From Bacilli bacterium (GTDB lineage: Bacteria > Bacillota_I > Bacilli_A > RFN20 > CAG-826): a stretch of DNA of 35,840 nucleotides. The notes below the pieces were generated by a model that made no database searches, was not told the DNA's origin, and worked only from the letters and a program-made list of their open reading frames with translations. Both the position numbers and the translations under genes were made by a program. Location of the stretch: NCBI GenBank assembly GCA_024399115.1, contig JAKSHZ010000017.1, forward strand, positions 1 to 35,840. Reading direction: 5' to 3'. Of this stretch, positions 1 through 35,840 are shown in pieces. The first letter of the stretch is position 1, and the number at the start of each line of letters is the position of its first letter.

Positions 1-3
1 ATA

Positions 4-40
4 AAAAGTAGACGTGGTTTTTTCAACTTTGTCTACTTTT
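4..40. terminator. Stem-loop terminator downstream of deoD
   Basis: A perfect 10-bp stem (AAAAGTAGAC with GTCTACTTTT) encloses a 17-nt loop. On the minus strand the stem runs into TTTTTAT, so it can end the deoD transcript about 50 nt after its stop. On the plus strand it also runs into a short T stretch, so it may act in both directions. Confidence 0.6.
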
Positions 41-89
41 ATGCTAGCACTTCATTGAATCGATGACTTTTTTGTTTTTAAGATTTAAA

Positions 90-812
90 CTACTTTGTGT
101 ACTTTTCAGCAACTTCAATTGCGCCTTCAATCATTCTAGCGAGACCGTATGATCTTTGTTCTGTTGTTGCGCTTTGACCCTTCTTAACGAAGTGGTCTGT
201 TGCAGTGAGGACGCATAATGCACGCTTGCCAAGACGTGCAGCGTTACAATAGAGGGCATAGCTTTCCATTTCTACGCCAAGGACTCCCATCTTAGCCCAT
301 GATTTCCAAGTATCTGGATCGTCATCGTAGAAGATATCTGCGCTAAGTACGTTACCTGCGTAAACTGGAACGTTGTTCTTTCTATAAACTTCGACAGCGC
401 TTGCGGCTAAGTCGAAATCAGCATTTGCTGAATAGACACCATTAAGTTTATATTGAGCTGCCCAGTTAGAATCAGTTGATGCAGCGGTTGCGACTAATAC
501 ATCGAATAAATCGATTTGTTTTTGATAAACTCCACAAGTTCCAATTCTAATGATGATATCAACATCATAGTGAGTGTAGAGTTCATAAGAATAAATTCCG
601 ATTGATGGTTGACCCATGCCTGAAGACATGACAGAAATTTTGATATTGTTTTTTGTTAAACCTGTGTAGCCTAATGCGCCTCTTACTGAGTTAACTTGTT
701 TAACATCGTGAAGATAGTTTTCTGCAATCCATTTTGTTCTAAGTGGATCACCTGCAATAAGAACTACATTTGAAAAATCGCCTTTTTCAGCATTAATGTG
801 TGGTGTGCCCAT
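90..812 (-). CDS. deoD: Purine-nucleoside phosphorylase, DeoD type
   Basis: This 240-aa enzyme cleaves purine (deoxy)ribonucleosides with phosphate to give the base and (deoxy)ribose 1-phosphate in cytoplasmic purine salvage. The N-terminus MGTPHINAEKGDF matches the classic DeoD start. The phosphate-binding region SSGMGQPSIG, the nucleoside-binding VEMESYAL and the TATDHF region with the catalytic Asp are all present, and the length fits the 235-240 aa family. A GTG 21 nt further upstream is open, but the Shine-Dalgarno AAAGGAGTG lies inside that extension and sits correctly before the ATG at 812, so I chose 812. It is monocistronic and divergent from the winged-helix gene at 911. Confidence 0.95.
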   Translation of the reverse strand: MGTPHINAEKGDFSNVVLIAGDPLRTKWIAENYLHDVKQVNSVRGALGYTGLTKNNIKISVMSSGMGQPSIGIYSYELYTHYDVDIIIRIGTCGVYQKQIDLFDVLVATAASTDSNWAAQYKLNGVYSANADFDLAASAVEVYRKNNVPVYAGNVLSADIFYDDDPDTWKSWAKMGVLGVEMESYALYCNAARLGKRALCVLTATDHFVKKGQSATTEQRSYGLARMIEGAIEVAEKYTK

Positions 813-860
813 AAATACACTCCTTTGAATCACATATATTTTACATATTTCTCAAAATTT

Positions 861-875
861 AGACAATTATTGTCT
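861..875. promoter_or_regulatory. Palindrome in the deoD / winged-helix divergent region
   Basis: AGACAATTATTGTCT is a perfect dyad of two 7-bp arms around one central base. It sits about 50 bp from the deoD start and 35 bp from the start at 911. Its place in a divergent promoter region suggests an operator for a dimeric regulator; the regulator is unknown. Confidence 0.4.
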
Positions 876-910
876 TTGACCTTTTTAAATATAAACCGTA
901 AACTAAAACC

Positions 911-1291
911 ATGAGTGAACTTAAAATTAACGCTACATATATCAAAGTCCTAGATACTATTAATGAATTAAATCAAAACGATTGCTATCCATTAAATCAA
1001 GGGATCTATAAGATTCTTGTCGGAAAAGATGACGAAGAAACTAAAGATTTTAGTTATATCAAAACATTTGGAACATTGGTGTCTACAACTAGCAAAAAAG
1101 TCTGTAATTTAACTTTAATGTTATTTAGGCATGGATATATTGAAAAGTTCTATCATTATCCAACAGATCAACTCTATTTTAAGATTACTCAAAAGGGTAT
1201 TCTTGAACTTGAAAATTACAACAAAACAAGCAAGAGAAAATACATAAAAAAAGAACAAATTTCTCAACCTACAATTTTAAAACTTAAGTAA
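911..1291 (+). CDS. Small winged-helix protein, RQC-like
   Basis: A 126-aa soluble protein with a basic tail (SKRKYIKKEQ). Residues about 25-105 follow the pattern of the RecQ C-terminal (RQC) winged helix: an initial YPLNQGIYKILVGK segment, a TFG turn, a helix LTLMLFRHGYIEKF, then a beta hairpin ending LYFKITQKG. No helicase domain is attached, so it would be a stand-alone nucleic-acid-binding domain. It lacks a convincing Shine-Dalgarno and lies opposite deoD across a palindrome, so a regulatory role is possible. The RQC assignment rests on pattern resemblance only; a generic MarR/PadR-like winged helix is the alternative. Confidence 0.5.
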   Translation: MSELKINATYIKVLDTINELNQNDCYPLNQGIYKILVGKDDEETKDFSYIKTFGTLVSTTSKKVCNLTLMLFRHGYIEKFYHYPTDQLYFKITQKGILELENYNKTSKRKYIKKEQISQPTILKLK

Positions 1292-1337
1292 AATGTCTCT
1301 AAATAAGTATTAATTCATAGTTTATTGTATAAAGATA

Positions 1338-1367
1338 TTGAAAAAATATTCTTTTTTGGTTTATCAT
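1338..1367 (+). promoter_or_regulatory. Sigma-A-like promoter of cdaA
   Basis: A -35 TTGAAA and a -10 TATCAT are separated by 18 bp, followed by a leader with a strong GGGAGG Shine-Dalgarno before the ATG at 1395. Confidence 0.5.
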
Positions 1368-1394
1368 ACATTTATAGGATGAAGGGAGGCAATT

Positions 1395-2159
1395 ATGCAT
1401 ATAACTTGGTTCAGTGACACATCCAGCATCGTAAGCTTTATTATACAAGCGGTTTTAGTTATATTTTTAGCTACTGCTTTAACATACACATTTTTAAGGG
1501 TTTCTAAAAGAAGAGGAGTGACTTATTTTTTCGTTTCTTTGATGGTTCTTTTAGTAGCTTCTTTCGTACTACAATTCCTCTATGCATTTATGGCATTGTC
1601 TTTTGTTGTTGTTTTAATAAGCTTCTTTTGCTTCATGTCTAACATTGGTGATATTAGAAAATTTTTGGCAAATCCATTTGCAAAAAGCGAAGTTTCTAAA
1701 GTAACTTCAGTTCAAAAAATTACTGACAAAAAGACATTGTTCGATGAAGTTCAAAAAACTGTTATCGGACTCAGTGATAAAAAAATCGGCGCGCTTATCA
1801 CTTTTGAAAGAAATACAAGTTTAAGCGATATTTGCAAAAATGGTGTAAGAGTTGACGCTCCGTTTTCGCAAGAACTTATCGATACAATTTTCTATCCAGG
1901 AACAAGATTGCACGACGGTGCTGTCATCGTTAAAGATGGCAAGATCCATACAGCTAGCGTCTTCTTTACTCCAACAACAAAACCATTCGCTGTTAAGTAT
2001 GGTTCACGTCATAGAGCAGCTTTAGGTATCAGTGAAATTTCAGATGCTGTTACTGTTGTTGTTTCAGAAGAAACAGGTTTAGTATCAATCGCTTACGAAG
2101 GTTCAATCGAACACGTTGACGCTGAAGTATTAGCGAATACATTATTGAACCATTTCTAA
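1395..2159 (+). CDS. cdaA: Membrane diadenylate cyclase CdaA (c-di-AMP synthase)
   Basis: This 254-aa protein condenses two ATP into the second messenger c-di-AMP, which controls potassium and osmolyte balance in Gram-positive bacteria. Three hydrophobic helices (about residues 13-33, 41-60 and 62-82) anchor it in the membrane. A DAC (DisA_N) domain follows, with the catalytic DGA motif at 174-176 and the RHR motif at 205-207, both intact. The Shine-Dalgarno is GGGAGG. The usual partner cdaR (YbbR repeats) and glmM are not next to it: a terminator closes the gene and the next genes encode unrelated membrane proteins. It is therefore expressed alone. Confidence 0.93.
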   Translation: MHITWFSDTSSIVSFIIQAVLVIFLATALTYTFLRVSKRRGVTYFFVSLMVLLVASFVLQFLYAFMALSFVVVLISFFCFMSNIGDIRKFLANPFAKSEVSKVTSVQKITDKKTLFDEVQKTVIGLSDKKIGALITFERNTSLSDICKNGVRVDAPFSQELIDTIFYPGTRLHDGAVIVKDGKIHTASVFFTPTTKPFAVKYGSRHRAALGISEISDAVTVVVSEETGLVSIAYEGSIEHVDAEVLANTLLNHF

Positions 2160-2202
2160 TTGAAAATCATTATTCAAAATTTGAGTAATATAGCAAATTA
2201 AA

Positions 2203-2236
2203 CAATGTCCTTTAATTTAAAGGGCATTTTTTGTAA
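2203..2236 (+). terminator. Intrinsic terminator of cdaA
   Basis: A hairpin TGTCCTTTAA / TTTAAAGGGCA (one G-T wobble) runs straight into TTTTTT. It overlaps the first possible ATG of the next reading frame (2205), which argues that the next gene starts later, at 2247. Confidence 0.75.
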
Positions 2237-2246
2237 GATATATAAG

Positions 2247-2876
2247 ATGTTAAGTTTTAGTATTACTAGAGGTCAATTATCATTCATTGTTGTATCAGCT
2301 ATCATCGGAGTAGGATTAATAGTTTTAGCCGTGTTTTTATTACGCAACTTATATTACAAAAAACACTTCGATGAATCTTATTACAAGAAGATTTACAAGA
2401 TGGCAGTCTTAGATGACTATTACTTAATTAATCACTTTACATACACTGTTGATGAATCTACAAAAACAAAAATCGACCATATTTTATTCGGTGATAAATT
2501 CATTTATGTAATCATCTGTAAGTATTTTGAAGGTGATGTTTCTGGTAAATATAATGACAGGTCATTAATTTTCCAAAGTAAGAGTGGTAAAAACTTATAC
2601 ACTCCTAACCCAATCAACGAAATTAAAACAATCACAACAAACCTTTCTATGATCAGTGGAATTGACCCTGATTACATGATTGGCTTAGTAGTGGTAAACG
2701 ATAACTGTAGAGTCGCAATTCAATCTGATTCTAAACAATTCTACGTTATCCAAAAGAAGAGAATTGATGCCTTAGTTCACGCTATTGAATCAAGACCTTT
2801 AGGTAAGATGAATGAAAAGAGATTATATGAAGCGGTTCACATAATCAACAAGTTAAACGAGAAAAACAATGGATAA
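2247..2876 (+). CDS. Membrane-anchored NERD-like domain protein, probably catalytically degenerate
   Basis: This 209-aa protein has one N-terminal transmembrane helix (about residues 12-36) and a cytoplasmic domain resembling NERD (nuclease-related domain). The signs are KIDHILFGDKFIYVIICKY followed by an NP(I/L)NE segment, as in NERD proteins. The first acidic residue (in IDH) is kept, but the E/D-x-K motif reads IICK, so the acid before the lysine is missing and nuclease activity is doubtful. An ATG at 2205 is in frame but lies inside the cdaA terminator, so I chose the ATG at 2247, with only a weak Shine-Dalgarno. The 3' end overlaps the next gene by 8 bp, indicating co-translation. Confidence 0.6.
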   Translation: MLSFSITRGQLSFIVVSAIIGVGLIVLAVFLLRNLYYKKHFDESYYKKIYKMAVLDDYYLINHFTYTVDESTKTKIDHILFGDKFIYVIICKYFEGDVSGKYNDRSLIFQSKSGKNLYTPNPINEIKTITTNLSMISGIDPDYMIGLVVVNDNCRVAIQSDSKQFYVIQKKRIDALVHAIESRPLGKMNEKRLYEAVHIINKLNEKNNG

Positions 2877-3876
2877 AAAATTATTTCAAACAAGAAAAGA
2901 GATTTATGGTAAATGCCCAAGTATTTATTGGGAAGTTTCAATTTTCGTGATAATCGTCGCGATTGCTTTAGTCGCGTTTGAAGCAGTTATTCCTGGCTCA
3001 TATTTGATTACTTTCCCAGTCCTTTTCTTTCCAGCTTTATTTGCGACTTATATGACTTTATTTACCATTAAATTTGGTGGTACAGTCACAATTAAATCTA
3101 CTTTCGGAATTGCTAGAAGTTACTACAATAGAAACAATTTCGGTGGTTTTAGCATTATTAGAAACTTTTTACATGCGTTCTTGGTAGAAATTCTCGCATC
3201 AATGGTTATTGGTTTAATTTCGTTTTCAATCTTCTCTTCCGTTTATGGAAGTCTATTCGTTGACAACGTTAATCAATTGTTCGAAATCGCTAGTACAAAC
3301 GCTATCGAACAAGCTGAATATATTTTAACTGAGACACCTGTTGCTCTCTATATTGACTCAACAGCAGCATTTAGTACTTCATGCAGCATTATCGCGTTTA
3401 TTTTTGGAATTGCTTTTAACTCTATGAAAGTTTATCTCTGCACAAACATTCCAAACGCTACAGCACAAATTTCGAACTCTATTTTCGCTCGTTTCTTAAA
3501 AAGCCATAGAAAATCTTATAGAAAAGATTTCTGGAGCTTAAACTGGCCAGTTTTCGTATTAATACCTATTGGTATGGTAATTGGTTACACACTTATTTTT
3601 ATGTTAGATATTGAATTTACATATGCATTGCCAATCTCAACGATGGTTGGATTATTGTGTTTAATTCCTTTCGCTCCTTTCTATTTCGCTGGTATGGAAG
3701 CTTTATTTGCTAAATACATCGAAATGATGAAGCAAGCATCAGTAGATATGACTACTGGTTTCTTAAAGAATTTATTAAATAATCCTAACATCTCAGATGA
3801 GGATAAAAAGCAGATCAACGATTTATTATCTAAAGGAAAAAATGAGAACAAAGATGACAACAATTGCCAAGGTTAA
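2869..3876 (+). CDS. Multi-pass membrane protein of unknown function
   Basis: A 335-aa protein with about six hydrophobic segments (roughly residues 22-42, 44-66, 105-132, 170-190, 226-248 and 254-282) and a charged cytoplasmic tail ending in a Lys/Asn/Asp-rich stretch. A region of about 45 residues between helices 3 and 4 probably faces outside. I do not recognise the family. Its ATG overlaps the end of the NERD-like gene (ATGGATAA), so the two are translated together and may act together at the membrane. Confidence 0.7.
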   Translation: MDKKLFQTRKEIYGKCPSIYWEVSIFVIIVAIALVAFEAVIPGSYLITFPVLFFPALFATYMTLFTIKFGGTVTIKSTFGIARSYYNRNNFGGFSIIRNFLHAFLVEILASMVIGLISFSIFSSVYGSLFVDNVNQLFEIASTNAIEQAEYILTETPVALYIDSTAAFSTSCSIIAFIFGIAFNSMKVYLCTNIPNATAQISNSIFARFLKSHRKSYRKDFWSLNWPVFVLIPIGMVIGYTLIFMLDIEFTYALPISTMVGLLCLIPFAPFYFAGMEALFAKYIEMMKQASVDMTTGFLKNLLNNPNISDEDKKQINDLLSKGKNENKDDNNCQG

Positions 3877-3880
3877 TAAT

Positions 3881-3907
3881 AAAAAAGGCTCCGATTTCCT
3901 CGGAGTC
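3881..3907 (-). terminator. Intrinsic terminator of tRNA-Gly
   Basis: On the minus strand an 8-bp stem (GACTCCGA with TCGGAGCC, one wobble) with a 5-nt loop is followed by TTTTTTATT. It begins 13 nt after the encoded CCA end of the tRNA. It also lies just after the stop of the convergent membrane protein gene. Confidence 0.85.
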
Positions 3908-3920
3908 ACTTGCAATCTTC

Positions 3921-3994
3921 TGGAGCAAGTGACGGGAATCGGACCCGCATATTAACCTTGGCAAGGTTACGTTCTACCACTGAACTACACCTGC
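3921..3994 (-). tRNA. tRNA-Gly (anticodon GCC)
   Basis: A 74-nt cloverleaf with encoded CCA. The acceptor stem GCAGGTG pairs with CACTTGC (G-T wobbles); D stem GTTC/GAAC; D loop AGTGGTA; anticodon stem TAACC/GGTTA; loop TTGCCAA with anticodon GCC; discriminator T. The T stem GCGGG/CCCGT closes a loop reading TCCGATT instead of TTCGATT, so position 55, almost always U (pseudouridine), is C. All other tertiary signature bases are present, so I expect a functional tRNA with a modification difference. Confidence 0.95.
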
Positions 3995-4017
3995 ATTTGC
4001 TCTCAAAGTGCTCATTT

Positions 4018-4045
4018 ATTATAGCAAACAAAACAAGTTATGCAA
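4018..4045 (-). promoter_or_regulatory. Promoter of tRNA-Gly
   Basis: On the minus strand a -35 TTGCAT and a perfect -10 TATAAT are 16 bp apart. The -10 is preceded by TGC, making an extended -10. Transcription would start about 15 nt before the tRNA. This region also has to hold the gltX promoter on the other strand. Confidence 0.65.
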
Positions 4046-4079
4046 GACAATTTCTAAAAAAATTTTAAGGAGAAAAATT

Positions 4080-5741
4080 ATGACAGACATTGAATTAGCT
4101 AATCTTATATTTCCAAACATCACAAAAACTGTAGAAGATTTAGAGAAAAGATACCCTCCAAGAAACCTTCCAGAAGGAGCTGAAGTTACTAGATTCGCAC
4201 CTTCTCCAACAGGCTTCTTACACACAGGTAGCTTATTTACTTCTATGATTTGCCACAAGGTAGCTAACCAAAGTAAAGGTGTTTTCTATGTTAGACTTGA
4301 AGACACTGATACAAAAAGAGAAATCCAAGGTAGTGGAAAGCAATTAATCGAACAATTAAAGATTTTTAATGTTGTTCCTGATGAAGGATATTTTGGCGAT
4401 CATCAAGTTGGTGATTATGGTCCTTATGTCCAATCAGAACGTGCCGAAATCTATAACATCGTTATTAAACATTTAATCTCTATTGGTAGAGCATATCCAT
4501 GTTTCTGCAAAGCAGAAGATTTAGATTTCATCCGTAGCAAACAAGAACAAGCTAAATTAATCCCAGGATATTATGGACACTTCGCAAAATGTAGATTCTT
4601 AACAAACGAAGAACGTGCAGAAAGAATCAAAAACGGTGAACCATACGTCATCAGATTTAAATCTAGTGGTAATCACGTAAGAAAAATTAGAGTAAAAGAC
4701 TTAGTCCGTGGTGATTTTGAAATCGCTCAAAACGATCAAGATATCGTTATCTGTAAGAGTGATGGTCTTCCAACATATCACTTCGCTCACGCATGTGATG
4801 ACCACTTCATGAGAACCACAACAGTTATCCGTGGTGAAGAATGGATTGCTTCTTTACCAATCCATATTGAATTATTCGAAACTCTCGGTTGGAAAGCTCC
4901 TAACTACGCTCACTTACCAGTTATCTGTAAGTTAGATGAAGAAGGACATAAGAGAAAACTTTCAAAGAGACTTGATAGCGAAGCTGCAGTTAGCTACTTC
5001 ATTCAAGATGGTTATCTCCCAAAAGCGCTCATTATGTACTTAATGACAATCGCTAACTCTAACTTCGAAGAATGGATCTTAAATAACAAATTCGAGAACA
5101 TGGAAGATTTTGTCTTAACATTCAATAAGATCTCAAGCGAAGGAGCATTATTCGATATGGGTAAAGTTAACTTCTTCTCAAGAGAACTCTTAGCTAAGTT
5201 CAATAAAGATGAAATCACTGCTTTAGCAAAAGAATACGCAACTCAATATAATCCAAAATTATTAGAACTCATCAATAAAGATGAAGAATATTTCAAATCA
5301 ATTTTGAACATTGAAAGAGAAAAAGAAAACCCAAGAAAAGACTACGAAAAATTCGGTAACTTAGCAGACGCTATCGAATTCTTCTATCACGATAATTACG
5401 TCGCTAAAATTAACGAAAGAGTCCCATTCAATGCCAAGTTTACTAATGATGATATCAAAGTAGTTTTAGCTAATATGAAAGAGAAATTATCATTAGATCA
5501 AGACGAACAATCTTGGTTCAATAATATGAAAGAAGTCGCTATGTCTTTGGGCTTCGCAGCAAATAACAAAGAATTTAAGGCTTCACCAGAATCATTCAAA
5601 GGAACTGTTGGAGACGTCGCTGAAATCTTAAGAATCACATTAACTGGTAGAAAAAATACTCCAAATCTCTACTACGTTATGACGGTCTTAGGAAAACAAG
5701 AAGTAGACTTCAGAATCGACACAATTGTTTCAAGTTTATAA
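4080..5741 (+). CDS. gltX: Glutamyl-tRNA synthetase (long clostridial-type)
   Basis: This 553-aa class I synthetase charges tRNA-Glu (and tRNA-Gln in organisms with the amidotransferase route) with glutamate. The HIGH-equivalent motif is PSPTGFLHTGSL (H48-T-G-S) and the KMSKS-equivalent is KLSKR at residues 293-297. The N-terminal extension with YPPRNLPEG before the catalytic core is typical of a longer GltX subfamily in anaerobic Bacillota. AAGGAG lies 8 nt before the ATG at 4080; an upstream in-frame ATG at 4008 lies in the divergent promoter region and lacks a leader. The gene is followed by a terminator and then by tRNA-Glu, a suggestive neighbourhood for enzyme and substrate. Confidence 0.93.
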   Translation: MTDIELANLIFPNITKTVEDLEKRYPPRNLPEGAEVTRFAPSPTGFLHTGSLFTSMICHKVANQSKGVFYVRLEDTDTKREIQGSGKQLIEQLKIFNVVPDEGYFGDHQVGDYGPYVQSERAEIYNIVIKHLISIGRAYPCFCKAEDLDFIRSKQEQAKLIPGYYGHFAKCRFLTNEERAERIKNGEPYVIRFKSSGNHVRKIRVKDLVRGDFEIAQNDQDIVICKSDGLPTYHFAHACDDHFMRTTTVIRGEEWIASLPIHIELFETLGWKAPNYAHLPVICKLDEEGHKRKLSKRLDSEAAVSYFIQDGYLPKALIMYLMTIANSNFEEWILNNKFENMEDFVLTFNKISSEGALFDMGKVNFFSRELLAKFNKDEITALAKEYATQYNPKLLELINKDEEYFKSILNIEREKENPRKDYEKFGNLADAIEFFYHDNYVAKINERVPFNAKFTNDDIKVVLANMKEKLSLDQDEQSWFNNMKEVAMSLGFAANNKEFKASPESFKGTVGDVAEILRITLTGRKNTPNLYYVMTVLGKQEVDFRIDTIVSSL

Positions 5742-5746
5742 AATCT

Positions 5747-5772
5747 AAGCTCACGAAAGTGGGCTTTTATTT
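5747..5772 (+). terminator. Intrinsic terminator of gltX
   Basis: An 8-bp stem AAGCTCAC / GTGGGCTT with a GAAA loop is followed by TTTTATTTT, starting 6 nt after the gltX stop. Confidence 0.85.
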
Positions 5773-5800
5773 TGCTAAAAATTGTTAATTCCCCACCCAT

Positions 5801-5829
5801 CAGATTCGAACAATACCTTGAGAGGGTAC
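5801..5829. repeat. Inverted partial copy of tRNA-Glu(CUC)
   Basis: The reverse complement of this 29-bp segment equals 18 nt of the tRNA (5902-5919: anticodon arm) followed directly by 11 nt of its T arm (5928-5938). It lacks the 8 nt between them, which cover most of the variable loop and the 5' T stem. It is either a decayed inverted tRNA fragment or an antisense element. In an RNA read from upstream it would pair with the anticodon and T arms of the tRNA 73 nt further on. Confidence 0.8.
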
Positions 5830-5860
5830 AATAACACTTTAATATAATAATTAATAAGAA

Positions 5861-5866
5861 TATAAT
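5861..5866 (+). promoter_or_regulatory. -10 box of tRNA-Glu
   Basis: A perfect TATAAT lies 8 nt before the mature 5' end of the tRNA, inside the AT-only spacer between the inverted copy and the tRNA. The matching -35 is weak (TTTAAT at 5838-5843). Confidence 0.5.
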
Positions 5867-5874
5867 AATAACAC

Positions 5875-5951
5875 GGCCTATTGGAGAAGCGGCTTAACTC
5901 GGTACCCTCTCAAGGTATTATTCGTCAGTTCGAATCTGATATAGGTCACCA
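5875..5951 (+). tRNA. tRNA-Glu (anticodon CUC), non-standard D arm
   Basis: A 77-nt cloverleaf with encoded CCA. The acceptor GGCCTAT/ATAGGTC is the usual tRNA-Glu type; the anticodon stem is GTACC/GGTAT with loop CTCTCAA (anticodon CTC); T arm GTCAG-TTCGAAT-CTGAT; 5-nt variable loop. The D stem reads GAG/CTC around an 11-nt loop, whereas most bacterial tRNA-Glu have GTC/GAC. CUC reads only GAG codons, which are uncommon in these A-rich genes, so this would be a minor isoacceptor beside a UUC tRNA elsewhere. It sits directly downstream of gltX. Confidence 0.88.
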
Positions 5952-5962
5952 AATAACAAATT

Positions 5963-5988
5963 AATCCGTCGTAAGATGGATTTTTTTG
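5963..5988 (+). terminator. Intrinsic terminator of tRNA-Glu
   Basis: An 8-bp stem AATCCGTC / GATGGATT (one wobble) with a 4-nt loop, followed by a T tract, starts 12 nt after the CCA end. Confidence 0.85.
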
Positions 5989-6118
5989 TTTTTGTGACAT
6001 CAGATGAGAAATGACGAAAATATAAAATATTTTATTGTCTGTTCTTATAAAGTTTTTTCACTTTTTTTGAAAGAAAATTGAAAAACTGCCCCCTTATATA
6101 TAATAGGAGGGCATTTTT

Positions 6119-6346
6119 ATGTTCCTGGGTATAATTGCCTCGGCTATCGAAATCCCTTTACCGATAAATGATACTTTAGTGAGAAGGCTTTTTAAGCTAA
6201 TCCTAATAATGATTTTGCTAGTATCTTTACTAGGAAACTTGTTCAGATATAAAAAGAGATCCTATGTATCGCTACATAAGATCATCTACTCCAAAATCAT
6301 TATAGCGGCTTTTATTCGGCAAAGGAAGCACAACCTCATAAGTTGA
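6119..6346 (+). CDS. Small hydrophobic basic protein, possible type I toxin
   Basis: A 75-aa reading frame with an excellent Shine-Dalgarno (AGGAGG, 9 nt before the ATG) and one strong transmembrane stretch (about residues 24-42, LFKLILIMILLVSLLGNLF), then a Lys/Arg-rich tail. This is the build of small membrane toxins, although I do not recognise a named family. Its coding strand overlaps a minus-strand intrinsic terminator near codons 45-57, as in toxin/antisense-RNA pairs. It is the only candidate gene here that would end in TGA; if TGA were read through, it would run to the TAA at 6365. The stop lies about 30 nt before the nuclease gene. Confidence 0.4.
   Translation: MFLGIIASAIEIPLPINDTLVRRLFKLILIMILLVSLLGNLFRYKKRSYVSLHKIIYSKIIIAAFIRQRKHNLIS
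6250..6290 (-). terminator. Minus-strand intrinsic terminator inside the small hydrophobic ORF
   Basis: On the minus strand an 11-bp stem (GATCTTATGTA / TACATAGGATC, one wobble) with a GCGA loop is followed by TCTTTTTAT. A perfect minus-strand -10 TATAAT lies at 6299-6304 with only a weak -35. Together they could make an antisense RNA of about 45-50 nt covering part of the small ORF. Confidence 0.45.
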
Positions 6347-6378
6347 GGTAGCTGCCTATATCATTAAGGAGGGATTTT

Positions 6379-7146
6379 ATGTTGCCAAGTAGAGAATATG
6401 GCCTAAAAAACGAAAAAGACATTATCGACTATTTAAATGAGAAGAGATTCAAAGATCTAAATGAGAAGTGGAAAAATCACATCAAACATATGTTTCCATT
6501 TGTTATTGAGAAGGATTTGATCCATTGTTCTCACTATGAAGATCAAAATGGAAAGCCTGACATTGTCATCACTGTAAGACACACAAATATGTATGTTTCA
6601 ATCAAAACAGGAAAGAAGTGCAGTATGCATCAAGAACCGATAGAAACTTTCTTAGCGTTCTTAAAGAAGAAAGGCGTTTCAGATAGAACACTAAAGATAA
6701 TTAAGTTCTATCAATATGGCGAAACTGAAAAACTAAATAATAACGGTAGACCTTTCACCCCTAAAGAATTAGAAGAAAAGTTTAAAGACTACTTCACTGA
6801 AGCTTCAAAAGATTTAGATAAGTTAGAAATAATCGACGCGGTTATCTTTAGATCTATATTAAAAGGATGTGTTTTAAAGAGATATAAGGTTAACTATCTA
6901 TATTATGGAAATCTTGAAACAGGATATCTATTAAGTGAAGAAGACATTTATAGTTTAGTTTTACAATATAGAAATCATGATAAAACAGCTATTCATTTTG
7001 GTGGATTAAACCTTCAACCCGCAAGAAGAGAAAGAAGCAATATTAAGTATCACGATATAAGAATTAAGTGGCCGATTCTTTCTTTACTTTATTATAGAAG
7101 TGAAGAAGAACTTAGAGACATTGTTAAAGGCAAAATAAAAGTCTAA
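6379..7146 (+). CDS. Putative PD-(D/E)XK-type nuclease
   Basis: This 255-aa protein has the beta-hairpin signature of restriction-endonuclease-like folds. GKPDIVITV carries the first acid (D61), followed by MYVSIKTGK with the catalytic-type lysine K76 on the next strand. The usual acid before the lysine is Ser, as in some restriction enzyme families. The rest is charged and mostly helical, without membrane segments. The Shine-Dalgarno is AAGGAGGG. No methyltransferase or helicase lies beside it, so an orphan restriction or DNA repair role is possible. The stop lies 1 nt from the convergent HAD gene with no terminator between, so the two mRNAs overlap. Confidence 0.5.
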   Translation: MLPSREYGLKNEKDIIDYLNEKRFKDLNEKWKNHIKHMFPFVIEKDLIHCSHYEDQNGKPDIVITVRHTNMYVSIKTGKKCSMHQEPIETFLAFLKKKGVSDRTLKIIKFYQYGETEKLNNNGRPFTPKELEEKFKDYFTEASKDLDKLEIIDAVIFRSILKGCVLKRYKVNYLYYGNLETGYLLSEEDIYSLVLQYRNHDKTAIHFGGLNLQPARRERSNIKYHDIRIKWPILSLLYYRSEEELRDIVKGKIKV

Positions 7147-7147
7147 A

Positions 7148-7840
7148 TTAAAGTATATTTTCTATTTCCTTTAATGATAAAACTTCATAGTCAGGAACGA
7201 TCTTAAATGGTTTTACAAGATTATGTTTGTTAAAGAAGATAGTTTTGAACTCAGAATTGATTCCACCTTGAATATCACTGGTTAAAGAATCTCCAATCAT
7301 AACACATTGTTCTTTAAAATACTTTTCTTTCATTCTAGAAAAACATGCATCGAAGAATTCAACATTAGGTTTTGAAAAACCAAGATCTTCAGAAACAAAA
7401 ATGTAGTCAAATAAATCATACATTTTCCCTACTTTTAATCTGTTCAATTGCTGATTTAGTGGACCGTTAGATGCAGCACAAACCACATAATTCTTATCTT
7501 TTAAATAAGTTAGTAATTCGATAGCTCCATCTACTGGATAAGCATAGTTAAATAAAAACTCTCTAAAGTTAGCTTCAAATTTAACCCCATCAAAATTTAC
7601 ACCAAGTTCCTTAAAAACCAAATTAAATCTAGTGTCTTTAATTTGTTGGAACGTAATTTCTTTCTTTTGTAAACGTTCCCAAAGTTTAGAGTTAATTCTT
7701 TCAAAAGTAGAAAACATTTCTTCTGAGAATTCTCCTAGATTAAACTTCTTAAAACCATTTTCGATGCCAGTTCTAATAGCCATATCAAAATCAAGAAGAG
7801 TGTTATCGATATCTAAAAAGACTACTTTAATTTTGTTCAT
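7148..7840 (-). CDS. HAD phosphatase, YjjG/YfnB type
   Basis: This 230-aa HAD subfamily IA hydrolase most resembles YjjG-type nucleotidases, which dephosphorylate dUMP and non-canonical pyrimidine nucleotides. Motif I is FLDIDNTLLDF (D10, D12), motif II is AASNGP, motif III is FSKPN and motif IV is GDSLTSDIQGG, with a helical cap between motifs I and II. All catalytic residues are present. It is convergent with the nuclease gene at 6379. No Shine-Dalgarno is evident and an AT-rich TACAAT lies right before the ATG, so the start could be leaderless. Confidence 0.85.
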   Translation of the reverse strand: MNKIKVVFLDIDNTLLDFDMAIRTGIENGFKKFNLGEFSEEMFSTFERINSKLWERLQKKEITFQQIKDTRFNLVFKELGVNFDGVKFEANFREFLFNYAYPVDGAIELLTYLKDKNYVVCAASNGPLNQQLNRLKVGKMYDLFDYIFVSEDLGFSKPNVEFFDACFSRMKEKYFKEQCVMIGDSLTSDIQGGINSEFKTIFFNKHNLVKPFKIVPDYEVLSLKEIENIL

Positions 7841-8268
7841 ATTGTAATCGTAACAAATTTACGAACTTTTTTGAATTTGTATACTTGTAATAAGAGTTTT
7901 TTGGCTCGGTAATTCACCTGATGATTGGTCTTATTTTATTACTGGTCGGTTTTTATAAATTTGTAGTAACAAACGGCATTTACTATTGAAATGCATTTTT
8001 GAAAATGTGGAATGTGAGTTCTTTTTTAATCAAAAATAGCTCATCTTATCGGAATTGAAAATGCATTTGTCACATTGATACTTGAGGTGGGCATATTTGT
8101 ATTTATTAAAGAAAAAAATAAATTGAATTAACATAAATTAACTTTTATGTAATTTAAATCAGCCTAATAAAATGAATTCGCACTCTCTTATTATTAATTA
8201 AGTTTTTATAATAGTATTTTTACAATTTATTGTTTAAAATATGAACGTCAATTTTGTTCTACCTTATA
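7841..8268. other. AT-rich intergenic stretch with repeats at the start of the accessory segment
   Basis: I see no gene here. It contains a near-identical direct repeat (ATTGAAATGCATTTTTG at 7985-8001 and ATTGAAAATGCATTTG at 8054-8069). A 7-bp inverted pair, AATGTGA at 8011-8017 with TCACATT at 8070-8076, partly interleaves with it. A TATAAT at 8207-8212 is a possible -10 for the small gene at 8296. The repeats could be recombination remnants or part of an untranslated structure. Confidence 0.4.
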
Positions 8269-8289
8269 GGGCAAAGATGCCCAAGGAGG
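8269..8289 (+). promoter_or_regulatory. Hairpin abutting the Shine-Dalgarno of the 54-aa gene
   Basis: GGGCA-AAGA-TGCCC forms a perfect 5-bp hairpin that ends one base before an ideal AAGGAGG, 6 nt before the ATG at 8296. A hairpin in this position usually protects the mRNA 5' region or tunes ribosome access. Confidence 0.45.
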
Positions 8290-8295
8290 TATAAT

Positions 8296-8460
8296 ATGAA
8301 TTTTTTAGATTTTTTAAATTCTAAATTTGCAGTTGCTTTAGTTGAGAACGTTGCTAAGATTGTTTTGGTTTCCAAGATGTCTAAATGTGATTTATTACAA
8401 GCACTTAAGCTTTTAGTAGAACCTAGAAGCGAAAATTCTATTCCTGAAGTAGAACAATAA
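8296..8460 (+). CDS. 54-aa protein of unknown function
   Basis: A short protein with an N-terminal amphipathic or hydrophobic helix (LDFLNSKFAVALVENVAKIVLV), a second helix (CDLLQALKLLV) and an acidic tail. An in-frame ATG at 8254 exists, but the ideal AAGGAGG and the hairpin point to 8296. It is followed at once by a strong terminator, then by the HEPN-like gene. That arrangement would give a highly expressed small protein and low read-through expression of the large one, as in some toxin/antitoxin or phage-sensor pairs. The function is not recognisable from sequence. Confidence 0.6.
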   Translation: MNFLDFLNSKFAVALVENVAKIVLVSKMSKCDLLQALKLLVEPRSENSIPEVEQ

Positions 8461-8466
8461 TTGCGG

Positions 8467-8497
8467 ATAGCGCGTAGTTTTATGCGCTATTTTTTTA
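8467..8497 (+). terminator. Intrinsic terminator between the 54-aa gene and the HEPN-like gene
   Basis: A perfect 7-bp stem ATAGCGC / GCGCTAT with a 10-nt loop and a T7 tail. It starts 7 nt after the small gene's stop and ends 9 nt before the next ATG, overlapping the next gene's leader. It probably attenuates transcription into that gene. Confidence 0.85.
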
Positions 8498-8505
8498 GGG
8501 GATAT

Positions 8506-10155
8506 ATGAGATACGTAGATAGAGTAAGCCAAAATTTACAAAAAAAGTGTCGAAGCAATTTTTTAGATATTCTCGAGTATGGATATCACTCTTTTTCAAA
8601 TTTCGTAATAAAAGAGCAAATTAAACAAAGTGATCTTCAATTCGAGAAATATGGTTTTATGGGTTTTGACTTTCTTTCGTTCCAACAGATAAATAATTAT
8701 GAAACTTTTAAGAAAAGCGAAAGTGTAATAAGAAAGTATCTAATAAATAGAATTATTAAGGATCTTTTAGAGCAACTGTGCGGTTATAAAGTTACTGTTA
8801 TTGACGATTCTTGTAATCTATCAAATTTTGATTTTGAGAGCAGATGGCTTTGCGAACTTTTATATACTGATGGAAAAGATAAATGTGTTGTAAAATATGT
8901 TGATATTGTGTCAGATGAATTATTCGCGTTTTGTAGAAAAGTAGAAGCGGATAAACTTTACATTTTAGATACGAATGATTTGTGGAAACAAACGGATAAA
9001 GTTGAAAATTTGGCCGGCATTAAGGTAACTAGAGTAGGGTTTCTCAAATTTTTAAAAAGTTTTCTTCTTGAAAGCGAAACGCATTTCTTAAACCTCTTTT
9101 TCTATAAAGTTTTCGAAGAATATAAAGAGGAAGTAGGTTTGGATATAATAATTAAGTTAACGCCTTCTAAATTATTCAATTTAAGATTTGATGCAGAACA
9201 AGAATTTTTAAATTTTAAAAAAAACTTGGCTTTATTTAAAAAAATCGAAGAAGAAGGGCACAAACAATATTATGTTTACAAATTGCTGAATGATAGTAAC
9301 GCAGATTTGATTATTGATGTCTGTGAAGAATCCAAGAAGGCTCTTTTTGAATCTGGAGCTTTTGATAATTTTTTCAGTAATAATCTCTATAAAGTTTTAT
9401 TAGATCGTGATGATGCTTCCAAAAGTTTTTTAACATCCGAATATTTGTTTAATATCTATAATGAACATGATAGTTTGGATTATACATCTGTTGTTGCGGG
9501 CTATTTAAAATCGATAGAACAATTACTGCATAAAGTTGTTATGCAATACTTAGACAAGCAAAATGAATTTACAGGTTCTTTTTTTCGTATCAAATGTTCA
9601 TTCAATAATGGAACAATACCTTTAATCACAGAACGTATTGGCGATTTTGATACAACAATTGGGAGCTTAATTAATTTCTTGTCGTTATATAAGAAAAAAA
9701 TTTTTAAAGTTAGTGAGGTTTACTACAGAGTAGTCTTAAAGTGTTTGAGACAATATAAAACAGAGTGCAGGAATGGGAGTTTTCATTTACATAATAATTA
9801 TGATTGGAAAAAAATTGAGAAAATAAGACACAATACTTATGTTTTATACATTCTCTTGCTTGGCTCGATATATTTAAATGAATTACCTTCTAACAGTGAA
9901 GACAAAGTTGAACATTTGTATTATGCAATAAAGAAATTTGAGTTGGATAAAATTTTTGTTCAAAAGAATCAAGATTCTATTATTGAGATGTTTAATATAG
10001 TTCCGGACGATCAACTAGGACGTTTTGATGGATATGGTCATTTAAAAAAATGTAAAATAACAATCAAAAGTGAAAAGGGAGAAATACTCTCTATAAGCAA
10101 CGATAATTTTCCGTACAAGATTATTCTTTTTGGAGAACATGATAAGGATTTTTAA
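8506..10155 (+). CDS. Large protein with C-terminal HEPN-like domain, possible defence effector
   Basis: A 549-aa soluble protein. Residues about 360-475 are helical and carry RNGSFH at 422-427 within CRNGSFHLHNNYDW, followed by IRHNTYVLYILLLGSIY. This fits the R-N-x(3)-H active-site pattern of HEPN RNases and toxins. Residues about 90-185 (a short acidic strand, then CVVKYVD, then ADKLYIL) vaguely recall a degenerate Mrr-like fold; this is weak. I chose the ATG at 8506 (AGGGGAT leader) because the earlier in-frame starts lie inside the terminator. HEPN proteins of this size are often abortive-infection effectors; here that is inference. Confidence 0.5.
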   Translation: MRYVDRVSQNLQKKCRSNFLDILEYGYHSFSNFVIKEQIKQSDLQFEKYGFMGFDFLSFQQINNYETFKKSESVIRKYLINRIIKDLLEQLCGYKVTVIDDSCNLSNFDFESRWLCELLYTDGKDKCVVKYVDIVSDELFAFCRKVEADKLYILDTNDLWKQTDKVENLAGIKVTRVGFLKFLKSFLLESETHFLNLFFYKVFEEYKEEVGLDIIIKLTPSKLFNLRFDAEQEFLNFKKNLALFKKIEEEGHKQYYVYKLLNDSNADLIIDVCEESKKALFESGAFDNFFSNNLYKVLLDRDDASKSFLTSEYLFNIYNEHDSLDYTSVVAGYLKSIEQLLHKVVMQYLDKQNEFTGSFFRIKCSFNNGTIPLITERIGDFDTTIGSLINFLSLYKKKIFKVSEVYYRVVLKCLRQYKTECRNGSFHLHNNYDWKKIEKIRHNTYVLYILLLGSIYLNELPSNSEDKVEHLYYAIKKFELDKIFVQKNQDSIIEMFNIVPDDQLGRFDGYGHLKKCKITIKSEKGEILSISNDNFPYKIILFGEHDKDF

Positions 10156-10190
10156 GCTTTTCGCAAAAATTACACAGCACAGAATAGATG

Positions 10191-10238
10191 AAAATTTTTC
10201 ACAAATACCGAAGGGTGAGAGTGAAAAATTTTTATTAT
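10191..10238 (+). terminator. Terminator of the HEPN-like gene
   Basis: A perfect 12-bp stem AAAATTTTTCAC / GTGAAAAATTTT with an 18-nt loop, followed by TATTAT after the U-rich arm. It is AT-rich but long. It closes the transcript before the promoter-like TATAAT at 10261-10266. Confidence 0.6.
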
Positions 10239-10310
10239 ATTAATAATAAAAACAATGGTCTATAATACTCTCCACACATTAAAAAATATATGTGAGAAAG
10301 GAGAAAAAAT

Positions 10311-10730
10311 ATGCAAGAAGAGAAGATTTTATTGCCATTATCTTTTACTTATAACTTGGCAAAAGCTCACAATATGTGGGTTTATTCTGAAGACGAAACC
10401 AAACTTAAATCATTTTTATTTGAACTTTTAAGAAACGCAAAAATAGAAAGTGAAAACAGCTCGTCTGAAATAATTGGACTTTTTCAAAATGATAAGGAGG
10501 CTAAAAAAACAATAAAAGATTATTCCAATTATGTTGCTAAAGCCTATCTTGAAGATGAAGAAAGAAAAATTAGATTACTTTTTATTTATACAGACTATTT
10601 ATCTCATGACTTATTGCATTTACTTCAAATAGGGTATGCTCTGGGATTCTATATAGTTTTAGGTACTACTAAGAAAATTAATTCATCTTTTAGGGCAAAT
10701 ATTAACGCGCAAATAAATCTTGATATATAG
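10311..10730 (+). CDS. 139-aa protein of unknown function
   Basis: A predicted helical, acidic, soluble protein with no signal peptide and no motif I recognise. A moderately hydrophobic segment near residues 105-122 (LLHLLQIGYALGFYIVLG) could be a buried or membrane-touching helix. The Shine-Dalgarno is AAAGGAG, and a TATAAT lies about 45 nt upstream at 10261-10266. It is followed after 16 nt by the lipoprotein gene and then by the M48 protease, so the three may form one operon. Confidence 0.65.
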   Translation: MQEEKILLPLSFTYNLAKAHNMWVYSEDETKLKSFLFELLRNAKIESENSSSEIIGLFQNDKEAKKTIKDYSNYVAKAYLEDEERKIRLLFIYTDYLSHDLLHLLQIGYALGFYIVLGTTKKINSSFRANINAQINLDI

Positions 10731-10746
10731 AAGGAGGAAGAAATTT

Positions 10747-11196
10747 ATGAAGAAAAAAATAAAAATTTTAGTTGGCTCATTAGTTTTATTGTTGAGCGCT
10801 TGTAATGGTTCTACAAATAATAATCAACAACCATCTGGTGAAACAATTAATGAGAGTTCAAAAACAGAAGAAAAAGCGACAATTAAAAATCTTAATGAAA
10901 TGGTTGATTTTTTTGTCAAAGAAAAACTGGTATACGGAGAAAAATCTATACCTTCGTATTTTATGTTATCTGGTGTAATTGCTGGAGTTAAATACAATAA
11001 CAATTCAGATTTTTATGCCGAAATCTATGAATATAGTTCTAAAGCACCATCGAAAGCATCTATTCTTGGCATAGAATTTTCGTATAGTGCCGTTAATGGT
11101 AGATTTGCTCTTATCGTTAACCAAATGGGATCTACTACAAAAACATCTAAAGAAACAAAATTATTGGATTGTTTCAAAAGTTTGAATACAAAATAG
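10747..11196 (+). CDS. Small lipoprotein of unknown function
   Basis: A 149-aa precursor. KKKIKILVGSLVLLLSAC is a lipoprotein signal peptide with lipobox LSAC and the lipidated cysteine at residue 19. A short Asn/Gln/Ser-rich linker and a compact domain of about 100 residues follow. An AGGAGG-type leader lies 5-11 nt before the ATG; an earlier in-frame ATG at 10720 overlaps the previous gene and would put charged residues in front of the signal. The domain is not recognised. It sits between the 139-aa gene and the M48 protease. Confidence 0.75.
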   Translation: MKKKIKILVGSLVLLLSACNGSTNNNQQPSGETINESSKTEEKATIKNLNEMVDFFVKEKLVYGEKSIPSYFMLSGVIAGVKYNNNSDFYAEIYEYSSKAPSKASILGIEFSYSAVNGRFALIVNQMGSTTKTSKETKLLDCFKSLNTK

Positions 11197-11238
11197 CAAC
11201 TATTAATAGTAAATCATAATCAATAGAAAGGAGCCGAA

Positions 11239-12216
11239 ATGCCTATAAAATATAATCAATTTATTCACCCTTGTGACATTAAAGCAAAACAATTTTTAAA
11301 TAAAATCCCCGCTTTTAGAAAAATGTCTGATATGTTTATGAGAGATTTTGCTGAAAAAAGTTTCCTTTTACAAAATATGGCTGGGAAAATTAGACTTAGC
11401 GAGAAACAAATGCCTCAAATTTATAATCTTTTATTGCCTGTTTGTGAAAAATTGAAAATCGAAGTTCCAGAATTATATTTAGAGTTAGATAGAACTCCAA
11501 ATGCGTATACATTTGGTGATAAAAATGCGGCTATCGTAATAACATCTGGTTTAGTGGAAACTATGACAAATGAAGAAATTCAAATAGTTATGGCACATGA
11601 ATGTGGTCACATTTTGTGTCAGCATACTCTTTACTCAAGTATTATTAAAGTAATTGCAAACACAGCAACATTGATCACTAAAGGAATTACTAGATATCTT
11701 TACACGAACATCATTATTAGAGCGCTACGCTACTGGGAAAGATGTAGTGAACTTTCTGCTGATAGGGTGTCTGCTTTCTTTGCTGGTTCCAGCGAACCTG
11801 TTGTTAAAGTTATGATGCGATTAGCTGGGGGCGGGAAGAATTTAAATATGGATTTTAACACTGACGAATTTTTAAACCAAGCAAAGCAATTCAAAGAACA
11901 CGTTGAAGAGTCGACAGAAAATTCTATTTTTGCATTTCAACTCTTTTCAATGAATACGCATCCATCATTAACAATTAGAACAATTGAAATTACAACATGG
12001 TGCAGCTCTGACCAATTTAAGAGCATTATAAACAATTCATATAATGAGGAATTAGTTCTTGATAATGATTTGGATGAATTTAATACAGAAGAGAAAGAAA
12101 AATTATTTAAATTAAACTATAAAGATAAAATATATGAGTTTTGCAGAGAAGTTCGAGAAAAGATCGAGTTATTAAAAAAGAAAATAGAGAAGTTTAAAGA
12201 AGTTTTTTCCGAATAG
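11239..12216 (+). CDS. M48-family zinc metalloprotease, soluble
   Basis: A 325-aa predicted zinc endopeptidase. The zinc motif HECGH lies at 120-124 and the third ligand Glu171 lies in ELSADR, both typical of M48 (HtpX/Ste24-like) peptidases. Unlike HtpX it lacks clear transmembrane helices and has instead a Lys/Glu-rich coiled-coil tail (about 285-320). It is therefore probably cytoplasmic or peripheral, of the stand-alone M48 type often annotated in anaerobic Bacillota. The Shine-Dalgarno is AAAGGAG. It is the last gene of the 10311-12216 group and ends at a strong terminator. Confidence 0.85.
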   Translation: MPIKYNQFIHPCDIKAKQFLNKIPAFRKMSDMFMRDFAEKSFLLQNMAGKIRLSEKQMPQIYNLLLPVCEKLKIEVPELYLELDRTPNAYTFGDKNAAIVITSGLVETMTNEEIQIVMAHECGHILCQHTLYSSIIKVIANTATLITKGITRYLYTNIIIRALRYWERCSELSADRVSAFFAGSSEPVVKVMMRLAGGGKNLNMDFNTDEFLNQAKQFKEHVEESTENSIFAFQLFSMNTHPSLTIRTIEITTWCSSDQFKSIINNSYNEELVLDNDLDEFNTEEKEKLFKLNYKDKIYEFCREVREKIELLKKKIEKFKEVFSE

Positions 12217-12240
12217 AATTGTATTGAATGGTATAAAAAT

Positions 12241-12275
12241 GAGTGGAGGACATTTGGCGTCCTCACTCTTTTTTT
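12241..12275 (+). terminator. Intrinsic terminator after the M48 gene
   Basis: GAGTGGAGGAC / GTCCTCACTC form a stem of 10 pairs with one bulged G and a 7-nt loop, followed by T7. Confidence 0.92.
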
Positions 12276-12285
12276 GATACCGAAA

Positions 12286-12812
12286 TATAATAATCGTGTT
12301 CTTGATAAGAGAATAACATTGGAACCCAGTGAAGTCATCTTGCTGATGGCTGGGGCCCAACCAGAATAGAAGATAATATGGGATACTGTATTACTAACGA
12401 GACCTATATGGTACACGGGATTAAAATACCGCTTTGGTTGGTGGCGCAATACGCTCTTCGATGTAAATGACTACCAGAACAGGCACGACAAGAGGCTCCG
12501 TAGCAATACGTCCCGCGAAAAGATATTAGCCTGAGAAACTATTATCTTCGCTCTCAAAGGAAGTGTTTGGCTTGATGAAAGGTAACTTTCTATAACTGAT
12601 TTGGTAGGTTCGAGTAGGCATATGCCAGCAGGAAAGATCTTCATGCTGAAGCTTGCTGAAAGTTGGAGGATGATATAATTCCTCCCGTTGTTTCGGGTAA
12701 AACCCATTCCAGAAGCCTTAGAGTCGCTCTCTATTGCTCAGCCTGGCGTGAACGTGCATGAACAACAAATTAGAGTAAGTATTGTACGACGAAGGTCGCC
12801 AATGCTTTTTTT
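12286..12812 (+). ncRNA. Long structured non-coding RNA, about 510 nt, class not recognised
   Basis: This stretch is visibly richer in G+C than its surroundings, has no good gene, and is dense in hairpins. Examples: CCCA..GTCATC with GATGGC..TGGG at 12325-12354; a 10-bp stem at 12520-12529/12539-12548 extended by GCG/CGC; GAAAG-GTAA-CTTTC with a GNRA loop at 12577-12590; GGCATATGCC at 12617-12626; nested stems at 12626-12658; GGAGGA/TCCTCC at 12665-12685; GGGT/ACCC at 12695-12705. A TATAAT at 12286-12291 gives a start near 12298, and an intrinsic terminator ends it near 12812. Length and style recall large ornate RNAs such as ROOL, GOLLD or OLE, but I cannot assign one. I found no RNase P, tmRNA or group II intron landmarks. 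Confidence 0.75.
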
Positions 12813-13044
12813 GTTTTTGGACAAAAAGAAAACATCCATTAAGGATGTCCATTGCAGATACGTTGAAGTAATCTGCGAATGTATTGATAACGTCAATACT
12901 CGTTGTGCCATTGGTTTCAATACGACGTAAGTTACGTGTGCTGTAGCCAATGTCATCAGCTAACTCGTCTTGTGTAAGACCGCATGTTAGCCTTAAGGCC
13001 TTAATAGACTTGCCTATTAAGTGTGAATCAATTAATTTGCTCAT
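12718..13044 (-). CDS. Xre/Cro-type HTH regulator, with a terminator inside its reading frame
   Basis: A 108-aa frame. Residues about 8-62 form a classic HTH_3 domain: IGKSIKALRLTCGLTQDELA, then GYSTRNLRRIETNGTTS and VINTFADYFNVS. GGAGG is 8 nt before the ATG at 13044. After MDILNG an intrinsic terminator (12821-12851) lies within the frame, and the last 30-odd codons run antisense to the end of the structured RNA with atypical composition. Either the native stop has been lost (a recently damaged or extended gene), or the mRNA ends without a stop, as in tmRNA-regulated genes such as arfA/brfA. The DNA-binding part looks intact. Confidence 0.65.
   Translation of the reverse strand: MSKLIDSHLIGKSIKALRLTCGLTQDELADDIGYSTRNLRRIETNGTTSIDVINTFADYFNVSAMDILNGCFLFVQKQKKHWRPSSYNTYSNLLFMHVHARLSNRERL
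12779..12812 (+). terminator. Intrinsic terminator of the structured RNA
   Basis: A stem GTATTG..CGAC / GTCG..CAATGC (small internal loop, GAAG tetraloop) is followed by T7, G and T5. It sets the plus strand as the RNA's strand. Confidence 0.8.
12821..12851 (-). terminator. Intrinsic terminator within the Xre-type ORF
   Basis: On the minus strand ACATCC-TTAAT-GGATGT is followed by TTTCTTTTTG. It faces the plus-strand terminator of the structured RNA, only about 10 bp apart, forming a convergent pair. Confidence 0.65.
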
Positions 13045-13219
13045 TTCCATAACCTCCATAATTAACTGAGATCTTTTCATGTTCCTGATTCACTTCTGGA
13101 TTATCAATGAGCCAATATATGCTAATTGGAAAAAGGATTTTTGTAAAGAATTTTGTGATTAAATTTATTAGAAAAATAAAAATGTCCATTTTGTAGATTA
13201 AATAAGTTATTATTTTTCT

Positions 13220-14005
13220 ATGAAACAAGTAATTTTAGTTATAGGTGATTCTTCAGGAATCGGAAAAGACATTTGCGAGTTATTTAATAAAGATAACTTT
13301 GTATATGGAGTTTCAAGAAAAGAAATAGTTTGTAATCATACCCATTACGTAGGCGACGTAAGAGACGAAAATAGAATAAACGAAATCGTAAAGGATGTTT
13401 ACGATAAGCATAATGTAATAGATTTAGTGGTTGTCGCTAGTGGAATGGGTATAAGTGGTGCTACTGAACAAATAAGTAGTGAAGATATAAATGCTCAAAT
13501 AGATATCAATCTAAAAGGAGTAATAAACGTAGATAAAGCAGTTATCCCTTATATGAGAAAGAATAACAAAGGAAGAATAGTGCACATCTCTAGTGTTGCC
13601 GCTATTGCACCTATCCCTTTCCAAAGTTTATACAGTGCTTCTAAAGCTGCACTTAATAATTATTCCCTCGCCCTTAATAACGAACTTAGACCATTTAACA
13701 TCAAGGTAATTACAGTAATGCCAGGAGATACTCAAACTGGATTTACTGGTGCAAGAAAGAAAACAGACGATAAAGACAATATCTATAATGGAAGAGTAGA
13801 ACGTAGTGTATCAAAGATGGAAAAAGATGAGACACATGGTGCATCTTCTATGAGCGTAGCTAAATCAATTGTCCGCATAAGTAAAAAGAAACACCCAAGA
13901 GTGCTATACACAATAGGATTTACATATAAGTTATTAGGCTTCTTAATTAAGATTTTACCTATAAACTTAGTGAATAAGATCCTATATATGATGTACGCTA
14001 AGTAA
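13220..14005 (+). CDS. Short-chain dehydrogenase/reductase (SDR)
   Basis: A 261-aa NAD(P)-dependent oxidoreductase of the classical SDR type. The cofactor loop reads IGDSSGIGK near residues 8-16 (first Gly of TGxxxGIG kept, Thr replaced), the serine lies in HISSVAA, and the catalytic YSASK has Y138 and K142. After residue 235 comes a hydrophobic stretch (LLGFLIKILPINLVNKILYMMY) that may attach it to the membrane, as in lipid- or steroid-acting SDRs. The substrate is not deducible. It has no clear Shine-Dalgarno. It faces a second SDR across a shared terminator. Confidence 0.85.
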   Translation: MKQVILVIGDSSGIGKDICELFNKDNFVYGVSRKEIVCNHTHYVGDVRDENRINEIVKDVYDKHNVIDLVVVASGMGISGATEQISSEDINAQIDINLKGVINVDKAVIPYMRKNNKGRIVHISSVAAIAPIPFQSLYSASKAALNNYSLALNNELRPFNIKVITVMPGDTQTGFTGARKKTDDKDNIYNGRVERSVSKMEKDETHGASSMSVAKSIVRISKKKHPRVLYTIGFTYKLLGFLIKILPINLVNKILYMMYAK

Positions 14006-14015
14006 GTTAAAAAAG

Positions 14016-14046
14016 AACTAGGTCAACGAACCTAGTTTTATTTTTT
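14016..14046. terminator. Bidirectional terminator between the two SDR genes
   Basis: A perfect 8-bp stem AACTAGGT / ACCTAGTT with a 6-nt loop. On the plus strand it is followed by TTATTTTTT, and on the minus strand by CTTTTTTAAC. Confidence 0.88.
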
Positions 14047-14056
14047 GTAAATATGT

Positions 14057-14848
14057 TTATTTAAGAATTTTTCTTATCGCAAAGAACTGTAGTTTTTGTG
14101 GTAAGAAGTTCAATAATTTCAATAAGAAATTGTTGTTAATTTTATAGGCGAACTTAGTTCGTTTTTTGTTAACAATCTTGTAAATTTTCTCAGCTATCTT
14201 ACCAGGTTTAACTGATTTCGATTCGACACCATTAACGATATTATTAAAGTTCTTGGCATTGCATTTATAGAGTTTTGTATTATTCATAAATTTTTCAAGT
14301 TCGTTTGTTGAATTACCGAGTAGCGGTGTTTCTACCGCTCCAGCTCGCAATGTAGTGACATCAATGCCTAAAAGTTGAAGTTCCATTCTTAACGAATATG
14401 CGTATCTATCAAGGGATGCTTTTGAAATACCATATATTCCAGTGAATGGAAGTGGGTCTAATCCAGCAAGTTCACTTGTGACAATTAATATTCTGCTTCC
14501 TTTAGATAAAAGTGGTAAAAAAGTCTTATTGATTCTATAAACTCCAAAGACATTAATTTCGAAAATTTTCTTAAATCTTTCTTCGCTCATTTCAACTAAG
14601 GAATCTGCCATGTATATACCAGCAATATGTAAGATATTGTCTAAATGATCTACTTTAGACTTAATAGTTTCAAAGGCGTTTTGAATGCTTTCTTCACTTG
14701 TAATATCACATTCAATGTAGGTTACTTTATCAATAGGGTTATTAATAACTCTGTCCAAAGCAAAAACGTTGTAACCTTTGGTAACAAAATATGAGCAAGT
14801 AGCGCTTCCAATGCCACCTGTTGCTCCAGTAATAAGTACGTTTTTCAT
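14057..14848 (-). CDS. Short-chain dehydrogenase/reductase (SDR)
   Basis: A 263-aa classical SDR with the canonical cofactor loop TGATGGIG (residues 7-14), the NNAG-like HIAG (74-77), TSELAG with the catalytic serine, and YGISK with Y139 and K143. The C-terminal 35 residues are basic and hydrophobic (NNFLLKLLNFLPQKLQFFAI), like those of the convergent SDR, so both may act at the membrane, for example on lipids. The substrate is unknown. No Shine-Dalgarno is seen; TATTAT lies just 7 nt before the ATG, which suggests a leaderless mRNA or a misplaced start. Confidence 0.87.
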   Translation of the reverse strand: MKNVLITGATGGIGSATCSYFVTKGYNVFALDRVINNPIDKVTYIECDITSEESIQNAFETIKSKVDHLDNILHIAGIYMADSLVEMSEERFKKIFEINVFGVYRINKTFLPLLSKGSRILIVTSELAGLDPLPFTGIYGISKASLDRYAYSLRMELQLLGIDVTTLRAGAVETPLLGNSTNELEKFMNNTKLYKCNAKNFNNIVNGVESKSVKPGKIAEKIYKIVNKKRTKFAYKINNNFLLKLLNFLPQKLQFFAIRKILK

Positions 14849-14884
14849 ATCAATATAATACTTTAATTTTCTAGATAAAAGGAA

Positions 14885-14998
14885 CTATTTATTGGTCTTC
14901 TTATTGTTGATGGATGTGAAAATATAAGACATACCAATAACTAAACCTAATAAAGCACCAATGAATGGTACTTCGTTGCTAAAGACCTTAGTTCTAAC
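14885..14998 (-). pseudogene. Possible remnant of a membrane-protein C-terminus
   Basis: Read on the minus strand, an open stretch of about 37 codons ending in TAG encodes a transmembrane-like segment (FIGALLGLVIGMSYIF) and a Lys/Asn-rich tail. The residues and codons look protein-like. The frame has an in-frame TAA just upstream (codon before CTT GTT) and no start codon, so it would be the end of a lost gene. Chance cannot be excluded. Confidence 0.3.
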
Positions 14999-15056
14999 AA
15001 GTTAAACACTCTTAAAACTTGATAAGAAAATGGTTAGTAATTTTTAAAATAAAATT

Positions 15057-15064
15057 GCTATAAT
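15057..15064 (+). promoter_or_regulatory. Extended -10 promoter of the Cys-repeat lipoprotein operon
   Basis: TGCTATAAT is an extended -10 element 26 nt before the ATG; the -35 is weak. A GGGG Shine-Dalgarno follows. Confidence 0.5.
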
Positions 15065-15089
15065 TACTTCATTATCTGGGGTACACAAT

Positions 15090-16979
15090 ATGAAAAACAA
15101 GTTACTTAAATTAGCAATATTCGCCATGTCTTTTGGCTTAGTTGGATGCGATGCTTTCCCATTTTTGCCATCTCTTCCAGGTGGCCCTAATCAACCAGGT
15201 AATAAGTTTGATGATATCGATGAAAACGGAGAAGTATTAGGCGAAAATAATGACTATAGATATAACAAAGAATACCACTGGAAATATAACGAAGAAGAAA
15301 AATATACCGGCACGAAAGAATACCACGTTTTTAAGAAAACTCATAAAGACTCTACTTGTTTAGAAAATGGTTATGATCGTAAAGTATGTGAAGTGTGCAA
15401 TTATACCGAGGAATCTCATTATGACCTTTCTAATCACGATTTTGAAATTATAGAAGAAGAATCTATTTTTCCTTCATGCCTTAACACGGTTGGATATGTA
15501 GAATCAAAATGCAAAGTATGTGGTGTACATAATATCGAAGAAGTATTTTGGAATGGAGAACATAACTATATCGATCCAGCAACAAAAGAATTTAATATCA
15601 TTATGGATAAAGAAGCTACATGTAGCGAAGAAGGATATGGAAGAAAAATTTGTGTCGATTGCGGTCACTCAATTCAATTTTTTTCTCCACCTTTGAGCCA
15701 TAATTTTAACGATAAGTTTGATCTTTTTGGAGCCGTTAGAGTTCTTACATGTTCAAGGTGTGGTGAGAAACATCTTTCATTTAATATGGAAGAAATCACA
15801 GATGCTTCTAAAGAAACTCTGCTCTATGACAACAATAATGAAGGTGCAAGATTCTATGGTCACTCTATTGGAAATGATACCCCTTTAGGGACAGACGGAA
15901 ACTTGAATAGTCCTGTTGATCCAGTCTTCTCTATTTTCCAAGAAGGTGATAATGTTGAATTATTTTTCTATCTTAGTGAAGAAGACGCTGATTACTATAA
16001 AGACGCTAGATTAATTGTAGATGCTAAACCAGCTGATTATATGTTCAATAATAGAGTAGATTTCTTTTTATCTCAAGATAAAAATACTAGTGATTGGTAC
16101 CCAGGATTTTACATCAAAGATGAAGGCGGACACACTAAGGGAGATAGAGTAGAAGACGCTCGTTATTTACTATACGTTGACAACGTTCTTCAAGAATTCG
16201 ATCCTACGGTTGTTAATGTACCAGAAAATAATAAAAGACAAGATTTTGTCGTCCCTTACACATTTAATTTCGAACCAGGATATCACTATGTAAAACTCGT
16301 CATGGCTGGTGGATATAAATCTACTTTCTACGGATTTAGGTTTGAAGCTGATTACGATTATCAACAACATGAAATGAATAATAGTCACGAGTTCAGAGTT
16401 GCAAGCACCGATTACCCTAATGAAAGCGGAGTAAAGTGCGTTAAAGAAGAATGTAATTGTGGAGCTGTTAAATTTACAGTTGATGTTGATAGCGATTTAA
16501 ACGGAAATCTACACAGAAACGGCAAGCTACTTAAAAGTTATTCTGGAATTTATGATGAATCACTGGTTTCTCGTTTTATTTTCACTGTTGATGACTTTTA
16601 TGTTGGTAAGCTATATGCATATGGTGGCATAGATAACCAATATATCTTTGATAATTCGTATTCATTTTATTCTGGTAAGGTTGATGGAGTTACGTATAGC
16701 ATATTGCCAGATAATCAAACCAACACATCTCTTAAAGTAAACGGCTATCCTATACCCCTTTCTAATAAGAAATATAATGAAAACGAAGGTATTTCTGGAG
16801 TTATTCGAGAAAAACTTAATTCCGAAACCGGTGACACCATTTATATAAATGCAGGTTTAATTGAAATGGGCAATATCAGTTTAGTTCGTGGCGAGAACGC
16901 TATTGACTTAGCTGCTTTAAACAGTTATGGCATTGTTTACGTCGATTTAGTTTTCATTGGTCGCTCAGTGAATAGATAA
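15090..16979 (+). CDS. Large lipoprotein with Cys-pair repeats and a carbohydrate-binding-like region
   Basis: A 629-aa precursor. The signal peptide ends in lipobox LVGC (lipidated Cys20), then a Pro/Gly-rich linker. Residues about 85-235 hold four imperfect repeats of the form C-x(n)-G-x(n)-C-x2-C (KVCEVC, SKCKVC, KICVDC, LTCSRC), a pattern common in surface proteins of gut Bacillota. Residues about 250-435 look beta-rich like an F5/8- or CBM-type binding domain, and a second beta-rich part runs to the end with another Cys cluster (CVKEECNC). It is probably an exposed binding protein; the ligand is unknown. It is first in an apparent operon with GNAT, HAD and a small membrane protein. Confidence 0.75.
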   Translation: MKNKLLKLAIFAMSFGLVGCDAFPFLPSLPGGPNQPGNKFDDIDENGEVLGENNDYRYNKEYHWKYNEEEKYTGTKEYHVFKKTHKDSTCLENGYDRKVCEVCNYTEESHYDLSNHDFEIIEEESIFPSCLNTVGYVESKCKVCGVHNIEEVFWNGEHNYIDPATKEFNIIMDKEATCSEEGYGRKICVDCGHSIQFFSPPLSHNFNDKFDLFGAVRVLTCSRCGEKHLSFNMEEITDASKETLLYDNNNEGARFYGHSIGNDTPLGTDGNLNSPVDPVFSIFQEGDNVELFFYLSEEDADYYKDARLIVDAKPADYMFNNRVDFFLSQDKNTSDWYPGFYIKDEGGHTKGDRVEDARYLLYVDNVLQEFDPTVVNVPENNKRQDFVVPYTFNFEPGYHYVKLVMAGGYKSTFYGFRFEADYDYQQHEMNNSHEFRVASTDYPNESGVKCVKEECNCGAVKFTVDVDSDLNGNLHRNGKLLKSYSGIYDESLVSRFIFTVDDFYVGKLYAYGGIDNQYIFDNSYSFYSGKVDGVTYSILPDNQTNTSLKVNGYPIPLSNKKYNENEGISGVIREKLNSETGDTIYINAGLIEMGNISLVRGENAIDLAALNSYGIVYVDLVFIGRSVNR

Positions 16980-16982
16980 TTT

Positions 16983-17504
16983 ATGAGTTTAGAAATTAAA
17001 AAAATAAATTTAGATGAAATAGATAGAGTAATGGTTATCATAAATGACGCAAAGCGTCTTTTAGGTAATCATTCTTTACAATGGCAGCAAGGTTACCCAA
17101 ACGAAGAGACAATGAAAGCTGACATTGTAAATAATGATTTATATGGTTGCTATATCAACTCTACTTTAGTAGGTATAGTCGCATTAGTCCAAGGTCTTAA
17201 CATTAACTATACAGAAATCTATGAAGGTAGTTGGATTAAAGAAACTTCCGATGATGACTTAGTCATCCATAGAATTGCGGTTAAGGAAGAATTCCACAAA
17301 ATGAAAATCGGACAAGCTCTTATGGAGTTCGCTGAAAAATACGCAAAAGAAAAAGGCAAGACCTCAATTAAAATAGACACTCACGTTAAAAACATCCCAA
17401 TGCAAACTCTTTGCAAAAATAATGGGTACGAATATAGAGGAATCATCTACTTAAAACGTGCAGAAGTAGATAACTCCAGATTAGCTTTTGAGAAGACAAT
17501 ATAA
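16983..17504 (+). CDS. GNAT-family N-acetyltransferase
   Basis: A 173-aa acetyl-CoA-dependent acyltransferase. The core is DLVIHRIAVKEEFHKMKIG, giving beta-4, and the pyrophosphate loop is the variant HKMKIGQA of Q/RxxGxG/A. A helix and SIKIDTHVKNIPMQTLCKNNGY follow, typical of small-molecule GNATs with the Asn and Tyr near the acetyl site. The substrate is unknown. Its ATG is 3 nt after the lipoprotein stop, so translation is coupled. Confidence 0.85.
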   Translation: MSLEIKKINLDEIDRVMVIINDAKRLLGNHSLQWQQGYPNEETMKADIVNNDLYGCYINSTLVGIVALVQGLNINYTEIYEGSWIKETSDDDLVIHRIAVKEEFHKMKIGQALMEFAEKYAKEKGKTSIKIDTHVKNIPMQTLCKNNGYEYRGIIYLKRAEVDNSRLAFEKTI

Positions 17505-17505
17505 G

Positions 17506-18057
17506 ATGTCAAAAGTATTATTTACAGATTTTTTTGGTGTAATTGTTCAAGATAGTGGGAACTCTTGGCTTAAGTCTCACAATCTTTTTGAGCGTAAAAA
17601 CGAAATCTTCCCATTAGGAGATATAGGCGACATTTCAGAAGATGAAGTATTTAATCGTCTCTCAAAGATGAGTGGTGAACCAAAACAACAAATCTTTGCT
17701 CACTTTGAGAGCTTAGCGATTCTTAACCCAGACACAGTAAAAATGTTAAGAGAACTTAAGAAACGAAATTATAAAATTGTTGTTCTTTCTAACTGTTATG
17801 ATTCAGTTTTAGAAAGAAGAATCAAACAATTTGATTTAGACGACATCTTTGATGACGTCATAATTTCGTACCAAATTCACATGATAAAACCACATAAAGG
17901 TATCTTTGAATACGCATATAAAAAACACTGTGTCGCTGGTGACGATGTTTACTTTATGGATGATACCGAAATTAACTTAACTGCACCTAGAGAGCTAGGA
18001 TGGTACGTTGTTAAATTCGATGGAAATATTAACAATATTATTAAGGAATTTAAATAA
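17506..18057 (+). CDS. HAD-superfamily hydrolase with altered motif I
   Basis: A 183-aa HAD IA-like protein. Motif I reads FTDFFGVIV: the nucleophile D8 is present but the second Asp, normally two residues on, is Phe. Motif II is VLSNCYD, motif III IKPHKG and motif IV FMDDTEIN. Many HAD relatives of the DFGGVI type show a comparable replacement and may be epoxide-hydrolase-like phosphatases or non-catalytic. The chosen ATG at 17506 starts 1 nt after the GNAT stop; the upstream in-frame ATG at 17488 would overlap the GNAT gene. Function unknown. Confidence 0.75.
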   Translation: MSKVLFTDFFGVIVQDSGNSWLKSHNLFERKNEIFPLGDIGDISEDEVFNRLSKMSGEPKQQIFAHFESLAILNPDTVKMLRELKKRNYKIVVLSNCYDSVLERRIKQFDLDDIFDDVIISYQIHMIKPHKGIFEYAYKKHCVAGDDVYFMDDTEINLTAPRELGWYVVKFDGNINNIIKEFK

Positions 18058-18063
18058 TTAATT

Positions 18064-18372
18064 ATGGTTTGGATAATTCTAGCTTTTTGTGTTTCGGTAT
18101 TTATTGTTCTTCCATTAATCTTGATGGCTTTTGGAATTACTGCGATATTCTTAAATTTCACTTGGCCTGTATTGAGGATACTATTAATTATTGTCGGTGG
18201 CGTATTAGTCCTCGGAGGACCTGTCATCTGGATTGGTGGGGCAATTTGGAAGTTCAAAGATGAAGAAATAGTTGAAGGTATTTGGTGGTTACTAGGTGGT
18301 TGGATACCTGGGGCTATTATTTCTGTTTTAGGTCTTCTCTTGATTATGTTATTAACAGGGGCGTTTGCTTAG
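18064..18372 (+). CDS. Small membrane protein, three transmembrane helices
   Basis: A 102-aa, very hydrophobic protein with helices near residues 3-28, 33-62 and 75-100, and a short charged loop (KFKDEEIVEG) after the second. I recognise no family. It follows the HAD gene by 6 nt and ends at a terminator, so it is the last gene of the 15090-18372 operon. Confidence 0.65.
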   Translation: MVWIILAFCVSVFIVLPLILMAFGITAIFLNFTWPVLRILLIIVGGVLVLGGPVIWIGGAIWKFKDEEIVEGIWWLLGGWIPGAIISVLGLLLIMLLTGAFA

Positions 18373-18400
18373 AATTGTTAAAGCTTTATATGAAAATGAG

Positions 18401-18427
18401 TCGTTTCAATTAGAAGCGATTTTTTTA
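18401..18427 (+). terminator. Intrinsic terminator closing the 15090-18372 operon
   Basis: A 7-bp stem TCGTTTC / GAAGCGA (one wobble) with a 5-nt loop, followed by TTTTTTTATTT. Confidence 0.82.
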
Positions 18428-18439
18428 TTTATATGGTCT

Positions 18440-18454
18440 ATTTACTAAGTAAAT
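18440..18454. promoter_or_regulatory. Palindrome upstream of the galactoside operon promoter
   Basis: ATTTACTAAGTAAAT is a perfect dyad (7-bp arms, one central base) 11 bp upstream of the -35. It could be a binding site for an activator or a second regulator; its sequence differs from the likely TetR operator. Confidence 0.4.
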
Positions 18455-18465
18455 GAATTTTTCTT

Positions 18466-18494
18466 TTGACATCAGAATATATAAAAAGTATAGT
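18466..18494 (+). promoter_or_regulatory. Sigma-A promoter of the TetR-galactoside operon
   Basis: A perfect -35 TTGACA and a -10 TATAGT are separated by exactly 17 bp. This is the best consensus promoter in the window. Transcription should start near 18501. Confidence 0.88.
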
Positions 18495-18507
18495 TAAAGT
18501 ATCAAAA

Positions 18508-18524
18508 TGATAGTCTGACTATCA
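18508..18524. promoter_or_regulatory. Probable TetR operator
   Basis: TGATAGTCTGACTATCA is a perfect 7-bp dyad with a 3-bp spacer. It lies between the predicted transcription start and the Shine-Dalgarno of the TetR gene, where bound repressor would block its own promoter. Confidence 0.7.
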
Positions 18525-18535
18525 CAAGGGGTCAT

Positions 18536-19150
18536 ATGAATAAGTTAAGAGAAGCACAAATTGGTTTTATAGTAGAAGAAGCAACACCTCTTTTTTTCGC
18601 ACGTAAAATCAATGAAGTAACAATGAGCGATATCGCAAAAGAAATCGGTATTGGCGAAGCAACTCTTTATAGATATTTCGGCACTAAGGCTAACTTAGTT
18701 TTAATGATCGCTGAAAGATTGTCTAATAATGTATTTGATAATTATTTTTTAAATATTGATAAGTCATTAAATGGTTTTCAAAGAGTTCAACAATTCTTTG
18801 AAGCATATTTAAATGTATATATGGATAAAAAGTACTTATTTGCATTTATTAATTCCTTCGACGCTTTCTTAGCTAATGAAACAGATATGGACTTAGTTGA
18901 TTACACAAATAGTGTTAACCAATATGAAACTATTTTCGACGAATGCTTTGATGCCGGTGTTAAAGATGGAAGCATCGTATTTGATGGAGACAGAGATACT
19001 TACTATAGATCTACAACATTAGCGTTATTTAACGTATGTAAAAAATTAGCTGTTGAAAACGACCTTTTAGAAAATGATAAACGTTTCGATCCAGTTAATG
19101 AAATTAAGAGTATTATAGAGATTTTCCTCTACAGAATACAAAAAAGATAA
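18536..19150 (+). CDS. TetR/AcrR-family regulator of the galactoside operon
   Basis: A 204-aa TetR-type repressor. The N-terminal HTH (about residues 24-50) reads KINEVTMSDIAKEIGIGEAT followed by LYRYFGTKANL, the standard recognition-helix signature. The remaining 150 residues are the variable ligand-binding helical domain. AAGGGG precedes the ATG. It is the first gene of the sugar operon and has a palindrome at its own start. I infer autorepression relieved by a sugar or sugar phosphate, although TetR regulators of sugar genes are less common than LacI or AraC types. Confidence 0.9.
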   Translation: MNKLREAQIGFIVEEATPLFFARKINEVTMSDIAKEIGIGEATLYRYFGTKANLVLMIAERLSNNVFDNYFLNIDKSLNGFQRVQQFFEAYLNVYMDKKYLFAFINSFDAFLANETDMDLVDYTNSVNQYETIFDECFDAGVKDGSIVFDGDRDTYYRSTTLALFNVCKKLAVENDLLENDKRFDPVNEIKSIIEIFLYRIQKR

Positions 19151-19170
19151 TAAATATTGAGGTATTTATC

Positions 19171-20586
19171 ATGAAAAGACTTACAAAAAAGCAAATGTGG
19201 ATTTTCGCAATTGGCCAATTAGGATGGTCTATTTTAGGCGGCATCATTAACGCATGGCTCGTCACTTTCTATTTGCCAACTAGTGAAGCTGTTTCTGAAC
19301 AAGGCGCTAATTTCTTTGTCCCAACTGGCTTAGTTATTTTAGGTGTCTTAACTGTTTTAGGTTTAATTACATTTATTTGTAGAATCTTCGATGCAGTTAC
19401 TGACCCACTCATCGCTACTATGTCAGATAGAAGTAAGAATCCAAAAGGCAGAAGAATTCCATTCATGAGATTAGCTGCTATTCCTTTTGCAGTAGTAACA
19501 GTTTTAGTTTTCTTAGCTCCTGTTAATAAAATCTCAGGCATTAACATTGCTTGGATCTTAATCTTCTTAATTCTTTTCTACTTCTTCATGACTTTATATT
19601 GCACACCATATAACGCTTTAATTAGTGAATTTGGCAAGACTCAAGAAGATAGAATGTATATCTCAACTGCAATCTCATTAACTTATTTCTTTGGTACATT
19701 ATTAGCTTATGTTCCATTTGTATTCGCTGGTGTATTACAAGGAATGAGCGTTTCATATAACTGGTCATATAGACTTTGCTTCATTGTTTTAGCAATTGTT
19801 GCTTTAGTCTGTATGCTCATCCCAACATTTAAATTAAATGAAAAAGAATTCGTCGACGCTAAACCAAGTGAAGCAAACGTCATTAAGTCTCTTGGCGCAA
19901 CATTCAAAAACAAAGAATTCTTAAAATTCACTGGCAGTGATATCGCTTATTGGATCGGCTTAACTCTTTTCCAAACGGGCTTACCATTCTTCGTAAAAGT
20001 TTCTATGAAACTTGATGAATCTATGACTATGGTTTTCTTAGGTGGCATGACTGTATTAAGTGCTTGTTTCTATCCAGTAGTTAGCAAGTTAGTTTCTAAG
20101 TTTGGTAAAAAGAAACTTACAATTACAGGTTTCTTAGGATTAGCTCTCGCTTATGTTATCACAGCTTTAATTGGTGTCTTACCTCTTCCAGGAATGGTAT
20201 TTGGTGTTCTCATCGTTGTTATCGCATCATTCCCAATGGCACTTTTAGGAATTATTCCTCAAGCAATTGTCGCTGATGTTGCTGAAGAAGACTCAATTAT
20301 TACAGGCGAAAAACGTGAAGGTATGTTCTTCGCAGCTCGTACTTTCGCAATGAAATTAGGTCAATCAATTGCTATGTTAGCATTCACTTCATTAGCAATT
20401 TTAGGCACAACACAAGACTTATCAAGTAACGACATTACTGCATCAGCAGTAGGCTTAAGAATTGTCGCTATCGTTGCAATTTTCTTCTGCTGTTTAGGTG
20501 CAGTTACATTAATGTTCTATAACGAAAAGAAGGTTATGAAAACTATCGAAGATAGTAAAAAAGAAACTCCAAAAGAAAACGAATAG
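19171..20586 (+). CDS. GPH-family sugar:cation symporter
   Basis: A 471-aa, 12-helix transporter of the glycoside-pentoside-hexuronide (MelB-like) family within the MFS. The hallmark DAVTDPLIATMSDRSKNPKG lies near residues 72-91, with an Arg-rich loop after helix 2 and a QEDR-type turn (FGKTQEDR). It most likely imports an alpha-galactoside such as melibiose, or galactosyl-glycerol, by sodium or proton symport, judged from the adjacent GH36 alpha-galactosidase. A GAGGT leader lies in the 20-nt gap after the TetR gene. Confidence 0.9.
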   Translation: MKRLTKKQMWIFAIGQLGWSILGGIINAWLVTFYLPTSEAVSEQGANFFVPTGLVILGVLTVLGLITFICRIFDAVTDPLIATMSDRSKNPKGRRIPFMRLAAIPFAVVTVLVFLAPVNKISGINIAWILIFLILFYFFMTLYCTPYNALISEFGKTQEDRMYISTAISLTYFFGTLLAYVPFVFAGVLQGMSVSYNWSYRLCFIVLAIVALVCMLIPTFKLNEKEFVDAKPSEANVIKSLGATFKNKEFLKFTGSDIAYWIGLTLFQTGLPFFVKVSMKLDESMTMVFLGGMTVLSACFYPVVSKLVSKFGKKKLTITGFLGLALAYVITALIGVLPLPGMVFGVLIVVIASFPMALLGIIPQAIVADVAEEDSIITGEKREGMFFAARTFAMKLGQSIAMLAFTSLAILGTTQDLSSNDITASAVGLRIVAIVAIFFCCLGAVTLMFYNEKKVMKTIEDSKKETPKENE

Positions 20587-20595
20587 GAAATTAAA

Positions 20596-22206
20596 ATGGT
20601 TGCTATTAAATATAAGATTAAGGATCGTGAATATTATTCGAGTGAATTAGTTAACTCTCATTATGAACTTCTAATTAATAATGATGGTGACAGAACAACT
20701 GTCACAATTAAGGCTAGACAGCCTTTAGAGTTAATCTCTTTTGAGATGTTTGAAAACCAAGAATATGAAATTAGTAGCAAGATATACGTAAATGGATATC
20801 AATCATGGACAGATTCTAAAGAGTTCTATATTGATGAAGATATCCACACAATTAAGATGCCTTGCTTTGTAACTAACATGTTTAAGTTCAAAGGATATGG
20901 CGATTATACTTTCAAAAAAACAAGAAAAGGTGTCCTCCATGGATACACATATTCTTACATTAAAGATGGTGAAAATAGCTTGTTCGTTGGTTCTTTAAAT
21001 GAACAAAATGCATACCTTATCATTAATCATTACGTAGAGAAAAACCTATTAGGTTTTGAAAGTGATTGTGCTGGAAAGAAGGTTAATTCTGAATTCATTC
21101 TTTTAGATTACATTTTCCAAGTTAAAGATGTATTCGAAGCGCAAAAAGAATACTTCGCTAGATTTAAAACTAGAGAAGCAAAAAAGATAAGAGGTTATAC
21201 ATCTTGGTATAACGATTATCAAGATATCAATGAAGAGAAAGTTAGATACGCTCTTAATGGTATTAATAAAGAGAACTACGATTTATTCCAAATCGATGAT
21301 GGCTATGAAGCCCACGTCGGTGACTGGATGTATATCAATAAGAAAAAGTTTCCAAATGGATTAGTTCCAATTGTTAATGAAATTCATAACAAAGGATTAT
21401 TAGCAGGCATTTGGCTAGCTCCTTTTGTATGTGAAAGAAACTCTAGATTCTTCTCTAGACATAACGACTTAGTGTATAAGGAAAACGGAAAAGAAGTATA
21501 CGCAGGTGGAAACTGGTCAAAGTTCTGTCCGCTCGACATTAATAATCCTGATGCATTAAGTTACATCAAAAAATGTTTAGAAAAATACTTATCAATGGGT
21601 TTTGATTTCTTCAAGTTAGACTTCTTATATGCTTCAGCATTAGTAAGAGGAAGTGGCTTAACTCGTGCAGAAACAATGCATAAAATGCTAACTTTCCTTA
21701 GAGATGTACTTAAAGATAAGCTCATCTTAGGATGTGGCGTTCAACTTTCAAGTGCATTTGGAATAGTGGATTATTGTAGAGTCGGACCTGATGTTTCATT
21801 AAGCTTCGATGATATCTTCTATATGAAATTAGCTCATAGAGAAAGAGTATCTACAAAAATCACATTACAAAATACAATTTATAGAAGCTTAATGAATGGA
21901 CTCGTTTTCAATAATGATCCAGATGTTTATATTTTAAGAGATAAAAACATCAAGCTTAGTAAAGAACAAAAGAAAGCGCTTTTAGTTATTAATACTTTAT
22001 GTGGTTCTGTATATTTCACAAGTGATAATGTTTCTGAATATGATCAAGAAAAACTATCTTTATTACAAAATGTTTCTACATTTAGAGAAGCTAAACTTGT
22101 CTCATACGATAGAGACCATGACTTAATAAGAATTAATTATGAATTGAAGGGGAAAAATTATTCATTAGTTTACGACACTAAGAAAGGAGTCCTCGTCAAT
22201 GGATAA
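20596..22206 (+). CDS. Alpha-galactosidase, GH36
   Basis: A 536-aa retaining glycoside hydrolase without a signal peptide, so it acts in the cytoplasm on imported alpha-galactosides. The (beta/alpha)8 core runs about residues 190-480, with SWYNDYQDI, FQIDDGYEAHVGDW and GIWLAPFV. The likely nucleophile is D342 in FFKLDFLY and the acid/base D399 in CRVGPDVSL. A beta-sandwich N-domain (NGYQSWTDSKEF) precedes it. It is shorter than the 700-aa GH36 enzymes and resembles the compact forms found beside GPH symporters. It overlaps the next gene by 8 bp. Confidence 0.9.
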   Translation: MVAIKYKIKDREYYSSELVNSHYELLINNDGDRTTVTIKARQPLELISFEMFENQEYEISSKIYVNGYQSWTDSKEFYIDEDIHTIKMPCFVTNMFKFKGYGDYTFKKTRKGVLHGYTYSYIKDGENSLFVGSLNEQNAYLIINHYVEKNLLGFESDCAGKKVNSEFILLDYIFQVKDVFEAQKEYFARFKTREAKKIRGYTSWYNDYQDINEEKVRYALNGINKENYDLFQIDDGYEAHVGDWMYINKKKFPNGLVPIVNEIHNKGLLAGIWLAPFVCERNSRFFSRHNDLVYKENGKEVYAGGNWSKFCPLDINNPDALSYIKKCLEKYLSMGFDFFKLDFLYASALVRGSGLTRAETMHKMLTFLRDVLKDKLILGCGVQLSSAFGIVDYCRVGPDVSLSFDDIFYMKLAHRERVSTKITLQNTIYRSLMNGLVFNNDPDVYILRDKNIKLSKEQKKALLVINTLCGSVYFTSDNVSEYDQEKLSLLQNVSTFREAKLVSYDRDHDLIRINYELKGKNYSLVYDTKKGVLVNG

Positions 22207-23644
22207 AACATCAGTAATTTTTGGTAATAAAATGCCAGATAAGGTAGTTAAGAAAGCTACTAAATCAAAAGAAAAGTATATTAAGAAATTTGGTGATGAC
22301 TCTAATAAAGACTATAAATTAGGTTTTATTGGAATCGATTGTCTAGATTTTATCGATGCAAAAAACGTAATTTTCTCTAAAGAGAACGAAGAGTTCCCTA
22401 AAAAAGCAGTTATCGTTGGAAATATTCGTATGGGCTTTGGCCATTATAGAATTTCTATCGCAATGGCTAGTGCTGCTAAAGCTTTAGGATACACTCCAGT
22501 TTGGTTAGACTTAGCTAGTTTTGACGCAACTGGAAGTAAGATGATTAGAGCTCAAAACGATCTTTATTCAATGGGTTCACGTTTATCTCAAATCTCAAAA
22601 CTTTTTAATCACTTTGTTTGGGAACCAATGAATAAAGAAGGCTTTAAAAAGATTTCATATAACGCAGTAGATCAAAAAAATAGTGAAAACTTAGTTCCTA
22701 TTTTCAGAAATATCCCAAAAGACACTCCATATATCGCAACTCATGTATGGCCAAGCCAAGCTGCAATCCATAGTGGTATGACTCATGTAGTTAACGCTAT
22801 TCCAGATAACTGGCCAATGGCACTCCATCTTTCAGAAGGAGCAATCCATACAGTCCAAACTAACTATGCATACTATGGATATAAAAGATTAGATGGTTTT
22901 AGTAAGAAGCCACTCAATCATATGCCAGACGACGATATCAAGATGGTTGGTAAATATGTTGACCACGAAATCGTTAAGAATTTAGAAAAAGATAACGATG
23001 CAAGAAGAGATAGAATTGCAAACAATAAACCAATCAGAATCCTTTTCACAGTTGGCGGAGCAGGAGCTGGTGCAAAGCAATTAATTGAGATGATTAATCA
23101 TCTCTTACCATATGTTAAAGAGAATAAAGTTTCTTTATTCATTAACTTTGGTGACCACTTAAATGTATACGAAAAGTTATGTAAGAAGATTCCTGGATTT
23201 GCTGATACAAATAAATTCTTCGATCAATATAGCGCTCTTAAAGACTTTGTCGCTAAGATGAATGAAGAAGATGTATCAGGTATTTACTCTATTTATCATC
23301 AAGATATCTTCCCAGCAGTATATAGCACAAACCTCTTAATGAGAAAGTGCGATATCTTAGTAACTAAACCAAGTGAGCTTGTCTTCTATCCAATTCCAAA
23401 AATCTTTATGAGACACATTGGCGGACACGAAGCATATGGCGCAATTCATGGTGCAGAATTAGGTGATGCAACTTATGAATGCGATACAAAACAAAAAATC
23501 ACTCGTATGTTAGATGACTTCATTCATGATAAGTCACTTCTCTTACATATGATTGAAGAAACAGAAAAAATGAAAGAATTAGGCTTATATAACGGAGCCT
23601 ATGAATGCGTTAAGTTAGCAGTAAAAGGTAGAGATGGAAAATAA
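22199..23644 (+). CDS. GT-B-like protein of unknown function in the galactoside operon
   Basis: A 481-aa soluble protein. Residues about 68-95 (VIVGNIRMGFGHYRISIAMA) resemble the G-x-G-H-x-R loop of MGDG/UgtP-type GT-B glycosyltransferases. A second Rossmann-like half starts at ILFTVGGAGAGAKQ (about 283) and ends with the nucleotide-site-like region TKPSELVFYPIPK (about 395-407). I recall related proteins only as an uncharacterised family in gut Bacillota. Translational overlap with both the GH36 and galK genes ties it to galactoside use, so it may be a glycosyltransferase or phosphorylase-like enzyme. AAAGGAG precedes the ATG. The specific function is unknown. Confidence 0.6.
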   Translation: MDKTSVIFGNKMPDKVVKKATKSKEKYIKKFGDDSNKDYKLGFIGIDCLDFIDAKNVIFSKENEEFPKKAVIVGNIRMGFGHYRISIAMASAAKALGYTPVWLDLASFDATGSKMIRAQNDLYSMGSRLSQISKLFNHFVWEPMNKEGFKKISYNAVDQKNSENLVPIFRNIPKDTPYIATHVWPSQAAIHSGMTHVVNAIPDNWPMALHLSEGAIHTVQTNYAYYGYKRLDGFSKKPLNHMPDDDIKMVGKYVDHEIVKNLEKDNDARRDRIANNKPIRILFTVGGAGAGAKQLIEMINHLLPYVKENKVSLFINFGDHLNVYEKLCKKIPGFADTNKFFDQYSALKDFVAKMNEEDVSGIYSIYHQDIFPAVYSTNLLMRKCDILVTKPSELVFYPIPKIFMRHIGGHEAYGAIHGAELGDATYECDTKQKITRMLDDFIHDKSLLLHMIEETEKMKELGLYNGAYECVKLAVKGRDGK

Positions 23645-24788
23645 ACTTATTAATAAGTTTGAATCTTTATATAATCAAAGACCCGATGCAATATATAGAG
23701 CACCTGCAAGGGTAAATCTTATTGGGGAACATATAGATTATAATGGCGGTATGGTTTTACCTGTCGCTATTTCTTTATACACATATGTTCTAGTTTCTTT
23801 AAGAAACGACAATAAGATTTGTTTAGCTAGTGATTCTTTTAATGACTTAGTCATTGAAAGATCTCTAGATAATATCGCGTTCGATAAGGAAGTTGATTGG
23901 ATTAATTACCCAGTTGGATTAATCGACACTTTAAAGAAAATGGGCGTTTTGATTAATAGGGGAATGAATCTATATTTTTATAGCAACATTCCATTAGGTA
24001 GTGGTCTATCAAGTAGCGCATCAATTTTAATCGCGACGATTTACATGTTAAATGACATGTTTGGTCTTGGTTTTAATAACGAAGACTTAGTTAGAATCTC
24101 GGTTAAATCTGAAAGAGAGTTTAACGGTTTAACTTGTGGAATTATGGACGAAGCCTCAATTGCATTAGCAAAAGTAGGAACTTGTTTATATTTAGACACT
24201 GCAAACTTTACATATAAATATATTAATATGGATTTAAAGGGATACTCTCTTGCCATATTGAAAACTAATAAACCAAGAAAATTAACTGATAGTAAATATA
24301 ATGAACGCGTGAAGGAATGTGAAATCGCATTGAATCACGTTAAGAAAAATAAAGAAGTTAATAATCTTTGCGAGTTAACTAAGGATGACTTATATTTGCT
24401 TAATGAATTAGATGACACAATTAAGAATAGAGCTACACATGTAATTCTTGAAAACGAAAGAGTAAAAGAGTTTATCAAGTGCTTTGAAAGTGCGGATTTA
24501 GTTAGATGTGGAGAGTTATTAAATGAATCTCATTTTTCTTTGAAAAATCTATACGAAGTTACTGGAGAGCATCTCGACATAATTACCGAAATTGCAAGAA
24601 ATCAAACTGGAGTCCTTGGAAGTAGAATGACAGGAGCGGGTTTTGGTGGATGCGCAATAGCTCTTGTAGACAAAAATGAAAAAGAAAACTTCAAAAATAA
24701 TGTAGAAAAAGAATATAAAAAGGTACTAAATATCGATCTAGAAGTTATTTTTATTGATATTGTTGGCGGTCCTGAAAAAAATTTTTAA
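23634..24788 (+). CDS. galK: Galactokinase
   Basis: A 384-aa GHMP kinase that makes galactose 1-phosphate from galactose and ATP, the first committed step of the Leloir pathway. The galactokinase signature APARVNLIGEHIDYNGG (residues about 24-40), the GHMP ATP-loop PLGSGLSSSAS and the C-terminal motif GSRMTGAGFGGCAI are intact. Length is normal for GalK. It overlaps the GT-B-like gene by 11 bp and is the last gene of the operon; galT and galE are not in the window, so they must lie elsewhere or be replaced. Confidence 0.94.
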   Translation: MENKLINKFESLYNQRPDAIYRAPARVNLIGEHIDYNGGMVLPVAISLYTYVLVSLRNDNKICLASDSFNDLVIERSLDNIAFDKEVDWINYPVGLIDTLKKMGVLINRGMNLYFYSNIPLGSGLSSSASILIATIYMLNDMFGLGFNNEDLVRISVKSEREFNGLTCGIMDEASIALAKVGTCLYLDTANFTYKYINMDLKGYSLAILKTNKPRKLTDSKYNERVKECEIALNHVKKNKEVNNLCELTKDDLYLLNELDDTIKNRATHVILENERVKEFIKCFESADLVRCGELLNESHFSLKNLYEVTGEHLDIITEIARNQTGVLGSRMTGAGFGGCAIALVDKNEKENFKNNVEKEYKKVLNIDLEVIFIDIVGGPEKNF

Positions 24789-24825
24789 AAAAATTTAAAA
24801 AAGTACTACCATTTAATTATAACTA

Positions 24826-24889
24826 TGTTATAATACAGTCGAAGGTGTTATTTCAATCCCCCCCTTATAGAAATAACCCTTCTTTTTTT
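24826..24889 (+). ncRNA. Strong hairpin with its own extended -10: operon terminator or small RNA
   Basis: An extended -10 (TGTTATAAT, 24826-24834) is followed 6 nt later by a hairpin whose arms are GAAGG+GTTATTTC and GAAATAAC+CCTTC (13 pairs, one bulged T; 24841-24882) and then T7. The 15-nt loop contains seven C. It certainly can terminate the galactoside operon. The promoter-like element just in front means it could also be made as an independent RNA of about 49 nt with a C-rich loop able to pair with G-rich mRNA sites. Confidence 0.6.
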
Positions 24890-24949
24890 ACGCCTTGATC
24901 CAGAGGAAACAATAGCCCTTCGAAAAACTTTGAATAAATTACTTAATGG

Positions 24950-24974
24950 CATCTCAAAGTAATGAGATGTTTTT
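24950..24974 (+). terminator. Second intrinsic terminator before the GGDEF gene
   Basis: A perfect 7-bp stem CATCTCA / TGAGATG with a 6-nt loop, followed by TTTTTCTTT. The 60 nt between the two hairpins hold no gene that I can see, so this may end read-through or a tiny second transcript. Confidence 0.75.
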
Positions 24975-25047
24975 CTTTATTGTTTTTTCTTAAAATATAT
25001 GGATTTTTAGTGTGAAAGTGATAACATAATTTGGAAGGTTCATTTTA

Positions 25048-26151
25048 ATGAAAAAAGGAAAAGTTGAACATATCGCAAGAAGATATTCGAACTACAATAT
25101 TATGGGTTCGTATATTAAAAGATTTATTAAACCATATACTATTCTTTTATGCGTTGTTGCAATCTTTGAAGTTCTTTTGACTATCCGTGAATTTTTACTC
25201 CCTCATAGAGATCCATTTAGACACTGGGCATATATTGGCTCATATTTTATTTTGTTCGCTGCATCTGTTGCTAGCGCTATATTTTTACTTGTTCAACGTA
25301 AAAAAACAGGCAGAGAAAAATTAATCGCAATTGTTATCCATGTTTACGCTATAGTCGCTATGCTTTGGGGTTTAGGCGTATCTTTACTCGATTATATGGG
25401 TGGTGGAGTTGTTCCTGTAGTCTTCTTTACAATCCTTGCAACTATAGGTGGTTTATTGATATTAAATCCTTTTGTATACCTTCCTAGTATGGTTGTTCTT
25501 TTAATTGGAATGATTGTCGGAATGTACTTGATTAATAGTGAATTAATTTCAATCGGAAACTTAATTAATATCATCATTTTATTCATTATGATTGGTGTTG
25601 TTAGCTATAGAACAACTGCTGTAGCAGTTATTGAAGAAGATCAAAGAGAAATTCTTATAAAGATTGGCAATATGGATACATTAACTGGTCTTAAAAACGA
25701 AAACGCTTACTATCGTTTCCTTGATGACTTAGATGATAGAAGTCAAAAGGAATCTTTCCCATACGCAGTTATTGTTATGGACTTAAATGGACTCAAACAC
25801 GTAGATGACACTTATGGTCATAGATTCGGAGCTCACTTAATTTCTACTGCTGGAAAAGTTCTTCCAACTGTATTTAAGAATTCTGAAATTTTCCATACTG
25901 GTGGTGATGAATTCGTCGCAGTCATTGTTAATGAATTTGAACATTTAGATGAATTCTTAAAAGATTTTGAAAATAATTTAGAGTGTCAGACAATCTCTTT
26001 TGAAGGCGTTGAATTAACGTTATCTCTTGCGAGAGGTGTCGCAATTCACGAACCTGGAGAAAAATATAACGATACATATCAAAGAGCAGATAGAGATATG
26101 TACGTTAATAAACCAATAGTTAAAGCTAAACACAATATTATCGGTAGATAG
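25048..26151 (+). CDS. Membrane diguanylate cyclase (GGDEF)
   Basis: A 367-aa protein that should convert two GTP into c-di-GMP. Residues about 25-205 contain six hydrophobic segments forming an integral membrane sensor of no named class. The GGDEF domain follows (about 208-360), with NMDTLTGLKN at its start and an intact GGDEF at 285-289. No RxxD inhibitory I-site precedes it (the position reads FHTG), so product inhibition by that route is unlikely. The leader has a GGAAGG Shine-Dalgarno. No EAL or HD-GYP gene is in the window. With cdaA, the organism has both cyclic dinucleotide systems. Confidence 0.9.
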   Translation: MKKGKVEHIARRYSNYNIMGSYIKRFIKPYTILLCVVAIFEVLLTIREFLLPHRDPFRHWAYIGSYFILFAASVASAIFLLVQRKKTGREKLIAIVIHVYAIVAMLWGLGVSLLDYMGGGVVPVVFFTILATIGGLLILNPFVYLPSMVVLLIGMIVGMYLINSELISIGNLINIIILFIMIGVVSYRTTAVAVIEEDQREILIKIGNMDTLTGLKNENAYYRFLDDLDDRSQKESFPYAVIVMDLNGLKHVDDTYGHRFGAHLISTAGKVLPTVFKNSEIFHTGGDEFVAVIVNEFEHLDEFLKDFENNLECQTISFEGVELTLSLARGVAIHEPGEKYNDTYQRADRDMYVNKPIVKAKHNIIGR

Positions 26152-26530
26152 ATAATTTTACTGATATTTTTTTAAAAAATAAAAATGCTTTTTAGCCTTG
26201 AATTATGTTCTTGTAAAAGCGTGATTTGGACGATTTCAGAACAAATTTATTATGCTCATTTATATAAATCAAAAGGAGCAAATGTGTTAAATGTATAACG
26301 ACAAATATGTTAAATGATTTATAGCATATATGTAAAACGGATATTGACAAATGTGTAAAGTGAATTATGACTTATACAAGTGATGAAAATGAAAGAATAC
26401 AAAAAATCATTGATGATAGATTGCTTTTTAAACAATGAAACATGTTTGCCTAGATTTATAATTGTTTGTTTCATCTCGCTATATATTGGTACTTTTTAAT
26501 AATAAAGACGGTTCAAAAATTCTCTTAAAT
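26152..26530. other. Long AT-rich intergenic stretch with repeats, no gene seen
   Basis: Apart from the 23-nt repeats at 26279-26370 I see no gene. A pair of interleaved inverted segments lies at about 26431-26474 (ATGAAACA with TGTTTCAT, and AAACAAT with ATTGTTT), which could form alternative hairpins in RNA. No U-tail follows, so it does not look like a terminator. Confidence 0.4.
26279..26370. repeat. Four tandem 23-nt direct repeats, iteron-like
   Basis: Four adjacent units of exactly 23 nt begin at 26279, 26302, 26325 and 26348. The common core is CAAATGTGTTAAATG, then variable AT. By eye units 1 and 2 match at 16 of 23 positions, units 1 and 4 at 18, and units 3 and 4 at 16. A possible fifth, much weaker unit follows. 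The period is not a multiple of three and the frames contain stops, so it is not coding. A spacing of just over two helical turns fits multiple binding sites for one protein. Confidence 0.7.
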
Positions 26531-26539
26531 TTTATTTAA

Positions 26540-26569
26540 TTGACTTTACATAGATTTTACAAATACAAT
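26540..26569 (+). promoter_or_regulatory. Promoter of the lipoprotein phosphatase gene
   Basis: A -35 TTGACT and a -10 TACAAT are 18 bp apart, giving a leader of about 58 nt before the ATG at 26634, with a GAAGGAG Shine-Dalgarno. Confidence 0.6.
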
Positions 26570-26633
26570 AATTTAAGCAAAAAAGTTTAGGAAACAATTC
26601 TTATTGAATGTTTTCTAATGCGAAGGAGACACA

Positions 26634-28337
26634 ATGAAATACAATAAAAAACTTTTAACTGTATTATCACTCGGTTTTCTTGTGCTCAGTGCTTGTGGTG
26701 AATCTGATAAAAAGCCAGATAATCCAAAACCAACACCTGTCGCACCAGAATACTTTGATGAAGTTACAGAATTCGACGATGTAGTCGATATGCACACACC
26801 AGAACAAAAAGCTTTCGTTGATTACAAAGCACAAGGTAACTACGAAAACTTAACTAAAGAACAACTTATGACTCTTACAGGTCAAAACTCAGGTGGTACA
26901 TTAAACTTATCTGCTCCTAAGGGCATCGAAATTTCATTCACTCATGATGAAGACGAAGATATCGAAAGCTACGCTCTTGAAGTAAGTAAAGATAAAGAAT
27001 TTAATAGTGGTGTATTTAAATACACAGCAGGAAAAACAGCTACAAAGATCACAGCTTACAACTTAGAGATCGGTCAAAAATACTATTACCGTTTATCTAC
27101 AATTGATGCAGAAGGTGATGTAATTGACTATTCTCATGTTAGAGAACTTGAAACAGCAAATATCGCTCCACGTAACTTATATGTTGATGGTATGACAAAC
27201 TGCCGTGACTTAGGTGGTAGAACTACTGCTCGTGGCGGCGTCATCAAACAAAACTTATTATTCCGTACTGCAGCATTAGATGACTCTATGTCAGGTTCTA
27301 TTGTTACAGCAGCTGGTAAAGAAGTTTTAAAATCACTCAACTTAAAAACTGAAATTGAATTACGTGGTGGTCCTACTGGTGATGGTGGTACTGAAGCTAA
27401 GAGCCAAGATAAATCAGCATATGGTGAAGGAATGGATATTAACTTCAAGTTCGTTCCATTTGCTTACGAAAATGGTAAAAACTTATTATTCAGAAACATT
27501 GAACCAGTTAGAAAAGTATTTGATGTATTAGGAGATACATCTAACTACCCAGTATTCTTCCATTGCCGTATCGGTACAGATAGAACTGGTTTAATCGCTC
27601 TTCTTGTTAACGCTCTCTTAGGTGTTGAATTACAAGATATCTTCCAAGACTACTTATTCTCTGATTTCGGTTGTATTGGTAAAGTCCCAACAGTTGGACA
27701 AGCTAATGAAGACTCAATCGCTGAATACGTTGAAGAATTAAGAGCATTCCCAGGCGAAAAATTACATAACAAAGTTTATAACTTCTTACGTACTGCTGGT
27801 ATCCCAGCTCAAAAACTCGATAACATGATCAACTTCTTAACAGAAGGTGAAGATGCTGAAACAACAGAAGTTAAACGCGTTGATTGCCAAACAGTCGATA
27901 AAATGACAACTACATTACCTGTTACAACAGTTGATATCACAACAAATCCAAAATCATCAACTAGACAACCAGCTCAATATGTAACATTTAACGCAGCTAA
28001 CCAAAAAGTAACATATACATTCAACTCAGATAAAGCATTCACTGCTGACTTATATGCTAACCTTTGTTCAAAAACAACTAGTGGAACATTAGCTAATGCA
28101 TTCACAGTTAAAGTCAATGGAACAGCAATCGATGTTGAAACAACTAGCTTTGCTACAAAAGCATTAGGATTTGATTCAAAAATTGAATGTTATATCCCAT
28201 CAAAACTTGGTTCAATTAGCGTTAATGCTGGCGCTAACACAATTGAAATTGAATCAAAAGGTTCAACATCAATTAAGATGTCTCAATTTGCATTCTCTTC
28301 AATGAGTGCTCCTGCTAACATTACAGTTGCTGCTTAA
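26634..28337 (+). CDS. Surface lipoprotein with tyrosine-phosphatase domain
   Basis: A 567-aa precursor. The signal peptide ends in lipobox LSAC (Cys21), then a Lys/Pro linker. Residues about 85-180 look like a fibronectin-III-type domain. Residues about 180-400 are a Y_phosphatase3 domain with the family's NCRDLGG motif and the loop HCRIGTDRTG, in which Cys311 and Arg317 are the catalytic pair. A beta-sandwich C-terminal domain (about 410-560) resembles carbohydrate-binding modules. It would act outside the cell on phosphotyrosine, phosphoinositide or another phosphoester. The codon use (frequent optimal codons) suggests strong expression. Confidence 0.85.
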   Translation: MKYNKKLLTVLSLGFLVLSACGESDKKPDNPKPTPVAPEYFDEVTEFDDVVDMHTPEQKAFVDYKAQGNYENLTKEQLMTLTGQNSGGTLNLSAPKGIEISFTHDEDEDIESYALEVSKDKEFNSGVFKYTAGKTATKITAYNLEIGQKYYYRLSTIDAEGDVIDYSHVRELETANIAPRNLYVDGMTNCRDLGGRTTARGGVIKQNLLFRTAALDDSMSGSIVTAAGKEVLKSLNLKTEIELRGGPTGDGGTEAKSQDKSAYGEGMDINFKFVPFAYENGKNLLFRNIEPVRKVFDVLGDTSNYPVFFHCRIGTDRTGLIALLVNALLGVELQDIFQDYLFSDFGCIGKVPTVGQANEDSIAEYVEELRAFPGEKLHNKVYNFLRTAGIPAQKLDNMINFLTEGEDAETTEVKRVDCQTVDKMTTTLPVTTVDITTNPKSSTRQPAQYVTFNAANQKVTYTFNSDKAFTADLYANLCSKTTSGTLANAFTVKVNGTAIDVETTSFATKALGFDSKIECYIPSKLGSISVNAGANTIEIESKGSTSIKMSQFAFSSMSAPANITVAA

Positions 28338-28353
28338 TTAATATTCTCATTTT

Positions 28354-28391
28354 AAAACGATGCCTCTATAAGACTTAGAAGCATCGTTTTT
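28354..28391 (+). terminator. Intrinsic terminator of the phosphatase gene
   Basis: A perfect 10-bp stem AAAACGATGC / GCATCGTTTT with a 17-nt loop, followed by a short T-rich end. Confidence 0.82.
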
Positions 28392-28732
28392 AGTTATTTT
28401 GGGATTTCACATTTTTATAATCGTGCAACTGATATCGCTTTTATTTGCGACGTTTCCTTTTGTGTATCTGCCAATAAATAAGTGGCTTAATTAAAGTTAA
28501 TTTAATTCTTTTCTTAATTTTTAAATCGAATTGATAATGCGCGTTTACAATTTGCGCAAATATTTTTTGTATAATTCAGTTGTCAAAAAAAATAATAGAA
28601 ATCATCTGAAATGAGAAAAACATTTTGTGAAAAAATAATTCATGAAAAATCATAGAGCTTATTTCAAACTGAACAAAAATGCAAGAACTTGCAAAAATAG
28701 TCAGTCGAAGTATTGTTTTTGATGTAAAAAGG
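28392..28732. other. AT-rich intergenic stretch
   Basis: No gene is seen. The only clear items are the 12-bp palindrome at 28550-28561 and a TATAAT at 28570-28575. An ATG at 28679 is in frame with the next gene but has no leader and lies upstream of a better promoter. Confidence 0.4.
28550..28575. promoter_or_regulatory. Palindrome and -10-like box
   Basis: ATTTGCGCAAAT is a perfect 12-bp palindrome, 8 bp in front of a TATAAT. It is a candidate regulated upstream promoter for the gene at 28757. Confidence 0.35.
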
Positions 28733-28738
28733 TATAAT
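28733..28738 (+). promoter_or_regulatory. -10 box for the tocopherol-cyclase-like gene
   Basis: A perfect TATAAT lies 18 nt before the ATG at 28757, with a short AGGAAT leader. It supports that start over the in-frame ATG at 28679. The -35 is weak. Confidence 0.45.
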
Positions 28739-28756
28739 GTAGATAGGAATAAATAT

Positions 28757-29875
28757 ATGACTAATAAAAGTGACTTATCAAAAAATAAATTTATGCTGGT
28801 TGGACCATTAGCTAGACATGGATATGACTGGTGGTGGCACTCTTTTACTGCAAGAGATGAAAACAATAATGAAGTACCTTTCTTTATTGAGTTTTTTATT
28901 ATCAACCCAGCTTTAGGTGGAGATAAACCTGTTTTCGGCCAACTAAAGAAAGAAAAACCATCTTACTTAATGGTTAAGATGGGTTGCTGGGGTGATAATA
29001 AATGTCAACTTCATAGGTTCTTTGCTATTAAAGATGTCTATATCAAAAAAGGACCAAATTACGAAGTAAGAGCAGATGATTGCTACGCTAGTGAAAAACG
29101 TTTAAAGGGTAGTGTATCTATATCTAAAGAAGACGCCATAAATCACCCTGAATATATGTGTGATAGTGGTGAGATGAGTTTTGATCTCATTGTAGATAAG
29201 AAAATAGCATTTAATGTTGGATATGGTGCAAGTAAAGCGTTTAGAGGCGCAGAAGCATTCCAAATGTATTGGCATGCAGAAGGAATTAAAACGCTATATG
29301 AAGGCACTATATATCTAAATGGTAAGAAATATACTGTCTCAAAAGATACCTCATATGGCTACGCTGATAAGAACTGGGGAAGAGATTTTACATCCCCTTG
29401 GGTTTGGCTTGCTAGCTCAAACTTAAAGAGCAATCTAACTGGAAAAGTATTAACTAATAGTGCCTTCGACATCGGAGGAGGTAGACCTAAAGTCTACTTT
29501 GTCCCATTAGAAAAGAAACTATTAGGTACATTAACTTATGAAGGCAAAGATTATGAGTTTAACTTCTCTAAACTCCACACTCTTTGTAAAACAGAGTTTA
29601 ATTGTGTAGAGGGAGAGGAAAACATTATTTGGGATGTGGAAATGACCACAACCACAAATAAGCTAATCGTACATATCGAATGTCCTAAAAAAGATATGTT
29701 ACTAGTAAACTATGAAGCTCCAGATGGAATTAAAAGACATAATAGATTATGGAATGGCGGAAATGGTTTTGGAAATATAAAACTATATTCCTTAAAACAT
29801 AATGAAATAACATTAATTGACGATATTGAAGTCAAAAATGTTGGATGTGAATATGGAGAATATGATAAGAAATAG
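28757..29875 (+). CDS. Tocopherol-cyclase-like / lipocalin-type protein
   Basis: A 372-aa soluble protein with the look of the tocopherol cyclase-like family (PF14249): KFMLVGPLARHGYDWWWHSF at the start and SYGYADKNWGRDFTSPWVW in the middle (about residues 217-235). These correspond to the conserved Asp-Lys-Asn-Trp-Gly motif of the beta-barrel halves. Bacterial members without a quinone pathway have no proven reaction; they may bind or modify an isoprenoid or other lipid. I chose the ATG at 28757 because the conserved part starts there and a -10 box lies just upstream. It converges with the next gene; both stop codons lie in one hairpin. Confidence 0.75.
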   Translation: MTNKSDLSKNKFMLVGPLARHGYDWWWHSFTARDENNNEVPFFIEFFIINPALGGDKPVFGQLKKEKPSYLMVKMGCWGDNKCQLHRFFAIKDVYIKKGPNYEVRADDCYASEKRLKGSVSISKEDAINHPEYMCDSGEMSFDLIVDKKIAFNVGYGASKAFRGAEAFQMYWHAEGIKTLYEGTIYLNGKKYTVSKDTSYGYADKNWGRDFTSPWVWLASSNLKSNLTGKVLTNSAFDIGGGRPKVYFVPLEKKLLGTLTYEGKDYEFNFSKLHTLCKTEFNCVEGEENIIWDVEMTTTTNKLIVHIECPKKDMLLVNYEAPDGIKRHNRLWNGGNGFGNIKLYSLKHNEITLIDDIEVKNVGCEYGEYDKK

Positions 29876-29900
29876 GCAACAACCTATTTCTTTTCTTTTT
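29867..29900. terminator. Terminator hairpin containing both convergent stop codons
   Basis: A perfect 10-bp stem AAGAAATAGG / CCTATTTCTT with a CAACAA loop contains the TAG of the plus gene in one arm and that of the minus gene in the other. On the plus strand it is followed by TTCTTTTTG. It is an unusually compact convergent junction. Confidence 0.7.
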
Positions 29901-30531
29901 GTTTTCTAGCGATTTCTTTTTCAGTCTCTGATAGATAATTTTCATCAGACACTTTTTCGATAACTTTCTTAATTCCTAAGCTCTTAGATAGGAATTTAGT
30001 AACAAGGTTACTATCTAAATCGATATCTTTGATATCTTCAATGATAGCGATTCTAAAGTTATCGAAATAAACAAGGAGTAATGATAAAACGATTTCTAAT
30101 AAGACTTGTGCGAATAATAGGATAGCAGTGATGATAACGATCATAATTTTAAGATCGCTACATTTACCTAATACAATATCAATAAAGTTCCAGCCAATAG
30201 CTAATGCGTTGACTGACATTTTAATAATCTTAAATGTTCTCTTTTTCGCTCTTAAAGCTCTTCTTTGTTCATATCTTTCAGCGTGAGTTTCTAATTCATC
30301 AATCTTTTCTACTTTAGGGATGACAAAGATAGCAGTGTGGAACGCTAATAAGATAAAGTAGATAATCGCTCTAATAACTGAATCACCAATAAAAGCGATA
30401 AATTGATATAAATAGAAAAGAGTGAATACAGCAAAAAGAATGATACTAAAGACTTCAAGCATCTTTTGTAACATTTGTACAATTGCGGACAATTCTTTTC
30501 TTGATCTATCAAACATGAATTCATTATACAT
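29884..30531 (-). CDS. Membrane protein, four transmembrane helices, unknown function
   Basis: A 215-aa protein. Helices lie near residues 26-48, 52-72, about 103-122 and 129-155, arranged as two hairpins. A charged, probably cytoplasmic loop (about 73-100) rich in Glu/Arg and a charged C-terminal tail ending in KQKEKK lie inside. I do not recognise the family. It is monocistronic, convergent with the tocopherol-cyclase-like gene and divergent from the NERD gene at 30603. The ATG at 30531 has no strong Shine-Dalgarno; a second Met at residue 6 is possible. Confidence 0.65.
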   Translation of the reverse strand: MYNEFMFDRSRKELSAIVQMLQKMLEVFSIILFAVFTLFYLYQFIAFIGDSVIRAIIYFILLAFHTAIFVIPKVEKIDELETHAERYEQRRALRAKKRTFKIIKMSVNALAIGWNFIDIVLGKCSDLKIMIVIITAILLFAQVLLEIVLSLLLVYFDNFRIAIIEDIKDIDLDSNLVTKFLSKSLGIKKVIEKVSDENYLSETEKEIARKQKEKK

Positions 30532-30602
30532 CTTATTGAATTAATATAATTAAGATTTTTAATTAACAGTGAATTTTTATATAATTTAATAGGAAAATTT
30601 AT

Positions 30603-31310
30603 ATGCGTGAATTCTTAATTGGCATAATTATCTTAATTATAGTAATTCTTTTTCTTTTGTGGGTTTTCTCTGAAAAAGAAGGAAAGGAACCTAAAGAAAA
30701 AAAGAAAAAGGACAATCATCAATACAATCATCAAAACGTTTCTTTCTTTGATCCTAAACACGAAAGAAGAGGTGTAATGGCAGAAAATTACGTTAATAGC
30801 GGACTATCAAAAATACTTCAGGAAGATGAAAGACTATTAAATAATCTTATTATAAGATTTAATTCTGGCTATGAAACTGAAGTCGATACAGTTTTATTAA
30901 CTCATAAGGGAGTATTTGTAATTGATACAAAGTGGTGGATTGGAAAAATTAGTGGCACTGACGATAGTGAAATTTGGAAACAAGAACTCAGAGGTAACGG
31001 CATCACTACTCCAAAGAAAAATCCTATTAAACAGAACGAAGGACATTGTAACGCTGTAAGAATAAAATTAGGTGATAAACGTATAGATGTTCATAATATC
31101 ATTATTATGTGTGGATTAGAGGATGGAAGAGGAATTAGATCAAACCATGTTTTTGAACTTGATTCTTTCATAAAAGTACATAATTCAATGCTTGATGTTT
31201 TTGATTCAGAAATGATTGCTCGGATGGCAAACCAGTTAGAAAAATACGTCGCTACCCCTGAAGAGTTAAAAGCATTTAAAGAAGAAATGAAAAGAAAACA
31301 TTCTAATTAG
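30603..31310 (+). CDS. Membrane-anchored NERD-domain nuclease-like protein
   Basis: A 235-aa protein with one N-terminal transmembrane helix (residues 4-22), a Lys/Glu-rich linker and a NERD domain (about 55-175). The PD-(D/E)XK-type residues are in place: TEVDTVLL with D95, then GVFVIDTKWW with D108 and K110, followed by the NPIKQN segment typical of NERD. Unlike the NERD-like protein at 2247 it looks catalytically intact. NERD proteins are presumed nucleases of unclear role, some in DNA processing or defence. The leader is AGGA, with a TATAAT at 30580-30585. Confidence 0.82.
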   Translation: MREFLIGIIILIIVILFLLWVFSEKEGKEPKEKKKKDNHQYNHQNVSFFDPKHERRGVMAENYVNSGLSKILQEDERLLNNLIIRFNSGYETEVDTVLLTHKGVFVIDTKWWIGKISGTDDSEIWKQELRGNGITTPKKNPIKQNEGHCNAVRIKLGDKRIDVHNIIIMCGLEDGRGIRSNHVFELDSFIKVHNSMLDVFDSEMIARMANQLEKYVATPEELKAFKEEMKRKHSN

Positions 31311-31369
31311 TAGTTCCCACTTTAATTAGATAAAGTATATAATGTTATAAGAAACTAAGGGGACTAATA

Positions 31370-32164
31370 ATGGAAGATAACAAAGAAAATCTTTTAGATA
31401 AGGAAAATAATCCATCTAATAATAAGGATAATAATATAAAACCAAGGACTAAGGAACCATTAAAAGCAATAGTGATTGTTTTAATCGTTATTTTAGTAGT
31501 GCTTTTAATGGTGTTAATCCCAATCATTTATTTGGTGAAAATGTTTAAGATTGATAATGATCGTAATGATCACCATATGGAAGAAGATAGATATCGTAGA
31601 ATGGCTTTCGAATTTAATTCTGTTCTTGTTTCAATCGCAGAAAAAGAATATAAAGATTTAACTGCATTTAATGAATCCTATTCTCCAGTAGAAAAGATAG
31701 TAGCTATTGATTTAGATAGTGATTCCTTCTCTTATGTAGTTTCAACTCATCAAGACGATACATTAATCATTGATATCAAAGGTGAATTTACTAATTACAC
31801 CAACTGCATGGAGAGTTTAATCGCTAACTACAATAAATCTATCTATGATATTGAATCTAGTTTAGCTACTAAAGTAGATGATGACACACTTATGAATAAG
31901 TTTAGAGATCACTTAATTGGTAGTGGTGAAGATAGTAAAGAAGTTACTAAGTTAGTTTATGAAGCATACACATTCAATAACCCTGATAAAATCTATATCT
32001 CCGCTTCATATCAATCAGTAGATGATTACTACTCATGTAGAGAAGTAGAATACACAGTATCCACTGATACATTCTCATTTGGAACTGATCCAAAGACAGC
32101 GGATAGAGAAGAAAGACCTCTATATTATTTCTATAAAGAAAATTTGTTAGCTAATGCAGCTTAA
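31370..32164 (+). CDS. Single-pass membrane protein of unknown function
   Basis: A 264-aa protein. The first 31 residues are charged and Asn-rich (inside), one long helix covers about 33-57, and the remaining 200 residues form an acidic outer domain, possibly alpha/beta, rich in Asp, Ser and Tyr. No lipobox, sortase motif or enzyme motif is seen. AAGGGG precedes the ATG, and a TATAAT at 31338-31343 may be its -10. It follows the NERD gene by 59 nt and precedes the helicase gene with a 129-nt gap; no functional link can be read from the sequence. Confidence 0.65.
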   Translation: MEDNKENLLDKENNPSNNKDNNIKPRTKEPLKAIVIVLIVILVVLLMVLIPIIYLVKMFKIDNDRNDHHMEEDRYRRMAFEFNSVLVSIAEKEYKDLTAFNESYSPVEKIVAIDLDSDSFSYVVSTHQDDTLIIDIKGEFTNYTNCMESLIANYNKSIYDIESSLATKVDDDTLMNKFRDHLIGSGEDSKEVTKLVYEAYTFNNPDKIYISASYQSVDDYYSCREVEYTVSTDTFSFGTDPKTADREERPLYYFYKENLLANAA

Positions 32165-32242
32165 AGTGTTTAAGAGCAGAAGACGTTGATCAGCTGTTTT
32201 GTTATTAGTGTTTGTTTATAAACGTTAAAAACAGTCGAAATT

Positions 32243-32282
32243 TGACAATTCTGTCAGTAAACATCAAAATTATTTATATAAT
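32243..32282 (+). promoter_or_regulatory. Promoter region of the helicase gene
   Basis: A TATAAT at 32277-32282 lies 11 nt before the ATG at 32294, leaving almost no leader. Just upstream, TGACA-ATTC-TGTCA (32243-32256) is a short dyad that could be an operator. Confidence 0.35.
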
Positions 32283-32293
32283 AATAAATTATT

Positions 32294-35014
32294 ATGGATC
32301 AAAATAGATTATTAATTCTTCAGCTAAAAGCCGACAAAAAATGGATGGACATTACTGCGAATGTCGAATCTTTTAGCGTGGAAAATAATTGTGTGGATAT
32401 TAAATTTATAGGGCAAGGTCAGCCACTTTCCATTTTTAAGCAAAATTTGAAGATAATTAAAGATGGCATTAATATTTCTTTTAATGGAATAAAGTTGAAA
32501 AACAAACCAATATTTGGTGTTGTTAAGTGTCTTAAATTTGGAGATTTTTATAAGTTTTTTTTAGCAAACGGCAACACGATTATTGCGAAAGAGAAAGATT
32601 TAACATTTAGCACAAGCGCTATCAAAACAAATGAAGAGATGGAAAACTTTCTTTCATATTATAGAGACATAGCTGTTGAGACTAGAGAATCTGAGGAAGA
32701 CGATTTTTTATCGTCGCAATTTGAGAAAATATCCAAAATTAATGAAAAATCTGCTTTATTCTATTATTTAAAAGGTCAAAACAAACATTTTGTGCGAAAT
32801 ACAAAGCATGTCTTAATTACACCTTTTGGGGCAAATCTTTCTCAATTAGAGGCAATGGAAAATGCTTTTAGAAATAAAATTTCAATTATAGATGGGCCAC
32901 CTGGAACCGGAAAAACACAAACTATTTTAAACATTATTGCTAATGCAGTTGCGAATGATTATAAAGTTGCTGTTGTTTCAAATAATAACTCAGCTGTTGA
33001 AAATGTAAAAGAGAAATTAGATAAGAACAATTATGGATTTTTGTGCGCTCTTTTAGGCAACGCCGATAATATTGATAATTTCTTTAATGAATTTAACAAT
33101 AGTGCTCCTAATTTAAAAGCTCCGAAATTTATTAATTATCAGAAAATTGAACACTATTTGTATGTAACGAAGAAGTGTTTTGAAAATCAAAATAAATTAA
33201 AACGTATTGTTGCAGAGAAAAGGGAAATTGAGACTGAATTCGAGCATTTTAAGAAAGAATCTGGATTTTCAGAATCCGTTTTAATCAATAAAATATCTAA
33301 AAAGAGCAATCCTGTTTCCATTTTGAACTATTTAGTCTATTTTCAAGAAAGCGGTAAAGAAAAGATTAATTTCTTCAGAAGATTGGGCATATATAGAAAC
33401 TTTGGAATTATAAACGGAAGAAAGATATGTAAATTAAATAGAAATGACAGGGTAGATACTCTTCAATATGCTTTTTTCAAATGTAAAATAGCTTTGTTAG
33501 AAATTGAATTAAGCACTTTAAATAATTTTTTAGTCCAAAATGATTTTGATCAGAACTTAAGAGAACTTGTTAATTTATCAAAGGATTGTTTTAATTATGA
33601 GCTTAATCGAGTTTTTTCTGATAAGAAGAATAGACTATTCTCTCGAAATAATTTTAAATCGAAATTTAAGTATTTTACCGATGATTTCCCTGTAATTCTT
33701 AGTTCTACTTATTCGATTTCTCAATGTTCTCCTACTGGATTCATGTACGATTATTTAATAATTGATGAATCTTCTCAAGTCAACATGGCGAGTGCTGTTT
33801 TAGCTTTGAGTATGGCTAAAAATGTGATTATTGTAGGCGATCTTAAGCAATTACCTCAAATAGATGACGTTTCATTTAGAACGAGAAATGAAGAATTGTT
33901 ACAAAAATACAAAATTAGACGTCAATATAGCTATTTTGGAAATAACATTATGAAAAGTATTAAGAGTGTTTACAGAGACAATTTGCCTTCTACACTTCTT
34001 AAAGAACATTACAGGTGTAATCCACACATTATCGATTTTTGTAATAAGGAATTTTATGACAATCAATTGGTAATATTTGCCAAAAATAATGGCGTAGAAA
34101 AGCCATTAAGATTAATTAAACTACCTGAAGGAAATTATGCCCGTAGGAACCCTAATGGCGAAGGATGCTACTCACAAAGAGAAGCTGATGAGATTTGTCT
34201 GCTATTAAAAGAAAATAGTTTTGAAGATTTAGGCATTATAGCCCCTTATAGAAGACAGGTAGAATGTATTGCTCAAACCATTGGCGATGATGTAGAAGTT
34301 TCAACAGTACATAAATTTCAAGGAAGAGAGAAAAAGAACATAATACTTTCAGCAACTGCTAATAGTGTAAATGAGTTCATAAATGATCCTAATATTATTA
34401 ATGTTGCAGTAAGTAGAGCAATTGATACTTTTACACTAATCGTTTCAGATAAGATATATCGTGAAAAAACCGGCATTCTTGCAGATCTTGTTAAGTATAT
34501 GCGTTATAACGATACAAAATCCATCATTTCTGAGGCTAAAGTTAAATCAGTTTTTGATATTCTTTATGAGGGATATAAACCAATTCTTGATGAATACTTA
34601 AAAACTCATAAAAGCAAAGGATATGTAACCGAAATATTAATTGAAAATCTATTAAAAGAAATATTAAGTAGTAAGAAATATTCGAGTTTGAAATATGGAA
34701 TGCACTTCCCATTAAGACAAATTGTTAACTCAAACAATCGTTTCTTTACAGATGAAGAAAGAAAATATGTAAATAACTTATTAACTCATGTGGATTTTCT
34801 GATTTATGATAAGTTCAGTAAAGAACCAGAATGTGTTATTGAAGTAGACGGAGTTTCTTTTCACGAGCAAAGTGAAAAACAGAGCACCCGAGATATTATG
34901 AAAGACGCTGTTCTTAAAAAATGTGGAATTCCTATCTTAAGACTAAAAACTAATGAGAGTAACGAAAGAGAAAGAATAATTAAATTATTCAATGATGTAT
35001 GTAATAATAAATAA
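32294..35014 (+). CDS. SF1 helicase fused to a DUF2726/Vsr-like nuclease domain
   Basis: A 906-aa protein. The N-terminal 150 residues are beta-rich. A split UPF1/DNA2-like SF1 helicase core follows: Walker A GPPGTGKT at 201-208, Walker B LIIDESSQ with D491-E492, GDLKQLPQI, the EHYRCNP motif, VSTVHKFQGRE and motif VI NVAVSRA near 703-709. A long coiled region (about 270-400) separates motif I from motif II. Residues about 770-906 match DUF2726-type Vsr/PD-(D/E)XK folds: HVDFLIYD, then ECVIEVDGVSFH, then RD..K. It looks like an ATP-driven nucleic-acid processing enzyme, possibly for defence. No Shine-Dalgarno is clear. Confidence 0.85.
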   Translation: MDQNRLLILQLKADKKWMDITANVESFSVENNCVDIKFIGQGQPLSIFKQNLKIIKDGINISFNGIKLKNKPIFGVVKCLKFGDFYKFFLANGNTIIAKEKDLTFSTSAIKTNEEMENFLSYYRDIAVETRESEEDDFLSSQFEKISKINEKSALFYYLKGQNKHFVRNTKHVLITPFGANLSQLEAMENAFRNKISIIDGPPGTGKTQTILNIIANAVANDYKVAVVSNNNSAVENVKEKLDKNNYGFLCALLGNADNIDNFFNEFNNSAPNLKAPKFINYQKIEHYLYVTKKCFENQNKLKRIVAEKREIETEFEHFKKESGFSESVLINKISKKSNPVSILNYLVYFQESGKEKINFFRRLGIYRNFGIINGRKICKLNRNDRVDTLQYAFFKCKIALLEIELSTLNNFLVQNDFDQNLRELVNLSKDCFNYELNRVFSDKKNRLFSRNNFKSKFKYFTDDFPVILSSTYSISQCSPTGFMYDYLIIDESSQVNMASAVLALSMAKNVIIVGDLKQLPQIDDVSFRTRNEELLQKYKIRRQYSYFGNNIMKSIKSVYRDNLPSTLLKEHYRCNPHIIDFCNKEFYDNQLVIFAKNNGVEKPLRLIKLPEGNYARRNPNGEGCYSQREADEICLLLKENSFEDLGIIAPYRRQVECIAQTIGDDVEVSTVHKFQGREKKNIILSATANSVNEFINDPNIINVAVSRAIDTFTLIVSDKIYREKTGILADLVKYMRYNDTKSIISEAKVKSVFDILYEGYKPILDEYLKTHKSKGYVTEILIENLLKEILSSKKYSSLKYGMHFPLRQIVNSNNRFFTDEERKYVNNLLTHVDFLIYDKFSKEPECVIEVDGVSFHEQSEKQSTRDIMKDAVLKKCGIPILRLKTNESNERERIIKLFNDVCNNK

Positions 35015-35027
35015 GAAGGTTTGACAT

Positions 35028-35774
35028 ATGAAAAAAGATAACGAACATTTATGTCCTATTTGTGGACAACCAACTGTATATTACATGGGCAACTATCGTA
35101 AAGATGGCTTATGCATGAAACACTCTTCTCAATTAAAAAACGGTGAGATTGTTTTAGAAGACGGCTTATTTAAAGACGCTAAAACTAAAAAGGTCTTAAA
35201 CAAGGATTATAAAGAACCTGAACCAAAGCCTTCTGAGAAAGAGGTTAAAGTTGAGAAATATTGTAAATGTATATCTTGTGGACGAAAGGTTGAACCTGGA
35301 TTTTTGTTTTGCCCTGAATGTTATAAAAAATATGCAAACAAAGAATTGCTAGTAAAAATTACTCATTGTAAAGAAGTAAATATTTTAGATGATTCTTACG
35401 AAGGTAGATACACATGCAAAGATGGTCACGTAGTTAAGAGCAAAGCTGAAATTATTATTGATAATTATTTATTCGAACACATGATACCTCATGCTTATGA
35501 AAAAGCTCTTCCAATTGATGCTGATCCCGAGCATGATTTGCACCCAGATTTTTGCTTACCTAATTTTAAAGGAAAAGGTAAAGATATTTATTTAGAATAC
35601 TGGGGATATAACGAAAACAACATTAAATATACTGAATCTAAGAATTATAAGATTAAGTGCTATAAAGAAAGAAAAGTTACGATTATCTCTTTAGAGGATA
35701 AGGATATTAGTGATATCGAAGCTTCTTTAGGAAGAAAATTAGAATTTTATAAAGAAGATACAATTAATGACTAG
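35028..35774 (+). CDS. Zinc-ribbon protein with PD-(D/E)XK-like domain
   Basis: A 248-aa protein starting 13 nt after the helicase gene, with a GAAGG leader. Two zinc-binding sites open it: CPICG..CMKH (residues about 9-32) and CISCG..CPEC (about 83-104). Residues about 125-240 match a restriction-like fold: SKAEIIIDNYLFEH, an acidic HPDF (D174) and IYLEYWGY (E190). The usual catalytic Lys after the Glu is Tyr-Trp, which occurs in related families of unproven activity. Tandem placement with the helicase-nuclease suggests a joint role in nucleic-acid handling. Confidence 0.65.
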   Translation: MKKDNEHLCPICGQPTVYYMGNYRKDGLCMKHSSQLKNGEIVLEDGLFKDAKTKKVLNKDYKEPEPKPSEKEVKVEKYCKCISCGRKVEPGFLFCPECYKKYANKELLVKITHCKEVNILDDSYEGRYTCKDGHVVKSKAEIIIDNYLFEHMIPHAYEKALPIDADPEHDLHPDFCLPNFKGKGKDIYLEYWGYNENNIKYTESKNYKIKCYKERKVTIISLEDKDISDIEASLGRKLEFYKEDTIND

Positions 35775-35779
35775 GTGAT

Positions 35780-35840
35780 ATGGCTAGCTACGATCAAATT
35801 AACAAACTTAAAGCAAAATATGAAGCTCAGTTAAGTGACG
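35780..35840 (+). CDS. Start of a further gene (cut by the window end)
   Basis: An ATG follows the previous stop by 5 nt with an AGGTGAT leader partly inside that stop (TAG). The visible N-terminus is MASYDQINKLKAKYEAQLSD, charged and helical. Too little is present to assign a family, but the tight spacing places it in the same operon as the helicase and zinc-ribbon genes. Confidence 0.7.
   Translation, partial: MASYDQINKLKAKYEAQLSD

Follow-up and report, generated by a model that had tools for sequence, protein, structure and literature searches.

The structured RNA at 12301-12818 of the window, which is the whole stretch of 35,840 nucleotides that was analysed, is a chromosomal member of the known ROOL family and not a new class. 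The RNA was accompanied by a convergent gene for a small XRE/Cro protein. Comparison with related loci makes it fairly likely that this XRE is a dedicated regulator of ROOL, probably an activator, whose own output would be limited by its leader and by a non-stop mRNA. ROOL and the convergent XRE gene made up a compact unit, about 0.9 kb long, with the following features.

12247-12263, no strand assigned: candidate operator, a 17-bp dyad AGGACA-N5-CGTCCT, found in the same place in every XRE-linked ROOL
12286-12291, plus strand: -10 hexamer TATAAT of the ROOL promoter, with a poor -35 position (CACTCT/CTCACT)
12301-12818, plus strand: full-length ROOL RNA (RF03087), by cmscan and covariation in 18 homologues
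12317-12322 paired with 12799-12804, plus strand: helix P1 of ROOL, also the stem before the terminal U-tract
12718-13044, minus strand: XRE/Cro (Pfam HTH_3) gene of a ROOL-linked subfamily, convergent with ROOL
12822-12850, minus strand: intrinsic terminator in the XRE frame, GGACATCC-TTAAT-GGATGTTT then TCTTTTTG; the stop codon follows about 110 nt later
13045-13118, minus strand: XRE mRNA leader, with a loop element that can pair with the Shine-Dalgarno flank, weakly here and clearly in relatives
13119-13147, minus strand: likely XRE promoter TTTACA-17-TAGCAT, a consensus match only

The presence of a discrete structured RNA at 12301-12818, proposed in the preliminary description of this DNA, was confirmed. 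When the whole window was compared with 4227 Rfam families, RF03087 (ROOL) matched this region on the plus strand with 215.6 bits (E = 1.2e-47), more than twice the Rfam gathering score of 99.1, and model positions 1-574 of 574 were covered. ROOL was the sole match of the RNA region among these families, and the GOLLD, OLE, raiA and HEARO models did not match it. ROOL had been named beforehand among the candidates, with the RNA taken as a diverged member or something new; membership was upheld, and a new class was ruled out by the full-length match. The homologues, in which a lack of covarying pairs had been named as the result that would count against such an RNA, showed strong covariation: RNAalifold with 18 sequences from related genomes gave 121 consensus pairs, of which 89 carried one or more two-sided compensatory changes. 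The folding energy was modestly unusual (z = -2.0); because folding energy alone is weak evidence, the claim of structure was based on the covariance evidence. In addition, the GC content of the RNA was 43.2% compared with 31.8% for the window, a value that 0.3% of the 518-nt windows reached. The covariance-model match ended in the U-tract 3' of helix P1, and a variable linker, differing in length and sequence, interrupted the otherwise conserved ROOL at alignment columns of about 389-434. The TATAAT reported at the front of the RNA began exactly at 12286, but the extent first given, 12286-12812, was corrected, the RNA itself running from about 12298-12301 to about 12818. No protein fitted on the sense strand, as had been stated, but the antisense tail of the XRE gene had been missed; it was the only real gene touching the ROOL RNA.

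The source genome was a 2.13 Mb assembly of 188 contigs, Erysipelotrichaceae-type, with one ROOL copy and an encoded tmRNA. Its named close relatives were the Erysipelotrichaceae MAGs RUG14810 and SIG217, and the XRE of RUG14810 was 81% identical to that of the window (single-protein search, two loci). The nearest named relative, RUG14810, is a rumen MAG, RUG being the prefix of rumen genomes. All the loci compared came from metagenome assemblies or public records. ROOL is usually carried by phages or prophages, in many cases close to tRNA arrays (PMC12286853), and this location, usual but not defining for ROOL, was not found at the window locus. An M48 peptidase was encoded upstream and two short-chain dehydrogenases downstream, together with further cellular genes. 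A PHROGs scan found no phage structural or integrase proteins among the ten neighbouring proteins, which ruled out a prophage location; the phage-like setting suggested at first gave way to one of chromosomal genes. Moreover, the closest tRNAs were 6.4 and 8.3 kb from ROOL, and no nucleotide homologue was found in phage and plasmid collections. The locus shows ROOL as an independent chromosomal unit outside phages.

The XRE gene started at 13044 on the minus strand and ran for 108 codons to the first stop, with residues 1-74 as the conserved part. Its HTH_3 domain (PF01381) was matched above the cut-off (E = 5.7e-9). The linkage to ROOL was examined with a profile from nine ROOL-adjacent XRE proteins against 90 related genomes. 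The 12 best matches (58-143 bits) all lay within about 2.2 kb of a ROOL, and the next-best match reached 43 bits, giving a hypergeometric P of about 3e-13 in which relatedness is ignored. A generic neighbour was ruled out, as matches away from ROOL scored at most 43 bits. The ROOL genomes without this XRE among the 90 were G039 and G022, the contig of the latter stopping inside ROOL. In a wider draw of the order, four more genomes were found by XRE alone, and all four carried ROOL, which adjoined XRE in G124, G147 and G186 and was on a separate contig in G164. ROOL was lacking from four related genomes without this XRE. Furthermore, XRE was the sole neighbour common to most ROOL loci of the order, the other neighbours differing by site. 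The XRE profile found no relative in viral contigs. Two ROOL copies (C16:15810-16351 and C19:14274-14811) and two XRE copies were present in G186, the second XRE at a contig end on C4. At another locus (L073, 4870-4997), a SAM riboswitch was located about 110 nt from ROOL on the opposite strand.

The phage ROOLs sampled comprised 17 IMG/VR loci recovered by sequence patterns, several of them duplicates and all confirmed by cmscan. They lay mostly within tRNA arrays and without this XRE gene. A profile that found all 12 chromosomal HTH genes detected one in 1 of the 17 loci (L162), some flanks being short; with the same reservation about the flanks, this count ruled out the HTH gene as a universal ROOL partner. 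In one lineage, the phage ROOL was placed directly before tRNA-Ala, tRNA-Ile and a phage tmRNA (L326 599-1961, L330 4773-6081 and L336 1076-2362), these three genes being part of a large tRNA array. A human-gut phage contig (L029, MT839421, 642-2958) carried together an rtcB-like gene, three tRNAs and two HTH genes, the second of which was 67% identical to the HTH gene that adjoins the L. salivarius ROOL. Related HTH genes adjoined tRNAs in L033 and L034 as well.

The dyad and the leader element were spotted by eye and counted afterwards. Each of the 15 XRE-linked ROOLs had AGGACA-N5-TGTCCT just upstream of its promoter, the gap being N5 without exception, and the window copy had one mismatch; the background expectation was 0.013 per 200 nt. 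In 27 whole genomes searched with an extended pattern and one mismatch allowed, nearly all ROOL genomes had the dyad at ROOL, and occurrences elsewhere were very rare. A single match, with a mismatch, occurred in one non-ROOL genome, and G039 had none genome-wide. Two dyads about 220 nt apart were observed in G022 (C64:52762-53003), upstream of the ROOL that runs off the contig. These distributions bear on the suggestion that XRE has no part in ROOL control, the two merely travelling together on a small mobile unit and the dyad being a feature of the RNA or of a terminator. The ROOL-XRE pair does occupy many unrelated chromosomal sites, and the window dyad, followed by a T-run, scores as a terminator-like hairpin. 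However, the dyad follows the XRE subfamily and not ROOL alone, being absent at the ROOL of G039 (L018, without this XRE) and at the L. salivarius ROOL; it keeps the exact N5 gap, mostly without a T-run in relatives; ROOL copies without an adjacent XRE gene (G164 C27 and G186 C19) still have it; and no mobility gene is common to the loci. The passenger explanation is very improbable.

In a simple promoter scan, no consensus sigma-70 site was detected on the ROOL strand. The -10 hexamer began 22-23 nt beyond the dyad at most loci, placing the centre of the dyad at about -43 from the inferred RNA start, and the -35 hexamers were poor throughout. Such placing resembles that of activator sites overlapping the -35 region, such as those of lambda CI at PRM and the class II CRP sites. 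A dyad beside the -35 could also be a repressor site, and in that case XRE would block the polymerase at the adjacent -35 and release ROOL once XRE is lost. Many small XRE proteins repress transcription, the dyad lies directly against the ROOL promoter, and XRE kept scarce by its leader and a non-stop mRNA would leave ROOL mostly on, in line with the high abundance in L. salivarius (PMC5643018). Repression is nevertheless rather unlikely, because the dyad stops just short of the -35 and does not cover the -35/-10, at the usual distance of a sigma-touching activator, and because poor -35 hexamers occur at all loci. Control of ROOL by XRE has against it that the L018 ROOL exists without this XRE and that the sampled phage ROOLs are mostly without an HTH gene.

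The leader element, CGCTCATA...AGCG, carried a loop complementary to the Shine-Dalgarno flank. Loop and flank changed together among XRE genes: AGCTACC/GGTAGCT, GCTTACC/GGTAAGC, AGTCCAC/GTGGACT, AGTTCGT/ACGAACT and AACTACT/AGTAGTT. When flanks were swapped among genes, with the register freely chosen, none of 100,000 permutations reached the observed score, and 3 of 100,000 did so for the 8 non-duplicates. The window copy of the pairing was weak, with 6 pairs at best. No known riboswitch was matched in Rfam by the leader of a relative (L072). For the XRE gene unlinked from ROOL in G164 (L082, C78:10834-11052), the outer stem of the leader differed and the loop CCCAC still matched GTGGG before the start codon.

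The stop codon of the window XRE fell in DNA antisense to ROOL, and the terminator ahead of it, GACATCC-loop-GGATGT then a T-run, was made up of codons of the conserved XRE C-terminus (A)xDILxG. An embedded terminator was present in 14 of 14 main-family XRE genes, and in 13 of them the T-run began 2 to 127 nt before the stop. As controls, 217 ORFs of 120 aa or longer from these loci were examined: two had such a terminator, both of them these XRE genes, and in 39 a terminator followed the stop codon. Exceptions among the XRE genes were L082, L022 and L023, where the hairpin loop contained the stop codon, L081, where the U-tract contained it, and L015, whose XRE had no such terminator. A strictly conserved non-stop status was ruled out by these exceptions; in the sequences compared, the terminator tends to precede the stop but does not always do so. 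Its in-frame position might reflect mere compact packing, with xre squeezed against ROOL and the protein ending at a chance stop: xre abuts or overlaps the ROOL 3' end in many loci, the stop has no fixed position, and the reading frame of the tails lying antisense to ROOL differs. We regard this as possible but somewhat doubtful, because the terminator stays embedded where ROOL is 0.3-2.2 kb away or does not adjoin (L017, L025, L026 and L083), and because LSL_1884, which adjoins the L. salivarius ROOL and belongs to a different HTH subfamily, has an in-frame terminator too.

ROOL identity, XRE linkage, the dyad, the embedded terminator and the leader covariation, all established at the level of sequence, can be joined in a circuit with XRE as a probable activator. 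XRE would bind AGGACA-N5-TGTCCT beside the weak -35 in the ROOL promoter, and this binding would most likely activate ROOL transcription. Two brakes on XRE are predicted. The leader would fold onto its own ribosome-binding site, and the in-frame intrinsic terminator would yield an mRNA without a stop codon, the product of which may be tagged by tmRNA for degradation; in this way tmRNA would limit the XRE protein. ROOL would be made when the brake is lifted, for example if ribosome rescue is overloaded or the leader is opened by something. The tie of XRE control to ribosome rescue is put forward as a hypothesis. A further step, that ROOL cages are part of a response to blocked translation, in which an activator made from non-stop mRNA senses the tmRNA load, is speculative and in our view unlikely. 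The phage ROOLs beside tRNAs and a phage tmRNA (L326, L330 and L336) fit it and are suggestive, within one lineage. With a recognisable candidate operator of the regulator and hints of ribosome rescue, it becomes testable when and by what ROOL is switched on, and what follows if the switch is removed.

ROOL is among the largest structured bacterial RNAs, and its cage structure was solved in 2025. By cryo-EM, ROOL forms an octameric nanocage, a hollow cage of eight chains (PMC12286853). The window copy agreed with the ROOL of that study in its full-length model match, covarying structure, variable linker at the same place and the rumen-type habitat of its relatives. It differed in being chromosomal and not in a phage or tRNA array and in its short linker; furthermore, it was paired with a dedicated XRE gene, an operator-like dyad and what would be a regulated leader. 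The combination of ROOL, XRE, dyad and leader pairing was not described in the ROOL literature searched, which did not include the full texts of Weinberg 2017 and Ling 2025; the surroundings of ROOL, and not the RNA itself, appear new. For the L. salivarius UCC118 megaplasmid, the HTH neighbour LSL_1884 downstream of a lncRNA was already noted by Cousin 2017, whose authors considered that the HTH product might affect the expression or stability of the RNA (PMC5643018). This lncRNA was found to be a ROOL (130.4 bits). The two loci are alike in having ROOL with a nearby HTH gene (78 nt away in L. salivarius) that bears an in-frame terminator, but the L. salivarius gene is of another HTH subfamily and in same-strand orientation, and the AGGACA-N5-TGTCCT dyad is lacking there. 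For BrfA of B. subtilis, an in-gene terminator was shown experimentally to give a non-stop mRNA under trans-translation control (PMC6881298). Like brfA/arfA, XRE has an intrinsic terminator in the coding region ahead of the stop; unlike them, it encodes a DNA-binding protein and not a ribosome rescue factor, and its non-stop status and control by tmRNA are putative. By sequence, the best solved relative of XRE was the N-terminus of PezA (2p5t, E = 9.9e-10). XRE shares the HTH fold with PezA and with phage-434-CI-like XRE regulators; unlike PezA, it is a single short domain without a toxin partner, and its partner is a non-coding RNA.
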